Virus record (IMG/VR): IMGVR_UViG_3300024262_000017
Coordinates: 58,546 to 122,545 of that record
Reading direction: 5' to 3' (one strand)
DNA: 64,000 nucleotides
Source of the DNA: a virus
Below the pieces are notes generated by a model, which saw only the letters and a list, made by a program, of their open reading frames with translations, ran no database searches and was not told where the DNA came from. This document shows positions 1 through 64,000 of the stretch, piece after piece; position 1 is the stretch's first letter, and every line of letters begins with the position of its first letter. The translations under genes and the position numbers were made by a program.

Positions 1-1
1 C

Positions 2-148
2 AAACCTGTCCAATTCGTTTCAGCAGGTGAGAGCTTACAGCTCTACACATACGGCCTGCTTGGGGATGCAGCGATGCCCAGTGGCATGGTTGCGTGGTTC
101 ACACAGTACCGGTCACATCGAGCAAAGCAAGCTGAACTGCAACCTTAG
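2..148 (+). CDS. C-terminal fragment of a protein cut by the window edge
   Basis: An open frame runs from the first bases to a TAG at 146-148 and encodes 48 residues of balanced, protein-like composition (aromatic, charged and small residues mixed, ending in AELQP). There is no start because the gene begins outside the window. Nothing in the visible part identifies a family. A 48-codon open stretch can arise by chance, so the call is tentative; it would mark a plus-strand gene running convergently toward terL. Confidence 0.35.
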   Translation, partial: KPVQFVSAGESLQLYTYGLLGDAAMPSGMVAWFTQYRSHRAKQAELQP

Positions 149-345
149 CTTTACTGAGTAAATACACTTGGCATGACAATGCACTGTCAGGGGTGCGGAA
201 ACCGCACCTGATGTTTCCCCCGTTGACATCCGGGGAAACAGGAGTCCTCCGGCGACCTCGTGCCCACGAACGCAGCTCATGCAGCTCGTCCGTCACAGCT
301 CGATGCCGCGTGCCGATTCGGAATCTTAGCAAGTGTAAGTAGACC
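149..345. other. Non-coding stretch with two strong hairpins
   Basis: No convincing gene lies here. Two adjacent hairpins are visible: GGTGCGG (192-198) pairs with CCGCACC (202-208) around an AAA loop, and TGTTTCCCC (212-220) pairs with GGGGAAACA (232-240) around an 11-nt loop. Neither has a T tract, so they do not look like plain terminators. With the palindrome at 346-545 this makes about 400 nt of structured, gene-free DNA downstream of terL. Confidence 0.5.
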
Positions 346-545
346 AGACGAATTAGTTTTATTTCGGTTGTTCGGATGGGCTGTGTTACACAGCCCGATT
401 TTTACCGAAACAATCCGGCGCCGAGCGCTCAAATTTCCAACATAACACTGTCCGACTTCGTCGGAGCACTCGTGTTTTGTTGGAATTTTGAGCAGCACGG
501 ACTTGGATTGTTTCTTTTCCTGCAGTAAAAATTCGTAATTCGTCT
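346..545. repeat. 200-bp nested imperfect palindrome abutting the terL stop codon
   Basis: Successive arms pair across one axis: AGACGAATTA (346-355) with TAATTCGTCT (536-545); ATTTTTAC (398-405) with GTAAAAAT (525-532); GAAACAATCC (407-416) with GGATTGTTTC (505-514); GCTCAAATTTCCAAC (427-441) with GTTGGAATTTTGAGC (479-493), one mismatch; and TCCGAC with GTCGGA around a TTC loop at 451-465. A separate perfect hairpin (GGGCTGTGT/ACACAGCCC, about 379-397) sits in the left arm. It could fold as one long RNA in the terL 3' region or as a cruciform. It has no ORF. Confidence 0.75.
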
Positions 546-2137
546 TAGTCCTCTTTGTCGTAGAACTGCAAATCACCTTGGACTACCTTCATTGCAAGCC
601 ACCCAAATATCATAGCGTGGAGTGCATCGTCTGGGCAGTTCGGAGCATGTTTCCAAATAGTACGGATGGAACCACCCTGACCGGAGTGAGTGCTCTCTTG
701 GTAGAGGTTCATGACATCCTGGATAGGTACAGCAGTCTGGCGAGCATTTGGAAATATGATACCTTGTTTTTTGAGCTGTAACATAAAGGTGTCGATGGAC
801 GCAGTACGGTTCACAAGGTATCGAGTTCCTTGCTTGTTCCAACGAATAAGCTGTGCAAATCCAGAACCACCACCATACTGTGCTTGCCCGACACGATGTT
901 CTCCAAGCCGGTCACGTAAAACAGAGTTTGCAACTGCACCTTCACCAGCATCACCTATGACATAGCGACACTGGCATGCATCAAATATGCGTGCGACCTC
1001 TTCAACATCTTCGATAGAATTTGCCTTGGGGAAAATTCTGAAGTACAGAGTTTTGAGTTTGTAATCTTCGGTCAAACCCCAAACCCAACATGCTGTTCTA
1101 GAGTTCGCACCATGGTCACTGTTGCCAGCCCAGTCAACACCCCCAACTATTGCGCGTATTCCTTGAAGCGTGGTAGGTGGGATGGGAAGTTCAACATAGT
1201 AGTCTTCACAGAGCGTTAGCAATTCTCCTTGAGAAATGAAGCGAGTCCCTGTGTCGTTTGATACTCCGAGTACCTCATTCTTGAATTGAGTTTCTGGGTA
1301 ACTAGCCAACTTCTCTAAAATGCGTTCCCAACGAACAGGTATTTCTACGTTTCTAGGAAGCATAGGTTGAGAAATGTGAAACCCTTTAATCACCGCTTCA
1401 GGATTCATGTCGTACCACTGACCGAGTCTTGGGTTCAGGTACTTTCCACATTTCAAACAAATGATTCCATATCGCCCAATAGACCGTGCATCATCTACGT
1501 AGTTCCACTTGTTGCAGCCTTCGCATTTCATAATCCATTCTGCTTGGGTGCTTTTTTGCCACAGAAACTCGATGGTGTTCTCCATCGACTTTGGTGTTCC
1601 ACAGTAAGCCATCAAAGCATGGTCAGAGTTAGCCATACACTCTTTGACAACTGGGATGACAGCATCGTAAACGATGTCTTGGACTTCATCTATCAATTCC
1701 CGGTCAGCAGTAATACCTCGAATTCTGTCAGGGTCATCCCAAGCATAAGAAAGAGACAGTTCTGAACCATTAGCCAATATCTGTAGCAACACATTGTTTG
1801 GTAAGGAGGAGTCAATAAAGTTGTCTCGAATAAGAGGGCTGTAATGTATCATTTTTGACAAGCGTGTGTTGCTGAACTTGCTTGTTTGCTCTCGCGTTGG
1901 GGAAACATACAGAGTTCGGAAGTGGTCAATTGCAACACTGTCTGTCAGCATGAGGCAAGAACAAGTTGTGCTCTTACTTACCTGCCTCCCAGTTTTCATT
2001 AAGATTTCGCGGGAGTCAGTGTTGTAGACGTCAGCTAAGAATGGGTAGTCGTATAGGTTGTATGGTTTACCATCTAACCAGAACCAGCTTTGTGCAATAT
2101 GTGAACGTGTGTGTTTACCTAAATTGATTTTCGCCAT
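545..2137 (-). CDS. terL: Terminase large subunit (DNA packaging motor ATPase/nuclease)
   Basis: This 530-residue protein should power DNA translocation into the prohead and cut the concatemer. The ATPase half has a Walker A-like GRQVSKST (50-57) and a Walker B ELIDEVQD (147-154). A four-cysteine zinc ribbon (C205/C208, C227/C230), as in GpA-type terminases, follows. The C-terminal RNase H-like nuclease shows GGVDWAGNSD (D335), VIGDAGEG (D396) and CPDDALHA near the end. The start is ATG 2137 preceded by AGGTGGG. Only 27 bp separate it from the divergent AAA+ gene at 2165. No terS was recognised. Identification rests on motif order and length, and is firm. Confidence 0.93.
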   Translation of the reverse strand: MAKINLGKHTRSHIAQSWFWLDGKPYNLYDYPFLADVYNTDSREILMKTGRQVSKSTTCSCLMLTDSVAIDHFRTLYVSPTREQTSKFSNTRLSKMIHYSPLIRDNFIDSSLPNNVLLQILANGSELSLSYAWDDPDRIRGITADRELIDEVQDIVYDAVIPVVKECMANSDHALMAYCGTPKSMENTIEFLWQKSTQAEWIMKCEGCNKWNYVDDARSIGRYGIICLKCGKYLNPRLGQWYDMNPEAVIKGFHISQPMLPRNVEIPVRWERILEKLASYPETQFKNEVLGVSNDTGTRFISQGELLTLCEDYYVELPIPPTTLQGIRAIVGGVDWAGNSDHGANSRTACWVWGLTEDYKLKTLYFRIFPKANSIEDVEEVARIFDACQCRYVIGDAGEGAVANSVLRDRLGEHRVGQAQYGGGSGFAQLIRWNKQGTRYLVNRTASIDTFMLQLKKQGIIFPNARQTAVPIQDVMNLYQESTHSGQGGSIRTIWKHAPNCPDDALHAMIFGWLAMKVVQGDLQFYDKED

Positions 2138-2164
2138 AACCCACCTATTATAAGGAGTGTTTGG

Positions 2165-3403
2165 ATGTCACCACAAGAACAATCGCAAGGAGACACTTTA
2201 GACTTTGCCAAGAATCTTGGTATCCTCACTGCTACACTGCGAACCGCCCGATCAGTTGTTGAAATGGCTTTCAAAAGTAAGCATGTACCCTGTCTCGTTG
2301 GAGAGGCCGGCATAGGTAAGACTGCAATCTATGGACAAATCGCTGCTGACAACGACTGGGGTATCCTGTATTACTACCTGGCCCACAGTGAACCTGAAGA
2401 CATTGTTGGTGTTCCCGTGCCAGACCAAAAAGGTGGAACCTTTCAGTATTACATTGAAAAACGAATTCACGACATCATTTATTCCAAGCGTCCGACCATC
2501 GTAGTTTTCGACGAATGGAATCGTGGAGATAAGCCTGTAACCAATGCGGCATTCCCTGCAATGGAATCCCGCCGCCTGGGTAGCATTGACTTGCCTGACC
2601 ACATTTTCATTGGGGCAGCTATGAACCCCAGCGAAGGTACTTACTTCGTAAACGAGGCTGAAAAGGATCCTGCTTTCCGGAGACGTATGTGTTTCGTTGG
2701 GATTCGTGCTGACAAAAATGTGTGGTTGGATTGGGCACGAGGACGTGGAGAAATTCATCCGACTGTTATTGATTTCATCAATCGACAAGACCATGCTACC
2801 TTGCTCGATACCCAATCCAGGGATGCAGGGAAAACTTATGCTTGTCCTGCCAGCTGGGAAAAGATCAGCGACACCATCAAAATAGTTGAGACCATGGTCG
2901 TTGAAGACCACGCTCGTTGGGAAGAACTTTACCCAGTAATGCGTGTGAAGATGGCTGGGCATATTGGTGATGGTCTTTCCAGTGAGTTCCTGGCATTCCA
3001 TCAAAACAACCTCGTTCTGGTCAACCCAAACGATGTGCTCACGGCGTACAATGCTCGGTCGAGAAGCCAGATTCTTGAGTTGGTTAATCAAAATAACCAC
3101 CCTGCTCTCACTCGGGCAGCCGACGCAGTCAGTACGGCTATTGCGTCTAGCACCTTTGAACCGGAAGACATTGTTGAAAACATCAGCGACTTTGCAAACG
3201 ACCTTCCCCATGATATTTCTGGTGCGTTCTTCCGGAAGATTTCACAAGCAATGAAAGAAGCTGCTGATGAAGACCGTCGTGTTCGTATGACACGAGCCCT
3301 GGGAAAGTGTCCTGCGTTCAAGGAATCCTTCTTGACTATTACATCGTCATTCGAACGAACTGAGGGTGACCGTGCAAAGGAACAGGAAACCAAAGGAAAC
3401 TAG
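2165..3403 (+). CDS. MoxR-type AAA+ ATPase
   Basis: This 412-residue protein has a complete AAA+ core: Walker A GEAGIGKT (46-53), the MoxR-like segment EDIVGVPVPD (79-88), Walker B VVFDEWNRG (113-121), sensor 1 AAMNPSEG (151-158) and an Arg-finger stretch FRRRM (171-175). MoxR ATPases usually remodel protein complexes together with a VWA-domain partner, and a VWA protein is encoded at 5610-7343 on the same strand. The start at ATG 2165 has AAGGAG 9 nt upstream. The gene is an island between minus-strand head genes and overlaps the convergent 3400-4056 gene by 4 bp. Its substrate is unknown; a role in virion assembly or host takeover would be inference. Confidence 0.88.
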   Translation: MSPQEQSQGDTLDFAKNLGILTATLRTARSVVEMAFKSKHVPCLVGEAGIGKTAIYGQIAADNDWGILYYYLAHSEPEDIVGVPVPDQKGGTFQYYIEKRIHDIIYSKRPTIVVFDEWNRGDKPVTNAAFPAMESRRLGSIDLPDHIFIGAAMNPSEGTYFVNEAEKDPAFRRRMCFVGIRADKNVWLDWARGRGEIHPTVIDFINRQDHATLLDTQSRDAGKTYACPASWEKISDTIKIVETMVVEDHARWEELYPVMRVKMAGHIGDGLSSEFLAFHQNNLVLVNPNDVLTAYNARSRSQILELVNQNNHPALTRAADAVSTAIASSTFEPEDIVENISDFANDLPHDISGAFFRKISQAMKEAADEDRRVRMTRALGKCPAFKESFLTITSSFERTEGDRAKEQETKGN

Positions 3404-4056
3404 GCGAGGGTTGACAATTCATTTTTGAGTTGCCGTGCCATCCTTTCAACATACAGGTGCACAGCACTCAAGTAACCAATCTGAACATCGAGGGGGGTCT
3501 CGGCAAGTTTTAATTCTTTCAGTTTTGACTTGTCGAGCCCTTCCCATCGTTTGCGAATTTGTTCTTTCAGTTCGATGTTTCCTTGGTTCAACTTATCAAG
3601 TTCATCTTGAGCGAAGGAAAGTAACTCCGGGGCAAGCACATAGCCTGTTCGATGCATACTGACAGCAGCATAGCGTTCAGGCTCATGGTCAAATTCGCCT
3701 GCTTCCTGCAGTTGGCGATTCAACAAAAGCTTAGCCTCAAAGACGGCCCAGGAAAGTTGTGCAGGTGATGCTTCTTGGATAGCGTCAGTCATAACAGGTA
3801 GATCATTGAATGCCATTGCTGTGTTTTCAAACATCGCAGCATCCCAATAGAATCCACCTGTTTGAATGAGTGTAGTTGCAGCCATTAGCTTGTCTCGGTT
3901 TACAGTGTCCATATTAATTTTGTTATCATCGAGTTCAAGCCAAATAGATTCAGGTTCCCAAGCAAGGAAAGACGGCCCCAGCAATTGCTTGGCTGCTTCA
4001 AAAATCGCTGTAGCAGTGGCATCCTCTTTCGTGAGGATTTCACGCGGCGAGGACAT
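3400..4056 (-). CDS. Unidentified protein in the head/packaging cluster
   Basis: This 218-residue, mostly helical, acidic protein is not recognised. It has no transmembrane segment, signal peptide or obvious catalytic motif; the C-terminal third is charged and helix-forming. It lies two bases downstream of the 4059-4520 gene and upstream of terL on the minus strand, so it is probably co-transcribed with head genes. The ATG at 4056 is preceded by GAGGGG. A structural or assembly role is inferred from position only. Confidence 0.7.
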   Translation of the reverse strand: MSSPREILTKEDATATAIFEAAKQLLGPSFLAWEPESIWLELDDNKINMDTVNRDKLMAATTLIQTGGFYWDAAMFENTAMAFNDLPVMTDAIQEASPAQLSWAVFEAKLLLNRQLQEAGEFDHEPERYAAVSMHRTGYVLAPELLSFAQDELDKLNQGNIELKEQIRKRWEGLDKSKLKELKLAETPLDVQIGYLSAVHLYVERMARQLKNELSTLA

Positions 4057-4058
4057 TA

Positions 4059-4520
4059 TTAGTAAGACCCCTCGCTATACTGTGGCGGGTACTGCGTTCC
4101 GTATTGTTGAGCACCAGGGTAATAGTCTGCTTCAGGGATTCCTTCAGGAGATGGGGGGAAAGAAGCCATACCTCCATCACCCGGGGTGAGACCAAACCCT
4201 CCACCGCCACCCATACCTGACAGACTCTGTGTCAAGCCTGTCATCAGTTCCTGGTTTCCTAGCAGACCTTTTGCAGTGTCACCCACACGTTGTAGCACGG
4301 AAGGATCATCTTCACGTGGATAAGCAGCAAGCCCTGCACCAAGGCCGGCAAGCCCTACACCACCGCCTAAGAGAGCTTTCTTTGCAGGAGACATATTTTT
4401 GAGGCCCGTCCATGCTCGACTTAGAAAACCTGCTTTGCCGCCCGCAGCTTCCTTATTCATGTCGGACAACCCAGCTTCTTCAAAAGCCGCTTGAACACCA
4501 AGTTGATACGCTACCTTGAG
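4059..4520 (-). CDS. AYxxG-tagged glycine-rich protein
   Basis: I chose ATG 4520 because AGGGAG lies just upstream and the 5' extension to 4562 lacks this. The 153-residue product begins MLKVAYQLGVQAAFEEAGL, the N-terminal segment shared with eight other proteins of this window (56.7-63.3 kb). A glycine-rich hydrophobic stretch follows (AKKALLGGGVGLAGLGAGLAAY, split here only by description), then a Gly/Met-rich region and a Tyr/Pro/Gln-rich tail (QYGTQYPPQY). It may be a membrane-active or virion-internal protein. Its place among head genes makes it the best link between the tag and the virion. Start 4 nt after the upstream stop suggests coupled translation. Confidence 0.75.
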   Translation of the reverse strand, partial: LKVAYQLGVQAAFEEAGLSDMNKEAAGGKAGFLSRAWTGLKNMSPAKKALLGGGVGLAGLGAGLAAYPREDDPSVLQRVGDTAKGLLGNQELMTGLTQSLSGMGGGGGFGLTPGDGGMASFPPSPEGIPEADYYPGAQQYGTQYPPQYSEGSY

Positions 4521-4524
4521 CATC

Positions 4525-5517
4525 TCAGACTCCCTGCGCCAAGAGCGCTTTTTGCAAATCAAATGGGATGGTAGGCCAGATAACTTTGAACTGCTCTGGG
4601 TCTACTTCTCCATTACCATCCAAGAATTCTGCCGCGAGGTCATCACCTACGAGGTCTTTGTAGATGTCACCGTCGATGGCCAGGAGCCGGTCCAGGGGTA
4701 CTTGCTGACCGGCTACCTCCATCATCTCATCGGCCACCTTGTCAGTATTGAAAACCGTGCTGAGGGGGTCTAAGAGAGTCCGGTCGTAGTACTTGCCGAG
4801 GCCAGCTGCTTCATCCAACTCATGTATCGCAGCAGCAACTTTGATAAGGTCACTACGGTCAGAAATAAACCGCGGCAATTGATGAGCCTCTTCGGCTAAC
4901 TTCGTGTATCCGTAGTGAAGAGCAGGGTCTGTGGTGCGTTCACTGCGAGCCAGCACCCAGTCCCGCAAGACCCGAGTGTCACACATGGTCGTACCTGCGA
5001 ACTTCAAAATCTGAGTAGGTAATTTGACTTCATGTGCAACAGCCTTTTTGACAAGGTTGAGGCTTGCCTTGGCACGACTGTCAATGTCCATGCTCTTGTA
5101 ATTTCGCTGGATGGCTTCTGCAGCGTTCGTTACATCAGACGCAGTTTTGACGCGCAGGCGCCGAATGTCTGGCAACAGATAGTCCTCTGAGTCATCCGCG
5201 GCAACCTTCTCAACGGCTGAAAGGTCTAAGGAAATCCCAAACAATTCCAATGCTTTGTCACAGGTTGCAATGACACTCTGTTCTACACCGGCTTGCTTCT
5301 CCATATAGAGACGAGACAACGCAGCATGTCCTGGGGTGTCGATGGGGAATTTTCGATTGATGCTGTCTGCGAACTGAGAATCAGCCCGCTTCTCGTTTTC
5401 TTCTGGGCTCATCTCAGCAGTCTTGATGTGCTCGACTGCCTGGGGGTACTCGTGAATGAGCCGATTTAATTGAAGAAAACTGGAATCGGAGAATTGGTCA
5501 GTCACAATGTATTCCAC
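4525..5517 (-). CDS. Putative head-associated structural or scaffold protein
   Basis: The 330-residue product is acidic and helical. Near residue 48 it has FADSINRKFPIDTPGHA, which resembles a short FA-x-R-x-LPI-D-x-H segment seen in several phage structural proteins (family recall, weak). Lys-Thr-Ala/Lys-Val-Ala/Lys-Leu-Ala tripeptides recur (IKTAE, EKVAAD, VKTASD, TKLAEE, IKVAAA), which could be processing sites, but that is speculation. It is the first gene of the minus-strand block leading to terL and is divergent from the VWA gene across about 90 bp. Confidence 0.65.
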   Translation of the reverse strand: MEYIVTDQFSDSSFLQLNRLIHEYPQAVEHIKTAEMSPEENEKRADSQFADSINRKFPIDTPGHAALSRLYMEKQAGVEQSVIATCDKALELFGISLDLSAVEKVAADDSEDYLLPDIRRLRVKTASDVTNAAEAIQRNYKSMDIDSRAKASLNLVKKAVAHEVKLPTQILKFAGTTMCDTRVLRDWVLARSERTTDPALHYGYTKLAEEAHQLPRFISDRSDLIKVAAAIHELDEAAGLGKYYDRTLLDPLSTVFNTDKVADEMMEVAGQQVPLDRLLAIDGDIYKDLVGDDLAAEFLDGNGEVDPEQFKVIWPTIPFDLQKALLAQGV

Positions 5518-5609
5518 GTTAGAACCTCCACCGGGGGTGATACCGAACTTATAGAATAATATGGCATAACGCCCAAAGGAACAAGCAGATTTTGCAAAAG
5601 GAGAGAAAA

Positions 5610-7343
5610 GTGGACTCGTCCATGACCGATGTATTCTGTTACCTCATGTCCAGCCGGGTGCAAGACCTCTGTGGACGCATTCTCTCAGCCCTGGAGCGCC
5701 GAGAAAGCCACGAAGTTTCGATGATGGCTGTAGGGGTGCACAACAGGCACTACGTCCTGCTCTACAACCCTGCTTGGGTTGCAAAAGCACACTACGAAGA
5801 CGTGGTTGCCACCATTAGACACGAGGCTTACCATGTAATCCTCGAACATATCCCTCGACAACTGGAAGCTGAGGCAACCATAACTGCAAGTGGAGATATG
5901 AAGGCCGCGAGTATCTTCCGTAAAGTGACACCCTTTGCTTGTGATATGGCTGCAAATTCACTCCTCATTGACGCTTCAGACAATGAGTACATGCGTGAGC
6001 ATAGACACGAATGGGTGCTCCCAGGCTTTGGTAAGTTCACGAGCATGTCACCAAAGCAGACAATTGAATACTACATCCGAAAACTTACAGAGGATATTCA
6101 AAATCAAAAAAAAGATGACAGAATCGAACAAGCCATAAACGACATTCTAAGCAGTATAGGTTTCGGGCAGAGTAAAAACAACAGTGACATGTTTGAAGAC
6201 GCCCGAGACCAGGAGAGTTCCAAAAAGGAAAAAGGAGACAGCAGTAAAAAAGGTGAAGGTGAAGGTGAAGGTGAAGGTGAAGGTGAAGGTGAAGGTGAAG
6301 GTGAAGGTGAAGGTGAAGGTGAAGGTGAAGGTGAAGGTGAAGGTGAAGGTGAAGGTGAAGGTGAAGATGAAGGTGAAGGTGAAGGTGAAGGTGAAGGTGA
6401 AGGTGAAGGTGAAGGTGAAGGTGAAGGTGAAGGTGAAGGTGAAGGTGAAGGTAAGGGCAAAGGTAAGGGCAAAGGTAAGGGCAAAGGTAAGGGCAAAGGT
6501 AAAGACAAGGAAAAAGGAGAAGAGAGTGAAGAAGATGATGCCAACGGTTCTTCGGGTGAGTCAAAGTCTAAAGATAAGGACACACCGTCAGGTATAGGGT
6601 TTGACTTGCTGAAAAACCATGAAGATTGGAACACAGAAAACTTAGATGAGCCCCCGGAAAGCAAGAGCAACCTTGCAGATGAACTTCGATATCAAGGTAA
6701 GGCAATCATTAAACACGCTGTTGCTGAGCACAGCAAAGGCTGTGGAACAATGCCGGCTGGTATGGGAGAAGTAATCCGTGAACTGCTTAAAGAACCCCAA
6801 GTTCCCTGGACTCGAATTTTCAGAAACATAGTTGCATCTGCCAGGAGCACGACACGACGTCGGTCAATTGGTCGCCCGAATCGTCGACACATTGCAGTGC
6901 CTGGGCTGGCTGCTTTTCCTGGAAAGAAAAAGAATCGTACGTTTCATATTGCTTTTTGCATTGATACGTCCGGTTCAATGGGTAGTGCTGAATTGGAAAT
7001 GGGCCTCAATGAACTACGAGGTATGCGCAAGATTGACAAAGACATGCGCGTCACTGTTATCGAGGCTGATGCTGCAGTGGAGCGTGTGTACGAGCTCGGA
7101 GATGAGCATGCAGCAATCAAGTACTCGGTACAAGGCCGTGGTGGTACGTCCTTCGACCCAGCACTTCTTCATGTTCAAACGCTTCAACCAAAGGCAGATG
7201 CGGTCTTCTATTTCACCGATGGTTATGCACCACCGCCGGCTAAGGAAAGTCGTGTCCCGTGTTTGTTTGCATGGATCATCACACCCCGAGGAACTGTTCC
7301 TGGTGAATGGGGTTTGTCTATCAAAACGAAACCGTACCTCTAG
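5610..7343 (+). CDS. Metallopeptidase-like/VWA protein with Gly-Glu repeat linker
   Basis: The start is GTG 5610, 6 nt after AAGGAG; ATG 5622 is an alternative. The 577-residue protein has three parts. Residues about 1-190 resemble the putative metallopeptidase domain found with VWA domains (DUF2201-type) and carry HEAYH (71-75), an HExxH zinc motif. Residues about 213-300 are a Gly-Glu then Gly-Lys dipeptide repeat. The C-terminal part is a VWA domain with MIDAS motif DTSGSMG (about 452-458), GGTSFD (about 511) and FTDGYAP. Proteins of this type pair with MoxR ATPases, as at 2165-3403. It heads the operon that contains the reverse transcriptase. Confidence 0.87.
   Translation: MDSSMTDVFCYLMSSRVQDLCGRILSALERRESHEVSMMAVGVHNRHYVLLYNPAWVAKAHYEDVVATIRHEAYHVILEHIPRQLEAEATITASGDMKAASIFRKVTPFACDMAANSLLIDASDNEYMREHRHEWVLPGFGKFTSMSPKQTIEYYIRKLTEDIQNQKKDDRIEQAINDILSSIGFGQSKNNSDMFEDARDQESSKKEKGDSSKKGEGEGEGEGEGEGEGEGEGEGEGEGEGEGEGEGEGEGEDEGEGEGEGEGEGEGEGEGEGEGEGEGEGKGKGKGKGKGKGKGKGKDKEKGEESEEDDANGSSGESKSKDKDTPSGIGFDLLKNHEDWNTENLDEPPESKSNLADELRYQGKAIIKHAVAEHSKGCGTMPAGMGEVIRELLKEPQVPWTRIFRNIVASARSTTRRRSIGRPNRRHIAVPGLAAFPGKKKNRTFHIAFCIDTSGSMGSAELEMGLNELRGMRKIDKDMRVTVIEADAAVERVYELGDEHAAIKYSVQGRGGTSFDPALLHVQTLQPKADAVFYFTDGYAPPPAKESRVPCLFAWIITPRGTVPGEWGLSIKTKPYL
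6252..6504 (+). repeat. In-frame hexanucleotide microsatellite inside the VWA gene
   Basis: About 33 copies of GGTGAA (6252-6450, one GATGAA variant near 6365) encode Gly-Glu, followed by four copies of the 12-mer GGTAAGGGCAAA encoding Gly-Lys. Because the unit is 6 bp, copy-number change keeps the frame. The tract creates long spurious open frames on both strands (His-Leu and Ser-Pro repeats), which are artefacts. Confidence 0.97.
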
Positions 7344-7351
7344 GAGAAACA

Positions 7352-8131
7352 ATGACGCGTGTAAAACAAGCGATTGTGCTTCGAGTGCATCGCAACGTCG
7401 CTGGCATGTCCTTTCCTTGGGACTGTGTCTACTTTTTTCGACGTTCGGAGGAGACACTCCTCCCGAAAATATTTCCCTGTTCATTGGTGGTAAGCCTAAC
7501 TAAACCTTTTACTCGGCTTATAAGACGCGCAGTTGATAACCCTCGGGGAGACAAAGAAGTAAATCGAGCATACCCACAACATAGAAAAGATGAACACCAA
7601 CTGACAGAACGTGCTAACCGTGTAGGTAACTCACCCATTGATACCGTGTTAAACAACCCAAAAGATTATGTTGCACTCATCCCTACACTGCATCTACGTG
7701 GCGACAGTGCTAAAGGTAGAACTGGGCCTGCTTACTTGGTAGCCAAGCCCCGTGCACGAGCAATGAACTCCACATCTACTGTTGCCAAAAAGAATAAGCA
7801 CGGAAAGATAGTCAATACCGAAAGAGGAAAATTCACTTCAAGCCAGGCTATTAGACACAACATACTGAAAAAGTTAATGGGGGAGTCAGTAACAAATAGC
7901 TCATACTTTTTGTATTACGGTGAAAAGATTCAACCCGTCTGTCTGTGTTGTCCAAACAACCTGGATTTTCTGGATGGGAAATGTACCTTCGGTGAAGCCA
8001 GGTGTTACCTAGCACTTGACCAAGCAAAGCGTGGGGATTTCATTGAAGCCCTACACACCTACAAAGAATTGATTCAAGACCGAGAAGAACCGGAGGTATC
8101 CGATGAGCAGTTACCACGGAACGCGGTCTGA
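7352..8131 (+). CDS. Cys-rich protein upstream of the reverse transcriptase
   Basis: The start is ATG 7352 with TAGGAG at 7341-7346, overlapping the VWA stop region. The 259-residue product is basic and not recognised. The C-terminal part has a likely zinc-binding cluster, CLCCPNNLDFLDGKCTFGEA then RC (about 198-220). The N-terminal 60 residues have an odd composition, and the DNA there folds into a strong hairpin (GGAGGAG/CTCCTCC, about 7444-7467), so the true start could be later and a non-coding RNA could occupy 7344-7600. Its 3' end overlaps the RT start by 29 bp, implying translational coupling. Confidence 0.6.
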   Translation: MTRVKQAIVLRVHRNVAGMSFPWDCVYFFRRSEETLLPKIFPCSLVVSLTKPFTRLIRRAVDNPRGDKEVNRAYPQHRKDEHQLTERANRVGNSPIDTVLNNPKDYVALIPTLHLRGDSAKGRTGPAYLVAKPRARAMNSTSTVAKKNKHGKIVNTERGKFTSSQAIRHNILKKLMGESVTNSSYFLYYGEKIQPVCLCCPNNLDFLDGKCTFGEARCYLALDQAKRGDFIEALHTYKELIQDREEPEVSDEQLPRNAV

Positions 8132-9149
8132 CCTGGTTGAGTTTCCACAACAGATTAAATATGATTTACCCTTAGCAATCTGTGACAGGTCACTCGCGTA
8201 TCACTTAGGCATTCACAACCGCACTCTATGGTTTTGTGTGCTCAAGAAGAATAAGCTCTACACGTTATTCTCCCTTGAAAAGCGTGGCCGCGGAGGCGGT
8301 CGCAGAGGGATTCAGAATCCAGACAAGCGCCTCAAGAAAATTCAAAGTGTATTCCTTGTTCGTTTCCTGAACAACATCCCTGTGGGTGACCATGTGGGTG
8401 CTTACATTCAAGGTCGCAGTTGCTTAGACACAGCCAAGCAGCATGTAAAAAGTTCAGTCATTGTTTCCATGGACATCAAGGATTTTTTCCCATCTGTTCA
8501 ACGAGCAATGATACGAAGATACTTTCTGAGCATTGGGTATGGTTACCGGGTAGCTAGTCTCATGGCTGACTTGGTAACTTACAAGAACTTCCTTCCTCAG
8601 GGAGCTCCAACTTCAGGCATGGTTGCAAATTTGGTTGCAGATTGGAAGTTTGACCAACCAATCATGCGGGACTTGAAACGCTTAGATCCTCAGTGGCGTT
8701 ACACACGCTACTCAGATGACATCGACGTTTCTCATCCTGAAAAGCAAACACGAGAACGAGTGTTGGAAGTAGTGAACATTGTACGGGCTCGGGTGTCTGC
8801 AGCAGGTTTTCGTATCAATGAACAAAAGACAAAGCTGGAGCCTTATTGGAATCGGCAGAAAGTTCTCGGGGTTGTCGTCAATGAAAAGCCTAACGTTCCA
8901 CGCATTGAGTACATGCGTACCAAGGCAATCATACACAACTGTACTGTCAATGGTTTTGTATCTCAATTTAGAAGAGCCAAAAAGACAAGTGCAGCAGCAC
9001 TGATTTCTCACATACGCGGGAAGCTTGCTTACTTCAAGTCAATTGACAAACTCAAAGCAGAAAAGCTGAAGCGTAAATTTGATATTGCTTTAGAACTCCA
9101 CATAGAAGAATCGAAAGACGAGGTGGACTTTGGTACAACTAACGCTTGA
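8103..9149 (+). CDS. Retron-type reverse transcriptase
   Basis: The 348-residue protein has the RT order of motifs: basic region with RLKKIQ (76-81), GAYIQGRSC (99-107), DTAKQH (109-114, at the position of the retron NAxxH motif), VSMDIKDFFPSV (121-132, first catalytic Asp), LPQGAPTSG (164-172), RYSDD (202-206, catalytic YxDD) and LGVVVN (255-260, at the position of the retron VTG signature). The QGAPTS form argues against a diversity-generating retroelement RT. GGAGG lies 6 nt before ATG 8103. Its genes on both sides overlap it, so it is a stable operon member. RTs of this lineage reverse-transcribe a partner RNA and often serve in anti-phage defence; in a phage, a counter-competitor role is inference. 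No msr-msd RNA was proven. Confidence 0.92.
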   Translation: MSSYHGTRSDLVEFPQQIKYDLPLAICDRSLAYHLGIHNRTLWFCVLKKNKLYTLFSLEKRGRGGGRRGIQNPDKRLKKIQSVFLVRFLNNIPVGDHVGAYIQGRSCLDTAKQHVKSSVIVSMDIKDFFPSVQRAMIRRYFLSIGYGYRVASLMADLVTYKNFLPQGAPTSGMVANLVADWKFDQPIMRDLKRLDPQWRYTRYSDDIDVSHPEKQTRERVLEVVNIVRARVSAAGFRINEQKTKLEPYWNRQKVLGVVVNEKPNVPRIEYMRTKAIIHNCTVNGFVSQFRRAKKTSAAALISHIRGKLAYFKSIDKLKAEKLKRKFDIALELHIEESKDEVDFGTTNA

Positions 9150-10602
9150 TATCCCAGAAGTAAAAATCCAAGGACGCTTCTCCTTTGCGTTATGGGCATA
9201 TGATACTAACACCAGCTTTTATGGTCGTAAGTGGCGTGCTCACCGAGCTAGAGATGGTCTGTGCATTGTGTTTGGCCCTCCACATAATGCACCCGCTGTT
9301 AACGATGTGGATTATTTACGGCAAGTAATGGATGCACCCTTTATTCCTACGCTTGTTAACCCCAATGGACCTATTTGGTTTGAGCAACTACGCAAGCATA
9401 TTGTTGTCACAGAACAAATGTCTTTCTTGCGTCGGGTTTCTAAGGGTGCCATGGGACAGGGTATTGGGTTGCTTGAAAAGAAAAATGGTAAGTGGGAAAA
9501 AACAGTGTGGGAATATTTTGACCTGTACAAACACTGTTTCAATCTAGAAAAGGTAGCATCCAATTGTGTTGACTGTGTAGAAAATAATAGGGGGTGTTTC
9601 TTGTACACTGCTACTTCCATGTGTAATGAACAAGGACTCCCGGTACCTGTGTTTCCCCCTGAAGAAGAAGACAGTGAACCAGTGATTGACACCATGGAAA
9701 CTGAAGACATCGGAGCCTTCTGCACAGCTGTGAGTAAAGGAACACGATGGGAATATGTTTCTCCTCGTGATGCTAACGACGATCCATTTTCTCCAATGCT
9801 TCTCAACATTGAAGAGCTAGAGTTTCACCATGTAGAAGCAAACCGAGAAAAGCGGCATGACACTGCAGTGAAGTCTGCTGCTACACGCAAAGCTGTAAAA
9901 ATATGTGAGAAGGAATGCTGCTACCATCAGTACTGTAGTCTTTCTACGAAGCCTTACAATGGAATACCACAAGAATGCCAAGCAGGGTCATCATATGTGT
10001 CACTCTCAGTAGGTGGCCCTTATACTGAAGAGCAGTTCAATGATTCCTTCAAACAATTCTGGGATTGCCTACCTCATATTGACAGGAGAAAGGTTGAACT
10101 GATTGCTCAGAATGGTGGCCTAATTACTAACTTGTATGGGCGTGAACTCATGCTGCAGCGCATGTCTGAAGACATGGATGCAGTGGATTTCCTATGGGTT
10201 GGTAGCGGGGATACCCTGCGGGTAGACTTTGAAGAAGCCGTCTTGCTTTGCACGACTCCGTTTTTTAGTGGTAAAAAATATGTCTACCCTGGGTGGGAAG
10301 ACGCAGGCCCCATGCCAGATGAGTTGTTCCACACTTATGTTGAAATCTGCCAGCATGATGAAACGCTACAAGGTGGCTGGGGGTTCTCAAACAGCTACCC
10401 TATTATTCGAGAAGTTGAATGGTGTGGATACAGTATTCGTTTTGACACTAACAAGAGTTGGTGCTCAGGACGTTGCATGGGCGTGTTCGAATTTGTAAGT
10501 CGCTATGCGCGTGGAACATTCCCAAAAACCGCAAAGCATATTAGGTTACAGGAAGAGGCGGAAATGGTTCATCAGGAGACCAGCTTGAACATGCAGCTTT
10601 GA
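9130..10602 (+). CDS. Large Cys-rich protein, last gene of the RT operon
   Basis: The likely start is TTG 9130 inside the RT gene, preceded by GAGGTGG. The 490-residue protein is unrecognised. It has cysteine clusters NCVDCVENNRGC (about 144-156) and CEKECCYHQYC (about 259-269), suggesting zinc binding, and many Trp/Tyr residues. It has no membrane segment. Overlap with the RT gene suggests co-translation and a joint function. It converges with the 10541-11875 gene and overlaps it by 62 bp. Confidence 0.75.
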   Translation: MVQLTLDIPEVKIQGRFSFALWAYDTNTSFYGRKWRAHRARDGLCIVFGPPHNAPAVNDVDYLRQVMDAPFIPTLVNPNGPIWFEQLRKHIVVTEQMSFLRRVSKGAMGQGIGLLEKKNGKWEKTVWEYFDLYKHCFNLEKVASNCVDCVENNRGCFLYTATSMCNEQGLPVPVFPPEEEDSEPVIDTMETEDIGAFCTAVSKGTRWEYVSPRDANDDPFSPMLLNIEELEFHHVEANREKRHDTAVKSAATRKAVKICEKECCYHQYCSLSTKPYNGIPQECQAGSSYVSLSVGGPYTEEQFNDSFKQFWDCLPHIDRRKVELIAQNGGLITNLYGRELMLQRMSEDMDAVDFLWVGSGDTLRVDFEEAVLLCTTPFFSGKKYVYPGWEDAGPMPDELFHTYVEICQHDETLQGGWGFSNSYPIIREVEWCGYSIRFDTNKSWCSGRCMGVFEFVSRYARGTFPKTAKHIRLQEEAEMVHQETSLNMQL

Positions 10603-11875
10603 CTGCGTCGTAGGCAGCCTCCAGATTGTCATAGGCGGTCTGGAGGTTTGCCTGCGCTGTATTGTAAGCCGCCTGGGTTGTAGTCATTGCTTTCTGTGCA
10701 GCAGTTACCTCAGCTGTCTTGGTGCTTACCTGGCTTGAAACGTTGTTCTTAGTGAGTGTCATTTCATTGACGCCCGATGCGGCAGTAGAAGCGTCGGTCT
10801 CACCTGTGAGTCTCGCAGTAGCAAAGCGGTCACGGCTACCTTCTAATGCAGGTAGATTAGGACCTTCACCTGTGTCTACAATGACAACAGCTGGTTGAGC
10901 CATATCCCAGAACATCCCTGGTTGAGTCGTGATGTTTACAGTATTGACGAGAGCAAATTCATTATCAACATATGGTGTGTTAGGAGTGATGAGCCACGTA
11001 CGAGCGTCGTTATCAAAAGCAATCAGTGTACCTACGCTCGTACCACCACTGGGGGCATCAGTAACAAGACCTCCGATGTCTGCGCTTGTAAGGTCAGTAT
11101 AGATTGCAATGTTGTCCATCGTTAATTCAATGGCGCGTTCTTGATACCGCGGGAAGTAATGTTTGTAATCCTCAATGAACTTATCTGTTTCAGAGAGGAA
11201 TGCCTTTCCATACACAACAGCCAGGTTGTTTAAAGAGCTTTGGGCATTCGTCAAGTAGGTCAATGATGTTTGCATTGACGCTTGGAAGGCCGTCCAATCT
11301 GCAAGCGCTGTAGTTGCCGTTGAAAGATTTGTGCCTGCATTTGTGAGGTCTGTTTGTGCTGAACTTAGCGCAGTTTCAGAATCTTCGTAAGCAGTGTACG
11401 CGTCAGCGTAAGTTGTCTTCAAGGCTTCGATGGTTGTGGAGTCAGTTGAGGGATAGTACTTAGCTTCCTCAGGTGACGTTTTGAAAGCAGCATCATACGT
11501 TGCAAACTCAGTAACGAGGGTGTTGAGTCGGTCTGATATTGCTGCGACTGCAGCGTTGGCAACATCAAAATCAGTGTAGTCTTTGGTGAAAGCATCTGCA
11601 CGCCAATAGCTTTTGCCACTGGCAATTGCAGCAGAGCGGTCAGGCTTATAGCCAGCTTCATCAGGGTCTAAATTGAGTGCATCCAAATCAGCCAGCTGAA
11701 CAATTCGTGTGAAGACATCTTGCTGGGGGTCATCATCATCGACTAACTCCATCAAAAAAAGATGGGTGTCAGGCATTGGTCCCTTGTCTACACACTGAAC
11801 TACAACGCGAAAAGTCTGAACACCATTTACGAATATGACGCCACGTGTTTCACGCGTTTGTACCTGGGTTCCCAT
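10541..11875 (-). CDS. Coiled-coil virion-like protein
   Basis: ATG 11875 is chosen because GGGAG precedes it. The 444-residue product starts with a beta-rich segment (residues 1-60), then has two Ala/Thr/Ser/Gln-rich, probably coiled-coil stretches (about 110-230 and 360-430) around a beta-rich middle, and ends in a Pro-rich tail. This is common in phage fibre-like or whisker-like proteins. It directly follows the related-looking 11881-12288 gene. Family unknown. Confidence 0.7.
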   Translation of the reverse strand: MGTQVQTRETRGVIFVNGVQTFRVVVQCVDKGPMPDTHLFLMELVDDDDPQQDVFTRIVQLADLDALNLDPDEAGYKPDRSAAIASGKSYWRADAFTKDYTDFDVANAAVAAISDRLNTLVTEFATYDAAFKTSPEEAKYYPSTDSTTIEALKTTYADAYTAYEDSETALSSAQTDLTNAGTNLSTATTALADWTAFQASMQTSLTYLTNAQSSLNNLAVVYGKAFLSETDKFIEDYKHYFPRYQERAIELTMDNIAIYTDLTSADIGGLVTDAPSGGTSVGTLIAFDNDARTWLITPNTPYVDNEFALVNTVNITTQPGMFWDMAQPAVVIVDTGEGPNLPALEGSRDRFATARLTGETDASTAASGVNEMTLTKNNVSSQVSTKTAEVTAAQKAMTTTQAAYNTAQANLQTAYDNLEAAYDAVKAACSSWSPDEPFPPLPVT

Positions 11876-11880
11876 GTGAA

Positions 11881-12288
11881 TTATACTCCCGTGATGGGCG
11901 TTGAAGTAGAACCAATCCAATTGTCAGCGGAGTAGGTCTCCCAATCTGTAATCAAATTTTGAAGACGCGTGATTTGAGTGTCGGCCTCTGCAGAAGCATC
12001 AGCCAGGTTCTCAAAGTCCAATGTGAAGGTGAATACCCTGTAAAATTCTTCTCCGGGGGGCACCGGTTCAGCTGGTTTCGCATTGGGGAAATTGAGGTAA
12101 TCACCAAGGGTAACCACATGTTGATATGAATCAGTCGCTGAGTCCAACAAGAATACCTGGGGTTCAGTGAACCCTGTCGTAGTAGAATCTACTACAACAA
12201 CGGACAGTAACCGAAACCGGTAGTCACCATTGGGTGGGTCAATGTCCACAACTGTTTTGGTTTGTGTGATAGTAATCTGCGTTGCCAT
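11881..12288 (-). CDS. Small beta-rich virion-like protein
   Basis: The start is ATG 12288 (MATQITITQTKTVVDI), preceded by AAAGGAAG. The 135-residue product opens with beta strands and ends with a short helical segment, a layout similar to the N-terminal third of its downstream neighbour 10541-11875. The two form a minus-strand pair, apparently virion accessory proteins. Divergent promoter sequence for the RuvC-like gene lies directly upstream. Confidence 0.7.
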   Translation of the reverse strand: MATQITITQTKTVVDIDPPNGDYRFRLLSVVVVDSTTTGFTEPQVFLLDSATDSYQHVVTLGDYLNFPNAKPAEPVPPGEEFYRVFTFTLDFENLADASAEADTQITRLQNLITDWETYSADNWIGSTSTPITGV

Positions 12289-12303
12289 GGGGCTTCCTTT
12301 TCC

Positions 12304-12332
12304 TTGGGGTAACGGTCGAAAAGGTTTATTAT
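12304..12332 (+). promoter_or_regulatory. Sigma-70-like promoter giving a nearly leaderless mRNA
   Basis: TTGGGG (12304-12309), a 17-bp spacer and TATTAT (12327-12332) precede the RuvC-like gene. The ATG at 12342 is 10 nt from the -10 box, so the transcript would have almost no 5' leader, which explains the lack of a good Shine-Dalgarno site. Confidence 0.5.
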
Positions 12333-12341
12333 TCTTACATA

Positions 12342-12941
12342 ATGGTAGGACAGACCAGAGCCCAAAGCAAGAAGGAAGTCTGCGTAGGAGGAATTGACCC
12401 CTCACTCAGGTTCACAGGTGTTTGTATCCTTCCTCCCACAGGAGAGCACATACTCCACTTGGTGAGCTTCCCTAAATACCGTGGTGCCAAGAGGCTACTG
12501 GCTATCCGAGAAGAAGTTGTGTCCATCCTTGAAGTCTACAACATTAGCTTGGTAGCATTTGAAGGCTACTCTTACAATTCTGTAGGGAAGTGGTTTGACC
12601 TTGGGGAAGTTGGCGGGGTTCTCAAAGTAGAACTTGCAATCCGAAACATTGAAACCTTAGTTGTGCCTCCGGCTTCTCTGAAAAAGTTCGTCACCAATAA
12701 TGGGCAAGCAGATAAAGACCGGATGGTGCGTGAGGTAAATGCCCATTACCTTTTCTCCCTTGCTGAACCTGTAACCAATGACAATCTAACTGACGCTGTT
12801 GGCCTCGCCCACTTCGCCCGCGTGGCTGACACTGGCGATAGCTCCCGGCGTTGTGAACTGGAAGCTGTGAAGAATTTGTACGAGGGGAGTACGAAGAAAA
12901 AGAAGAAGAAAACCTACAAAAAGTTCTGGGCGGCAATCTAA
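12342..12941 (+). CDS. RuvC-like Holliday junction resolvase
   Basis: The 199-residue protein has the RuvC/RNase H-fold pattern: GGIDPSLRFTG (first catalytic Asp near residue 19), VAFEGYSYNS (Glu), and DNLTDAVGLAHFA (C-terminal Asp pair). Such phage enzymes cut branched DNA before packaging. The C-terminus is Lys-rich (KKKKKKTYKK), probably for DNA binding. It starts a five-gene plus-strand operon; the next gene overlaps it at TAATG. Confidence 0.88.
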   Translation: MVGQTRAQSKKEVCVGGIDPSLRFTGVCILPPTGEHILHLVSFPKYRGAKRLLAIREEVVSILEVYNISLVAFEGYSYNSVGKWFDLGEVGGVLKVELAIRNIETLVVPPASLKKFVTNNGQADKDRMVREVNAHYLFSLAEPVTNDNLTDAVGLAHFARVADTGDSSRRCELEAVKNLYEGSTKKKKKKTYKKFWAAI

Positions 12942-13279
12942 TGGATGACCGATGTGATGATGCTGTATCAACAGGGTATACGAAGAAAATCAAGTTCGGC
13001 TGTGGCAGCCTGTACCTGACCATCAACTTTGATGCTCAGCAGAAACCTTCGATGGTACTTGCACACCTGGGAAAGACAGGGTGTTGCGAACGTGCCCTCT
13101 TGGAGGCGTTGCTTCGGAGCTTGAACCGACACTTAGATGCAGGGACTTCTCTGAGCCAGGTTGTTCATGACCTGGTTGGCATACGCTGTGACAAAGGTAT
13201 CTTAGGTGCAGGGCGCCTGTCTTGTGTTGATGCAATTGGACATGAGCTGAAAGCTTATATCGTGGAGGAGGACACATGA
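12941..13279 (+). CDS. Stand-alone TSCPD-domain protein
   Basis: The 112-residue product matches the TSCPD domain, normally the C-terminal part of some adenosylcobalamin-dependent ribonucleotide reductases: GSLYLTINFD (22-31), LGKTGCCERALLEALLRSL (about 43-61), VHDLVGIRCDKG and LSCVDAIGHEL. Cys and His residues could bind metal. As a free protein it may modulate a reductase encoded elsewhere; no reductase is in this window. ATG overlaps the RuvC-like stop. Confidence 0.75.
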   Translation: MDDRCDDAVSTGYTKKIKFGCGSLYLTINFDAQQKPSMVLAHLGKTGCCERALLEALLRSLNRHLDAGTSLSQVVHDLVGIRCDKGILGAGRLSCVDAIGHELKAYIVEEDT

Positions 13280-13485
13280 TTTTTGAATGCGCCAAGTGCA
13301 AGGAAGTTTTTGAAGCTGGCAATGGTGTCCAAATAGTAGTCCACGAAAAAACAATCGGAAGAATTTGTCCTGCTTGCATGGCAGGCGCACAAACTATCCA
13401 GTTGATTTTACAGCAAAAATCTCCTGGCCAAGCTTACACGCTGGAGTATATAGACGTCACTCCAAGAGAGGAGTTTACTGAGTAA
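13276..13485 (+). CDS. Small zinc-ribbon protein
   Basis: A 69-residue protein with CAKC (5-8) and CPAC (31-34), a typical four-cysteine zinc ribbon. It overlaps the upstream gene as ATGA and is directly followed by the next gene. Function unknown. Confidence 0.75.
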   Translation: MIFECAKCKEVFEAGNGVQIVVHEKTIGRICPACMAGAQTIQLILQQKSPGQAYTLEYIDVTPREEFTE

Positions 13486-13773
13486 ATGCCAAAAAACGTT
13501 GAGACACGCCTGGGCCTGACCCCCATGTTCAAGCGCCTGGCTTATCATTTCTTGCTGAAAGGAATCGGCCGGCACCCAATCAGACACAGCTTGTATGATG
13601 AAGTTGAGGTGGCGGAACTCTACCCGTGGCAAACAAACCCCGAGCGCACAGATGAGTATGGCGCAGGGATAATCGTTACGTTCTTCAATCAGGGCAGCCG
13701 AATCAGGTGGACCGAGTTCTCGGTCAGGTATTCTGGAGGCGGAGGAAATCCAGCCATCTTCCAAATTCAATGA
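13486..13773 (+). CDS. Small protein of unknown function
   Basis: A 95-residue basic protein beginning directly after the previous stop. It has a predicted alpha/beta layout, no Cys cluster and a Gly-rich segment (YSGGGGNP) near the end. No family recognised; its operon position is the main support. Confidence 0.65.
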   Translation: MPKNVETRLGLTPMFKRLAYHFLLKGIGRHPIRHSLYDEVEVAELYPWQTNPERTDEYGAGIIVTFFNQGSRIRWTEFSVRYSGGGGNPAIFQIQ

Positions 13774-13835
13774 AGTAGATTTAGCGAGAGGCGAAGCCGA
13801 CACTCTAACACTCAACATCTAAGAGGGGTCTTTAC

Positions 13836-14012
13836 ATGGATATACGTGTCCTTGCGCTTCGTACCGTAACACTGTGTGCTGTTCATTTTGGTAGTAAAAT
13901 TTTGAACCACACTATCAAAGAGCTGGAACGAATGTCCTCTCACCACGAGAGAAAGAAAAAAAGAAAGCATCAAAAACCTGTATTCCGAGTCCTGATTGGT
14001 GGTAGGAAGTAG
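13836..14012 (+). CDS. 58-residue basic protein before a terminator
   Basis: ATG 13836 follows AAGAGGGG. The product has a short hydrophobic N-terminus and a strongly basic middle (HHERKKKRKHQK). Its stop lies 8 nt before an intrinsic terminator, as expected for the last gene of this operon. Function unknown; could be a DNA-binding or membrane-associated peptide. Confidence 0.55.
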   Translation: MDIRVLALRTVTLCAVHFGSKILNHTIKELERMSSHHERKKKRKHQKPVFRVLIGGRK

Positions 14013-14019
14013 TAGAGGG

Positions 14020-14047
14020 AGCGCACGGAGACGTGCGCTTTTTTTTA
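14020..14047 (+). terminator. Intrinsic terminator
   Basis: AGCGCAC (14020-14026) pairs with GTGCGCT (14033-14039), followed by eight T residues. It ends the RuvC operon. Confidence 0.9.
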
Positions 14048-14049
14048 GC

Positions 14050-14532
14050 TCAACGAGAACCCACGTAAAAGCCTATGCCAAAGCCTGCAGTAGCCAGCAC
14101 CACCGTGCCTGTAATAATCCAGGGCAAATAGTTCCAAACACTTCGAGCTTCTGCTTTCTTCAGTGCAACCGTGGTGTCTTCTAAGACCTTTTGTTTCTCT
14201 GCATTTCGTTCTTCCAAACGATCAATGGCTCTTCCGACAAGAGTGTTGGCTTCGCTCAACTTTTGGTAAGCCAAGTCCACATCTGCATACTTCAACTTCA
14301 GTCCTTCAAATTCTTTGAGCTGAAGTTGTAGGTCCAAGTCAAGTTTGACAATCGTTTGAGCTGTTGTGAAATCGTAACACGCAAACTGAGGTGCCGGCTC
14401 TGAACCACACTCCATGCGTTCCCACATGGGAAAGATTTTCATCTCTGCCGGAGCAACGATAGCAAAGAAGAAGACCAAGAAAAAACTACTTACGGCCAGC
14501 TTCTTCTTCCAACTGTTTCCAGTCTTGTGCAT
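14050..14532 (-). CDS. Envelope protein with signal peptide, coiled coil and C-terminal TM (lysis candidate)
   Basis: The 160-residue product has an N-terminal hydrophobic signal-like segment (about 11-29), a long helical coiled coil (about 62-128) and a C-terminal transmembrane segment (about 136-155). This layout would span the periplasm, as spanins do, but there is no lipobox, so assignment as a u-spanin fails. Its start lies 47 bp inside the preceding gene, a nesting typical of spanin pairs. GAGGGT precedes ATG 14532. Confidence 0.6.
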   Translation of the reverse strand: MHKTGNSWKKKLAVSSFFLVFFFAIVAPAEMKIFPMWERMECGSEPAPQFACYDFTTAQTIVKLDLDLQLQLKEFEGLKLKYADVDLAYQKLSEANTLVGRAIDRLEERNAEKQKVLEDTTVALKKAEARSVWNYLPWIITGTVVLATAGFGIGFYVGSR

Positions 14533-14860
14533 TGTCTACCCTCTTCTTGGCTTCTTCGATTTCTTTTTTGGCAACGATAAGTCGGGTGTCAATTTCGGCA
14601 GCTTGCGCCCGAAGCCGCTCTGCTTCTTCCCTCAACGCCCGCGCAAGATTCTCGTCAGTCTCATTGGCTGCCTTCGTTTCTGCGTCTTTGACGCGTTCGT
14701 CCGCGAGTTGCTTTTCAGCTTCGAGCACGGCCACCTTGTCAGCTTGGCGTTTGAGATACCAGATAAGCACTGCTAAACCAATAGCAATGAGCACCCCCAG
14801 GATCCATTTCCACACCTGGCTGTCTGTCTTCTTTACTTTCTCGACAAGCGAGTCAAGCAT
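14486..14860 (-). CDS. Membrane-anchored coiled-coil protein (i-spanin- or holin-like)
   Basis: The 124-residue product has one transmembrane segment (about 19-36) and then a highly charged helix to the end, the topology of an inner-membrane spanin. AGGAG precedes ATG 14860. It is paired and overlapping with the 14050-14532 gene and follows the tailspike, a usual place for a lysis cassette. Function is inferred from topology and context. Confidence 0.6.
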   Translation of the reverse strand: MLDSLVEKVKKTDSQVWKWILGVLIAIGLAVLIWYLKRQADKVAVLEAEKQLADERVKDAETKAANETDENLARALREEAERLRAQAAEIDTRLIVAKKEIEEAKKRVDNAQDWKQLEEEAGRK

Positions 14861-14868
14861 GGGAACTC

Positions 14869-17800
14869 CTAGTGTGTGGTGGCGCTACTGTACCAGTTGT
14901 TGCTCGTCCAAGTACACGCACCGGGAATACCAACACCAATGTTGTTGCTCGTGCCTGGCATACTAACTGCGTTGGCAGTAGCTTTTTGAAACACATTCCC
15001 AGAGAGACCTAAGAAGCAGTTGTTCTCCACGTACAACGCAGTGCCAGTACCAGTAACGTTGTTTCCTGTTACAACACCATACTCTGTTGAAGCCGCGGAA
15101 TGTATCCATATACCGTAAGTGGTGCTGACAATGGTGTTCCCAACAATGGCATACCTATCAGCGCCTGCATTAATACGAATCCCTGCAATGCTTCCAGTTA
15201 TTGTACACCCAGAGATAGTCACATCATCTCCGGTAACCAGAACGGCATAGGTGGATGCAGATGTGATTGTAATGGTGTTACCTACGAACGTTATATTGTT
15301 GGCGTCTAAGTAAGCACCAAAACCGTTACAGACATTTTGAGAGATGGTAGCACGGTCAGAATCGGCTACCCAGATGGCATAAAATTCACCAGTAAAAGCT
15401 GCCGAGGTTGGTGTGATGACATTTCCAGAAATGCGAATGTCTTCTGAATCATATACACGAATTCCATGGTATTCAAATGGGGCGAGGATGTCATTGTTAC
15501 TAATTTGCACAGCTGACCTAACACTACCACCAGATACACCGACTTCAATACACACAAAGTTTGCACCTGTAAGTGTACCAGCGTAACCTACAATGGTATT
15601 GCCATTGATTCGAGTGTGGTCACCCCCATCACCAATCCGAATGCCATAGTGTTTTGTGATACCAGACGTAGCATTGTGTCCAAAACTACCGAGAACATTG
15701 TTCTCAATGCAAACACCATCATCTCCATAAATACCACACAGTTTTCTGTTCAACCACAACTGGTTATCACGGATGATGAGAGGCTTCGTACCCCCCGACA
15801 CTTCAATCGCATACATTTCTTCAACGTCTTGCGCGTAAGTGCTTCCAAAATAGTTGCCTTCAATACTTCCCAACCTATTATTAGATATACTGCCTTTTAT
15901 GAAACCACCATTTGCAGCGATAATTTGGTTTCGAAGAACAGTGATTTCCATTTGATCAGACGTGCCCAAGTTGATAAGAAACCTGTCGTTTGAACTGTCA
16001 GAATAAACACCATCAACAATACGGCACCCAATGATTCGTAGTGTTTGGTATCGTGCTGAAGGAGACCCCACTGAAACCAACTGTAGGAAATTATTGATGC
16101 GACAGTTTTCAACATGCAACACTGATGGATATTGTTGAGGGGTAACAGCATGCGTTACAAATTCGAATGTCGGACGCGTCTGTGCTTGGCCTTCAACTGT
16201 ACAGTCAAACAAATACAGTGTTCCGCGAACAAGGAAGGCCACTTCTGCACCAGTACTATGAGTTTGGAAGAAACAATTTCTGAATGTAACCGGCATGTTT
16301 TCTGGTTCGTCAGTCGCACTTACTAACGTAACCGTATCTATAGAGACCAATTGCTGGTCATAGTTTGCAAGGATAGACACATCTTGAAAGAGCAATCCTG
16401 GTTGACGCTGGGCAGTCTCTCCTACAACTGAGATGACTGCAGAAACGTCATTAATGCCGGTGATGCTGTGACCATTTCCCAACACCCTTGTGCCAGGTGC
16501 AACGCTGGTGATGGTTACATTCTCTACCAAGTCTGCAACGAGAATTGCATCACCGCCACCCAGGGCTGCTAAAGCAATCACTGCGGCACTCAAGCTTACA
16601 TAATCATGCTTGGCTGCGTCATCTCCAACTGTCACAACTGGACGGTCAGTGATGTGTAAGTAAGGGTGGCGATACCCCATAGTGCTACCATCAATGTGGT
16701 CATCAGTAGCGTCAGCAAGCTCACCTAGCTGAGCACCAACGTCAGTTCCAGACAGTGTAAACTTGTCACGTACTTTCGAAGCTGTCGTGATGTGTCCTTC
16801 AGCATGCTTATCTAAGGGGCCATCTCCGGCGTTGACATGAGCATTGTAATGGCCCAACATTTCAACAAGCTGAGACCCAGGCGAACCAACGGACAAAGAC
16901 CGCGGGCTGTCTGTCCTTACAACGGCAGTGATGTCTGTGTCTGAATGTTGAAAATTCGGCACAGTTGCATCCATGTGACGGTCAATGGTCTTGAGCAGTT
17001 CACTGATGTGAGTGCGAACCTCACTCGCGGCAGGCAGCGTAACAGGTAGTGTCGTAACGGCGGGATCCCCAGTACCAGCATGAGCTTCAGCTGTGATGTC
17101 TGCATCTGCGTGCTGGTCAGCAGTCCCAGCAATGTGAGCTTCATACTCAGCACGCAGCTCAGAAACATCACCTGGGTCTGGTATCAAGCGCCCCGGTTTC
17201 CCTGACTCAAACATGACTCCGCTCAAGAAATAAAGGTTACCGTCGAATACTTTGCAAATAGGCACCATATGCCGGCGTTCAAACAGCCACGTATCCCTGT
17301 CTGGGACAGCAACACTGGTCAACTTTTTCAGCATCCCAGTCATCGTTGAGTCAGTTTGATTGTTGAGTCGGTCATCAGCGCCGGTAAAATTAACGACGAG
17401 GACATCACCTTCACCTAGTTCATTTCCTGCTGTAGCAAAAAACGAAGAGAGTGTTATGTTGTCAATCTTAATTCCTTCAGGGTCCATGGCACCATAGCTG
17501 TGGTAAATGTTACCCAGCCCATCATCATAGATGTCGCCATCACCGAAACGTCGTTGGGTTACTTCTGCAGTGCAATCACCAGCTGCCAATACTAAAGTTT
17601 TTGTTCCTCCGGTATTGATGTAGGTATCATGAGTACCAGCAGCTTGGAGAGCAGCGATGATATCCGCTGCAGTATTTCCACCCAGTTCCATCTCGATGAC
17701 AATAATCACTGGGCCATCAGCGGGGAAGGTTGGTCCAACTTCAGAAGCACCTTCAACACTGATGACTACACCACCGGTAGTGCGAGTACTCTCATCCACT

Positions 17801-18282
17801 CGAACAAATACGTTGTTGGCACCACTTCGACGACCAGCAATAACATCCCCGTGGTCGCGAAGCGTGGCATTTGTTTCAATGGTGAACGCCCCTCCACCCA
17901 CTGCATCATAGTACACATAAGTAGCTGGTACGCTAGACCCGGGAGCTCCACCACCACCTTCAGCTAGAGACAGCAATGGGATGATGTAAAAGTCACGTGC
18001 CGCAGGTGTGCCACCATTGTCGTTCACATCAAACTTACCTGTGACACTATCCCAAGCAACATGAGCATCAACATCAGCCATGATGGTGAGTGCACGGTCA
18101 GAAGCGGCAGTAGCTTCTAAGAGGTCATACTGCTTGCGCACATCTTCAGTACGTGTGCGTAAGTTTTCCGAAGGGCGCTCGAAGGTATCCTCGTTCGCAT
18201 CTTCTCCGTTCTTGACCGGTTGGATAGCTTCTTTGTAATTGAAACCCGTGTCTTTATTCTGAACGTAATAGTCGAGCGGCAT
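14869..18282 (-). CDS. Tailspike/tail fibre with right-handed beta-helix
   Basis: The 1137-residue protein starts with a baseplate-attachment-like segment (MPLDYYVQNKDTGF), contains repeated histidine-rich Asp/Ala segments in the middle (HADADITAEAHAGT, HSDTDITAV, HAEGHITTAS), and from about residue 570 has the serial NxxxG/GNTI turns of a pectate-lyase-like parallel beta-helix (INGNTIVGYAG, ISGNVITPT, TFVGNTITIT, IVGNTIVST). Such proteins bind or degrade surface polysaccharide. The N-terminal and middle segments probably form the trimer stalk. GAGGGAAC precedes the start. The gene is the distal member of the tail operon. Confidence 0.85.
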   Translation of the reverse strand: MPLDYYVQNKDTGFNYKEAIQPVKNGEDANEDTFERPSENLRTRTEDVRKQYDLLEATAASDRALTIMADVDAHVAWDSVTGKFDVNDNGGTPAARDFYIIPLLSLAEGGGGAPGSSVPATYVYYDAVGGGAFTIETNATLRDHGDVIAGRRSGANNVFVRVDESTRTTGGVVISVEGASEVGPTFPADGPVIIVIEMELGGNTAADIIAALQAAGTHDTYINTGGTKTLVLAAGDCTAEVTQRRFGDGDIYDDGLGNIYHSYGAMDPEGIKIDNITLSSFFATAGNELGEGDVLVVNFTGADDRLNNQTDSTMTGMLKKLTSVAVPDRDTWLFERRHMVPICKVFDGNLYFLSGVMFESGKPGRLIPDPGDVSELRAEYEAHIAGTADQHADADITAEAHAGTGDPAVTTLPVTLPAASEVRTHISELLKTIDRHMDATVPNFQHSDTDITAVVRTDSPRSLSVGSPGSQLVEMLGHYNAHVNAGDGPLDKHAEGHITTASKVRDKFTLSGTDVGAQLGELADATDDHIDGSTMGYRHPYLHITDRPVVTVGDDAAKHDYVSLSAAVIALAALGGGDAILVADLVENVTITSVAPGTRVLGNGHSITGINDVSAVISVVGETAQRQPGLLFQDVSILANYDQQLVSIDTVTLVSATDEPENMPVTFRNCFFQTHSTGAEVAFLVRGTLYLFDCTVEGQAQTRPTFEFVTHAVTPQQYPSVLHVENCRINNFLQLVSVGSPSARYQTLRIIGCRIVDGVYSDSSNDRFLINLGTSDQMEITVLRNQIIAANGGFIKGSISNNRLGSIEGNYFGSTYAQDVEEMYAIEVSGGTKPLIIRDNQLWLNRKLCGIYGDDGVCIENNVLGSFGHNATSGITKHYGIRIGDGGDHTRINGNTIVGYAGTLTGANFVCIEVGVSGGSVRSAVQISNNDILAPFEYHGIRVYDSEDIRISGNVITPTSAAFTGEFYAIWVADSDRATISQNVCNGFGAYLDANNITFVGNTITITSASTYAVLVTGDDVTISGCTITGSIAGIRINAGADRYAIVGNTIVSTTYGIWIHSAASTEYGVVTGNNVTGTGTALYVENNCFLGLSGNVFQKATANAVSMPGTSNNIGVGIPGACTWTSNNWYSSATTH

Positions 18283-18297
18283 GTAAGTTCCCTCTTT

Positions 18298-18807
18298 CTA
18301 CGACAGGATCTGGAAGCGCCAAGTGTATTCGATGGAGATTGAACTGGTTTTTTCAAGCTGACCGTGAAGCTGTCTTGCATACATCAATACTCCAGTAATA
18401 CCTACAGCCGTAGGGTCATCGTTATTACCACGAGAAAAAAGGCCTATCTCCTGATAAGTGTAGCCATTACCTTCCCCTGATTCAATCGTCATTTGACATT
18501 CAATTTCACCAGTAGAAAGGTTGACTGAGAAAGGTTGGTCACAGGCTTTTTTGAAAGCCACCACATCCAACGTAGTATCATTGACATCGGGTGAGGTAGA
18601 ACCTGTGCCTGCATAGATAGCCCAGATTTTTGTTTCTTCATAGTCATCTGGCGTGGTTGCCTGTGAAATGAGCCTGGTTATAGCTTGTCGAGCTCCAATG
18701 CATACGAGGTTTGATTTCTCTTCTCGATAGAGCTCAGCACCACTCACTGCGTCCAGAACACGAACACACACATGACCTTTGAGTTTAACATTGTCTACGA
18801 ATTGCAT
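18298..18807 (-). CDS. Tail fibre/baseplate-associated protein
   Basis: The 169-residue product is beta-rich and has VCIGARQAITRLI, IWAIYAGTGSTSPDVNDT and a YQEIGLFS segment, similar in layout to small phage tail fibre or baseplate-fibre connector proteins. It lies between a baseplate protein and the tailspike. AGGAG precedes ATG 18807. The exact role is inferred from position. Confidence 0.65.
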   Translation of the reverse strand: MQFVDNVKLKGHVCVRVLDAVSGAELYREEKSNLVCIGARQAITRLISQATTPDDYEETKIWAIYAGTGSTSPDVNDTTLDVVAFKKACDQPFSVNLSTGEIECQMTIESGEGNGYTYQEIGLFSRGNNDDPTAVGITGVLMYARQLHGQLEKTSSISIEYTWRFQILS

Positions 18808-18860
18808 TCTGTTCTCCTGGCAGAATAGTAGGACGCTCTGCGTACCGAATCAAGGAATTC

Positions 18861-20684
18861 CTAGTAAACCTGAATTTGAACACCCCAGTCAATAGCACTC
18901 AGGCGTTCATGCCCATTTTCGCAGGCGTAAAGAGTCCAGTCATCGTTGTCAGCAGCCAAAGCAGCATCTAATAAAACAACTTGAGCTGATTGAATGCCAA
19001 TAATCTCATGGTATTCATTACCTGTTGAGCCCTTCCGAACCCAACGTCCCACGTCCCCAAAATCAAACACGTCAGCCCCAACATCGAGGGTGTTTGTTGG
19101 TACCACTCCTCCCCAGTCTCCTACACCAGTGGCTAGTTCTCGTACTCGATGAGTTGGGTCAATACCCCCAAGAGAAATTGGGGTCTTTCCATTTTCAAAT
19201 CGAGTAACAATTGGGTCGGTGAGTTCATTCTTTACAGTGATACCCCCGACAGAATAGTAGTAGTAGTCACCAATTTTCCAAGACTTCTCCCCTACCTTGA
19301 GGCTCCCATCTATGGCTGACATCTGTTCCGTGTACAGTACCGAAGCCTTGATATCCACGTCAGTACTGTCATCCTGTGCAATGTATATTCGGTCAGAGAA
19401 AACAAGGCCAGGCTCCAGATATAAAAGGGTATACGCTGACTTCCCCACAAGAATGATTTGCCGAACATCTAAATCAAGCCTTGGAAATGGTAGGATATCA
19501 CTAAGCAGCACCTGGCTATCAAACACAACAGCAAAAGTGTGATGCCGCAAGAACCGTTCGAAGACGACATAGGAAAACAGATGTCGGAAAGATGGACGCC
19601 CTGACACTGGCACGAAGCCATCATCGTCTGCGCCTACAAAGAACCCGGGGTCGCCAATCTTCACAAGGCCCGGGGGGTTATTTACTTGGTTTTCATATAA
19701 GTCTGGGTCTACTACCCGCCGACTCTTTGATTCATCTGGGAGAATGGTGGGTGGGACGGTAGTGTCAAACCACCACGTTGGGTCTTGGATGTAATCGTAG
19801 ACAGAGAACACTTTAGACAGGTGTTCAAAAGAAATGAACTCTAATGTTCCCCAGTTACTTTCATCCAACACATCATCTCGCAAGGGTATCAATACATCAA
19901 ATTGATAGCGTCGTTCATTCGTCACTACTACCTGGTACCGCACGTCTGAGGTGTCTACGCTTTGAAGGATTTCTCCATCTTCTCGAATAACAGGTAAGCC
20001 AATGATGACATTCAAGGCACTCGTCAGGTGCTGCACTGTGGGGCCGAGCACGAAGTATTGAATGACACCTTGAATGAGTGCCCGGTAGGCTTCCGATGAA
20101 GGCTCAAAACGTTTAATCAGATACCCATAAGTAAGGTACATATCATACTGGTCAATTTGGGTATCAGGAATCCAGATAGCCAATTCTCGTTCTGTATGAA
20201 TTGTTCCATCATCATCCACCACCCGGACAACACGCGAAGCCATACCTGGGATTGGGTTCCCCGCACCATCCCAATCAAACGGGTCATCATTGAATACTAG
20301 ATAATCTTCTTCTCCACTGCTATCGACACTAAAGTCGATGTTCTTTTCCAAGATAGTAGTAGGGTCGAATATCTTGTTGTACAAAAAGGAAGCACCCTTG
20401 ATTGGGTAGGAAGTTACTTCAAACAAAAATTTACTATCACTCGGTCGGTAGGTAACGTGGTCTTCACGCACCGTGATGAGCTTGAAAAACTCCTTCTGAA
20501 ACACAGGTATTTCTCGTGCAGAAATGTTGAGGATGCTTGATACCAATTCCAAATAGGCCTGTCCAATGAGTATCTCAGTACCTTCATACATCGCACGAAT
20601 TTGTTCGTGGTCTTTGAAGAACCGAGTCCAAAGATCGCTAAGACCATGGATGAAATTGGTCTTGCTCTCAGAAATGTTGGCCAT
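18861..20684 (-). CDS. Large baseplate-associated structural protein
   Basis: ATG 20684 (MANISESKTNF) is preceded by GGAGGGG and lies next to the upstream stop. The 607-residue protein has an N-terminal helical part (about 1-75) and then beta-rich repeats with many Asp/Tyr turns. Position directly after the J-like wedge protein matches the slot of a wedge protein (Mu gp48/T4 gp7-like place), but I see no diagnostic motif. Confidence 0.65.
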   Translation of the reverse strand: MANISESKTNFIHGLSDLWTRFFKDHEQIRAMYEGTEILIGQAYLELVSSILNISAREIPVFQKEFFKLITVREDHVTYRPSDSKFLFEVTSYPIKGASFLYNKIFDPTTILEKNIDFSVDSSGEEDYLVFNDDPFDWDGAGNPIPGMASRVVRVVDDDGTIHTERELAIWIPDTQIDQYDMYLTYGYLIKRFEPSSEAYRALIQGVIQYFVLGPTVQHLTSALNVIIGLPVIREDGEILQSVDTSDVRYQVVVTNERRYQFDVLIPLRDDVLDESNWGTLEFISFEHLSKVFSVYDYIQDPTWWFDTTVPPTILPDESKSRRVVDPDLYENQVNNPPGLVKIGDPGFFVGADDDGFVPVSGRPSFRHLFSYVVFERFLRHHTFAVVFDSQVLLSDILPFPRLDLDVRQIILVGKSAYTLLYLEPGLVFSDRIYIAQDDSTDVDIKASVLYTEQMSAIDGSLKVGEKSWKIGDYYYYSVGGITVKNELTDPIVTRFENGKTPISLGGIDPTHRVRELATGVGDWGGVVPTNTLDVGADVFDFGDVGRWVRKGSTGNEYHEIIGIQSAQVVLLDAALAADNDDWTLYACENGHERLSAIDWGVQIQVY

Positions 20685-20685
20685 A

Positions 20686-23034
20686 CTACCCCTCCAGGTT
20701 TGTGAATGTAATGAGGTCAGCAACGGTGAGGTAGCGCACGGTGTTGTCACTTACACCCTGGCTCAGGGGTTCATCTAAACGATACCGGTCTGCTAATGGG
20801 TTATTTGGATTAGGTATTGCATCCGTGTTGGGGTCGATGATGTAGCTTGCATCCATGGAAACTTCACCACTCGTTTTGAAGTAAATGATTCTACCATCTG
20901 GAGCCAGCAGCTGGTAATAAATTTCCGTGGGTTCGACGTAGCCAATTTCTGAGTATGTTTCTCTGATGAACGTAAGGATATCAGAGATGTCGATGTTTTC
21001 CTTGGTACTAAAGGTGTTTACGTGTTCGGTGAGCGCAGTCTTCGCAGCAGCCTCATCCAAAGCTGTCGTTGCAGATTGCTTTAGTCGATACCTTATTTCT
21101 AGGGTAAGGTATACAGGATTAAGGCCTCTGGGAATAACACTGCCACACAAAATGCGTCGGTCAGTTCCTACCATGAATGCCCAGATGGAATCATACCCAG
21201 AGAGGGCATCATAGGTGACCGTCAGCACACTGTCATTGAAGTACTTTTTATTCTCTGGGTCACCAATGGTGTTCTCCCACCCAACATCTAACTCAGTCAC
21301 TTGCCAACCTGACTGTGCTGCTTCTGGGTTGTGACTTACAAGACGGAATTCCAAGTAAGCAGCTGTAATTTGTTCCACTGGTTCTACGTTGATTCGATTT
21401 GGAAAACGTACACGACCATCAGTATCGACAATTCCTCCTGGGTAGGCGCCCCCAGGCATAGATACATCCGTGACTCGATAAATAGGACGAGCTGGCAACA
21501 AGATACGCCCATCATTCTGAATCGTTTTCGTGAACTGCCCACTATATCGTACGTCTCCTGTGAAAGACCCGTTGGGACCTGCGCTAATCTTGTTGTTGTA
21601 GTCAGGAGAATTATCACCAATGGTGTAAGCAACGGGTCGTGTAATCAGCTGCCACTCTAGCGCAGTCTCCGTAACAAAGTCATAGGAGAAGCCGTCAACG
21701 ACGACTTCGTTGTTACCTGTATCCACTGACAATATTTTTCCCGTACCCAAGTTTTCTCGTGGGTTAGCAGAAGACACGACTCGAATGTATTTTCCAATGT
21801 CTCCACCGTCTTCAACAGCAGCATCAACAAATGTGTAATCTGGTGTTGGTGTACCAGCACTCTTAACTTTGTTGAATGCACCGTCACGTCTGATGTCACC
21901 ATCCGTATAAGTTCCAGCCACGAGTGGCATGGCTCTCGGAAAAGGTGAACGGCGGGAAACAAACAACCCGTAAGGGGATACCTCTTTGATGATGAACATG
22001 TCTGGTTCATATGATTCGATGGCATTATCAAATTTCAGAATGTCACCAGGCTGAATGTTGTAAGTTTCAAAATTCGTTTCGGGGATGATACCCGATGCTG
22101 CATTCACGATAGAAGGATCTCGGAAAGCATAGTACCCTTCTCGGGGGTCAGTGAATGCTCCTCCGACAATCCCACTGAACGTTCGGGCTTCTAAGATGGG
22201 TGTTCTCAAGTAGGCATCTACATAACCACCTGCATGGATGCGTGTGTTAGTTGCTCCTTCAAGAACTAAGTCCCGAATCATTTCAGGTTCGCCATAACCA
22301 ATGACTATGACATCGTCTATTTCACTGAAATTGTCTTTCAAAGTTGCATCAATGGAGCGTGCGCTGTTGAGGTCCCGGACTGTAATGGCTGTTTCTGATC
22401 GGCTCAGCATTTCAGATGTAGTTTCTACGCCACCTCCCCCCGAAAAGGTTGCATCATTTTCTACCCGTGTAACGTAAGGACTGAAGCGGGTGTAGTCTAC
22501 AAACGAACCCTCATCAATGTTGTATGCAACCCCGGTACGGATAGCCACAACAGGCACTTCAATTGTGTACGCCACAATAGCCCCAGAAGAGTCAATGATG
22601 GGGAGCATATCTTCTTCAGCGTAAAACAGACTGTCTATTGCATCTACTACAAAAACTAAGCCAGTCGTTTTGTAGAACTTTGTGGTGATGGGAACGGTTA
22701 CATCTGTAGCCTGGCTAAAATAGATGACCACGTTTCCCCGGGCATACCGACCCTGCTTCCTGAAAATAAACCAGTTGGAAAGTATCTCATCAACTGCATC
22801 ATCGACGTCAGTTCCTGCTAGTTTACCCAGTAAAAGGAGAGACTGTCGTGCTCGGATGGTATCCTTTTCCGACCGAAGGTAAGCAAAGATATTTCCAAGA
22901 GCAACCACAGCAAAATCTCGTAGAGCTCCGCCCTTACTGAAGTCAACACCGGGCATACGATCTGTAAGAAACTGCTCCAAAATATTTTCAGCATCAATAC
23001 GATCTTGCTCAGTGATGGTAATGGTTTCAGCCAT
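20686..23034 (-). CDS. Baseplate J-like wedge protein
   Basis: The 782-residue protein matches the baseplate-J (Mu gp47, T4 gp6) pattern: N-terminal FLTDRMPGVDFSKGGALRDF (split across 22-41), the ETTSEMLSRSETAITVRDLNS segment near 210, and C-terminal VNTFSTKENIDISDILTFIR followed by IGYVEPTEI. It forms the wedge ring that changes shape at contraction. A large Gly/Asp-rich beta domain is inserted in the middle (about 290-600), longer than in the small P2/Mu forms. It follows the gp25-like gene, as is usual. Confidence 0.85.
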   Translation of the reverse strand: MAETITITEQDRIDAENILEQFLTDRMPGVDFSKGGALRDFAVVALGNIFAYLRSEKDTIRARQSLLLLGKLAGTDVDDAVDEILSNWFIFRKQGRYARGNVVIYFSQATDVTVPITTKFYKTTGLVFVVDAIDSLFYAEEDMLPIIDSSGAIVAYTIEVPVVAIRTGVAYNIDEGSFVDYTRFSPYVTRVENDATFSGGGGVETTSEMLSRSETAITVRDLNSARSIDATLKDNFSEIDDVIVIGYGEPEMIRDLVLEGATNTRIHAGGYVDAYLRTPILEARTFSGIVGGAFTDPREGYYAFRDPSIVNAASGIIPETNFETYNIQPGDILKFDNAIESYEPDMFIIKEVSPYGLFVSRRSPFPRAMPLVAGTYTDGDIRRDGAFNKVKSAGTPTPDYTFVDAAVEDGGDIGKYIRVVSSANPRENLGTGKILSVDTGNNEVVVDGFSYDFVTETALEWQLITRPVAYTIGDNSPDYNNKISAGPNGSFTGDVRYSGQFTKTIQNDGRILLPARPIYRVTDVSMPGGAYPGGIVDTDGRVRFPNRINVEPVEQITAAYLEFRLVSHNPEAAQSGWQVTELDVGWENTIGDPENKKYFNDSVLTVTYDALSGYDSIWAFMVGTDRRILCGSVIPRGLNPVYLTLEIRYRLKQSATTALDEAAAKTALTEHVNTFSTKENIDISDILTFIRETYSEIGYVEPTEIYYQLLAPDGRIIYFKTSGEVSMDASYIIDPNTDAIPNPNNPLADRYRLDEPLSQGVSDNTVRYLTVADLITFTNLEG

Positions 23035-23037
23035 TGC

Positions 23038-23487
23038 CTACTCCATAATCTGGGGTAGCAAAACCTTCACAGATACCCCGGCGACATTCTTTAAGGTGAT
23101 GGTCAAGAATACACCATTCAATGAATCATCTGTGTAAACGTCATCTATCCTGGCTACGGACAAGCGTTCTTCATCATTCAAGGCATACTCAGCATCGTAT
23201 TCTTTGACCTTGGCTTCCGCTGCAATAACTGATCTCCTTGCAAGCGTAACTAAAGTACCACGGTCAACGTTACCCAGGAAAGCACTGGCCAAAGGTGTTC
23301 CATAATCAGGATCAGACAGGTCGGTTCCAAGACTTGTTAGCATACACTTGAGAAAACGATTTACCATTTTCTGTACACCACGCACACCAATACTTTTAGA
23401 GTATGCACCAAACGTCAAACCTTGAATACCCGTTAGCTCTTCTTGTGGTACACCTTCAAAATGTATGTCAAAGGTCTTAATGGTCAT
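23038..23487 (-). CDS. gp25-like baseplate wedge protein
   Basis: The 149-residue product has the size and core of the T4 gp25/P2 W lysozyme-like wedge family: LTSLGTDLSDPDYGTPL (about 51-67), RRSVIAAEAKVKEYD and a C-terminal strand pair ending VSVKVLLPQI. It connects sheath and wedge. Its ATG overlaps the stop of the amidase gene and it is followed after 3 bp by the J-like gene. Confidence 0.83.
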   Translation of the reverse strand: MTIKTFDIHFEGVPQEELTGIQGLTFGAYSKSIGVRGVQKMVNRFLKCMLTSLGTDLSDPDYGTPLASAFLGNVDRGTLVTLARRSVIAAEAKVKEYDAEYALNDEERLSVARIDDVYTDDSLNGVFLTITLKNVAGVSVKVLLPQIME

Positions 23488-24584
23488 AGAGGTTTCCCAT
23501 CATTCAGTTCTCCTGTGTCGGGATTATACAACACACCTACATTGTTTTCTTGTGGTGTGGGAACTGCTTTGATGTTGTTGTCTCTGATAAAAGCTGCTAA
23601 CGACCTTCCCGTTTCTTCCACTGCACCCATAGCAAACAAAGCTGCGTTGGTTCCGAATGCTCCTCGGTCTAAGAAACTGTAAGCCATACCACGTGCCAGC
23701 CCTGCCTGCGCGGCTGCAGCTCCTTGTATCCGAGACATCTCCAGAAATGATGTCCCCGGCGCTGCTGCCAAAGCCATCAGTTCTCCCACCTTCGTTGCTG
23801 CATCGGCACGAGGGTCGAAGGGAGCTTGGTAATAACCTCCGGTTGGTGGTGTTGCACTAAGCTTTGTAAGGCATTCATTTGCACGAGCAATGAGTTGTTT
23901 TAATTTCGAGTCAGTCACGACCCCCTTAGACTTCTTAGTAATCCAGGCATCAACTTTTTCATTAGGAAGAAGAGTCGAGTGATTGAATACGGTCTTGTCC
24001 GTGATAGGCATTCCACTAATGGCTGCAATGGTAGCCATCAATTGAGCTACTGCTTCCAAAGCTGCCGGCGTAAATTCTTGACCTACAGCGCCTTCAATCT
24101 CCACACCAACGCTTTCAGTATTCAAAGGAGACCTTGAAGTACCTGTGTGAAAGGCCAAGTCAGCCAGGTCTACCATTTGGATAAGCGCACCTGATTGACC
24201 AATAATAAAATGTGTTGAAGCTATTCTGTTTGCCTGAACAAATTCCCGGATAAGATTGTCTAAGCGAGCAGCCTTGGCAACTCTACCAGGACGATGAAGC
24301 ACAAAGTATTTTGTTTCTTCAACTACATAAGCACCTGGGCGGAAACGTGTAGAGTGTGCGGCAATAAACGTAGCCCCTTTTAGAATCTTACGAAGTTCAG
24401 GAGACACTCCACTCTTGGAATTCGTACGGTTGTTTACATAAGCGCTCGCGTTCTTCGTAATCTGTGTCATCTTGTCGCGAACAAGTCTTTCGTATTGCTT
24501 AACAATCTCCGTACGAGCAGCATCTTCCTCATCTGAAGGAGACTTTCCTGTTGCTACCAGATCGTCTGTAATCATTTTTGCCAT
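23484..24584 (-). CDS. Tail-associated N-acetylmuramoyl-L-alanine amidase
   Basis: The 366-residue protein has an amidase_2 core from about residue 65 to 230: YFVLHRPG, STHFIIGQSGALIQMV, LAFHTGT, ESVGVEIEG, FNHSTLLPNEKVDAW, giving the His/His zinc ligands and the helper Glu. The C-terminal Ala-rich part ends with a short Asn/Pro-rich tail. Because it sits between sigma-like and gp25 genes in the baseplate operon, it most likely is a virion enzyme that opens peptidoglycan at infection rather than the release endolysin. AGGAAG precedes ATG 24584. Confidence 0.82.
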   Translation of the reverse strand: MAKMITDDLVATGKSPSDEEDAARTEIVKQYERLVRDKMTQITKNASAYVNNRTNSKSGVSPELRKILKGATFIAAHSTRFRPGAYVVEETKYFVLHRPGRVAKAARLDNLIREFVQANRIASTHFIIGQSGALIQMVDLADLAFHTGTSRSPLNTESVGVEIEGAVGQEFTPAALEAVAQLMATIAAISGMPITDKTVFNHSTLLPNEKVDAWITKKSKGVVTDSKLKQLIARANECLTKLSATPPTGGYYQAPFDPRADAATKVGELMALAAAPGTSFLEMSRIQGAAAAQAGLARGMAYSFLDRGAFGTNAALFAMGAVEETGRSLAAFIRDNNIKAVPTPQENNVGVLYNPDTGELNDGKPL

Positions 24585-24658
24585 CGAATTCCACTTCCTA
24601 AAGATTTTAGTTGCGCCCGTTTTTTCAAACTCGTCCTATTAGATGACGCAGTGCGTCA

Positions 24659-25369
24659 TTATGTAATGCCACCCCCTGTAACATCTTGAATTTTATCTAC
24701 TAATAAACGCTTTTGATAACTGAGTTGCCCTTGAGTCATTTTCAATTTTCGCATAAGTTGTGGGTTCTTCAAAGCCGGTGCACCCCCATACCCGGTGGTG
24801 TGTTCAAATATCTTTTTTTGCATTGGGGACAAATCATTGTAGACAAAGTCAATGGTGCCTGACTCACCATTATCAATATCAAAAATGGGAGCCGGCACAC
24901 CACTTTCAACGTGTTCTTTCCGCATCGACCTTTGGAAGTTTTGCAGAAAGGGCTTGGGCCAGCTAAGTTCCTGAGAAAGCTCATCTACGGTAGGCTCTCT
25001 ACCCAGCTTGTCTTCAAGGGCGGACTTTGCAATGTTGTGCGTGTGAAACTTGCGCGTTTTGTACTCAGGTAGCCGTGCGAGGTTTTGATGGGTATAATTG
25101 ATTCTCGACAACTTACGCAAGCGGTTCGTCACATGCGTTGCAAGCGCTGCTCCGCCTGTCGGGCTGTAAGAATGGATTGCTTCCATCGCTAGGCGTTTCC
25201 CTTCAAGCTCCAGGGCAGGGCGTGCAAGAGTGCCTTCTCCACCTGACCAGCGATTCACTTCCTTTTGAACTAAGGGATTCACTTGGTTTAGCAATGCAGC
25301 TGCGTTATTGTCTGTTGGCGCTTTTTTCCAAGTTTGCCAAAGAGCATAGTCTTGTTCCTTGTAACTCAT
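24659..25369 (-). CDS. Sigma-70-family-like factor (putative late sigma)
   Basis: The 236-residue protein has a region-2-like HSYSPTGGAALATHVTNRL (about 65-83), a region-3-like ALEDKLGREPTVDELSQEL (about 116-134) and a region-4-like C-terminus with SPMQKKIFEHTTGYGG then a helix-turn-helix-like LMRKLKMTQGQLSYQK (about 205-220). It would redirect host RNA polymerase to phage promoters. It is translated from ATG 25369, overlapping the hub stop by ATGA, so it is made together with tail proteins. T4 gp55 is the nearest functional parallel (inference). Confidence 0.75.
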   Translation of the reverse strand: MSYKEQDYALWQTWKKAPTDNNAAALLNQVNPLVQKEVNRWSGGEGTLARPALELEGKRLAMEAIHSYSPTGGAALATHVTNRLRKLSRINYTHQNLARLPEYKTRKFHTHNIAKSALEDKLGREPTVDELSQELSWPKPFLQNFQRSMRKEHVESGVPAPIFDIDNGESGTIDFVYNDLSPMQKKIFEHTTGYGGAPALKNPQLMRKLKMTQGQLSYQKRLLVDKIQDVTGGGIT

Positions 25370-28275
25370 ACATCCTCCCGGTCATGACGCCAACCAGCGC
25401 GCTTGAAAAGAACCTTTTGACGATAAGCTTTCAAACGTGATTCCCAGTCTGCCCTAGTGTCTGGTAAATCAGCAATCAAGGGAGTGAGCAAGTTGTTATT
25501 TTGGTCAAATGTTGGAGGGTCTCCCGGCCCTTGCACCAAGTTCAAAATCTTTTCGTAAAAGATAGCTCCTTTTCCTTGAACACTGTCTGTTGCAGTGACT
25601 GTACCAGACTTTGTTCCACGTCGACCACGAAAAGCAATGTACTCATCTAACGTACAAATCGGTCGAGCCACGAAACGCATTGCATTGGTATGGTTTCGAA
25701 ACATTGCAGCAAAAGCACTGGAAGGTTGAACGGCAACGTATTTCTGAAGCAAATCACTGGGAATCTTTGCTTTTGGGGTAGTAGCTTGCTCCTCCCCATA
25801 TCTTTTCTCGTAGTCATCCCACAGACTCAAAGTGTAGTTGTCTACCTTTGCTTGAACTTCAGCCTCCAAGATATCAACATCCTCATCACCGAGGATTGCA
25901 AAGTCTGAATATTTAACACCATACTCTTCAGACAGGGCCGTTGCGTACTCTGTGATTTGAGCCTCAATCACCGCTTTGGCATCTTCTTCTTCTTCAAGTC
26001 GTTTTTGGGACTGTTGCACCACGTTAGATTCTGCAAAGATATCACTGTAAGGGTAAGCTTCTCCACTGGGCATTACCAGGTCAACCGCATTTGCAAAGTC
26101 AAACGCGCATGTTTTTACCCCAGCGTAATCAGCCTTCTGGTGAAACAAAAGGCTAAAATAATCCTCGGCACTTTCTTGTTCTTGAAGAACGGCTCTCAAA
26201 GGCTCAATAGGATTTACAGGTGCTGCAGCTTGATTCTCTAATACCCCAAAAGCTGTGTTTCCAACACGAGCATCAAAAACTTCTTGGAATAGTTCATCAA
26301 GCAACATGGCATATGTAAAAGTGACTTGTGTTGACCAACTATCTTTAGTTAGTGAATGCGTCACGCCCACAATGTAAGCGACTAAATGCTCACCTGTAAT
26401 CATGTCGTCGAAAATGAAAGCGGGGAAGCCCGGAACAATGTAGGGATTGAACGTCATGATAGCTGCACCCTGACGGCAGCTTGCACGTTTTCGGAAAAAC
26501 TCGTAGCGTGCATAACCTTTTCGAAGAGCTGTCATTGCTGAATTTTGGTCACTCGCCCGCAATTTCAATTGTTCTTCTATTTTAGTAACAGAGTATTTCC
26601 CGTCTTCTTTTACTTGCGGAGGGATAATCCCACTATCAATGAGCTTCTGTAGTTTTTCCTGGATGTCATCTCCAGTACTCTTGGCTGCAGTTAAATCAGT
26701 AAGTGCTGTAGCTGCTTGTTGCTGTTCTTTGCTTTGCTTGGTCTGAATGTACTGTGCCAGCATTGTGAACCAATTAGGCAATCGAATACTATCTGGCTGT
26801 GGTCCTTTGTAAAATTCTTCTGGCCACACCAAGAAATTCTTACCTGAAACAGTCACATCTCCAGAAATTCCAGCAACACCAATACCATACCGTTTGTCGA
26901 GTTCTCGTTGCACTTGGTCAGGGTATCCTGCACGCATTGTGGCAATTGCATCCATGGCAGGATTGTTTCCGCCTGACATTTCCGAGTACCACATGTCATT
27001 TACATAAAGACGTGTAGGTTGGCTGGCGTAATCTTCCTGGAACTGAAGCTGTTGTAACATCGAAGGGAACACCACATTGCATGAAGGAGCAATACCAAAT
27101 AACCATTGAGGCTTTGTGATGTAGTTCAAAATGCAATTAGGTTTCAATGACTCTGCAGGCTCCTGTAGTGAAATTTTACTTAGCTGGGCCACGTACTTAT
27201 CCACAAGCTTAGTCATTTCAATGGTGTAGCTATCTTCATCTACTGACGTAGTTGCGTCCATTTCTGCTTGTGCCATGTCATAGGCTTCACGGTAGATGTA
27301 GGCTTCATCTTCTGCATCTCGTTGTGCTTTTTGCTCAGCTTCGCTTGCCAGTAGAAATTCTGGAGGACCAAGCACCACACCATTTGTAGTTGAATCCGGT
27401 GTGCGTTCTACCTGAGCAATGGGCGCCGTAGTAATTGCGAGCACTTCGTAGTACATACGCAAAAACATCTGCTGTATGGTTGGCCAAACTGCGTCATTGC
27501 CACCGGGTTGGGCTGCACCCCGAGCCAACGTCTCTACAATCTGTGAATCTCTCACAGCCCGTAAGATAGGAAACACACCTTCTACGTCATCTTGAGACAG
27601 GATGTCCGTTTCAATAAGAGGTGAAGGTAAAAACCGATTCACAAAACCTGTGCGTGCCATGTAGCGAGCATAGAAGTTTGTTGAGACCACAGAGCCTAGT
27701 AACTGTTGTTCGTCTTCGCCAACCACAGAGTTTAGAACGTTCATAATAAGGTCATATGGTCGTCGAATAAGCTCTTCTTTCTGAGGATTCATCCCATAAA
27801 AGAAACGATTCCAGGGAAAGCACATGGGGTCAGTAATGAAGGTTGCTTCGTTTCCCTGTGAAGGGCTAACGATGTGCATCGCCAAAGAAGTAGGACCACT
27901 GATGTAAGCCGGCCGTAGGTCATGCATAATTTTTAGAAAGTTGGATGTGCTGAAACTAATCTGTCTACCAGCTGGAGTGTTTGAGTAAGTTCGACCTGTG
28001 ATTTCCCCTTCATACAATAAACGGAAATCTGGCTTACTCCCTTTTTTGTTAATGTCTGGGTAGATGTCATCCAGATAAAAGGCTGCAACCTCTACACGGT
28101 CTTCGGCTCCCAAGCGTGCAATGATGGGGTCTGGTAACATTTGTATTGTTGCTGTTGGAGTAGAGTTGACACCCATGTTTATTTCAAGACCTTGAACAGG
28201 AACTTCAATCCCATTTATGTACACGAGATAAGACGCCTCATGCGCTCGGTTTTCTGTGAAACCAATTGACGTCAT
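25366..28275 (-). CDS. Large baseplate hub-like protein
   Basis: The 969-residue protein begins with a beta-rich domain (SYLVYINGIEVPVQGLEINMG) typical of hub proteins of the T4 gp27/Mu gp44 kind, then long helical sections with coiled-coil character (about 340-400, 520-600, 700-800). VAYIVGVTHSLTKDSWSTQVTF (about 625) resembles the second hub barrel. It lies between a tail Ig-like protein and the sigma gene. Unusually long for a hub, so extra domains are present. Confidence 0.68.
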   Translation of the reverse strand: MTSIGFTENRAHEASYLVYINGIEVPVQGLEINMGVNSTPTATIQMLPDPIIARLGAEDRVEVAAFYLDDIYPDINKKGSKPDFRLLYEGEITGRTYSNTPAGRQISFSTSNFLKIMHDLRPAYISGPTSLAMHIVSPSQGNEATFITDPMCFPWNRFFYGMNPQKEELIRRPYDLIMNVLNSVVGEDEQQLLGSVVSTNFYARYMARTGFVNRFLPSPLIETDILSQDDVEGVFPILRAVRDSQIVETLARGAAQPGGNDAVWPTIQQMFLRMYYEVLAITTAPIAQVERTPDSTTNGVVLGPPEFLLASEAEQKAQRDAEDEAYIYREAYDMAQAEMDATTSVDEDSYTIEMTKLVDKYVAQLSKISLQEPAESLKPNCILNYITKPQWLFGIAPSCNVVFPSMLQQLQFQEDYASQPTRLYVNDMWYSEMSGGNNPAMDAIATMRAGYPDQVQRELDKRYGIGVAGISGDVTVSGKNFLVWPEEFYKGPQPDSIRLPNWFTMLAQYIQTKQSKEQQQAATALTDLTAAKSTGDDIQEKLQKLIDSGIIPPQVKEDGKYSVTKIEEQLKLRASDQNSAMTALRKGYARYEFFRKRASCRQGAAIMTFNPYIVPGFPAFIFDDMITGEHLVAYIVGVTHSLTKDSWSTQVTFTYAMLLDELFQEVFDARVGNTAFGVLENQAAAPVNPIEPLRAVLQEQESAEDYFSLLFHQKADYAGVKTCAFDFANAVDLVMPSGEAYPYSDIFAESNVVQQSQKRLEEEEDAKAVIEAQITEYATALSEEYGVKYSDFAILGDEDVDILEAEVQAKVDNYTLSLWDDYEKRYGEEQATTPKAKIPSDLLQKYVAVQPSSAFAAMFRNHTNAMRFVARPICTLDEYIAFRGRRGTKSGTVTATDSVQGKGAIFYEKILNLVQGPGDPPTFDQNNNLLTPLIADLPDTRADWESRLKAYRQKVLFKRAGWRHDREDV

Positions 28276-28276
28276 G

Positions 28277-30085
28277 TTAGTCGTCCTGTTTTACTGCAGC
28301 CAACACCACAGCCGCGGCAATTGCATTGACTGCATATACGACGGAAGAACTCTTGGTATATTGCTCTAGCAGTACGCGAGCTTCATGAGAAATAGCAGGC
28401 ACCTCCACCAGTGCGGCACCAACAAGTCCCCAGTATGGCATCAAAGCTTGTTGAATCTGTAAAATGGGTTGCCGTTCACACAACAAGATTCCATCTACAA
28501 GAGTGAAATCTACATACCGAGAAAGAACCACACGTAACCCAGTAATAGACGCAACATGAAGTAAAGTGCGAGCTTGTATGTTCGGGTCTATCGAAGTAGT
28601 ACAAGACCGCATCAGCACCCCACGTAATTTTTCTAAATTCTCATAGGGAAGTGCGCGAGTCAGTTTGGTATCAATGATATTTGGCGCTGGTACAATATCC
28701 TCAAAACAAGACAAGTTCGTAGTTCGGAAAGATTGCTGCACCATGTTAGAGGAAGCTTCGAGGTCCATGGCAAACGCTTGAACCGTGTACCAAGTATTTG
28801 GTTCCCAACGTCCTTTTCTTGGTAAGAGTTCATAGAAGATACCTTCAACTCCTAGTGCATCACCACTTTCTGTGCCAATACACTGAGGCTTGATGTCTCC
28901 GCTTTTTACACAGTAAAAGGACTGCGCTACTCCGTTGGTATCTACATAGGATGCCTGTATCCAAATAGATGACTTAAGAATGCCAGAGAAATCTTCTTCT
29001 ACATCTTGAAAGAGAACGCGCAAGGGAGTTCGCACTGCGAGGCCATACTCCGCATCAGGTGGTTCCATTTCAATCAGAGGGGGTGAAACACCAAGCCCAT
29101 AGAAAGTTGCTACGTTGTTTGGTGGAGATACCGTGTTTTCATTTAGGTCGTTAATACCTGTTGGGGGTGGTGTTAGTGAAGGCTCATACACAGTGATAGT
29201 GTAGAGTACTCCCGCGGTTTGAGCACTCGTTGTGAGTAAAAAAGTATCTCCAGTTTCCTGAGTCACGCTAAGTACAGACAATGCGCCACTACTGATGTCG
29301 TAGTTAGCTGGGTCAGCACCTTCAGACCCTATGACATCTTTCGAAAACTGAATACGTACATGTTCTGAATTCACAGGAATAGCAGCTGATAGAAGCTTTG
29401 GATTATCTCCAACACCAATGAACGACGCAACATTACCTGGTGATGCTATGACATTGTAGGAAACGTCTTGCACATTGCTGACTGTTACAGAGTACGTCGC
29501 TCCTGTCTTCATGGTGTTTTCAACCAGGAGCGTTACCTGCGTACTGCTGTTCCTGGTAATACTCAAAATTACTATCGAAGCATACCCTCCAATTACGTAA
29601 TTCGACGGGGTCAACAAAGCAGAATTGTTACGCATGTCTTCATTGAAATTCACAATTATCTGAGAAGCAGAAGACGCTGAAGCTGAACTGACTTCAGGCG
29701 CTGTACCTTGGCCTGTGAAATTAGCGCTTTTTCGCACAGGGTCTAACGCCACACCAAAGACACTTCGTACCCCAGACACCGTTACAGAGTAAGCGGCTCC
29801 GTTTGTCATTTCCCCGTTCAGCGTGATTTCAACAATAGTCGGAGACCCGCTAGTCAACACGACAGAAACAGCATTCCGTGCAACACCGAGACTGCTGGTA
29901 ATTATGTAGTTGGCTGGGTTGAGGGCGTCATCACTGTTTCCTGGATTCGTCGCACGCATTGCTTGGTCGAAGTACACACGTATCTTATCGTCTGCTATCG
30001 ACAACGCCAGCGTGACCACGGGGTCTGTTGCAGGGACCTCTGCGCCTTCCAGATGTAATAAGTTGACAACGCCCTTTAGGGTCAT
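28277..30085 (-). CDS. Tail protein with tandem bacterial Ig-like domains
   Basis: The 602-residue protein has three or four SbsA/Big-type Ig-like repeats between about 22 and 330, each with an IxVxFDxxM/NFNEDM/IQFSKDV motif, an NPANY/TPSNYVI turn and a YSVTVSGV/YTITVYE strand. A further fibronectin-like region follows (about 340-450), and the C-terminal 120 residues are helical. Such domains decorate tails and may bind carbohydrate. It starts by ATGA overlap with the small gene 30082-30255. Confidence 0.75.
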   Translation of the reverse strand: MTLKGVVNLLHLEGAEVPATDPVVTLALSIADDKIRVYFDQAMRATNPGNSDDALNPANYIITSSLGVARNAVSVVLTSGSPTIVEITLNGEMTNGAAYSVTVSGVRSVFGVALDPVRKSANFTGQGTAPEVSSASASSASQIIVNFNEDMRNNSALLTPSNYVIGGYASIVILSITRNSSTQVTLLVENTMKTGATYSVTVSNVQDVSYNVIASPGNVASFIGVGDNPKLLSAAIPVNSEHVRIQFSKDVIGSEGADPANYDISSGALSVLSVTQETGDTFLLTTSAQTAGVLYTITVYEPSLTPPPTGINDLNENTVSPPNNVATFYGLGVSPPLIEMEPPDAEYGLAVRTPLRVLFQDVEEDFSGILKSSIWIQASYVDTNGVAQSFYCVKSGDIKPQCIGTESGDALGVEGIFYELLPRKGRWEPNTWYTVQAFAMDLEASSNMVQQSFRTTNLSCFEDIVPAPNIIDTKLTRALPYENLEKLRGVLMRSCTTSIDPNIQARTLLHVASITGLRVVLSRYVDFTLVDGILLCERQPILQIQQALMPYWGLVGAALVEVPAISHEARVLLEQYTKSSSVVYAVNAIAAAVVLAAVKQDD

Positions 30086-30255
30086 TTCTTCCTCGGGAGC
30101 TGAATGTTCACACGGCCGCGCAGTAACGATGAGGGTTTCGGTTGCTCGGTTGTGCGTGTACTTACTTGCAGCAGCACAAGGCCACTAGCAACGCCGTCCG
30201 CCATGTCAGACGCCTTTTTTGGTATAATCAGATTTACCACACCCATAAGAGCCAT
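30082..30255 (-). CDS. 57-residue protein coupled to the Ig-like tail gene
   Basis: A short gene from ATG 30255 (after GGAGAATCCG) to TGA 30082-30084, whose stop overlaps the next ATG as ATGA. The product begins MALMGVVNLIIPKKASDMAD, similar in its first residues to the downstream protein (MTLKGVVNLLHLEG), which suggests a shared attachment segment or a split duplicate. The C-terminus is basic. It is too short for many gene finders. Confidence 0.65.
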   Translation of the reverse strand: MALMGVVNLIIPKKASDMADGVASGLVLLQVSTRTTEQPKPSSLLRGRVNIQLPRKK

Positions 30256-30264
30256 CGGATTCTC

Positions 30265-32052
30265 CTACGAGATTTCAGGGCCAAAAATCATGTTGTTTCC
30301 AAATAATCTGAACTCTTCGTAACCTGACCCCCAACGAGCTTTCACAGTATCTTCAGTAGCCATGCCGAACGGGTAGCCGGATTCATAGGGTATCCACCAA
30401 GCCATGTGAAACGTTCCTTTGACAGATAGCACAATCCCAAGCGCTTCTTGAACTTCTTGATTCGTTAATGACCACAGACCCAGAGTCGGTCGGTCATTCA
30501 CGTAACCATAAAAAGCGCTATCATTGCCTCCAGAAGCATAAATTCCATCTGGGCCTATTTCACCAGCACAAAGACCCCTACCACGCGAAGCCAAGTTAAC
30601 TGGGTCCGGCGTTGTTGGATCCCCACTAACGTGGACAGAGCGGCTCGTTTGACGATGAGTCGCATGCGCACTAATTGCATCTTTCTTCATCCAGAAATAA
30701 ACAGGAAGCCAGCAGTCGGTTGTTGCAAGGTTAGTGACGTAATGAATACTCTGGTAACCGGAAGCAAGACTTGCTGCTGGCCGTGGATCTTCACCGATTA
30801 CTGCCCCCGCTGAATACGTGTATTGTAAATTAGCACTCAGCATCAGCGTACCCGCGTCCCCCGTCCCAGGTGTAATGCTCTGTACCACAAATTCTTCAGA
30901 GGGTATTTCTTCGATATCTAGGTCATCTTCTCCTGCCGCGCTGCGGTCCTGATTTGTTGCCCAGTCTGCGTAGTTCTGCGAAAGAATCCTGAACTTTTCG
31001 GACTCAGTAAAGAGGTGCCTGTTTGCAACCATGATAGTATTTGTTCCTGCTGTTGTAGTTCCCACGGATATCGTTGTATCCCGCGAAGCAAAGGGGATGA
31101 GATTTCCCGTGTACATAACGTACATTGTGCCCCCGACTTTCGTAATGACCCAGAACGCATCTTTGGACCCGTAAAACCAGCAGGGGGTGTCAGTTCCTGC
31201 GTTTTCTACGTTCACGCGCGGAGTAAGGTAAGACGTTGTCCCTTCTCCAATACGCCGACTCATGGTAGGCAAAAATCCCATTGAGACAACGTCTACGTTG
31301 GCAACACCTGGTGTAGTCAAAAATGGTGCGTAGGTAAAATCTCCTCCAGCTGAAACATAGTCTAGTATGGGGCGCATCTTTCCAGCATGAGGACCGTCCA
31401 CAACCCTGAGCATCCCGTGCCAGTTGAACTGGTCAGTGCGGTACCCAGACAACCCAGGAACGTTGGTAACGCTATCTGTTCCGAGTGTGCCTGTACCACT
31501 GCTTGCAACAACAGCGTTTGACAAATCTTGGAATGCACATACGTCGATAACAGGTTTACCCTGCTTCAAACACAAAACTGGTGCCCCCTGTGTGTGCGTC
31601 GCAGGGGTAGTACCATACTTACCACGCGCGATAGTCAGAACGTTTCCTGCGACAACAGAGACATCCACGAGTTCATCGTCAATGCGCGCAACAAAGGCTG
31701 TCGGCACGCCAGAGTACTCCGTTCCGTCGTCTACCGTGGCAGACACGTCTCCAGTCCCAATACCACTCGAAAGGTACGAAACCGGGGGTAATACCCAATC
31801 CCGGTAATAGTCATAACTGTAGTCGCTAGGTTGCATAGCGCCTAAGTGAACACAGACATCTTGGTTTCCGTCTTCCCCGTCAGAGCGTAAAAAATGCCCA
31901 ATGATACTGTGGAAATCACCAGCACCCATCTCGTCATCTTGGCCGGCAGGGGTCTCGTCCGTCCACCCCACGTCTGTCACAAGGAAGTCGCGCAGTGCTT
32001 CATTGAGTGCAGACCAGTTGTTCACGGTTACTGCTTTGAATTTGTAAGCCAT
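30265..32052 (-). CDS. Large tail/virion structural protein
   Basis: The 595-residue protein is beta-rich, with many Gly/Thr/Asp turns and a WHGMLRVVDGPHAGKM segment near 215. No catalytic motif or membrane segment is visible. GGAGAAAG precedes ATG 32052. It lies between the post-tape-measure proteins and the Ig-like protein, so a baseplate or tail-tip role is likely. Family not recognised. Confidence 0.65.
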   Translation of the reverse strand: MAYKFKAVTVNNWSALNEALRDFLVTDVGWTDETPAGQDDEMGAGDFHSIIGHFLRSDGEDGNQDVCVHLGAMQPSDYSYDYYRDWVLPPVSYLSSGIGTGDVSATVDDGTEYSGVPTAFVARIDDELVDVSVVAGNVLTIARGKYGTTPATHTQGAPVLCLKQGKPVIDVCAFQDLSNAVVASSGTGTLGTDSVTNVPGLSGYRTDQFNWHGMLRVVDGPHAGKMRPILDYVSAGGDFTYAPFLTTPGVANVDVVSMGFLPTMSRRIGEGTTSYLTPRVNVENAGTDTPCWFYGSKDAFWVITKVGGTMYVMYTGNLIPFASRDTTISVGTTTAGTNTIMVANRHLFTESEKFRILSQNYADWATNQDRSAAGEDDLDIEEIPSEEFVVQSITPGTGDAGTLMLSANLQYTYSAGAVIGEDPRPAASLASGYQSIHYVTNLATTDCWLPVYFWMKKDAISAHATHRQTSRSVHVSGDPTTPDPVNLASRGRGLCAGEIGPDGIYASGGNDSAFYGYVNDRPTLGLWSLTNQEVQEALGIVLSVKGTFHMAWWIPYESGYPFGMATEDTVKARWGSGYEEFRLFGNNMIFGPEIS

Positions 32053-32061
32053 GTCTTTCTC

Positions 32062-33045
32062 CTAGTAGTCCTGGTCTTGAATGCTTTGTTGGCCACCCAA
32101 GTCAGCATCAATTTTGTCTAATTCATCATCGGCAGATGTCCTGCCTGCTCCGTGTACGTCGCTTGAGTCACTCATATCTACTATGTTATAAACTTCTGTG
32201 GTTTTGTCTTTTTTTCGCTCAACGGTCTGAGTTGAAGGCATCCCTGTAGTACGGATGGTCTTTGGTGGTACTTCAAATTGACGCGTGGCAAACTCTCCTG
32301 GTTTTATGTATGAAGGAAAGTCTTTAAGCTGTGTTGACTTGCTATCTAATATCCGTTCTATGTCAATCCGTTGCACCAACAAAGAAAAATTGAAAGAAGC
32401 AGCCATCTGATAAAATGGCCCATCAGCTGAAAAATTTTGGGACATATTCATGATAGTCCCCGTGACTGCCATATTATCGTACGCCAGAGTTACAACGGCA
32501 CGACGTCGAGCCAATTCTGTTCCTCGGATAATGTCGTTGTAAATAACAGTAAACGCTGAACGCCAATCATCCTGTTTGGAATTTAGCAACACCCCTGAAT
32601 ATTGAAAAACCGATGGCGCCGCACCAAAGTAGTAGGACACATAGTTGTCACTAAGCACATCAACGATTTGAACCTTTTCCTGATATGACTCAACTGCTGA
32701 GGTCAACAAGAAATCAATGTACCCAAGACCGTAACGTTTATGCTCTGTAACAGCCTCTCCCCCTACTGTTGCCAGCACGTTGGCCAGCTTCTGTGCTTCC
32801 GAGGCGCCAGGCTTTCCAAATGAAGCGATGAATGCGTTGCGAGCTGCAACCCCAGACATGGGGACGAGAAGCCGTGCCATTGTTTCTAGGCTACGGTCAT
32901 CATTGGTGGGCGTGTATTTAGGTGTCATTGCAGGGTAGTCTGCAAAGACACCCTTTCTATACTCACCAGCCATGGGAGCTACAGAAAAATCGCCTCCGAT
33001 GAGATTGTCAAAATCATTTCCATCACCATCAGATCCGTAGGCCAT
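32062..33045 (-). CDS. Tail protein downstream of the tape measure
   Basis: The 327-residue protein has a mixed alpha/beta layout (about 60-240) and a long polar, probably disordered C-terminus (about 255-327). The MSQNFSADGPFYQMAASFNFSLLVQ segment resembles the beta core of tail-tube-initiator proteins, a weak impression. GGAGGAG lies within the 3' end of the upstream gene, giving coupled translation. Confidence 0.6.
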   Translation of the reverse strand: MAYGSDGDGNDFDNLIGGDFSVAPMAGEYRKGVFADYPAMTPKYTPTNDDRSLETMARLLVPMSGVAARNAFIASFGKPGASEAQKLANVLATVGGEAVTEHKRYGLGYIDFLLTSAVESYQEKVQIVDVLSDNYVSYYFGAAPSVFQYSGVLLNSKQDDWRSAFTVIYNDIIRGTELARRRAVVTLAYDNMAVTGTIMNMSQNFSADGPFYQMAASFNFSLLVQRIDIERILDSKSTQLKDFPSYIKPGEFATRQFEVPPKTIRTTGMPSTQTVERKKDKTTEVYNIVDMSDSSDVHGAGRTSADDELDKIDADLGGQQSIQDQDY

Positions 33046-33258
33046 CTACTCCTCCGACAGCGTATCATAGACAGGCAACACGCCTGCTTCATGATGAATG
33101 AGGAAAGCACGGTCAAATATACCTGGCATTCCAATTTCTGCAATCTTACCCTTGCGAGCATTGTCTACAATGGTGGCGTTCACCTGCACAACTACATTGA
33201 TAGCATTCGCTAATACCAATCTACGTTTGTACGGGAATGTACCGTCAGCGTCAGCCAT
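33046..33258 (-). CDS. Small tail-operon protein
   Basis: A 70-residue protein between tape measure and the 32062-33045 gene, with AAGGAAGGG before ATG 33258. It has one hydrophobic beta-rich segment (INVVVQVNATIV) and no Cys. Such small proteins after the tape measure are common in tail operons. Function unknown. Confidence 0.6.
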   Translation of the reverse strand: MADADGTFPYKRRLVLANAINVVVQVNATIVDNARKGKIAEIGMPGIFDRAFLIHHEAGVLPVYDTLSEE

Positions 33259-33271
33259 GAACTACCCTTCC

Positions 33272-36200
33272 TTAATTCGATTTGTTCTCTTTATTAAATT
33301 CCGCTACAACCTCTGCTACTTTTCTACCAGTCATCATAGCTGCAGCTTTGAGTTGAGCATCAGCAGCAATCTGTAAAGTCTTGGCTGATTTTCCAAAACC
33401 GGCGAACTGTTTTTTCATCTCTGATAGGTTGGCGATTTGACCTTCAATGACTTTCATCTCTCCAGCTTTTGAAGTACCAACGCCAGACTCAGTTGGCAGC
33501 TCTATTTTCCCATCTTTTATTGTCCCTCCTAAAGCCTCTACTTCACTTGCTGCCATGCTTGCCTTGCCTGGCAACGCATAACGACCTTTTCCGGTTGTAT
33601 ACCCCTTCTCCAACTCTTGCTGTAAATTAGCCAAGCCCCCTGTATACTTTTGTTCAATCTTGGCAAGCTTACCTACGGTCTTAACTGCAATATCGCCACC
33701 CTTTTCTTGTAAAGCTTCCATCTTCTTTTTTGCTTTCTCATAAGTTTTGTCATCACTAAGAGAAAGCTTGTCTAATTTTTCTGAGGCTTCCTTTTTCATA
33801 GCATCAGTAATGCCATCATCTTTTCCACCAGCCAGAACACCCATCAACACCATTGCTTCTCGCTCAACAGCATTTTCAGCACCTTGTACTGCTTCCAAGC
33901 CCGTTTGCTCTTCTGTACCTATGGCATCAGTCCAAAATTTATCTGTTGTAACCCCCGCTTTTTCTAACTCGTCTTCATACTCAGTTTGGAATGTATCAAA
34001 ACGTTCTTGCATATCCTTTGTAGCGCCATCAAAAAACTTATCAGCCACTGCAGTGGTTTCACTAATTGCAGCTTTTGCTTCTTTGGTACCAAATTCTTTT
34101 GCCATTCCAATCGTCATTTTTTTCCAATGATCCATGTTCTTATCAGCTAGAATTTTATTAATTTCCTTTTCTGGAAGTCCTTGTGCTTTCAAAGTAGCGC
34201 GTAGATGTTTTCGAATTGCTTCTGACTTTAGTACTTTTCCTTCCTGTCCAGTTCCAACACGCTCAGCATAGGCCAGCATAGTTTTCTTCATTGCGAATAT
34301 TGCACCAGATTTTGCACCTGCTTCAGTCAAAAGTTTTTCGTCTCGTCGCATGGCCTTTGTTAAGTCTGTAAACCCTGCATTTTGAGTTTCTTCTATGGCC
34401 TGGGCCATTTCCAAAGTTTCGTCTATCGTCCGACGAGTTCCTCCAGTTGGTCCGACAGTGCGTTCATTGATAGGGTTGTCTGTAAGATACGACATTGCTG
34501 ACGCCCCAGCACGGGCTACGCTAAATGCTGTACTCTGAGCAAACCTTGTAATGTTCGTTCCTTTACCTTCAGCATCTAAAGCCTGCTCAATCTGCTCTAT
34601 CGATGCTCCCGCTGTAATACCTTTTAGAATGTCGCTCTTATACCCACGCTCTTGCATGCGGCGTAAGCGTTCAAACTTACCTACACCCGACCCCACGCTA
34701 AGATCCAACCCTTCTTCTTTCTTTAATCGAGCCGTCCCTTCTTCTATAATGCTAGTGTTCCCTTGAAGTGCACGCCCCAAGTGAACACGACTGATACCAC
34801 GTGCAGCATCTTCTTGTTCAGCCATAGATCGAGCAGTCTCTTCTGCTTCTTTAGCATTTGCAGCTGCTCGTGAATCTCCAGCTGAAATAAAATGACCAAA
34901 GGTGCTTAAACCTTCTCCGATACTACGAACACCACGTCTAACAGCAGCGTCTTTACCCATCCCAAAAAAACCACGCATTTTTTCACGTTCTGCACTCTCA
35001 CTAAGACGTTCCTGTTTGGCTTCTACTCGCATATCAGCAAGACGTTGTCCAAGCCGGTCACGTTCACGTTCGTAGAACTCAGGGCTCGTCATCATTCCTG
35101 TAAGCAACTTGGCTTGCTGAGGATCTTTGTTTGCAACGAGCTGAGCTGCAGTGTGCAGACCCATGCCCATGCCACCTTCGGAACTTGGTCGAGACAAGGC
35201 CGAAATGGTTTGCATCTGCAACATGCGCATACCCTCAGGCCCTAATCTCTGAGCCATCTCAGACTGGAGCTCTGGTTGCATTGCCTGCAATTCACCCATC
35301 ACGTCCTGCACTGACCGACCTTGTTGCTGTGCCATCTGGCGTGCGACCTTCATCAGGTTCCCCTGAGACTGGCCTATCATTCCAGGTAGTGACATGCCTC
35401 CTTTGAACATTTGAGACATCTTGCCGGCGTCCAAACCAATCCCACCTTCGCCTGCCGACATCGCAGCGCCCATCATCAAATTCATTGGGCCAGCAGCAAA
35501 GTTCGCCTGTTGCATGGCCCATCGCTGGGAAATGCCTTCTCGACCACCAAGCAGCGATTCTTGTATGGGTGAAAATGCACCACTCAGCTGACGAGCCTGC
35601 ATTTGCGCCTGGGCACCATAGACCATGCCTACCCCGCCTGCCATGCCTGCTTGGCTAAACGCTTGCTGGCCCATTACTCCACCAGTAGCCATCATTTCTT
35701 CGCGTGTGACTCCAGCACCGCGGGCATATCGCTGCATGTCCCGGGTAGCATTGACAGCCTGGTCCATGGTGAGGCCCATCTGCTTCATGTTGGCAATTTC
35801 ACGCAAATTATTTTTGAAATCGGGGTCCCCTGTAATTTTGCCCATGGTGCCCAGCACCTTGAACAACTTCGATACCGTACTCCCAATCTGGTCAATATTC
35901 GTAGCTGCATCCAGCAAACCACTTTCCCCTGCCATCTGGGTCAGCTTGGTCAAGTCCTGGGTGTAACGCTGCATACCTGCATCAGTATCACCCCCACCAA
36001 CCTGCTTGGCTAAGGTGGGGTTCTGCTGCGCCCACGATGTTGCTTGGCGCCGATACTGCTGACCGAGTTGAAGCGCACCTGAAGCGCTCATACCCGTTCC
36101 ACCCAATCCAGACGAAGACCCTGTAAGGTTCATCATGCCCGCAGTTCCATGCTGCAACTGTGCCATGGTCGAAACGTCTTGTGCCGCTGAACCGTACAAC

Positions 36201-36769
36201 TGTCGATTAAATGCTTCTACACCAGGAATCTTAGCTACTTGCTGACCCAGCCAGTCCCCACCCAGTGACAAACCAAGCCCTGCAGCCTGCATCCCAGGAA
36301 CAAACCCCATGATATTCCCAGCAGTCTCAAAGGCTGACCCAACACCCTGACCAAATTGCTGAGCTTTTCTTTGCCCCATAGCTTGCAGAGCATTACGTGG
36401 GTCAAGGTAAGCCTGAGACGCTCCCAAGCCGGCACCCATCGAGACTGCCGCTGGGTTGGAATACTGAGCTGCATGAGCAGCCATGATTTGAGTCATAGGA
36501 GACGGAGGAGGTGGTGGCGGTGCTACCGAGTATCCCTGTGGTGTTGATCCCATGGCTAGTGCCATGTTGTGAGCATTCATCTGAGAAAGAGACATCATTG
36601 GGGGAGCGAGTGTTGGTGTCGCTTGGCGAATAAGTTCAGCTTGCGAAGGTGTTTGCAATGACCCCATCGTCGGCCCCCACCCAGGAGTTGAGTAGGTAGC
36701 TACCGGAGGTATAGGTGTTTGTGCGTAAGCACCTTGAGCTTCAATTATCTCGTCAAGCGTTCTTGGCAT
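33272..36769 (-). CDS. Tape measure protein
   Basis: The 1165-residue protein is the longest tail gene and follows the chaperone pair, as tape measure genes do. It has a Pro-rich, Met/Gln-rich N-terminus (about 1-110), a Gly/Met/Gln-rich middle with small hydrophobic helices (about 110-560) and a long charged coiled-coil C-terminal half (about 560-1160, Lys/Glu/Ala-rich). Its length sets tail length; by the usual rule of about 1.5 angstrom per residue the tail would be roughly 170 nm (inference). Its ATG lies one base after the stop of the frameshift product. Confidence 0.85.
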   Translation of the reverse strand: MPRTLDEIIEAQGAYAQTPIPPVATYSTPGWGPTMGSLQTPSQAELIRQATPTLAPPMMSLSQMNAHNMALAMGSTPQGYSVAPPPPPPSPMTQIMAAHAAQYSNPAAVSMGAGLGASQAYLDPRNALQAMGQRKAQQFGQGVGSAFETAGNIMGFVPGMQAAGLGLSLGGDWLGQQVAKIPGVEAFNRQLYGSAAQDVSTMAQLQHGTAGMMNLTGSSSGLGGTGMSASGALQLGQQYRRQATSWAQQNPTLAKQVGGGDTDAGMQRYTQDLTKLTQMAGESGLLDAATNIDQIGSTVSKLFKVLGTMGKITGDPDFKNNLREIANMKQMGLTMDQAVNATRDMQRYARGAGVTREEMMATGGVMGQQAFSQAGMAGGVGMVYGAQAQMQARQLSGAFSPIQESLLGGREGISQRWAMQQANFAAGPMNLMMGAAMSAGEGGIGLDAGKMSQMFKGGMSLPGMIGQSQGNLMKVARQMAQQQGRSVQDVMGELQAMQPELQSEMAQRLGPEGMRMLQMQTISALSRPSSEGGMGMGLHTAAQLVANKDPQQAKLLTGMMTSPEFYERERDRLGQRLADMRVEAKQERLSESAEREKMRGFFGMGKDAAVRRGVRSIGEGLSTFGHFISAGDSRAAANAKEAEETARSMAEQEDAARGISRVHLGRALQGNTSIIEEGTARLKKEEGLDLSVGSGVGKFERLRRMQERGYKSDILKGITAGASIEQIEQALDAEGKGTNITRFAQSTAFSVARAGASAMSYLTDNPINERTVGPTGGTRRTIDETLEMAQAIEETQNAGFTDLTKAMRRDEKLLTEAGAKSGAIFAMKKTMLAYAERVGTGQEGKVLKSEAIRKHLRATLKAQGLPEKEINKILADKNMDHWKKMTIGMAKEFGTKEAKAAISETTAVADKFFDGATKDMQERFDTFQTEYEDELEKAGVTTDKFWTDAIGTEEQTGLEAVQGAENAVEREAMVLMGVLAGGKDDGITDAMKKEASEKLDKLSLSDDKTYEKAKKKMEALQEKGGDIAVKTVGKLAKIEQKYTGGLANLQQELEKGYTTGKGRYALPGKASMAASEVEALGGTIKDGKIELPTESGVGTSKAGEMKVIEGQIANLSEMKKQFAGFGKSAKTLQIAADAQLKAAAMMTGRKVAEVVAEFNKENKSN

Positions 36770-36770
36770 T

Positions 36771-37115
36771 TCACACCGTCATGGCATCAAGCTTCTTGAG
36801 CCGACTTTGGTTGGCACGTAATTCTCGCAATTCCTGAGTCAATCTATCTGCCAACTTTCTAACACTGAATCCTTGGTGGAACAGTCTACCACGGAACTCC
36901 TTAGTAAGCTCACCCACAGCTTTGTGTACCTCTTCTATCTTTGCACCTGAGAACAATCCCTGGGCCATCAACATGGTTTCCAGCTCAGATATTTTGGTCC
37001 ATCTTTCTCGTTGCACCATCTCCACCAATACTCGGTCTGTGAATGAACCCCGCTGAGGCAGCTCGATTCCCCGAAGACGCAGGGTCGCCCGAGCATTTCC
37101 CCACGGGGAAATTAA
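36771..37115 (-). CDS. Frameshift extension (T domain) of the tail assembly chaperone
   Basis: The -1 frame is open without stops from the slippery site to the TGA at 36771 and adds 114 residues to the upstream 218-residue protein, giving a fusion of about 332 residues. The extension is helical and basic (KLADRLTQELRELRANQS). A gene on its own from TTG 37028 or ATG 37019 cannot be excluded. The layout matches the lambda G/GT arrangement directly before the tape measure. Confidence 0.72.
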   Translation of the reverse strand, partial: LISPWGNARATLRLRGIELPQRGSFTDRVLVEMVQRERWTKISELETMLMAQGLFSGAKIEEVHKAVGELTKEFRGRLFHQGFSVRKLADRLTQELRELRANQSRLKKLDAMTV

Positions 37116-37121
37116 AAATTT
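37095..37121 (-). promoter_or_regulatory. Programmed -1 ribosomal frameshift site
   Basis: Reading the minus strand, the heptamer A AAT TTT (37121-37115) is a canonical X XXY YYZ slippery site placed in the correct register at the end of the upstream frame, directly before its TAA. After 2 nt a hairpin follows: ATTTCCC pairs with GGGAAAT around CGTG (37112-37095). The -1 frame is then open to the tape measure gene. Confidence 0.8.
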
Positions 37122-37768
37122 TCGATGGCACCCTCATCCATCACATCCAACATCATTTGATCAAAGCGAGACAGCTTCACACAGAGAAGACGAAAAACAA
37201 TGTCAGGCAAAAGGCAGACATAGTCGTAACGTTCTTTGAAAGTGTCCTTTGCGAAATCCCTTTCTTTGAATACTCGCAGTGAAGCAGCCAGGTTATACTT
37301 GGAAACCAGGTTGCTAACGAAGGCAGGAAATTGAGGACTCTCAGCTTCAATCCTGACGAGCAGTCGGTCTTGGTCTTCAGCTATCCGAGTCCGAAGTGTC
37401 ACGTTGATGTTCCCAGAAATCTTATACTCTTTTTCATAGAACCCCTTGGTGAATACCGAATCCAAGATTTCCAGGGCCTGTTCTTTACTCAGCCCATACA
37501 GCTCAAGCTTTTGGTCATAGGTCAGTTCTGGCGCTGCAGCCAATTCATCCAAAGCACCAACGAGTGCAGTTTCTCGACTTATTGGAGCTGCTGTGGCCTT
37601 CTCAGCTTTCACTTCAGGAACTTTCGTCACCGATGAATCAGCCAGCAAAGATGCAACATCCTTACCAGCAATGAAATCCTTGATGGCTTTCCCACCCAGA
37701 GCAGGACTCTCAGGCGTGACATCCTTTTTCGGTTCCTTCGGTCTTTCAAAGTTTCCAATGTCGGTCAT
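37112..37768 (-). CDS. Tail assembly chaperone (G-like), frameshift donor
   Basis: The start is ATG 37768, 7 nt after AAGGAG. The 218-residue protein has a disordered N-terminal third (Pro/Lys/Ala/Val-rich) and a folded part (about 85-218) ending DEGAIENF. It is the first gene of the tail operon, two frames before the tape measure, the place of lambda gpG. In that model most ribosomes make this protein and a minority shift to make the longer G-T fusion that loads the tape measure. Confidence 0.75.
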   Translation of the reverse strand: MTDIGNFERPKEPKKDVTPESPALGGKAIKDFIAGKDVASLLADSSVTKVPEVKAEKATAAPISRETALVGALDELAAAPELTYDQKLELYGLSKEQALEILDSVFTKGFYEKEYKISGNINVTLRTRIAEDQDRLLVRIEAESPQFPAFVSNLVSKYNLAASLRVFKERDFAKDTFKERYDYVCLLPDIVFRLLCVKLSRFDQMMLDVMDEGAIENF

Positions 37769-37871
37769 GGTCAATCTCCTTTTACTCGTTTGGTCATGGT
37801 TTTAGCCTACGCATTTCTTCTTCATGAATAGTAGGTTATCTTGGAGATGAATCAAACGAATTTCTCGGTAA

Positions 37872-37914
37872 CTTGTGGTACAAGTAATTGCGGAGTATTT
37901 ACCCTGTAAATACT
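37872..37914. promoter_or_regulatory. Two palindromic operator-like sites in a divergent intergenic region
   Basis: CTTGT-GGT-ACAAG (37872-37884) and a 9-bp-armed palindrome AGTATTTAC/GTAAATACT with a CCT spacer (37894-37914) lie between the tail operon and the plus-strand metalloprotease gene. Neither has a T tract. They look like binding sites for a dimeric repressor that could switch between the two divergent operons. Confidence 0.5.
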
Positions 37915-37949
37915 TGACACAAAAACACAATCATGAAAGGTTTTCGCAC

Positions 37950-38627
37950 ATGGCAAATCTTTTCGAAGCTGCAGTAGAGCGGGTCACGGTGCACATCCCA
38001 AAATTTGAAGTTCGGTACAAAAACGAAAGCTGGTCTTCAAAGGTGATAGCCGTACTCGTGTGGTTGTTCAACCGAAACTACATGAGGACCTACACCACCA
38101 CACGTTATCCCCGAGTGTACTTCCCCACCCGAGAATTTGTAACCAACGACCCAAAACGCGCTGTCAAAATTTTAGCACACGAGTTTGTGCATCTCTGGGA
38201 CAGGAAAACCAAGGGTGTTTGGTTCACTATCTCCTACGCACTCCCACAGTTGTTTTTGTTTTTAGCCATACTCATTGCCATAGTTACTTCCTTTTTCCTA
38301 CCTTGGTGGGTTACAGTAGCTTGCTCAGTTCTTTGTGTCCTCTGTGTGCTACCGCTGCCAGCCTACTGGCGTATGGAATGGGAGCTACGCGGGTACACAA
38401 TGAACCTGGCTGTCAATTTTTGGCGATACGGAAGCATTAACCCCTCCACAGTTGAATGGATAGCCAAACAGTTCACTGGTTGGGGTTACTACAAGATGTG
38501 GCCATTCAAAGCAGATATGCTACGGCGCTTAGAAAATGCTACAGATGAAATCAAGGCTGGTCACTTAGGCTGGCCCTTTCCGGAAATCAAACAGTTTGTT
38601 CGAGAACACGAAGCTGAATTCAAGTGA
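37950..38627 (+). CDS. Membrane metalloprotease-like protein (HExxH)
   Basis: The start is ATG 37950 with AAAGG upstream. The 225-residue protein has HEFVHLWD (HExxH at about 75-79) followed by two closely spaced transmembrane segments (about 91-113 and 117-136) and a cytoplasmic-type C-terminus. A Glu in the WRMEWELRGY segment (about 140) is a candidate third zinc ligand. It could act on host envelope or membrane proteins. It is the first gene of the plus-strand replication/repair-like operon. Confidence 0.72.
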   Translation: MANLFEAAVERVTVHIPKFEVRYKNESWSSKVIAVLVWLFNRNYMRTYTTTRYPRVYFPTREFVTNDPKRAVKILAHEFVHLWDRKTKGVWFTISYALPQLFLFLAILIAIVTSFFLPWWVTVACSVLCVLCVLPLPAYWRMEWELRGYTMNLAVNFWRYGSINPSTVEWIAKQFTGWGYYKMWPFKADMLRRLENATDEIKAGHLGWPFPEIKQFVREHEAEFK

Positions 38628-38646
38628 CCAACCATAGGAGAAAAAC

Positions 38647-38898
38647 ATGACCTCACAAAAAAAAGCTCGATCGTTGTACAAAATCACCATTATCTGTCGG
38701 CATGCCGGTATGGACAAGTTGACTACTGCTGAAAACGTGGGGACATCTTTCAAATGCCCCCTTTGCAATGAGACCGTAATTTACCTTCCGAAGGAACAAC
38801 GAATCGGTGCTCATGGCCAGCCCAATCCGGGGAACGACAAGAAAGCTGCTGTGAAACCCAAACACGAGCTACGCAAAGTATCCGAGCTCTCTTCGTAA
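38647..38898 (+). CDS. Small zinc-ribbon-like protein
   Basis: The 83-residue basic protein has CRHAGMDK (about 17) and CPLC (about 37-40), which could form a C-H/C-C zinc site. GGAG precedes ATG 38647. Function unknown. Confidence 0.65.
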   Translation: MTSQKKARSLYKITIICRHAGMDKLTTAENVGTSFKCPLCNETVIYLPKEQRIGAHGQPNPGNDKKAAVKPKHELRKVSELSS

Positions 38899-38916
38899 AA
38901 CAGACAAGTCAGCACA

Positions 38917-39414
38917 ATGATACTCCATACATTTTTTCCAGAAACAGTGAAGTTCTGGAACGAGCGTGGCTTTACGGAAACCAAGAGATACACTCTCCAA
39001 GACTTCACTGCTTGGGAATTTGACCTTCCCGATGACCATCCAGATTTGAAGTCACCTGAATACATCGGACTTCAAGTCAAGGAAATCGTAACGGTGTTAC
39101 CCGAAGTGGTACTCCGTCGGCTCAAGCCGCCTATCTACACTTTGAAGATAGGTAAGTTTTTCGCTGACATCAGTGATACAAAAAAGCGAGGGGTTCCTTT
39201 GACGCACAACCGTTCAATTTTAGAACAGATGTGCATGATGAAAGGAAAGCCTGACGCTCCCAAAATTGTGAAACTCAACACCCAAGCTCGCATTCATGAC
39301 GTGATGATTAAAGCTCAACGCCAAGGTACAGACACAATCCTCTTCTTTGCACTACCTCACGTCTGTGAAAAAATTCCGATTGAATCAGCTCTTCGCGTTC
39401 TCAAACACCTCTAA
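38917..39414 (+). CDS. Unidentified protein of the repair operon
   Basis: The 165-residue protein is soluble, alpha/beta, with no catalytic motif I can name. There is no clear Shine-Dalgarno site before ATG 38917, only ACAAGTCAGC. The next gene starts 11 bp after its stop, suggesting co-transcription with the uracil-DNA glycosylase. Confidence 0.65.
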   Translation: MILHTFFPETVKFWNERGFTETKRYTLQDFTAWEFDLPDDHPDLKSPEYIGLQVKEIVTVLPEVVLRRLKPPIYTLKIGKFFADISDTKKRGVPLTHNRSILEQMCMMKGKPDAPKIVKLNTQARIHDVMIKAQRQGTDTILFFALPHVCEKIPIESALRVLKHL

Positions 39415-39425
39415 CCGGAGGTCAC

Positions 39426-40028
39426 ATGGGTAAGCTGGATGAGCTTCACCAGCAGATTGCGCTGTGTGAACGCTGTAACTTATGCCGACAAGGTCGGTTG
39501 CAATCAATCCCTGGTGAAGGTGATGAATCCTCTGTGGTTGCTTTTTTTGGAGAAAGCCCTGGTACATACGAGGATGAACAGGGACGCCCATTCGTTAGTC
39601 AACCAGGTCAATTCTTACGGTCTAATTTACGGGCAAACAACATATCCTGCAGCGACATTTACCTTTCCAATGTCGTGCGCTGCAGAACACCTGAAGACCG
39701 AGAAACACTACCAGAGGAAGCAGAAGCTTGCTGGCCCTGGACTTTGGAAACCCTCAAAATCATTCAACCGCGCATCATCGTCACCTTGGGAAAACCAGCA
39801 CTCATGGTGATGGCACACAAGCTGGGCTTCTCAAAGAAAGTAGGTCAGCTAACAATCAAAAAGTTAGCAGGCAAGCCCATTTTCGTGGAAGAACGAAATT
39901 TGTATTGCTTCCCGATGATGGACCCAGCGTATGCACAACGCCGCCAAGATTCACGTGAAGACTTCACGGCACACATGCGTTATCTCAAGCTTGCTATTCC
40001 TGGCTGGTTAGAAAGACCATCAACATGA
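39426..40028 (+). CDS. Family 4 uracil-DNA glycosylase with altered motif B
   Basis: The 200-residue protein has the four Fe-S cysteines at family 4 spacing (C14, C17, C86, C102), motif A GESPG (43-47) with TYEDEQGRPFV following, and NVVRCRTPE (82-90). It would remove uracil from DNA. In motif B the usual HPSx/HPAx His is replaced: the sequence reads FPMMDPAYAQRR (about 162-173). This may change catalysis or specificity. It overlaps the next gene as ATGA. Confidence 0.85.
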   Translation: MGKLDELHQQIALCERCNLCRQGRLQSIPGEGDESSVVAFFGESPGTYEDEQGRPFVSQPGQFLRSNLRANNISCSDIYLSNVVRCRTPEDRETLPEEAEACWPWTLETLKIIQPRIIVTLGKPALMVMAHKLGFSKKVGQLTIKKLAGKPIFVEERNLYCFPMMDPAYAQRRQDSREDFTAHMRYLKLAIPGWLERPST

Positions 40029-40555
40029 AAATCGTATATCGTTGTTCTTGTGGTAAGTGTGTCCGACCACGAATGACACCGCCACCGAAAAAACATGAAG
40101 TACTCTATTACGAGTTCGTCAATCATGCTTTAGGTGGCATCCCAGATTTACCTGTGTTCGGCAAAAGATACAGACGCTTGGTTCGTGTCACTGCAAAAAA
40201 GCACAACTGGTTCATACCTTTTGCTCGGGGAACTAAGAATGACCTCGTCCCTGCACCTGGGGTGTTTCCCTGTAAGTTGTGCACAAAGGCAGAATACAAT
40301 CGTTTATGCCCAAAGCAAGAAGATTGTCTCCCCTATGCTTACTGGGCAACTACACACGCTGGTGCATTGTCGTTTGGGGGAAAGAAAGCCATCGAAGACC
40401 AATTTCATATCAAGCTCTCGAAGGAGAAAACATGTGGTGTCCAACCTGCAACGTCTTTGCCCCGTACGTCTCGGAAGGCAGGAGCTGCATCGAATGTGGG
40501 GGGCCGCTCCAGTTGTCTGCGGAAGACCTCCTCGGTGACGGGACGAAAAAAATAG
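40025..40555 (+). CDS. Cys-rich protein overlapping the helicase start
   Basis: The 176-residue product has CSCGKC near the N-terminus and CKLC...CPKQEDC in the middle, so zinc binding is likely. Its last 41 codons overlap the helicase gene in another frame and have Ser/Arg/Thr-rich, low-quality composition. The frame may be a genuine 124-nt overlap, or an ancestral stop may have been lost. Residues 1-135 look real. Confidence 0.6.
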   Translation: MKIVYRCSCGKCVRPRMTPPPKKHEVLYYEFVNHALGGIPDLPVFGKRYRRLVRVTAKKHNWFIPFARGTKNDLVPAPGVFPCKLCTKAEYNRLCPKQEDCLPYAYWATTHAGALSFGGKKAIEDQFHIKLSKEKTCGVQPATSLPRTSRKAGAASNVGGRSSCLRKTSSVTGRKK

Positions 40556-42666
40556 TAGACGAGGTTCGTTCTGAACAAGTACACATGGCGCAGAAGGTTG
40601 AAGATGCTATTCGTTCAAACACGAATCTCATAGCTGAAGCAGGGACAGGGATTGGAAAAAGCTTTGCAGTTCTTATCCCAGCTATTCTGTCGGGTAGACG
40701 CACAATTGTATCCACTGCAACAACATTGCTTCAGCATCAGTATGACAAGTTCGCATTGGACTTTTTGGCAACCAAGCTTGAGGGCACCGTTGACTTTACA
40801 TATGCTGTTGCTAAAGGCAAAGGGCACTACTTGTGTCCTAAGCTACTCCTCAAGTCCCACAAAAAACTGAAACCCCGTGGCGGATTCAAAACTGCTAAAC
40901 AGCGTGAAGTCCATGATGCTTTCATGGAGTGGGCACGAGAAACTCCGACAGGCGACAAAGAAGACCTTGACGAAGCCCTCAAACCATTAGGGGCTATCAC
41001 TCCTGAGTATTTTAGTGATGTCTCTGCCGAAGAGTGCACTGGTGCAAAGGGCTGTGCCATGAAGGACAAATGTGGCTATGTCAAATCTCGTGTGGCTATT
41101 CAGAACGCGAAAATCATCATCGCCAATCATATGCTGGTAGGGCTCAATGCCAAACTTGGAGGTAAGGTACTTCCAAAGCACGAAATTTACATCATGGATG
41201 AAGCACACAAAGCTGAAGAGTATTTTCGTAAAGCCTTCGGAAGTACTCTGCGAGAAACAACACTGAGCCGTCTTATTGATAAGGTTGACGCAGCCTTTGC
41301 AGCTGACCCTGTTGGCACGGATTACCTTCATGATCTGACAGAGTTAGATAGGTCACTCTTCTTTTGTGCTGCTCAAGCACACACTGGTGACTCAGGTCAA
41401 ACAGTCACGGCAACAGAACTGTTTGAAGCTGACCTAAAAGGAATCGCTATTGTACTAGGTAAGGTACAAGAACGAATCAATTGGTTACTAGATGGGATGG
41501 GTGGTGGTAATGACCAAGAGGATGAAGACTTCATCAATGACTTAGGTGTTGATGCCGAAACTCGGATTCATTACACAAACGCACGTGGTATAACGGCTGC
41601 CTCTGATGAAGAATCATTTGGTGAAGTCGATGAAGCATCTCTACTCAACGGACCTGAGTTGCGAAATGTACTTGCCAAAGTAGGTCGAGCAGCGGAAAAC
41701 ATCGCTACGTTACTAGACACCGACGCCGGCAGTGTTTTGTACGTTGAGAAGTTCTACACCAAGAAGGGAGAACCCCGACACACTTTGGTGCGAGCTCCGG
41801 TGATGCTTGGAAACCTCTTACGCCGAAATCTCTATCCACTCAGCCAAGTGATTATCCAAACGTCGGCTACATTATCTATCGGCGGGGACTTCAATTTCTA
41901 CAAAGAAGAAATGGGTCTCGACGATAACACCACCACCTTCGTTGCTCCGTCTCCGTTTGATTACCGTGGGCGTACGATGCTGTACTTACCACGCCATTTA
42001 CCTATGCACCCAAACAACCAGTGGCCAAGGCACCCTGACCCCGTGGTAGCCATGGAGGAATACAGCGAAGCAATCGCTGTTGAAATCACCAGGCTTATCA
42101 GGATTTCAAAGGGATGTGCCTTCGTCCTATTCTCTGCACGCTCTGAGATGGAAGAGATGTATAGGCGCGTCAAAGAACGCGTGAAGTTTCCATGTCGAAT
42201 CCAAGAGCCTGGGGTATCAACTGGTAGCTTAGAGACTTGGTTCAAGGAAGAAAAGCAACCCGTCTTGTTTGCAACGAAGTCTTTTTGGGAAGGTATCAGT
42301 GTTGAGGGGAAACAACTCCGCATGGTCATCATCCCCAAAGTCCCATTCCCCTCACCAGCAGACCCAATCATGGAAGAGAAGAAGAACATTGTCAGCGAGC
42401 GCCATGGTAGCAAAGCTTGGTTCATGCGCTTGTATTTCCCTGTCATGGTCATGGACGTGCTTCAAGGACTTGGTCGTCTTATGCGTCGCCAGGATGACTT
42501 CGGCGTCGCTGCCATCTTGGACACACGTGTTATCCCTGGTGCAGCTGGTTCAAAGCGTTATGGCAAACAACTCATTTCCAGCTTACCCTTTACCAACGCC
42601 ACCCATGATATCGAGCGAATCCGTATGACAATGGAAAACATGGAACGTGGTATGGGTCCGTTTTAG
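40432..42666 (+). CDS. DinG/XPD-like superfamily 2 helicase
   Basis: ATG 40432 follows AAGGAG, so an upstream extension is rejected. The 744-residue protein has an N-terminal zinc ribbon (CPTC at 3-6, CIEC at 19-22), Walker A AEAGTGIGKS (68-77), an Fe-S-type cysteine set (LCPK, EECTGAKGCAMKDKCGY), DEAH (256-259), VIIQTSATLSIGG and a C-terminal motif VI-like DVLQGLGRLMRR. Enzymes of this group unwind DNA or R-loops in repair and replication. The zinc ribbon fused in front is unusual. It follows the glycosylase, consistent with a repair or replication module. Confidence 0.9.
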   Translation: MWCPTCNVFAPYVSEGRSCIECGGPLQLSAEDLLGDGTKKIVDEVRSEQVHMAQKVEDAIRSNTNLIAEAGTGIGKSFAVLIPAILSGRRTIVSTATTLLQHQYDKFALDFLATKLEGTVDFTYAVAKGKGHYLCPKLLLKSHKKLKPRGGFKTAKQREVHDAFMEWARETPTGDKEDLDEALKPLGAITPEYFSDVSAEECTGAKGCAMKDKCGYVKSRVAIQNAKIIIANHMLVGLNAKLGGKVLPKHEIYIMDEAHKAEEYFRKAFGSTLRETTLSRLIDKVDAAFAADPVGTDYLHDLTELDRSLFFCAAQAHTGDSGQTVTATELFEADLKGIAIVLGKVQERINWLLDGMGGGNDQEDEDFINDLGVDAETRIHYTNARGITAASDEESFGEVDEASLLNGPELRNVLAKVGRAAENIATLLDTDAGSVLYVEKFYTKKGEPRHTLVRAPVMLGNLLRRNLYPLSQVIIQTSATLSIGGDFNFYKEEMGLDDNTTTFVAPSPFDYRGRTMLYLPRHLPMHPNNQWPRHPDPVVAMEEYSEAIAVEITRLIRISKGCAFVLFSARSEMEEMYRRVKERVKFPCRIQEPGVSTGSLETWFKEEKQPVLFATKSFWEGISVEGKQLRMVIIPKVPFPSPADPIMEEKKNIVSERHGSKAWFMRLYFPVMVMDVLQGLGRLMRRQDDFGVAAILDTRVIPGAAGSKRYGKQLISSLPFTNATHDIERIRMTMENMERGMGPF

Positions 42667-42684
42667 ACGTTAGCATTTTTGGCA

Positions 42685-42713
42685 TTGCCTACATTGCCTG
42701 CGTGGCATACAAT
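42685..42713 (+). promoter_or_regulatory. Sigma-70-like promoter overlapping a dispersed repeat
   Basis: TTGCCT (42685-42690), 17-bp spacer, TACAAT (42708-42713). The spacer region holds one copy of the dispersed 20-bp motif ending TTGCCTGCGTGGC (42687-42706). It would drive the genes from 42723. Confidence 0.5.
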
Positions 42714-42722
42714 TGAGAAACC

Positions 42723-42926
42723 ATGGTAAAGTTTACAGACCAAGTAAGTCTGAAAGAATCTGTGAGTGTGCGCGTGATACTACACGACGATGCTCCTTTA
42801 CACGTCGTGGATAAGAATCACTGTGCATGGCCTGGGTGCAGTAACTGCACCACTACTTTTGTGAATGAAATTCCTGCTTGTGATGAACACTTCCAAGAAG
42901 TAATGGCTCACCTAGCCAGAAGGTAG
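42723..42926 (+). CDS. Small Cys/His protein
   Basis: A 67-residue protein with HCAWPGCSNC and CDEHFQEV, a likely C-C-C-H zinc site (about 33-58). It follows a promoter-like sequence and is followed by another Cys protein after 6 bp. Function unknown. Confidence 0.65.
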   Translation: MVKFTDQVSLKESVSVRVILHDDAPLHVVDKNHCAWPGCSNCTTTFVNEIPACDEHFQEVMAHLARR

Positions 42927-42932
42927 CACCTT

Positions 42933-43496
42933 ATGTACTGCCAAGAATGCGCTGATTTTTTTCAGCCACCACCCGAAGAAGAAAAACTCATCACAACAGG
43001 TGGCCTCCCCGTATTGTGTCCAGCATGTGAGCAAAAACGTTGGCGTGCAAAAAATGCTCAGGGTGGTTACACACCACTGTATCCGGGTATGGCGCCTGCA
43101 CCTAGCACTGGGCGTGAACTTTACCGAGCAGCACGCTTCGACCACAACGGTGTAGAGGTGTTGTTCGTTGCATTGCCTCAAAAGCCAGTAAAGGTAAAAG
43201 CTTCTCCCTTGCGAAAAGATAAGTTGAACCGCGCAGGAACCCACGTATTTGTTATGTCTGAAAACATATCTCAGCTTCGGACTGACCCGCGGGTACAGCT
43301 CATCACCAATTTGGAAACGTATGAGCAATTCAATAACCCACTAGAGATATCCAAGCTTCCCAGTTGCTGGGACCCTTTCACTGGTACAGGGGAGATTGTC
43401 ATCCCTAAAAATGAAATCATGAAGGTCGAAAAAACTGCTCAGCTTGTCCGCGTTGACCTCAAAGATGGTGGCTGGGTACACCTGCACTACCGCTAA
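42933..43496 (+). CDS. Zinc-ribbon protein of unknown function
   Basis: The 187-residue protein has CQEC (3-6) and CPAC (29-32), a zinc ribbon, then a mixed alpha/beta domain (about 60-187). It is the last gene before an intrinsic terminator. No enzyme motif seen. Confidence 0.68.
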   Translation: MYCQECADFFQPPPEEEKLITTGGLPVLCPACEQKRWRAKNAQGGYTPLYPGMAPAPSTGRELYRAARFDHNGVEVLFVALPQKPVKVKASPLRKDKLNRAGTHVFVMSENISQLRTDPRVQLITNLETYEQFNNPLEISKLPSCWDPFTGTGEIVIPKNEIMKVEKTAQLVRVDLKDGGWVHLHYR

Positions 43497-43517
43497 AAAA
43501 AGAAGCATTATTAGGGT

Positions 43518-43566
43518 AAAAGAGAATGAAGCCTACTAAGCCTCAACTGTAGGCTTCTCTCTTTTA
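43518..43566 (+). terminator. Intrinsic terminator
   Basis: GAAGCCTAC (43528-43536) pairs with GTAGGCTTC (43549-43557); flanking AAAAGAGA/TCTCTTTT extends the stem and gives a T tract on both strands, so it may work in both directions. Confidence 0.85.
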
Positions 43567-43579
43567 ATCGGAGTACACC

Positions 43580-44242
43580 ATGACCAAAGAAGAATACCTC
43601 GAACGAGTTCGAGAAGCAGCAGTTACTCTCCTTACGGAGACAGAAGCGCAAGCATGGAAAAAAGAAAACGAGGACCAACCATTTTATGAATTCGCAGACG
43701 CCGTAGACCTCCCTGACCAACTGCATTCATTGATAGACAGCACCTGTGAATCCACTTGGCAAGGCGCCATAGAAGTACTTAACCATTCCGACCAAGACCC
43801 AGACCACGTAGATTCGGGAATCTATGAGGGCTGTAGCTGGAAGAAGATTCTTATCATTTTAGCTTTCGAAGTTTACTCTTGGGATGTTAGTGGTCTGGCG
43901 GAAGAGATGTTTAACAATGATGAGTTCGAAGAATACCTCATGCCCCTCGAAAGCAATCAGCGACAAATTGGTCACTTCCCGGACATCCAAAGATACAAAA
44001 TTCCTAAAGGTGCATGGGCAGTAAACTTGCACTCAGGTATCAAGGTAATGGAAGAAACCCGACGCTGTTTTCCAAAAGCACCACTGGGTTTCTCTGTTGT
44101 GTTTGAAGGGGAAACCGAGGAGCGTCCAAGCCATTTTATCGTTTATGCCAAGCGAGTCTACACCCAAGGTGGTGACGACTCAAACATCCAACAAGACTTA
44201 GAAAGATGTCAGGAGGAATATGGTGTCCGAATATTACCTTAA
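43580..44242 (+). CDS. Acidic protein of unknown function
   Basis: A 220-residue acidic protein with one Trp-rich hydrophobic helix (KKILIILAFEVYSWDV, about 86-101) that could be buried rather than membrane-spanning. It begins a group of small accessory genes; the next gene starts inside its 3' end. Confidence 0.65.
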   Translation: MTKEEYLERVREAAVTLLTETEAQAWKKENEDQPFYEFADAVDLPDQLHSLIDSTCESTWQGAIEVLNHSDQDPDHVDSGIYEGCSWKKILIILAFEVYSWDVSGLAEEMFNNDEFEEYLMPLESNQRQIGHFPDIQRYKIPKGAWAVNLHSGIKVMEETRRCFPKAPLGFSVVFEGETEERPSHFIVYAKRVYTQGGDDSNIQQDLERCQEEYGVRILP

Positions 44243-44483
44243 GATTGCAATCCCACCCAGGGGCATCCCTCCAAGAATACGCAATCTGCTCAAAGAAGCG
44301 CACAAGCAGGAGCGTAAATTGTATGTCTACACCTTCAAAGAAGACACACCCTTTCAGTCGAAGGTCGGTTACAAAAAAAGAAACAAAAGGTCGGAGACGT
44401 GTTGGTGGATGATCATCAGCACTGAACCCATTAAAGATTACGAGAAAAGGAGCTGGGATGAGAAAAGTCTACTTCGCAGGTAA
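44220..44483 (+). CDS. Small basic protein
   Basis: An 87-residue protein from ATG 44220, preceded by AGGAGG. It is Lys/Arg-rich with no motif recognised. It overlaps the genes on both sides, a compact layout typical of phage early accessory genes. Confidence 0.6.
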   Translation: MVSEYYLKIAIPPRGIPPRIRNLLKEAHKQERKLYVYTFKEDTPFQSKVGYKKRNKRSETCWWMIISTEPIKDYEKRSWDEKSLLRR

Positions 44484-44577
44484 CAAGAAACAACTCAGAG
44501 AATGGATGATATTCCTCATGCTTCGATACGGGGGAGACAAATGTTTGAAAGACCTCCCCAGGCTAGAGTGTCGGTAA
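44458..44577 (+). CDS. 39-residue small protein
   Basis: ATG 44458 follows AAGGAG with 5-nt spacing. The product (MRKVYFAGNKKQLREWMIFL then 19 more residues) is amphipathic and basic, with two Cys near the C-terminus. It is nested between two overlapping genes; its strong ribosome site is the main support. Confidence 0.5.
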   Translation: MRKVYFAGNKKQLREWMIFLMLRYGGDKCLKDLPRLECR

Positions 44578-44855
44578 CAGTAGGTTTCCCTTCTCGCTCG
44601 TGTATGGAACCCACAACTTGCCCCCACATCATGTTGTGCTGGGCAGGAATGGTTCCAGTTCTCGGAAAATGTATCAGGTGTAAAAAGACAGGTATAGGTT
44701 TTCTCACAAAACGTATTTGTTACAAAAGTCAGAAGCGGGCCTACAGGGTCAAGCCCTTCTTCGAAGGCACACCTCCAAAGTGTGTCATACAAGAGGAGCT
44801 CCGACGGGTAGTGTGTGAAGAATGCTTCAAGCATATAATTCGGTCGGTACGATGA
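44541..44855 (+). CDS. Cys-rich zinc-binding-like protein
   Basis: ATG 44541 is preceded by GGGGGAG. The 104-residue product has CIRCKKTG and a distal CEECFKH, plus further Cys, and resembles a zinc-ribbon or treble-clef fold. It is the last gene before the large non-coding region. Confidence 0.6.
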   Translation: MFERPPQARVSVTVGFPSRSCMEPTTCPHIMLCWAGMVPVLGKCIRCKKTGIGFLTKRICYKSQKRAYRVKPFFEGTPPKCVIQEELRRVVCEECFKHIIRSVR

Positions 44856-45181
44856 CATTGGGTGGCTGCCCTGTAATCATCGCACTGCATGGTTATTGCT
44901 TGAGGTGCTTCGCCGGATTCCATTAGGAAACCGTCCCGTTTTGTTAGTTGCGCATTTTTGCTTGTAGCGCTGTATGCGGTCACCGCATACGTTTTCGGCT
45001 ACGGTTTCGCTCGCCGCTTGGCTTCTCGACCAAAAATTCTTGACAGGCGGCGGCTCGCAAAACCGTTTTTCGTAAAAAAAATATTTGTCGACGAACTATT
45101 TCCCCGGCGCCAAAAAATAAGGTACATGGAAAAACGTGCGTCGTCATACGAAATACGTAACACTGACTTTTGACTGAGTAA

Positions 45182-45353
45182 CACTGATTAGGCCTCTCGT
45201 GAAGGGAGGGCATGAAGATACTTCATGCAGTTATTCTCCACCTTCGGCGGACCAGGGTATCCTACCTATGTAGGACGCACTCGTTGGATGAAGAGGAACA
45301 ACGCATCCCCGAGAGCCGCCGGAGATACCCGTGTAGGAAATACGTAATCAGTG
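45182..45353 (+). ncRNA. Structured RNA subdomain A
   Basis: CACTGATTA (45182-45190) pairs with TAATCAGTG (45345-45353) to close the domain. Inside are CCTCTC/GGGAGG with a GUGA-type loop (45193-45209), GCATGAAG-ATA-CTTCATGC (45210-45228), TCCTAC-CTAT-GTAGGA, GGATG/CATCC, and GGGTATC/GATACCC, which conflicts with simple nesting of CGGCGG/CCGCCG and may form a pseudoknot. Confidence 0.65.
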
Positions 45354-45478
45354 GTTTCACTTTGGTTAGTTCTCTCCTCGCGAAACGTTGTACACCCAGA
45401 AGACACTTTCCACCGTGTTGAAGCGTCTTTTTTCAATCCAAGGGATGTAAAACGACAGCTACGTAACTAAAGGTACAA

Positions 45479-45607
45479 GATTGACTAGGTCTCTCATGGA
45501 GAGGTTGCGCGGTAACCGCGCACATTGGCCTCTAGGCCTTCGGCATAGAGGCATATTAAATTGTGAATTCCAGCCCAGTCTTCTGAACGAGAAATTCGTA
45601 GTCAATC
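45479..45607 (+). ncRNA. Structured RNA subdomain B
   Basis: GATTGACTA (45479-45487) pairs with TAGTCAATC (45599-45607). As in subdomain A the closing stem is followed by GG(C/T)CTCTC and a short hairpin (CTCTC-ATG-GAGAG), then GCGCGGT/ACCGCGC and GCCTCTA/TAGAGGC capped by GCC-TTC-GGC. The closing stems of A and B differ in sequence yet both pair perfectly. Confidence 0.65.
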
Positions 45608-45612
45608 ATTTC

Positions 45613-45702
45613 GGCCCGCAGAACAAATCGAATGGTGTTGGTCCTCCTCCGGGCACTAATCGGTCACACGGGGGCGTGTGAGTTCAGCGGGCCACTTTTT
45701 CG
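45613..45702 (+). other. Long hairpin followed by a T tract
   Basis: GGCCCGC-a-GAAC (45613-45624) pairs with GTTC-a-GCGGGCC (45682-45693) and encloses TCACACG/CGTGTGA. ACTTTTTC follows, so it may end a transcript. TAGGAGG and a four-codon ATG ORF (ATGCTTGCACTCTAG) come directly after, at about 45703-45727. Confidence 0.6.
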
Positions 45703-45964
45703 TAGGAGGTTTATGCTTGCACTCTAGCACGTAGCGCCCAAACACCGTGCGCCACTCAGCTTCGTGCCAAATCTACGCAACATTGTTTATTTTTGTTGGT
45801 CTTCGTTCTTGTTACAAGAACCCCAGGAATTCCCCGTACGCGCCTGGCTCCTTACGATCTTGTGGTACTCCAAGATCGCCGTCCTGCGTCAGCTACGTGT
45901 CTATTGACAGTCTTTGCAACTGAAAACAGTTGCGCCAATTCGTTTTACACAGTAAAAGGACCCA

Positions 45965-46501
45965 ATGCGAAAACCAAGAAGAAAACGTTCTTCGTGGAAA
46001 GATGCTTCCAAAGAGAAGGCGGGTGTTGAGCTCATCAATGGCCGTGCCATGATGGTTGTCAGCCTATTGTACACAGGGCTCGCTTCTTCGAAGGAAGAGT
46101 CTGGGATGAACCATCTCCAGAAATATTTACGCGACTACAAAGACCACCAGCAAGCAGTGCATACCAGCATCGCCAGTGCTTATGAGGTTCTCGCTGAGGG
46201 GAAAGAATCTCGTGGGGGGCTGGATTTAGAAGTAGCGAAACAATTGAAGAAACTTGTCTCCGACGAAATGGAATACATCTGGGACAAGAAGGCTCGGCCG
46301 GCTGCACCCAAGCTGGCGATAGCCAAAGAAGTAGACTTCGATGATGAATACTCTGATGAACCAGAAGAAAAGGAAGAACCGGAGGTCGAAAACACTGAGG
46401 GCTATGAGCCCCCACCAAAGGAAGAGTCCACCCAAGATGCAGAAGACGACAATGACGACTGGTCAGATAGGTTTTCTGAGGGTGAATTCGACTTGGAGTA
46501 A
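45965..46501 (+). CDS. Acidic-tailed protein
   Basis: The 178-residue protein has a basic N-terminus (MRKPRRKRSSWKDASKEK), a helical core (about 30-100) and a very acidic, Glu/Asp/Pro-rich C-terminal third. The pattern fits a nucleic-acid-associated or scaffold-like protein, but no family is recognised. No classical SD is seen; AAAAGGA at 45955 is the best candidate. It is directly downstream of the structured RNA. Confidence 0.62.
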   Translation: MRKPRRKRSSWKDASKEKAGVELINGRAMMVVSLLYTGLASSKEESGMNHLQKYLRDYKDHQQAVHTSIASAYEVLAEGKESRGGLDLEVAKQLKKLVSDEMEYIWDKKARPAAPKLAIAKEVDFDDEYSDEPEEKEEPEVENTEGYEPPPKEESTQDAEDDNDDWSDRFSEGEFDLE

Positions 46502-46503
46502 AA

Positions 46504-46830
46504 ATGTTTGGAGCAAGAATGTATGATTTGATAAACGCTTGCATCAGCATCACCTCACACGTTGCAGAAGAGTTGAGAACGACAATCGACGATATCCGCA
46601 AACACAGTAAGCAGGCTTCTGTGGATACGGGTGAGTTCTTCTATTGTCTTGGTGGGGCATTCGCCAAGCTGATAGACCAGCTGGGCAACGAGACACAACA
46701 GCCAGGCGCGCCTGATAGCTTCATGGAAGGTTTTTCAAGCTATCGACGTTTCTTGAGAGAAGTTCGCAACGACTCGGTGATTCCTCCGAGGTTGTCTTGG
46801 TTAGTTGACAAGGACAGTTCGTTGAATTAG
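46504..46830 (+). CDS. Small helical protein
   Basis: A 108-residue, mainly helical protein that starts 2 nt after the previous stop. No motif seen. Its last codons contain the TTGACA box of the next promoter. Confidence 0.6.
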   Translation: MFGARMYDLINACISITSHVAEELRTTIDDIRKHSKQASVDTGEFFYCLGGAFAKLIDQLGNETQQPGAPDSFMEGFSSYRRFLREVRNDSVIPPRLSWLVDKDSSLN

Positions 46831-46833
46831 ATT
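46805..46833 (+). promoter_or_regulatory. Promoter for a small RNA
   Basis: A perfect TTGACA (46805-46810), 17-bp spacer and TAGATT (46828-46833). Transcription would begin near 46840, exactly at the base of the structured RNA that follows. Confidence 0.6.
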
Positions 46834-46839
46834 ATGGAC

Positions 46840-47058
46840 TTGACGTGGCACTGGCGTGATTCCGTTAGTGTTCGGTCCACAGGGTCGACACATTATAACG
46901 GAGCGTCCATAGTGGCGGCACCCAGTAATCTTGTGTGGAAGATGAGTTGAGGACCCACATAGCCTCAATGGTCACGTCACATTTTAGACTTACCGCTTGC
47001 GTAATTTAGCGAGCGTTACGTTAGCCGCCGAGAATCCCCCCCTCTCGGCGGTTTTTTT
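46840..47058 (+). ncRNA. Small structured RNA gene with its own promoter and terminator
   Basis: Between promoter and terminator lie about 215 nt with no ORF. TGACGTG (46841-46847) pairs with CACGTCA (46973-46979) to close a domain holding TCCGTTA/TAACGGA (46861-46867, 46896-46902) and TTGAGG/CCTCAA (46947-46952, 46963-46968), a three-way-junction layout. CGTAA/TTACG follows, then the terminator. No known family is recognised. Confidence 0.65.
47025..47058 (+). terminator. Intrinsic terminator of the small RNA
   Basis: CCGCCGAGA (47025-47033) pairs with TCTCGGCGG (47043-47051), followed by seven T residues. Confidence 0.93.
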
Positions 47059-47094
47059 ATTCTTTCCAAACACAACCAAACGGAGGAGCAAATC

Positions 47095-47433
47095 ATGGGA
47101 AACCCCACAGGTATTCGTTACAGCCAAGAACTGAAGAATTACGCTGCTGATTTATGGGCGTCCGGGATGAAGGCGAAAGCAATCGCGACCACCATAAAAG
47201 AAGCACCTCAATTCAAAAAAGAGGCACGTCACTTGAGCACCAAGAGCGTTTATCGTTTTCAGGAAATGCCCAAGCGAGCTGTCACACAGATGAAGCTGGG
47301 TACCAACCTGGACTTCATTTCTGCACCAGTAGTTGATGAGTGCTTAGTTTCCAATCAGGGGGAGAGCACGACGTTGACGATACTACTCCCAACGTCACAG
47401 GTTGGGAATCTGTTGAAACAGCTGGGCTTCTAA
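47095..47433 (+). CDS. Small helix-turn-helix-like DNA-binding protein
   Basis: The 112-residue basic protein begins with RYSQELKNYAADLWASGMKA then KAIATTI, similar to the homeodomain-like HTH at the N-terminus of transposase and recombination regulator families (YSxExKxxAxxLxxxGxxxxxIA). No catalytic domain follows, so it is likely a regulator. GGAGGAG precedes ATG 47095. Confidence 0.65.
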   Translation: MGNPTGIRYSQELKNYAADLWASGMKAKAIATTIKEAPQFKKEARHLSTKSVYRFQEMPKRAVTQMKLGTNLDFISAPVVDECLVSNQGESTTLTILLPTSQVGNLLKQLGF

Positions 47434-47448
47434 GTCTAGGAGAACCAC

Positions 47449-47811
47449 ATGGCATCAGTGTTCAAAGATGTATTCTGTGGTGCTGATGGCGTTGACTTAC
47501 GCACCATCACCCACAATATCATCAACATTCGGCGCGAAGAAAAACGTGTAGGTGGTTTGAAAGAAGGACAGGTCATCTCATATCACAATCGCGCTGGAAC
47601 TCGTTTCCGACATTACCAAAAAATCTGGGGTAGGACATGTCTAATCATCCCACCCTTCGACAACAACAATAAGTACTCGCTCTTCTTGAAAGAGTCGGAA
47701 CTGCTTGCTAAGATGTCCACCCTGCGAGCACACAGAGAGAAGTTCGAAGCAGTGTCGGAGAAGACAATGGCGCGAAAGAAGCGTGCTGCTCAACGTAAAA
47801 AAAGAAAGTAA
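47449..47811 (+). CDS. Small basic protein
   Basis: A 120-residue protein with an alpha/beta core and a very basic C-terminus (ARKKRAAQRKKRK), suggesting nucleic-acid binding. AGGAG precedes ATG 47449. A terminator follows at once. Confidence 0.62.
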   Translation: MASVFKDVFCGADGVDLRTITHNIINIRREEKRVGGLKEGQVISYHNRAGTRFRHYQKIWGRTCLIIPPFDNNNKYSLFLKESELLAKMSTLRAHREKFEAVSEKTMARKKRAAQRKKRK

Positions 47812-47815
47812 CTTG

Positions 47816-47847
47816 AGTTCCTGCGTAAGCAGGAACTTATTTTTTTT
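47816..47847 (+). terminator. Intrinsic terminator
   Basis: AGTTCCTGC-GTAA-GCAGGAACT (47816-47837) followed by TATTTTTTTT. Confidence 0.93.
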
Positions 47848-47862
47848 GCTAAGGAGGTAAGT

Positions 47863-49008
47863 ATGAATGCCCGCGCTGACTTTGTTTCTCGCTCAACTGG
47901 GCGCGTATTGCTATCAGCATTATTCGACACACCACCAGACGGGCTAAGCCGGAGAGAATGCCAGCGCATCATCACTGTCTTGAAGAACACGAAAGAAAAA
48001 CTGGAAGGCATCTGTGGAACTGACACTGTTCGACTGTCGATAGATGATTATGCGAGCTCCATGTTCTGGTACTTGGTATTTCTGCGGCCTGTCGTGTTCG
48101 ACGCTAATGACCCTTGGTTCAAAGGTGATCCTTGGAGTATCTACGAAATCATCGAAGACGATACTCGGTCACACAAACTCAAAGAGATGAACCTTGGCGT
48201 AGTTTATGATGCTGACCGCAATTGGCTCACTCTCATTTGGGACGAAGCAATCAAGGGTGTGCTTGATGACATGGAGATGTGCCCTTCTTGGAAGCAGGTA
48301 CTCAAAGAACAAGAGAAGCGCACAGGCCAATCAGTCAACACTGATTGGTGGAAGACTTGTGCTCGGAGTCACTCGTTTGCGTTGCCTACTTGGCGCGTGG
48401 CCAAGCACGGTTACCTACGTGGAGTACTGTGGCATCGACCAAAGCTCAGCTATGATGACATTGTTGTTTTTGATTTGAATGGTATCGACTTACCGTTCAT
48501 CAATGACATGGGTAAGGTTGAGTTGCCAACCGCTAAGAAAGCTCGATTCGTTCATTTCTATACAGATGATAAGCGGGAGTTTCAAGCACTGCAAAAAAAT
48601 CTACAGCCACGCAAGTGGAAGGAGCTTCATCGGAGCCGAAGCGCTGCTCGTTCTTACCAAAGACGAGAAGCCCGCAAAGAAAAGAACGCAGAATGGATTC
48701 GAGCTTCCAACGCCATCTACGACATCATCAAGATTGTTGGGGGTGGATACTATGGACGCAGAGCCATGTTCCTTGTCGGCACAGAAGTACGTGCAAAATT
48801 TAATGACCTGGTACGCAGGTTCAATGCTGGAGAGTTACGTATTCTACAACATGACGTCGTTTCGTGGGGGAACATAAATTACGCACTCGCCACATTAGAA
48901 GAGTGTCTCAGAGATGAGCGTGTACCACGTGAGTTTGAGTTATGGTTGCAATGGCGTGACAATGGCGCACTCATTGATGAACTAAACATACCAGATACGG
49001 AGAGATAA
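47863..49008 (+). CDS. Unidentified 381-residue protein
   Basis: AAGGAGGT precedes ATG 47863. The protein is soluble and Trp/Arg-rich, with a basic segment (HRSRSAARSYQRREARKEKN, about 259-278) and no recognised catalytic motif. It is immediately upstream of the methyltransferase-like gene and likely co-transcribed after the strong terminator, implying a promoter in the 47848-47862 area or readthrough. Confidence 0.65.
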   Translation: MNARADFVSRSTGRVLLSALFDTPPDGLSRRECQRIITVLKNTKEKLEGICGTDTVRLSIDDYASSMFWYLVFLRPVVFDANDPWFKGDPWSIYEIIEDDTRSHKLKEMNLGVVYDADRNWLTLIWDEAIKGVLDDMEMCPSWKQVLKEQEKRTGQSVNTDWWKTCARSHSFALPTWRVAKHGYLRGVLWHRPKLSYDDIVVFDLNGIDLPFINDMGKVELPTAKKARFVHFYTDDKREFQALQKNLQPRKWKELHRSRSAARSYQRREARKEKNAEWIRASNAIYDIIKIVGGGYYGRRAMFLVGTEVRAKFNDLVRRFNAGELRILQHDVVSWGNINYALATLEECLRDERVPREFELWLQWRDNGALIDELNIPDTER

Positions 49009-49020
49009 CAAGGAGACAGA

Positions 49021-49830
49021 GTGGGAAAGAAATCCAAGAAACCTTCCAAAGACCTGCAACATCTCAACAAGCACAATAAGTACTTCGAAGAACTCGCTCG
49101 AACTCAAGACAGAAATGAAAAGTACATTGATGCAATTCACTGCGCTTCTTATGATGAGCGGTTTCCTCGAATGTACAAGGTGTTACCTGAGCGGAAGTTC
49201 GGCAAGGCCGAAATACGTCACTTCGATGTAACGCCTGAACAATCAATGATGACTCGCTTGCGAGCACAGTTCAACCCAGATACTCGCTGGCATGGTTACG
49301 TTGCTCCCGGGCGTTACGCCCGCTTGACCATTGATGATGAACTATTCATGACTGATACAGGTTTTGAACGCTGGTCATCTTTTCCTTTACTTGAATACGC
49401 ACACGGAAACGTTCTCATCAGTGGTCTTGGCTTGGGAATGGTCATACTGCCACTCCTCTTGGATAGTTTCGTTCAAAAAATATTCATCGTAGAAAAGGAA
49501 CCAGATGTCGTGGGTTTGGTTGCAGCTCCGCTGAGTAACTTTCTACTCAGAAAATTAGGCACGGAACGACGTCGTTGCGTTGAAGTCTACTGTGGAGACA
49601 TTTGGACTTGGGACAACCCAGACAAACTCATGTTCGATACCATCTTCCACGACATCTGGCCTTCCTTCGGCCCTGACCTGTTACCCGAATTCAAGAAGCT
49701 CAAACGCCGTTACAAAAAATGGCTGAACAAGGGAGGCTGGCAAGGTTGCTGGGCTGAAGATGTTTGCAAACAGCTGGCCCGAGAAAATGAAAAGAAACGT
49801 TTAGAATTCCTAACCTCAAAAACTCAGTAG
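49021..49830 (+). CDS. Rossmann-fold methyltransferase-like protein
   Basis: The start is GTG 49021 after AAGGAGA. The 269-residue protein has a basic N-terminus and a central SAM-binding-like block: NVLISGLGLGMVILPLLLD (about 123-141, motif I), IFIVEKEPDV (about 148-157, acidic end of strand 2), VEVYCGDIWTWD (about 179-190) and FDTIFHDIWP (about 197-206). The order is that of class I methyltransferases or spermidine-synthase-like enzymes. Substrate unknown. Confidence 0.72.
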   Translation: MGKKSKKPSKDLQHLNKHNKYFEELARTQDRNEKYIDAIHCASYDERFPRMYKVLPERKFGKAEIRHFDVTPEQSMMTRLRAQFNPDTRWHGYVAPGRYARLTIDDELFMTDTGFERWSSFPLLEYAHGNVLISGLGLGMVILPLLLDSFVQKIFIVEKEPDVVGLVAAPLSNFLLRKLGTERRRCVEVYCGDIWTWDNPDKLMFDTIFHDIWPSFGPDLLPEFKKLKRRYKKWLNKGGWQGCWAEDVCKQLARENEKKRLEFLTSKTQ

Positions 49831-49848
49831 AACGAAAGAGAGAACAAA

Positions 49849-50160
49849 ATGACCGTGAAGAAATCGAGCACCAACTCCAGCCCTACCTGCTTTTTCAATC
49901 CCCAGAGTTCCTGCAAAGGGTGCATGGCCTACAAAGACCAGGAGTGCCAGTTGCTGAACCTCGCCGGGATGTTCTTCAGAAACCAAGAAGCCCAGACTGC
50001 AGTGCTGCAGGGCGTCCAGAAAATCCAGAAGGAAACGCTTCCTTTTCTCAAGAAAGTGATTCCCGTGGTTACTCGTCTCATAGATATCAGCGAGAAAGCC
50101 GTGCCGATTATGGAAGCCCAAATGGATGAGGTACTTGAAGACCTCATGAAGGGTCACTAA
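49849..50160 (+). CDS. Small protein with N-terminal Cys cluster
   Basis: The 103-residue protein has CFFNPQSSCKGCMAYKDQEC (15-34), a probable metal site, then helices. It overlaps the next gene as TAATG. Function unknown. Confidence 0.65.
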   Translation: MTVKKSSTNSSPTCFFNPQSSCKGCMAYKDQECQLLNLAGMFFRNQEAQTAVLQGVQKIQKETLPFLKKVIPVVTRLIDISEKAVPIMEAQMDEVLEDLMKGH

Positions 50161-50381
50161 TGGCTAAAGAGGGCAAAGAAGAAGTTACCCTCACTCTTAC
50201 GCTCACACGTAATGAGTGGTGCGAAGTTGCCAACTGCATTGAGTCGAAGCATCGACTCATTGAACGTGGCGATTACGGCGAAGGCGAAGAAGATGACGAA
50301 AATGAAGAATGGTTGCTCGACCTCGAATCCGCCTATGAAAAAGTAGCCGAAGTTTTAGATAAAAACGGGGTCACTTATTAA
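50160..50381 (+). CDS. Small acidic protein
   Basis: A 73-residue acidic protein with a beta-strand N-terminus (VTLTLTLTRNEW) and a Glu/Asp-rich middle (GEGEEDDENEEW). Translationally coupled to the upstream gene. Function unknown. Confidence 0.65.
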   Translation: MAKEGKEEVTLTLTLTRNEWCEVANCIESKHRLIERGDYGEGEEDDENEEWLLDLESAYEKVAEVLDKNGVTY

Positions 50382-50420
50382 TCAGAAAACGAGGGGTGTT
50401 TTGGGGTAAAAGGTATTGAG

Positions 50421-50506
50421 CCCAGTGAGCTTCATCTACCTCCTCCGGGGATGGAGCTTACTGGGAATTACTCCGTGCATGGTTCGCGCCGTGCACGGAG
50501 TTTTTA
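50421..50506 (+). ncRNA. Small RNA candidate with an anti-Shine-Dalgarno loop
   Basis: A 16-bp stem (50421-50436 with 50450-50465, two G-U pairs) presents a 13-nt loop containing ACCUCCUCC, complementary to ribosome-binding sites. It is followed at once by a terminator hairpin: ACTCCGTGCA (50470-50479) with TGCACGGAGT (50492-50501) and a T tract. No ORF is present. The layout suits a trans-acting RNA that blocks translation. Confidence 0.6.
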
Positions 50507-50538
50507 CTTACCCAATACCGGAGGCCGGAGGCAACACC

Positions 50539-50982
50539 ATGGCATCAAAAAGAGAAATGACGACTCCCCAGATCACCACAGTACAAGAAGCAGACCGTAA
50601 AGAAGGTCTGCTGCAAAAGCTCGGAAGAGGAAGCCGGAAGGTAGGGGCGGCGTTTGTAGTTGCCGCCTTCTCGGTAGTGTTGGGGGCCGTCATCGGGGCC
50701 GTGGCGCTGGTCAGCGCTATGACCCCTCTGACACCTGCCCAAGCCGCGGCGAAGGCCGCAGCTACGTACCAAGAAAGGTTCGCCGAAGCTGCAGAGCTTC
50801 TTGAAATTTATCCGGAGGAGTTGCAAGTCCGGCTTGGCAAGCCGGACAAAATCGAGGGCGAGCTGGAGAAGCTCGCTGAAGTACAGGAGAAGGTGGTAGA
50901 GAATAGTAAGGCCCTGGCAATGGGCCTAAATATTCTCCCTCCCCCCAAGGAAAGTCGTTGGTACAATCCCTGGAGTTGGTAA
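50539..50982 (+). CDS. Single-pass membrane protein with coiled-coil tail
   Basis: ATG 50539 is preceded by GGAGG. The 147-residue protein has one transmembrane segment (about 36-59, Ala/Val-rich) and an acidic helical C-terminal domain ending in a Trp-rich SRWYNPWSW. Function unknown; a terminator follows. Confidence 0.68.
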   Translation: MASKREMTTPQITTVQEADRKEGLLQKLGRGSRKVGAAFVVAAFSVVLGAVIGAVALVSAMTPLTPAQAAAKAAATYQERFAEAAELLEIYPEELQVRLGKPDKIEGELEKLAEVQEKVVENSKALAMGLNILPPPKESRWYNPWSW

Positions 50983-50993
50983 GGCGTTTCGTC

Positions 50994-51030
50994 GAGAACC
51001 CTACGAAAGTAGGGTTCTCGTTTCTTTTTT
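50994..51030 (+). terminator. Intrinsic terminator
   Basis: GAGAACCCTAC-GAAA-GTAGGGTTCTC (50994-51019) followed by a T-rich tract. Confidence 0.93.
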
Positions 51031-51056
51031 ACCTAAGACTAAGACTCGGAGGAAGC

Positions 51057-51368
51057 ATGCTCATTTTTATCTGCCCGAACTGCAGCAGGTTCGGGGCCAT
51101 CCCCACACCAAAAGAAGCCAGCAAGATTGCCTGTCCGCATTGCAAAGAAGCAGACATCGACTGGCTTGGCCGGCCTGACTTAGAGGACCCCAAAGGCAAA
51201 GGGGTGTTCATTGATGGGCTCATGCGCTCAATTGAATCGCTTACAATGCAAACGTTGGCAACCGCTTATAAGCGATACGACGACAAACGAGCCTCGGCGA
51301 CCAACACGATTGCCCTGCTCGAAAGTTGTGAAAGCGTATTGCGCGACCTACTTGTCAAAATGAAATAA
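51057..51368 (+). CDS. Zinc-ribbon protein
   Basis: ATG 51057 follows CGGAGGAAGC. The 103-residue product has CPNC (6-9) and CPHC (26-29) and then a helical domain. Function unknown. Confidence 0.68.
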   Translation: MLIFICPNCSRFGAIPTPKEASKIACPHCKEADIDWLGRPDLEDPKGKGVFIDGLMRSIESLTMQTLATAYKRYDDKRASATNTIALLESCESVLRDLLVKMK

Positions 51369-51378
51369 GGAGATACTC

Positions 51379-51648
51379 ATGGCACTTGGAACAACAGTAT
51401 TGTTTTCTGGACTTGCAGGTGCCGGAACCACTGGCGCCGCACTTGGCATCGGCTCCGCGGCGATTGCATGGCCTGTCTCTAATTTCGGAGGGTATGCGCT
51501 CGCCCAGGTTTTGTTCGGGGGAGGACCCGCTCTCTCCGCCCTCATTGCCTGCGTGGGTGGACCCCTTATCGCGGGGGGGATTTTGGCTGGTATCATTGGA
51601 GTGCTCGCAGCAGGGCTTACAGCGTTATTTCACTTGGTGCTTTTATGA
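51379..51648 (+). CDS. Small, very hydrophobic membrane protein
   Basis: The 89-residue protein is Gly/Ala/Leu-rich with two or three transmembrane segments and almost no charge, like a holin or a small channel. GGAG precedes ATG 51379 and the next ATG overlaps its stop. It could be a holin, but no lysis gene is adjacent. Confidence 0.6.
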   Translation: MALGTTVLFSGLAGAGTTGAALGIGSAAIAWPVSNFGGYALAQVLFGGGPALSALIACVGGPLIAGGILAGIIGVLAAGLTALFHLVLL

Positions 51649-51851
51649 AACAACCAAGTATGAAGCTACGCTGGAAACAAAAAGGACACCACATCCACGT
51701 TACCGTGTTTATGGGAGTAGATGATGAACACTTGGTATGTTCAGGAAACCTTGTGCTCATCCTCCCTGATTGGGATCGCCTCAAGGCTATTCTGTTAGAG
51801 GGCAATGACCCAAACAAATGCAATCTGCATTTTTCGGAGGACCTGCAATAA
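51645..51851 (+). CDS. Small soluble protein
   Basis: A 68-residue protein beginning by ATGA overlap and ending by TAATG overlap with the next gene. Beta-rich, no motif recognised. Confidence 0.6.
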   Translation: MKQPSMKLRWKQKGHHIHVTVFMGVDDEHLVCSGNLVLILPDWDRLKAILLEGNDPNKCNLHFSEDLQ

Positions 51852-52336
51852 TGGCCAACAACTACACAATGTTCTCTGAAGGCATTGAAGATTTGACACC
51901 GGAAGAGAAAGAATGGATCAACAACATCCCCACCCGAGAAGATTTTGAAGACAGCTCTTTGTATTCTGACGATGATTGGGACAAAGGGTTCATCCAAGCT
52001 CTCAAAGATTACGGGTTGGATACCAACGACGTCGAAGACACAATAGACGATTTTCCGTATTTTGAACACCTCATTCAAGAAAATCTTTGGTGGTTGTACG
52101 CGGAGGAGTCTGTCTACTTTGAACACGTCGCCTGCTTGGTTCAAGCGTTCATCAAGAAATTTCGACCAGACTACATCTTCAAAATCACTTGGTGCGAATA
52201 CTGCGATAAGCCACGTATTGGAGAGTTTGGGGGTGGTTGGGTCGTGGTTTCCAAAGATGAAATCATCTACGGAAATGCATACAAAGAAGTAGATGAAATC
52301 ACAGAGGCTCTCAAAACTGGGAACTTCAAGTGTTGA
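51851..52336 (+). CDS. Acidic protein of unknown function
   Basis: ATG 51851 overlaps the previous stop; TCGGAGG lies upstream. The 161-residue protein is strongly acidic and Trp/Tyr-rich with CEYC near residue 116. No family recognised. Confidence 0.62.
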   Translation: MANNYTMFSEGIEDLTPEEKEWINNIPTREDFEDSSLYSDDDWDKGFIQALKDYGLDTNDVEDTIDDFPYFEHLIQENLWWLYAEESVYFEHVACLVQAFIKKFRPDYIFKITWCEYCDKPRIGEFGGGWVVVSKDEIIYGNAYKEVDEITEALKTGNFKC

Positions 52337-52345
52337 GGAGAAAAG

Positions 52346-52588
52346 ATGAGCCACTACTACCGAATCGAAGATGAAGAGGAAGCATCTTTCGTTGGAGGAG
52401 GGAATGGAAATCTGCATGGGGAGAGTGGGCTAGAGTTTACGCATCGGTTCACGAAAGCCATCTGGAAAGCCAACAAGGCATTCTGTGCAGTGGAAGTGAC
52501 TGTCACTGATTTAGAAAACTCACCATATGAAACACACGAGCTTAATGAAGTCGCTTACAACGCGTGGAAGGAGAGGTCCGATGATTGA
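52346..52588 (+). CDS. Small acidic protein
   Basis: An 80-residue acidic protein with GAGG before ATG 52346; it overlaps the next gene by 8 bp. No motif recognised. Confidence 0.58.
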   Translation: MSHYYRIEDEEEASFVGGGNGNLHGESGLEFTHRFTKAIWKANKAFCAVEVTVTDLENSPYETHELNEVAYNAWKERSDD

Positions 52589-52979
52589 AGAATATGGAAA
52601 TTGTCCTCTGTGTGGTTTTAGCTTCAAGAATGAGGAGGACAACGCGCGCTGCCCAAGCTGCCACGTTCTTGTGTATAAGTGTTTTCCACTCGTTCGTTTA
52701 TCCCGTGCCTGGTTCTGGGAGTTTTCTGACCAAGGACGTCAGGAACTCCTGATAGCGTGGGGAAAACGACATGACAAAAATAAGTATCACGTTACGGGAA
52801 TCGTAGAGACGACACATGAACTCGTAGTTAACGATGTCATCGAGGCTGAAGATGAAGACATGGCATCTCAGCTGGCCATGAGTAATGCCATTGAAGAAAA
52901 TAACGTAGATCAGGATTCCATCAGTTACGACTGGGTCAAGGGTGGACCTCAGGTAGCGCTTATTAAAGGAGACACATAG
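52581..52979 (+). CDS. Zinc-ribbon protein
   Basis: ATG 52581 follows GGAGAGG. The 132-residue product begins with CPLC (8-11) and CPSC (25-28), a zinc ribbon, followed by an acidic alpha/beta part. The next gene starts directly after its stop. Confidence 0.65.
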   Translation: MIEEYGNCPLCGFSFKNEEDNARCPSCHVLVYKCFPLVRLSRAWFWEFSDQGRQELLIAWGKRHDKNKYHVTGIVETTHELVVNDVIEAEDEDMASQLAMSNAIEENNVDQDSISYDWVKGGPQVALIKGDT

Positions 52980-53630
52980 ATGGACGAAAACCTGGTAGAG
53001 GCATACGAACACGCAGGTCTCAAGGTCCGCATTGAATACGACCCGATGGCACACGAGATAAATCCACGAACCGAATGGGACAACTTCGGTACAATGGTGT
53101 GCTTTCACAAACGTTATGACCTTGGGGACAAACACGACTGGAAATCAGACCACTACAATGGGTGGGACGAAGTTTACAAAATGTTGGTCGATGAAGCAGA
53201 CGCAGCTGTCATCCGACCGTTGTACATGTTTGACCATGGAGGCCTCACCGTTTCTATGGGCAAGACACTTTTTCAACAAGTTGACGCTGACGGATGGGAT
53301 TGGGGTCAGATTGGTTTCATCTACATAACCCGCCAAAAACTGCTGGCGGAGTTTTCGCGGGTACGAATCACAGACAAGTTGGTAGAACGCGTCGTAGAAA
53401 TTTTCCAAGGTGAAGTCGAAACTTACGACCAATACCTTCGAGGCGAAGCGTATGCGTTCATGGTTGGCGATGACGATGATGATTGTCTGGAAACCTGCTG
53501 TGGTTTTTACACAGTAGAACACTGCAAAGAAGAGGCAGAATCCACGGCTGAGTACATTATGGCTAACCGGCAGAAAGCTGCAGCACAGTTGTTGGCTGCG
53601 CAAGCAGCGATGCCTTGCTGTTTGCCTTAG
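52980..53630 (+). CDS. Conserved phage protein of unknown function
   Basis: The 216-residue protein has NFGTMVCFHKRYDLGDKH, IRPLYMFDHGGLTVSM and DWGQIGFIYITRQKL, a pattern I recall from many phage hypothetical proteins with no known function. The C-terminus has a Cys pair (CLETCCGFYT) and an Ala/Gln helix. AAAGGAG precedes ATG 52980. Confidence 0.72.
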   Translation: MDENLVEAYEHAGLKVRIEYDPMAHEINPRTEWDNFGTMVCFHKRYDLGDKHDWKSDHYNGWDEVYKMLVDEADAAVIRPLYMFDHGGLTVSMGKTLFQQVDADGWDWGQIGFIYITRQKLLAEFSRVRITDKLVERVVEIFQGEVETYDQYLRGEAYAFMVGDDDDDCLETCCGFYTVEHCKEEAESTAEYIMANRQKAAAQLLAAQAAMPCCLP

Positions 53631-53637
53631 AGGAACC

Positions 53638-54123
53638 ATGTCTAGTCGAGCTAAAAAAAAGAATCGAACCCATGACGCGCACAGCGCCAACATTCCATCA
53701 ACGGAGGAAACAATGAATCAAACGTTCAGCAACACGCAAACCAGCAGCCCCTTCCAATACCAACCGTCGTCATCAATGATGCCCAGCAATGTCGACCCGG
53801 GTCTCGTTGACCAACAGACAACCAAGTTTCTGCTGAAAAACAAGTTGTACACCTTCAGCGCCGCCATCATTGCATTGTTGTCGGTGGTGTTGTTGTTCGG
53901 CATCAAGTACGCCGACGACTTAGACATCGAAGACTGGGCCGAAGACCCCATCGTAAGCGTGCTCGCTTACGGTGGATTGATTGCGGCGTTCTTTCTGTGG
54001 CGCCAAGCTGAAAAACACATGGAAGAATTGAAGGGCATGGTTCACATGCTCAGAAACTACTACGCTCACCGTGAAGGGCAAATCTCTCGCGGTGAGATTG
54101 AATTCATCAAAAAAGCAGCGTAA
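53638..54123 (+). CDS. Two-TM membrane protein with two possible starts
   Basis: From ATG 53638 (after GAGGAA) the product has 161 residues; an in-frame ATG 53713 (136 residues) is preceded by an even better GGAGGAAAC, so two forms may be made, differing by a 25-residue basic N-terminus. Both contain transmembrane segments at about 72-90 and 104-120 (long-form numbering) and a charged C-terminal helix. Confidence 0.65.
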   Translation: MSSRAKKKNRTHDAHSANIPSTEETMNQTFSNTQTSSPFQYQPSSSMMPSNVDPGLVDQQTTKFLLKNKLYTFSAAIIALLSVVLLFGIKYADDLDIEDWAEDPIVSVLAYGGLIAAFFLWRQAEKHMEELKGMVHMLRNYYAHREGQISRGEIEFIKKAA

Positions 54124-54143
54124 AGCGGTACACATGTGATAAG

Positions 54144-54177
54144 TGAGTGGCGTCCAAAGGACGCCGCTCATTTTTTT
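54144..54177 (+). terminator. Intrinsic terminator
   Basis: TGAGTGGCGTCC-AAA-GGACGCCGCTCA (one T-G pair) followed by seven T residues. Confidence 0.92.
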
Positions 54178-54205
54178 AGATACCAACCAATGAGGAGATT
54201 TTCAC

Positions 54206-54580
54206 ATGACCGACACACCCGCAGAAAAACCCAGCTTCAAATTGCAGAAGATTCGAGTATTCTTAGCAGAGCATCCCAGCAACAAGGGAGAAGCCATCGT
54301 CACCATCAACACACCTCAGGGTGTCATGCCCCTCATTGCTGTTGATGAAAAACAGTATGCGGCCTTTTGCGCTGCTGCCCAGGACATGGCCAACGGTAGT
54401 GGGATGTCCATCCACGTAGCCGAGTTCAACAATCGAGTTGAGGGGCAAGTTTTCGAGCGTCAGCTTGTTGTGGTGCCTGGTCTCAACCTCAATGTCAACC
54501 CAGCTGTTGAAGGCGCCTTCAAGAACACCAAGAAGATAGGTGATGGTGGTTTCAAAATTGGGGACAAGAAGAAGTCTTAG
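54206..54580 (+). CDS. Small soluble protein
   Basis: A 124-residue protein with alpha/beta composition and a Lys-rich C-terminus, GAGGAG before ATG 54206. No family recognised. It is the last gene of the plus-strand accessory block and converges with two minus-strand genes. Confidence 0.62.
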   Translation: MTDTPAEKPSFKLQKIRVFLAEHPSNKGEAIVTINTPQGVMPLIAVDEKQYAAFCAAAQDMANGSGMSIHVAEFNNRVEGQVFERQLVVVPGLNLNVNPAVEGAFKNTKKIGDGGFKIGDKKKS

Positions 54581-54582
54581 CT

Positions 54583-54604
54583 AAAAAAAGGGCCTTGCGG
54601 CCCT
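54583..54604 (-). terminator. Intrinsic terminator for the minus-strand pair
   Basis: On the minus strand AGGGCC-GCAA-GGCCCT is followed by TTTTTTT. It overlaps the end of the 54603-54821 gene. Confidence 0.85.
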
Positions 54605-54821
54605 AGTTGAATTGATTGAAGTATGCCCAGGACTTGGGCTGAGGCACGGGGTAAGGGTTGAGGTGGAACGCAAAATAGTCTGGCGCCACCTCATGTTGGA
54701 GGCCATCATTGTACCGCATGGTGATGAGGTGTTCTTCAACACAAGCGATGAAAACCTCATTCACCGAGCCATCCCACTCGGTGATGCGGTACCTTTGCCC
54801 CTCGGCAGGATAGAGAGTCAT
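54603..54821 (-). CDS. Small protein, second gene of a minus-strand pair
   Basis: ATG 54821 overlaps the upstream stop as ATGA. The 72-residue product is beta-rich (TLYPAEGQRYRITEWDG) and ends in an aromatic stretch. Function unknown. Confidence 0.62.
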   Translation of the reverse strand: MTLYPAEGQRYRITEWDGSVNEVFIACVEEHLITMRYNDGLQHEVAPDYFAFHLNPYPVPQPKSWAYFNQFN

Positions 54822-55399
54822 TGCAGCACGAACCCATCCCCATCGCAATGGGGACAGTCCTCATCTCCCCCACCTGCACAGTGCAGACAAGGGGAGACAT
54901 CCGCGTTGTGGATAATCACAACGCGGCCATCCGCTTCGGCCATTTCCCGCATGAGGCGGGATTTGGGCTCGCAGTCCGGGTGGTAGACCGGGGTGGGGGC
55001 GGGCCGCACAATGGCGGGCAACTCTTCGCCCACCGGCAGCAATCTGAGCCGGGGATGATACCTTTCAAACTGTTTCCCCGTCCCTTTGGGTCCGTACAGC
55101 CTGTCGATTGCCTCGACAGGTATTCGGACCAGGAAGTACTGGCGGTCAAACATTTCAACCGCCAACCAGTCTTCCAACCTGTATGCGAAAACCACAACAC
55201 CCTTATTTTGAATAAGGACGTCGTGGTCAATAGCTACTAACCCCGAAAGGTTGAGCAGCCTTTCGACCATACCCGCCGTCAACGGCGTGATGCGGGTATA
55301 GTCCGTGGGATAACAAACTTCTACCCGCAACTGCGGGCGGATGTTTTTGTGGTGGGACAGAGCGTCCCACAACAATGATACGAATTGTGTGTATACCAT
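54818..55399 (-). CDS. Protein with a DnaJ-like CxxCxGxG zinc motif
   Basis: The 193-residue protein has an alpha/beta body and ends with CLHCAGGGDEDCPHCDGDG (about 171-189), two CxxC(D/A)G(D/G)G repeats like half of the DnaJ cysteine-rich domain. With the next gene it forms a minus-strand island in a plus-strand block. GGAGG lies upstream of ATG 55399. Confidence 0.68.
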   Translation of the reverse strand: MVYTQFVSLLWDALSHHKNIRPQLRVEVCYPTDYTRITPLTAGMVERLLNLSGLVAIDHDVLIQNKGVVVFAYRLEDWLAVEMFDRQYFLVRIPVEAIDRLYGPKGTGKQFERYHPRLRLLPVGEELPAIVRPAPTPVYHPDCEPKSRLMREMAEADGRVVIIHNADVSPCLHCAGGGDEDCPHCDGDGFVLQ

Positions 55400-55466
55400 T
55401 TTTCCTCCGGGAAAATATGGAAGGATAATTCCTTCAACTCCTTATACCTCACAAGGGAGGTGCTTT

Positions 55467-56669
55467 TTGACTCTTCAACACATCAGCAAAAACAACGTCG
55501 AGCTCATGCTTTCATTGGGAACAAAGTGGGCCAAGCTGGTGGGAGGCATCTCAGCTGGTACCTTTACCCGAGTACAATTGGCTCAGAATTTACGTGACCT
55601 CCGTGGACTGTTTCAAACCATGCTCAATCTGTTCATGCTGCAGCTGAGTCTGGATCATGCAGGCCGAGTAAACATGAACGATAGATGTCGTCTAAGAGTG
55701 TGTCCCGATTGTCCTGACAAGTTCATCTGTCTCACCGAAAACATCGCTGCAGTGTTGCGTTGCCGGCAGTGTGGGGTGAAAAGGTTTTACACTGTAAACA
55801 CGCGGAATGGGAAACTATTTACCTCAGAACAAGAAGTTTATACAGGTAGTGATACTGGTTGCCCGTTGGCTGTCTGTTCAGGGCATTGCATAACCTGTGG
55901 GCACATCGAACCTGAACGAGCTTTTGCGTTAGAAAACTGGTTGATGGATGAGTATCAACATGCTGTGCGGTTCACGCCAGGATTGGGAGAAAAGCTAAAT
56001 ATCTTAGTGGACAATAGGGTTGGTGTGCAACCACTGCATACTCAGTATAAGCAACAAGCTGCTTTACACTACGGACAATACTATTCTCCCTTAACCAGAA
56101 TTACAAAACACTCAATGAACACTGGTCGCTTGGTGCAACTCATGGTGAGGTCAGCGCAACCCAGTTTCATGACCATAGCGGATTTCGTTGACCTCCTTGA
56201 CCCAGAGCCTGAGGTGTTTCGTGGTTTCGATGTTGAGAAGTACCGTTCTGAGAAAAGCAAAGGTTTTCCTCCAGAATTGATTGAGTATTTGAAAAGTGTG
56301 GATAGTGACCCAACAATAGTGGGTGCTCGTCCAGCAATAGTAGGTGACGGCCCAGCAGCCGGGAGTGCAGCGTTTCACCATTTGGCCTTGTGCTGGACAT
56401 CACCTATGTTCAAAATCGAAAGCGCCCTCTCTGTTCGTGACAAAGATGATTTTCTATTCATGGCCCATGACTCAATGTCCCAAGCTGAAGCAAGCAATCG
56501 TATCCTGCTAACAACACCCGACTACGCAGCTGAAGAAGCGTACACCCGTCAAATCAGAGACCTGATATGGAAGAGAGAGAAATTCGACACCTGTGTTTCT
56601 TTGGCTAACTACAACAAGTTATTCCAAGCCAACTTGCCAGAGCTAGATGACCCCGAAAAACAAAAGTGA
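55467..56669 (+). CDS. Zinc-ribbon protein of unknown function
   Basis: TTG 55467 is the likely start because GGGAGG is 6 nt upstream. The 400-residue protein has a four-Cys zinc ribbon (CPDC and CRQC, about 75-100), CSGHCITCGHIEPE (about 132-145) and an unrecognised C-terminal half. It is divergent from the 54818-55399 gene. Confidence 0.65.
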   Translation: MTLQHISKNNVELMLSLGTKWAKLVGGISAGTFTRVQLAQNLRDLRGLFQTMLNLFMLQLSLDHAGRVNMNDRCRLRVCPDCPDKFICLTENIAAVLRCRQCGVKRFYTVNTRNGKLFTSEQEVYTGSDTGCPLAVCSGHCITCGHIEPERAFALENWLMDEYQHAVRFTPGLGEKLNILVDNRVGVQPLHTQYKQQAALHYGQYYSPLTRITKHSMNTGRLVQLMVRSAQPSFMTIADFVDLLDPEPEVFRGFDVEKYRSEKSKGFPPELIEYLKSVDSDPTIVGARPAIVGDGPAAGSAAFHHLALCWTSPMFKIESALSVRDKDDFLFMAHDSMSQAEASNRILLTTPDYAAEEAYTRQIRDLIWKREKFDTCVSLANYNKLFQANLPELDDPEKQK

Positions 56670-56698
56670 TTGTGTAGATAGGTTATGTGTCCTATTAT
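56670..56698 (+). promoter_or_regulatory. Promoter of the glycine-rich gene array
   Basis: TTGTGT (56670-56675), 17-bp spacer, TATTAT (56693-56698), 32 bp before the first array gene. The -10 box is strong, the -35 box weak. Confidence 0.5.
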
Positions 56699-56729
56699 TT
56701 CAGAGACTCGCCTTCAAAGGAGCTAAGTG

Positions 56730-57179
56730 ATGAGCATCTTAGACCAAGCTTACCGTGCCGGCGCTGAAGCAGCGTTTGAGAAAATGGCAGCACCTTCTCG
56801 AAACATGGATGTTGCCACTCGGGTCGGGACTGGGCTGTTGGGCGCAGGCCTGGGTTCTGGTGCAGGAATGCTGGGCGCCAATATGGGTGAGGTAGAAGAC
56901 CCGCGCTTGGCTGGGGCCATCATGGGTGGCAGCACAGCCCTGGGTGCAGGGCTTGGCGCTTATGCTCCGAATGCTACTGCCGGAGTTGCAGGTGGTTTGG
57001 GTGGTGGAGTATTGGGCACTGTAGGCGGAGAAGCTTTGGGTGACTTCCTTGCAGAACGGTTTGGTTGGGATGAGCACAAGAGTCAGGACATAGCTGGTCG
57101 TATTGGTCGTATCGGTGGTCTCATAGGTGGCAGCCAACTTGGTTACCGCGGGATGAAAGCGCTTCGAGGAGACAAGTAA
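56730..57179 (+). CDS. AYxxG-tagged glycine-zipper protein 1
   Basis: ATG 56730 is chosen over GTG 56727 (AAAGGAG upstream). The 149-residue protein begins with the shared tag (SILDQAYRAGAEAAFEKMA) and then has several Gly/Ala/Leu segments with GxxxG spacing (about 30-60, 65-85, 86-105, 120-140), the pattern of glycine-zipper membrane-inserting proteins. It ends GYRGMKALRGDK, an ending shared by its paralogs. It is the first of a five-gene paralog array (plus one remnant). Confidence 0.78.
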   Translation: MSILDQAYRAGAEAAFEKMAAPSRNMDVATRVGTGLLGAGLGSGAGMLGANMGEVEDPRLAGAIMGGSTALGAGLGAYAPNATAGVAGGLGGGVLGTVGGEALGDFLAERFGWDEHKSQDIAGRIGRIGGLIGGSQLGYRGMKALRGDK

Positions 57180-57180
57180 A

Positions 57181-57786
57181 ATGCAGACAGCTTATCAAGC
57201 AGGCAGAGCTTATGCCTTTTCTAAGTTAAGTGGTGTCGTGGGTAGCACTGCAAAGAAGGCCTTAAAGCAGGTACACAAACCTCTCCATTTTGCAGGGCAT
57301 CAAACAGCACATCGCCAGGCACATCATGCATTGCTTCCCGGAGAAAAAACGGGAAGCGAGGGTCCTGGTGTCGGTGCTCGCATTGCTGGTGGACTTGGCG
57401 GCGCGATGGCTGGTGGACTTGGTGGCGCTGTTGCAGGGCATCAACTGTCTGAAGAGCCCCACCCTTATTATGGTAAACCGGGTGCTCTCGGTGCACTCTT
57501 AGGAATGCCCTCTTACGCCCGTGCCCGACAAACACGAGACAACAACATGGCTACAGGTGCAGGCCTTGGTGCAACAGCAGGTGCTGTCGGAGGAGCTTTG
57601 GCGCCCACCGTTGGAACCACGATGGGCGGTGCTGCCCTGGGTGGGCTCGGCGGTTCTTTGGGAGCCGGGATACTCGCAGACAACCTGGACTCTGATTACA
57701 CGAAAGAAATCGCTGCAGGTGGTGGATTACTTGGAGCTCTTGGTGGCGCATACGGCGGATACCGACTAGGGAAAGGGTTGTCATGA
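57181..57786 (+). CDS. AYxxG-tagged glycine-zipper protein 2
   Basis: The 201-residue protein starts MQTAYQAGRAYAFSKLSG, has a His/Lys-rich linker (KKALKQVHKPLHFAGHQTAH) and then long Gly/Ala-rich hydrophobic segments (about 60-85, 120-155, 178-200). It ends GGAYGGYRLGKGLS. It overlaps the next gene as ATGA. Confidence 0.75.
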   Translation: MQTAYQAGRAYAFSKLSGVVGSTAKKALKQVHKPLHFAGHQTAHRQAHHALLPGEKTGSEGPGVGARIAGGLGGAMAGGLGGAVAGHQLSEEPHPYYGKPGALGALLGMPSYARARQTRDNNMATGAGLGATAGAVGGALAPTVGTTMGGAALGGLGGSLGAGILADNLDSDYTKEIAAGGGLLGALGGAYGGYRLGKGLS

Positions 57787-58604
57787 ACGCAATCGATAAG
57801 GCTTATCAAAGTGGTGTTGAAACCTGCTACTTGGAAAAAGTTGGTGATGTTGGCGAGCGAATTGTAGGAGGTCTGGGAGGAGCACTAGCAGGTACTATAG
57901 CCGGACGCGTGGCAGGCCATAATCTGTCACGGCCGAGTAAAGGCCTCTTCTCAGACACCAACAACCAAGAACGCGACAGTTTGATAGGTGCGTTGGCGGG
58001 TGGTGGCGCCTTAGGCGCCTTAGGCGCAGCGTCTCCACTGTTGGGTGGTACCATCGGCGGCGCAAGCTTGGGCAGTATAATCGGAAGATATGGTGGAAGA
58101 GGTCTCGGTAGAGTCCTTGGTGACCTTCGAACGATGAATGCTGCAGAAAATATAGGCAATCTCCTCGGCGTAGTAGGCGGTGGTGTCGCCGGGTACAAGG
58201 GAATGGAAGCACTGCGTGGCGCGGAGAAGACATCGAGTCATATCGGCACCGGTGAGCGCGTCTTAGGTGGGCTTGGCGGCGCGTTAACCGGCGGCCTGAC
58301 TGGCGCACAAGCTGGGTTGGATTTGACACTGCTTGAGCCAGAAAAAGATACTCGTTACGGGTTGATTGGTGGCGGACTCGGAGCGCTCGGGGGCGGAGCA
58401 CTCGGTGCTTATGCTCCCCTACTGGGTGGCACAGCCGGGAGTGGTGTGCTGGGTGGAGCCCTTGGAAACTTTGCCGGCTCCGAGATTACACGGCAGCTCG
58501 GACGTGGGAACGACAGTGATGCGGGAGGAATGATAGGCAAGCTTTTAGGAACTATTGGCGGCGGCGTGGCTGGCTATCATGGGATGAAGGCACTACGGGA
58601 TTAA
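57783..58604 (+). CDS. AYxxG-tagged glycine-zipper protein 3, internally duplicated
   Basis: The 273-residue protein starts with NAIDKAYQSGVETCYLEKVG and contains two homologous halves: GERIVGGLGGALAGTIAG ... GGGVAGYKGMEALRG and GERVLGGLGGALTGGLTG ... GGGVAGYHGMKALRD. Each half has the same order of Gly-zipper segments with a charged insert (FSDTNNQERDSLIG and LEPEKDTRYGLIG). It is a fusion of two family members in which the second lost its tag; AEKTSSH marks the joint. Confidence 0.78.
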   Translation: MNAIDKAYQSGVETCYLEKVGDVGERIVGGLGGALAGTIAGRVAGHNLSRPSKGLFSDTNNQERDSLIGALAGGGALGALGAASPLLGGTIGGASLGSIIGRYGGRGLGRVLGDLRTMNAAENIGNLLGVVGGGVAGYKGMEALRGAEKTSSHIGTGERVLGGLGGALTGGLTGAQAGLDLTLLEPEKDTRYGLIGGGLGALGGGALGAYAPLLGGTAGSGVLGGALGNFAGSEITRQLGRGNDSDAGGMIGKLLGTIGGGVAGYHGMKALRD

Positions 58605-58610
58605 CCTGGG

Positions 58611-58703
58611 TCAAACGACACCAGTGCGACATCGCATGTTCTTGGTAGTCTTGGTGGTGGCTATGGTGGCTACAAAATGATGGATTCTCTGCGAAAGGAT
58701 TAG
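58611..58703 (+). pseudogene. Remnant of a deleted glycine-zipper paralog
   Basis: A 31-codon open stretch encodes SNDTSATSHVLGSLGGGYGG then YKMMDSLRKD and stop. The first half matches the 59009 gene (NGTSATSRVLGGLLGG) also at DNA level; the second matches the family C-terminus (GGYHGxKxLxx). It has no start codon or tag, so it is what remains after an internal and 5' deletion. Confidence 0.75.
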
Positions 58704-58706
58704 GAC

Positions 58707-58982
58707 ATGAACGACAGCTATGAACTCGGTGTGAAGCTGGCGATGGTGGATGCTGGCTTGGTTTCAATGAACGACGTGACGAAGCGGGCCAGCACTGGTG
58801 GTGCAGTCGGAGGTGGTTTGGCCGGTGGTATCGGGGGTCTCGGCTTGGGTGCGTTGTTGGGACAGCACTTAGGAAGAGACAAAGGTGAAGAGGAACAAGG
58901 CTTGTTGACCGCCCTTGGTGCGTTGGGCGGTGGTGGTATTGGTGCCCTGGGTGGAGCAGCGCTGGGCAATAAGGCACTGTAA
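58707..58982 (+). CDS. AYxxG-type-tagged short glycine-zipper protein 4
   Basis: The 91-residue protein starts MNDSYELGVKLAMVDAGLVS (SY variant of the tag) and has two Gly-rich segments (about 30-52, 70-90) around a charged insert (GRDKGEEEQ). Its tag is closest to those of the minus-strand genes at 62.5-63.3 kb (AMVDAGL). Confidence 0.73.
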   Translation: MNDSYELGVKLAMVDAGLVSMNDVTKRASTGGAVGGGLAGGIGGLGLGALLGQHLGRDKGEEEQGLLTALGALGGGGIGALGGAALGNKAL

Positions 58983-59008
58983 AACAGTTCAACTCAGAGG
59001 AGTTGGCC

Positions 59009-59533
59009 ATGTCCGTGTTCGACGAAGCCTACGCCTTAGGCAAACGGGCGTGCTTTTTGAAATGTGCTGGTGTTGAAACTGAATCAAACGGCACCAGTGC
59101 TACATCCCGTGTCCTGGGTGGGTTGCTTGGTGGTCTTGGTGGAGGTGCTCTTGGTGCCGGTGCTTACCAAGCTGTGAAGATGCCATCTTCGATATCTGGT
59201 GTGCCCACAAGCATTCGGCGAAGGTTTGAACGGCACATTCACCGAGACAATATTCGGAAGCCCAATAGGGAAAGTCAGATGGCTACTGGTGCCGGCGCGG
59301 TTGGCGGTGGTGCGTTGGGTGCTTTGGCGCCCAGGGTGGGCGGTGCGCTGGGTGGTACCGTGTTTGGTGGTCTGCTTGGCAGCCATGCCGGCGGGGAACT
59401 TGGGCGGATGATTTCGGAAAAGATGCTGTGGAACGACATCAAAGGTGAACAGATTGGTGCGCTGGCAGGCACTGGACTCGGGGCGCTGACTGGTGGACTT
59501 GGTGGCTATCACGGACTGAAGGCCTTGGAGTAG
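59009..59533 (+). CDS. AYxxG-tagged glycine-zipper protein 5
   Basis: ATG 59009 is chosen because GAGGAG is upstream. The 174-residue protein begins SVFDEAYALGKRACFLKCAG, followed by NGTSATSRVLGGLLGGLGGG, a basic linker (RRRFERHIHRDN, about 70-81), more Gly/Ala segments and the family end GGYHGLKALE. Confidence 0.76.
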   Translation: MSVFDEAYALGKRACFLKCAGVETESNGTSATSRVLGGLLGGLGGGALGAGAYQAVKMPSSISGVPTSIRRRFERHIHRDNIRKPNRESQMATGAGAVGGGALGALAPRVGGALGGTVFGGLLGSHAGGELGRMISEKMLWNDIKGEQIGALAGTGLGALTGGLGGYHGLKALE

Positions 59534-59535
59534 AC

Positions 59536-60705
59536 ATGAACTCCCTTACTGAAGCGTATCAAAGAGGCATTGAAGCTTGCTACGCAGAAAAGGTAGGGAG
59601 TGTCAACTTTCCAAAAACAGCAGCCCTGTATCATGGATCCCCAGAGAAGATAGACAAGCTGGAACCGCGTAACTACCACGGCGACCCTAAAGTCCCTGCG
59701 GCGGTGTTTGCGTCGCCGTCACGTGAGTTTGCGCTGGCATATTCCGGGGGCAAGTGGGGAGATAGAGATATCGAGCAGGGTACGCACTCAGAGACAGACG
59801 ATTTTAGTGACGCGCGCATTGACTTGCGAGAGATGCATCCCGGGGCATTCGAAGAAACGTTCCAACGCCCAGGGTACATGTATGAGCTCCCCGCGGAAAG
59901 CTTCACAGCTTCGCCTCGACATGGAACGCCTTGGGAACAAGTCAGCTCTACTGCTGTGATTCCTGAACGCGTAAGGAAAATAAAAAACGTAGCGAGAGCA
60001 CTGCAGGCTGCTAAGAACATACGGATGCTTCCTTATGATGAAGAAGAAAGCCGCAGGCTCATGCTTAGTGACCGGCGCATAAAGAGACTCATGGAGCTGT
60101 CGCCGGCTGATAGGGAAGATTATTTATCTTGGTATGCCGAGAAGACGCCGCCTGCACTCATGCCTGACTTAGAAAAACTCAGGGAGCGGGTCAGTGTTGC
60201 TAAGACAGCAGCGCTCGCAACGCGCCCCCGCGCTGAGTTGTTTGCACGAAAAGACGGCAAGATACTGTCAGGGCTATTCCCGCAGCAGGGAATAGGTGTG
60301 TACGGTGGCGGTGTTGACCCAGGTGAAGACCCGGCCGAGGCAGCTCGCAGGGAGTTTCTTGAGGAAGCCGGATACAACGTAGAGAACGTAAGGCCTATCG
60401 ACGTTCCAGCCTTTAGGCAGCGCTGGTTGAAAGCGCACAGCTCTCCGAAGCAACTCCGGCGAAAAGAGGAGTTTCCCGGAGGGACCCTGACTCGTGCCTA
60501 CGTGGGTGACATCGTAGGAGACAAACAGGGCCTCGGTGAGGACCACTCTTCTTGGCTCAAAGATGTGCAGTTCCGGCCGGTAGATGAACTACTGGATATT
60601 CAGCGCGGGTCTTTGAACGTAGGGACACCACCTGAACGCAGGCTACGTGATTATCGTTTACAGGTACTGGAAGCCCTCAAAATGATGGACGAAAAAAGAA
60701 CTTGA
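59536..60705 (+). CDS. AYxxG-tagged ADP-ribosyltransferase-like/Nudix fusion protein
   Basis: The 389-residue protein has three parts. Residues 1-24 are the shared tag (NSLTEAYQRGIEACYAEKVG). Residues about 31-170 begin LYHGSPEKIDKLEP and contain VFASPSREFALAY and a later MYELPAESF, resembling an ART-fold (ADP-ribosyltransferase-like) domain; no catalytic residue is certain. Residues about 229-385 are a Nudix hydrolase with an exact Nudix box: GGVDPGEDPAEAARREFLEE then AG. KTAAL occurs at 27-31 and 223-227, just before each domain. The fusion would pair NAD-dependent modification with cleavage of an NDP-X product. T4 Alt, packaged and injected, is the functional parallel (inference). Confidence 0.78.
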   Translation: MNSLTEAYQRGIEACYAEKVGSVNFPKTAALYHGSPEKIDKLEPRNYHGDPKVPAAVFASPSREFALAYSGGKWGDRDIEQGTHSETDDFSDARIDLREMHPGAFEETFQRPGYMYELPAESFTASPRHGTPWEQVSSTAVIPERVRKIKNVARALQAAKNIRMLPYDEEESRRLMLSDRRIKRLMELSPADREDYLSWYAEKTPPALMPDLEKLRERVSVAKTAALATRPRAELFARKDGKILSGLFPQQGIGVYGGGVDPGEDPAEAARREFLEEAGYNVENVRPIDVPAFRQRWLKAHSSPKQLRRKEEFPGGTLTRAYVGDIVGDKQGLGEDHSSWLKDVQFRPVDELLDIQRGSLNVGTPPERRLRDYRLQVLEALKMMDEKRT

Positions 60706-60730
60706 CGTTTTCGTAGAATGGCATTATCTT
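60702..60730 (+). promoter_or_regulatory. Sigma-70-like promoter
   Basis: TTGACG (60702-60707), 17-bp spacer, TATCTT (60725-60730). An ATG at 60740 is exactly 10 nt from the -10 box, the same spacing as at the RuvC-like gene. The transcript would end at the terminator at 61141. Confidence 0.5.
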
Positions 60731-60739
60731 TGTGAGCTC

Positions 60740-61078
60740 ATGACAAAGAATCGCAAGCAGCCAGGTACGCTCAACACCACGGATGGGCATAGCCCTCCTT
60801 GCCCCTGTGGTGGCTGCACAACAACGCACAAGGTTGATGAACAATGTGGGAGCATGGTGTGGCTCGGCCAGCTACTCTCCGGGGCTGGTAGGGGCACACC
60901 TGGTAGGCCGGGACGTGGGGCAGCAACGTTGTCCTCAGCTGAGAGGCTGAAGGCCCTCACAACGATGCAATGCTCTGTAGGACCTCGAAGACCTGCTGTG
61001 AGGAATTTGAGGAATGTCCTGGTAACCCCGCCTACATCGCCAGCATCGCCTGCGTGGCGGGAGGGGCTTCATGTTTAG
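60740..61078 (+). CDS. Doubtful 112-residue ORF, or a non-coding transcript
   Basis: The frame starts with a nearly leaderless ATG after a good promoter. The product is Gly/Pro/Arg/Thr-rich, has CPCGGCTTTHKVDEQC near the start and no similarity I recognise. Its 3' part includes a copy of the dispersed repeat (61039-61058). The transcript could equally be an RNA without coding function. Confidence 0.3.
   Translation: MTKNRKQPGTLNTTDGHSPPCPCGGCTTTHKVDEQCGSMVWLGQLLSGAGRGTPGRPGRGAATLSSAERLKALTTMQCSVGPRRPAVRNLRNVLVTPPTSPASPAWREGLHV
61039..61058 (+). repeat. Copy of a dispersed 20-bp motif
   Basis: GCCAGCATCGCCTGCGTGGC. Close relatives are at 42687-42706 (plus), 62011-62030 (minus) and 62140-62159 (plus, diverged). 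Outside this family the stretch 61182-61338 shows nothing I can name. Confidence 0.6.
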
Positions 61079-61140
61079 CTCCGACCGACCCCGTTGCGTG
61101 GTTGCGTGGCAACAGCGAAACCTGGTTGAACTTGCGGTAA

Positions 61141-61181
61141 GGCATGAGAATGAGGTAACTCCTTGTTCTCATGCCTTTTTT
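61141..61181 (+). terminator. Intrinsic terminator
   Basis: GGCATGAGAA (61141-61150) pairs with TTCTCATGCC (61166-61175), followed by TTTTTT. Confidence 0.9.
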
Positions 61182-61338
61182 GTATCTACTCCCCAAAATG
61201 GGTGTGACAAAGTGGCGCGATTTGGTCAAAACGCCATGGATTTTTCAAAAACGCATTATCAGGTAGTTAGGAGCAACTGACACTAAAAGTGCCCGGTCGC
61301 TAATATAAAATAACCCACCGAATCTGAAGCACAATCGA

Positions 61339-61563
61339 CCTCACCCCGAGAAGTATCGTGTGAAGCGCCAAATACCCCCATATATTTGAATTGTGACCCC
61401 TGTAAAGGTATGGTCACATATTGTAATGTAGTGTAGGGTGAGGTATGGGGAGAGGTGTGCATGACGTATAAGGAAAGGTAGGATATTATCTCACAAAAAA
61501 GAAAAAACGTGCTCACATACATGTATATATTTGGCGCTTCCCAGGATAATTCTCGGGGTGAGG
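61339..61563. repeat. 36-bp inverted repeat flanking a 153-bp spacer
   Basis: The left arm (61339-61374) and right arm (61528-61563) are inverted copies with 33 of 36 positions matching; each contains CCTCACCCCGAG/CTCGGGGTGAGG and GAAGCGCCAAATA/TATTTGGCGCTTC. The spacer is AT-rich at its ends and holds another GGGTGAGGTA near 61435 and a GTGACC/GGTCAC pair. An AT repeat (TATATATATATA) follows the right arm. No gene is present. It suits a replication origin or a regulatory/packaging locus. Confidence 0.8.
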
Positions 61564-61731
61564 TAAAATATATATATATATAGGGGACTTAGGTTTTTAG
61601 CGAACAGGGCACTTTTCATTTTTCCTGCTGTAAGTACCTGAAACTGCGTTTTTGTCAAATTTTTGAGGGGGGGTGTTTTCGTCACTCAAAGTGTTGCAAT
61701 CGGTATACACTCGTACCTTTTCCTACACTAC

Positions 61732-61816
61732 TTTGTGACACGCTTCTACTTATTCGTGACACGATAGTGCCATACATTTGGGTTTGTGTTACCTTCTTCC
61801 TGTTTCGTGACACGAT
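61732..61816. repeat. Three GTGACAC-type repeats (iteron- or operator-like)
   Basis: TTCGTGACACGAT occurs at 61753-61765 and 61804-61816, and TTTGTGACACGCT at 61732-61744. The full copies contain the dyad TCGTG-A-CACGA, as expected for a dimeric DNA-binding protein. They lie in gene-free DNA near the inverted repeat. The rest of 61564-61843 shows only AT-rich tracts and one G run. Confidence 0.65.
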
Positions 61817-61843
61817 TTAGGGGTAAGGGTAGCCGGGAGGGTC

Positions 61844-62038
61844 ATGAACTTTGAAGCGAAGCCACTATTCCCCGGGCGGGAAGGGCAGGCTCTGCTCCCA
61901 GGAAGCTTGGAGGGCTGGGTTCAACCAAAGGGGCTTGCCAGCCGGTCAGCTCAGCAGAGGGCTCCTACGCAGCTCAGAGAGCGAGTAACACGATTGTATG
62001 GTCACCTATGGCCACGCAGGCAATGTTGGCGACCCTGA
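61844..62038 (+). CDS. Doubtful 64-residue ORF
   Basis: ATG 61844 follows GGGAGG with good spacing, but the product (Pro/Arg/Gln-rich) looks unlike a folded protein and the DNA has a GGCTGG/CCAGCC hairpin. It may instead be part of a non-coding region. Confidence 0.25.
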   Translation: MNFEAKPLFPGREGQALLPGSLEGWVQPKGLASRSAQQRAPTQLRERVTRLYGHLWPRRQCWRP

Positions 62039-62088
62039 AGAGGAGCAAAGTTCTCCGGGTCGAAGGATTGACGCAGTGCGTAACGTAC

Positions 62089-62160
62089 CTTTGCTTACAG
62101 TGTGCTACAGTGTGCTACACTGTTTACACCGTGAGCGTCGCCAGCGTTGCCGGCGTGGTC
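62089..62160 (+). promoter_or_regulatory. TGTGCTACAG tandem repeats and a diverged dispersed motif
   Basis: TGTGCTACAG, TGTGCTACAC and TGTTTACAC follow one another (about 62100-62129), with a dispersed-motif copy at 62140-62159. They lie upstream of the 62231 membrane protein gene and could bind a regulator. Confidence 0.4.
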
Positions 62161-62230
62161 AGCCAGGGTAGGTCATGGTTGACCCAGTGGAAATAATACA
62201 GTACCAACATAAACCAGGAGGAGGTGAACG

Positions 62231-62521
62231 ATGAACCGCGGTTACGGCTGGTCAGCAGTGGAGTGGATGTTTTGTTTCGTGGTATCAGCTGCACTTATAG
62301 GAGGCATCATTGCTCTCCTCTACAATGGTAATGGTAGTGGAGACCCAGCGCAGACGGAGCAGGCCACGCGGGATGTTCTCCCAGGAAAGGTGAGCGTTGT
62401 TTGCATTGAGGGCTTTGAGTATCTCTACGTGCAGAGCAAATGGGAGCACCGTTCCCGGGCAGGCCTGGCTCCGAAGTGGGACAAAGAAGGGAAGCCTTCA
62501 AGGTGTCGAGCTGAGAAGTGA
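62231..62521 (+). CDS. Small single-pass membrane protein
   Basis: ATG 62231 follows AGGAGGAGG. The 96-residue protein has one N-terminal transmembrane segment (about 10-31) and a soluble C-terminus with two Cys (V-C-I-E and S-R-C-R). N-out or N-in topology is open. It converges with the tagged gene 62529-62897. Confidence 0.65.
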   Translation: MNRGYGWSAVEWMFCFVVSAALIGGIIALLYNGNGSGDPAQTEQATRDVLPGKVSVVCIEGFEYLYVQSKWEHRSRAGLAPKWDKEGKPSRCRAEK

Positions 62522-62528
62522 AAGGCTA

Positions 62529-62897
62529 TTAGATAGCGCGGCTTACAACATTGAGGTTGTTCGAGGGGTCACCCAGGCTGAAGCCATATCCACCACCCTC
62601 AGCAGGTGCTGGTGCTTTCAATTGTGGTCTTGGGCCTGCGCCTAAACGAAGATTGCGGCTATTCTTCAAGCGTTTCAGTGCAGCACCACCAAGGGCACCC
62701 AGGCCGGCGCCGCCGACACCGCCGAGCAATGCACGTTGAAGCATCTTACCCTCGGGTGCCGTGGCAGCACCAATACCACCACCGAGAGCAGCGCCACCGA
62801 GTGCATGGGCCAGCATGGGCTTCAATGCCCCCTCTTTCATGAGACCTGCATCGACCATTGCGATTTTGATACCGAGTTCATAAGCGGGATTGTTCAT
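62529..62897 (-). CDS. AYxxG-tagged glycine-rich protein (minus strand)
   Basis: The 122-residue protein starts MNNPAYELGIKIAMVDAGLM, followed by Gly/Ala-rich segments (about 30-75) and a basic then Pro/Gly-rich tail. The leader before ATG 62897 (GGAGAACAACTACA) is almost the same as that of the neighbour at 63335, so the two are tandem duplicates. Confidence 0.73.
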   Translation of the reverse strand: MNNPAYELGIKIAMVDAGLMKEGALKPMLAHALGGAALGGGIGAATAPEGKMLQRALLGGVGGAGLGALGGAALKRLKNSRNLRLGAGPRPQLKAPAPAEGGGYGFSLGDPSNNLNVVSRAI

Positions 62898-62921
62898 TGT
62901 AGTTGTTCTCCTGTTTTAGAC

Positions 62922-63335
62922 TTAGGGGTTTAACGGACTACGTGACCTGTTGACGCCGCGAGAAACGGATTTGCCACCTGCAGCACCCATCAAAGCCGGC
63001 AGCGCAACAGAAGACGCGCCCAGTGTACCAAGGCCACCTAGTCCGTAAGCAAGTGCTTTTCCTTTTGTGCCTTGCCTTGCAGCATTTACACCCATACGCA
63101 TTAGCCCAGCTGCAGGTTCGAAACCTGCGTGCCCCAATGTAGCGCCACCGATGGCACCCAATGTGCCACCACCAAGTGCACCGGTAATCCGGTTGCCTTC
63201 TCCAGAAGCGAGAGCTCCGGAAAGAGCACCAACACCCCCACCTAAGAGTGCTCTGTGTAACCCACTCGATTCTTTGACAAGGCCGGCATCGACCATCGCA
63301 CACTGAACACCGTATTCGTAGGCTTCTTTGAGCAT
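62922..63335 (-). CDS. AYxxG-tagged glycine-rich protein (minus strand), paralog
   Basis: ATG 63335 is chosen because the tag MLKEAYEYGVQCAMVDAGL starts there and the leader matches that of 62897. The 137-residue protein has repeated Gly/Ala segments (about 30-75, 95-120) and a basic end (SRGVNRSRSPLNP). Its tag is most like that of the head-cluster protein at 4520 (MLKVAYQLGVQAA), linking both loci. Confidence 0.74.
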   Translation of the reverse strand: MLKEAYEYGVQCAMVDAGLVKESSGLHRALLGGGVGALSGALASGEGNRITGALGGGTLGAIGGATLGHAGFEPAAGLMRMGVNAARQGTKGKALAYGLGGLGTLGASSVALPALMGAAGGKSVSRGVNRSRSPLNP

Positions 63336-63378
63336 TGTAGTTGTTTTCCTTTTCGCACAAATCTTAGGAGGTTTTCTG

Positions 63379-63873
63379 ATGAATGACAACCTGATTGTTT
63401 GCGACACACCTGACAAGATTCACATGTTCAGCCTGTTATCGATGAAGGGCCGGCTGAAGCTGGAGATGAAGGGACTGCGCTTCAAGCCTATCCAGGGGCA
63501 GAGCACTGCAAGCGTTGTCAAGAAGATGTTTGGGCTAAAAAAAGGCTGCCGCAATGAAAAAGCACTAGCGATGCTGGAAGCTGAAATCGAGCGGCTACAA
63601 AACGTGAAAGAAGAGAAAGAGGAAGAACCAGTAGAAGCGCTACCGTTGCGACGAGTACCTTTATATAAGCAGTTTGTGGGTGCCACAGTGACTGAGGTTT
63701 CTCAGGTTCCCTCGACCGTTGTTGGAGGCGTTACTCTGCTATTCACGCTGAAGAAGTCTACGAAAGAACAGGGTATCGTAGAGACACGTATCACCGTCTA
63801 CACTGACAACCATGATGTTCAAGAAGGGGTAGACTATCACGTTTACACTGAAACTGGAGGGGATGATGGATGA
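63379..63873 (+). CDS. Protein of unknown function
   Basis: ATG 63379 follows TTAGGAGG. The 164-residue protein has a basic beta-rich N-terminus, a Glu-rich helix (EAEIERLQNVKEEKEEEP, about 77-94) and a beta-rich C-terminal part. It diverges from the tagged gene over 43 bp and overlaps the next gene. Confidence 0.65.
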   Translation: MNDNLIVCDTPDKIHMFSLLSMKGRLKLEMKGLRFKPIQGQSTASVVKKMFGLKKGCRNEKALAMLEAEIERLQNVKEEKEEEPVEALPLRRVPLYKQFVGATVTEVSQVPSTVVGGVTLLFTLKKSTKEQGIVETRITVYTDNHDVQEGVDYHVYTETGGDDG

Positions 63874-64000
63874 TTATAAACTCAACAAGGCACAACTTTT
63901 GGAGAAGATGAAGGCCAATTCAGGAGTGTACTTGAGTGAAGTCACGCCTGAATTGTTGGACGAGGCTGGGCTGTGGGCATGTGTTGCGCTGTTGCCCAAG
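63866..64000 (+). CDS. N-terminal part of a gene cut by the window end
   Basis: The frame from ATG 63866 (or 63863), after GGAGGGG, is open to the end (45 codons: MDDYKLNKAQLLEKMKANSG and onward). It overlaps the previous stop. The product is unidentified. Confidence 0.55.
   Translation, partial: MDDYKLNKAQLLEKMKANSGVYLSEVTPELLDEAGLWACVALLPK

Follow-up and report, generated by a model that had tools for sequence, protein, structure and literature searches.

To our knowledge, large structured RNAs of phages are few and their function is mostly unknown. In one described family, GOLLD, a position near tRNA genes is common, not universal, and in another setting, the glycine riboswitch, homologous domains occur in tandem. 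Many GOLLD RNAs are longer than 800 nt and lie near tRNA islands, and they are conserved in their 3' region and variable in the 5' region; ROOL RNAs are often situated near tRNA islands, and both RNAs form RNA-only cages (PMC12286853). In ICP1, the most abundant transcript is a noncoding RNA of ~800 nt, which derives from a ~1-kb gap without ORFs between gp139 and gp140 (PMC7567579).

Here we describe a gene-free stretch of DNA from an uncultured phage that carries a tandem pair of domains: D1, at about 45143-45360, and D2, at about 45447-45614. Coordinates are those of the window, that is, the whole stretch of 64,000 nucleotides that was analysed, which corresponds to bases 58546-122545 of a linear virus record of 122,545 bases. 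With an ORF-less gap of about 1 kb, a genome of about 125-126 kb and no tRNAs, the Vibrio phage ICP1 resembles this phage and offers, by analogy, the best precedent for such a gap giving rise to an abundant phage RNA. Unlike the D1/D2 locus, which is read from its sequence, the ICP1 RNA has been shown to be transcribed, is very abundant and measures about 800 nt. Its gap (L045, 18098-19108) has no Rfam match at gathering score, folds with z = -2.7 on the minus strand, has no match to the D1/D2 model and contains no known tandem modules. ROOL RNA (RF03087) is likewise phage-borne, of similar length (its model has 574 positions) and rich in helices, and has pseudoknots, as may D1; however, its model finds no match here, the record lacks tRNAs where ROOL often stands beside tRNA islands, and the tandem duplicated module is specific to the present locus. 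GOLLD RNA (RF02032) is also phage-borne, large and multi-domain, but its model has no match either, and our locus very probably comprises two copies of one fold. Tandem riboswitches of the glycine type also place two homologous domains one after the other ahead of a gene, whereas this locus has neither a riboswitch family match nor a ligand-related gene downstream.

A gene-free stretch in a replication-type gene cluster

The window belongs to a tailed phage, with genes for the terminase large subunit (545-2137) and a baseplate wedge protein (20686-23034); among the matches listed from named phages, the best ones to the terminase share only 24-31% identity with it. ARAGORN found no tRNA or tmRNA in the whole record. 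The gene cluster in which the locus sits is of replication type and includes a helicase gene (40279-42666); a uracil-DNA glycosylase gene is found at 39426-40028. Genes flanking it on both sides are on the + strand. The ORF upstream (44502-44855) has a low hexamer score (-0.21) and, started at 44541, would on direct reading encode a zinc-ribbon-like protein preceded by a good ribosome-binding site. Downstream lies an orphan gene (45965-46501, + strand) of 178 aa, which has no Pfam or PHROG match and a hexamer score of 0.42. Between the gene end at 44855 and this orphan there are only short ORFs, those inside 44958-45923 measuring at most 77 aa and scoring -0.38 to +0.13 in an in-frame hexamer coding test trained on 40 large genes of the same phage (training mean 0.48). 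By this test the gap is noncoding, and 44858-45964 (+ strand) contains no credible gene, which bears out the gene-free region of ~1.1 kb in the first-pass annotation. A 19-nt word, TTTTACACAGTAAAAGGAC, is identical at 45943-45961, just ahead of the start of the gene at 45965, and at about 28904-28922, within a gene on the opposite strand; at E 0.15 this is perhaps chance.

The abundance of stems claimed for 44970-45940 stands up to comparison with dinucleotide shuffles. Perfect hairpins (at least 7 bp, loop of at most 8) number seven, against 0.33 +/- 0.62 and a maximum of two in the shuffles, and Watson-Crick helices of 7 bp or more total 16, against 7.3 +/- 2.6. Folding energy also beats shuffled sequence: the core (45150-45720) folds on the + strand at -200.7 kcal/mol, compared with -170.4 +/- 5.7 in shuffles (z = -5.3), and at z = -3.4 on the minus strand, while the whole of 44970-45940 reaches z = -5.4 on the + strand. 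Yet folding energy alone is not decisive for the locus, since other stretches of the genome have comparable z-scores in 160-nt windows (1417 of 1530 windows scanned). Values equal to or below those of the locus occur at 336-495, at 50416-51055 and, upstream of the window, at about bases 40961-41760 of the record; these stretches lie in or around genes and some have long terminator hairpins. The extent originally proposed holds for a structured core at about 45150-45705 and not for the outer parts, which are unremarkable except for single hairpins; folding is at chance level in the flanks (44860-44999, z -0.2; 45706-45850, z +0.7), although single hairpins are present there.

The tandem domains D1 and D2

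Each domain is preceded by a 5' flank and closed by a long-range stem, all on the + strand. The D1 flank (45143-45181) contains TACGTAAC at 45154-45161 and GTAACACTGA twice (45157 and 45178), and its upstream part is common to the D2 flank. D1 itself (45182-45353; fold z -3.95; model R2) consists of a 9-bp closing stem P1 (45182-45190/45345-45353) around hairpin P2 (45193-45198/45204-45209), the 8-bp hairpin P3 (45210-45217/45221-45228) and a third element comprising a 9-bp stem (45242-45250/45316-45324) and a hairpin (45260-45275). Complementarity between GGGUAUC (45255-45261) and GAUACCC (45324-45330) provides a candidate pseudoknot helix, which is possible in D1 only; it would cross the 9-bp stem of the third element, with one base common to both. 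The D2 flank (45447-45478) resembles that of D1 and has TACGTAAC at 45460-45467. D2 (45479-45607; fold z -4.72), which is found by the D1 model, likewise has a 9-bp P1 (45479-45487/45599-45607), P2 (45491-45495/45499-45503), a 7-bp P3 (45506-45512/45516-45522) and, as third element, a hairpin (45528-45534/45546-45552).

The two tandem closed domains of the first-pass annotation are therefore present, each with its own P1; that they are very probably two diverged copies of one fold had escaped it. Its account of the loops was right in part. CCUUCGGC recurs in both domains, but not as a cleanly stem-closed UUCG tetraloop, and the GUGA loop is that of P2 in D1 and is not kept in D2.

Element by element, D1 and D2 have in common the order TACGTAAC, GAYTAGGYCTCTCRTGRAG (covering the 5' strand of P1 and P2), the triloop hairpin P3, CCUUCGGC and a terminal AATNCGTARTCARTNNTTTC, which carries the 3' strand of P1. 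The module can be described as a 9-bp closing stem that encloses first a hairpin of 5-6 bp, next one of 7-8 bp and last a third element, which is variable, and we regard D1 and D2 as very probably diverged tandem paralogous copies of it. Local sequence similarity between them is marginal (36 of 500 shuffles were as good); global similarity is better (3 of 1000), for domain limits chosen after the folds had been seen. A profile of D1 that uses sequence only recovers D2 at E = 4.9, whereas a covariance model made solely from D1 with its own fold scores it at 32.6 bits (E = 6.7e-6, a rough value as are all those from the D1 and D2 models, for the 122.5 kb genome on both strands), over its full length and on the strand of D1, and pairing is therefore the source of most of the added signal. 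The best match of this model outside both domains reaches 7.4 bits. In the reverse direction the D2 model recovers D1 weakly, ranking it first among the other places in 6 kb (15.9 bits, E = 0.038), and misses it genome-wide under default filters. No third copy of the module was found in the genome.

The closing stem and the two hairpins are kept between D1 and D2. Among 23 comparable pairs, in an alignment fitted to the structure, eight show double changes, two are changed on one side, 12 are unchanged and one is broken; with the partners slid by 1-3 columns as a control, 0-1 double changes remain. P1 is in register even in a structure-blind MAFFT alignment, with three double changes, six pairs unchanged and none broken. 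Pairing is thus kept despite sequence change, between two sequences only, since no orthologue was found to add to them. The P1-P2-P3 order with its linkers never arose when either domain was shuffled (1500 shuffles), but it is also present at about 16 further places in the genome, so that topology alone is not diagnostic. Taken together, the excess of hairpins, the fold z-score and the compensatory changes between D1 and D2 make a structured noncoding RNA at this locus well supported.

Strand, transcript ends and the downstream gene

Hairpins that fold on both strands, and the replication-type cluster with its helicase, would also suit an element that acts as DNA, such as a replication origin, packaging or partition site, in which the hairpins would be cruciforms or protein sites. 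Several observations make this improbable. The segments that P1 brings together lie 112-154 nt apart and show compensatory changes, and P2 has one U-G pair per domain, at differing positions, which would be A-C on the opposite strand. There are no iterons, the minimum of cumulative GC skew is near 37.5-40.5 kb, and a better origin candidate is available at 61.2-61.8 kb. The U-G pairs, together with the better fold of the + core against shuffles, favour an RNA of the + strand.

The second gene-free stretch, of about 1.15 kb (61079-62230), is a possible replication origin. It has nested inverted repeats, one with 52-nt arms (61338-61389/61513-61564) that are 83% complementary and a further one with 30-nt arms (61240-61269/61631-61660), and it also contains a TA-rich run (ATATATATATATA), while GTGACACG words recur near 61732-61816.

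Four terminator-like hairpins punctuate the D1/D2 locus on the + strand. Two precede D1: a perfect 8-bp hairpin, GTATGCGG-TCA-CCGCATAC, followed by GTTTTC (44972-44990), which may be the terminator of the upstream operon, and an imperfect inverted repeat with 17-nt arms followed by T5 (45001-45071; z -2.6). After D1 there is an imperfect hairpin with T6 at 45428-45433 (45398-45433; -7.8 kcal/mol, z -1.9), a weak terminator-like element, and after D2 a branched stem (45613-45700; z -3.3), in which GGCCCGC (45613-45619) pairs with GCGGGCC (45687-45693) around two inner hairpins before ACTTTTT, and which may form the terminator-like end of D2. A consensus scan reported none of these four and found no promoter near D1. 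Within 45641-45716, a CCUCCUCC loop of the branched stem is complementary to AGGAGG at ~45704-45710, which could be chance; on direct reading this AGGAGG precedes the ATG of a 4-codon ORF.

The hairpins with U-runs after D1 and D2, with the two terminator-like hairpins before D1, suggest one or two transcription units. To judge from the layout of these elements, one RNA of ~560 nt and two of ~250 nt, each followed by a hairpin and U-run, fit about equally. Hence the 'large ornate RNA' of the first-pass annotation holds as regards a structured noncoding RNA and less so as regards a single large molecule. Two separate small RNAs of ~250 nt, each a module with its own terminator, would account for the conserved 5' flank and the downstream U-run hairpin that each module possesses; the absence of visible separate promoters and the weakness of the hairpin after D1 (-7.8 kcal/mol) make this somewhat unlikely, in an estimate that overlaps with that for a trans-acting RNA in general, of which it is a sub-case.

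The same U-run hairpins could instead serve as attenuators, one behind each module, that control readthrough into the downstream gene. This is the main rival explanation, a tandem cis-acting leader of the gene or operon at 45965 with two homologous aptamer- or protein-binding modules, and it is consistent with the position of D1 and D2 directly upstream of 45965-46501 on the same strand and with the tandem homologous modules known from some riboswitches, such as that for glycine. We consider it unlikely, given that about 260 nt and three further perfect hairpins in the leader of the next gene (45805-45821, 45855-45878 and 45916-45933, + strand) separate D2 from the start codon, that no Rfam leader or riboswitch family matches the record or the region, and that the downstream gene is an orphan without a metabolic role to sense.

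Known families, relatives and a possible role

Membership of GOLLD or ROOL, which the first-pass annotation had considered, found no support. The whole record has no Rfam match at gathering score (cmscan), and at E up to 5 the region gives a chance-level match to snR10 only. Direct searches of the record with GOLLD and with ROOL at E up to 10 gave no match, in the case of ROOL with no control genome that carries it. If the locus belonged to GOLLD, ROOL, OLE or some other large RNA family already described, and had diverged beyond the reach of the family's model, this would suit the similar size class, the phage location and the multi-stem architecture; with these negative searches, the absence of tRNAs and a single module that is tandemly duplicated, we think this extremely improbable.

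Relatives were sought by several routes. A search of phages with blastn returned no match, and neither the downstream orphan nor the helicase, each used as a single-protein query against viral contigs, found any. Scans with the terminase large subunit (TerL) found eight related loci, of which those at 57-71% identity are fragments ending before the locus, while two at 43% have, on direct reading, genes for an XRE-type regulator and RNase HII at the matching place; TerL had no match in genome contigs. Alignment-based helicase and methyltransferase scans reached distant phages only, in which the RNA is absent. The D1/D2 model matched nothing in 1.45 Mb of the relatives' loci nor in 14 whole records, and blastn of the loci fetched from relatives gave nothing. 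No orthologue was found in these collections, which may omit records very near to the window's own. A DNA pattern of the words common to D1 and D2 had no match in its stricter version; a looser version matched once among viral contigs (L041) and once among genomes (L116), both inside protein genes and so attributed to chance.

Elsewhere in the window (46834-47050), TGACGTG/CACGTCA closes an intergenic multibranch structure, behind which stands a strong terminator, GCCGCCGAGA-ATCCCCCCC-TCTCGGCGG-T7. The structure folds at z -3.2 with the terminator and -1.5 without it, lacks an Rfam match at gathering score and is not similar to D1 or D2.

The reading that we favour, to which we would give an even chance, is a structured RNA of the phage that acts in trans through a duplicated binding module, as one molecule or two. 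Transcription of the + strand would yield either one RNA of ~560 nt or two of ~250 nt, which would end at the U-runs near 45433 and 45700, and the product would be stable during infection. The repeated module may bind a protein or host machinery and so act as a two-site scaffold or decoy, with the variable third element a separate contact for each copy. Duplication of the module and variation of its third element agree with such two-site binding. Whether this amounts to the 'new class' once suggested cannot be established from one genome, and we propose only tentatively that a class of large phage RNA, two-site and unrelated to GOLLD, ROOL or OLE, arose by tandem duplication of a P1-P2-P3 module.

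From the comparison of D1 with D2, selection seems to act on helices P1-P3, and the third element to vary. With P1-P3 picked out in this way, constructs of about 150 nt would allow the repeated module to be tested directly in vitro. Where only one genome is known to carry an RNA, an internal duplication can thus serve as a source of covariation evidence.
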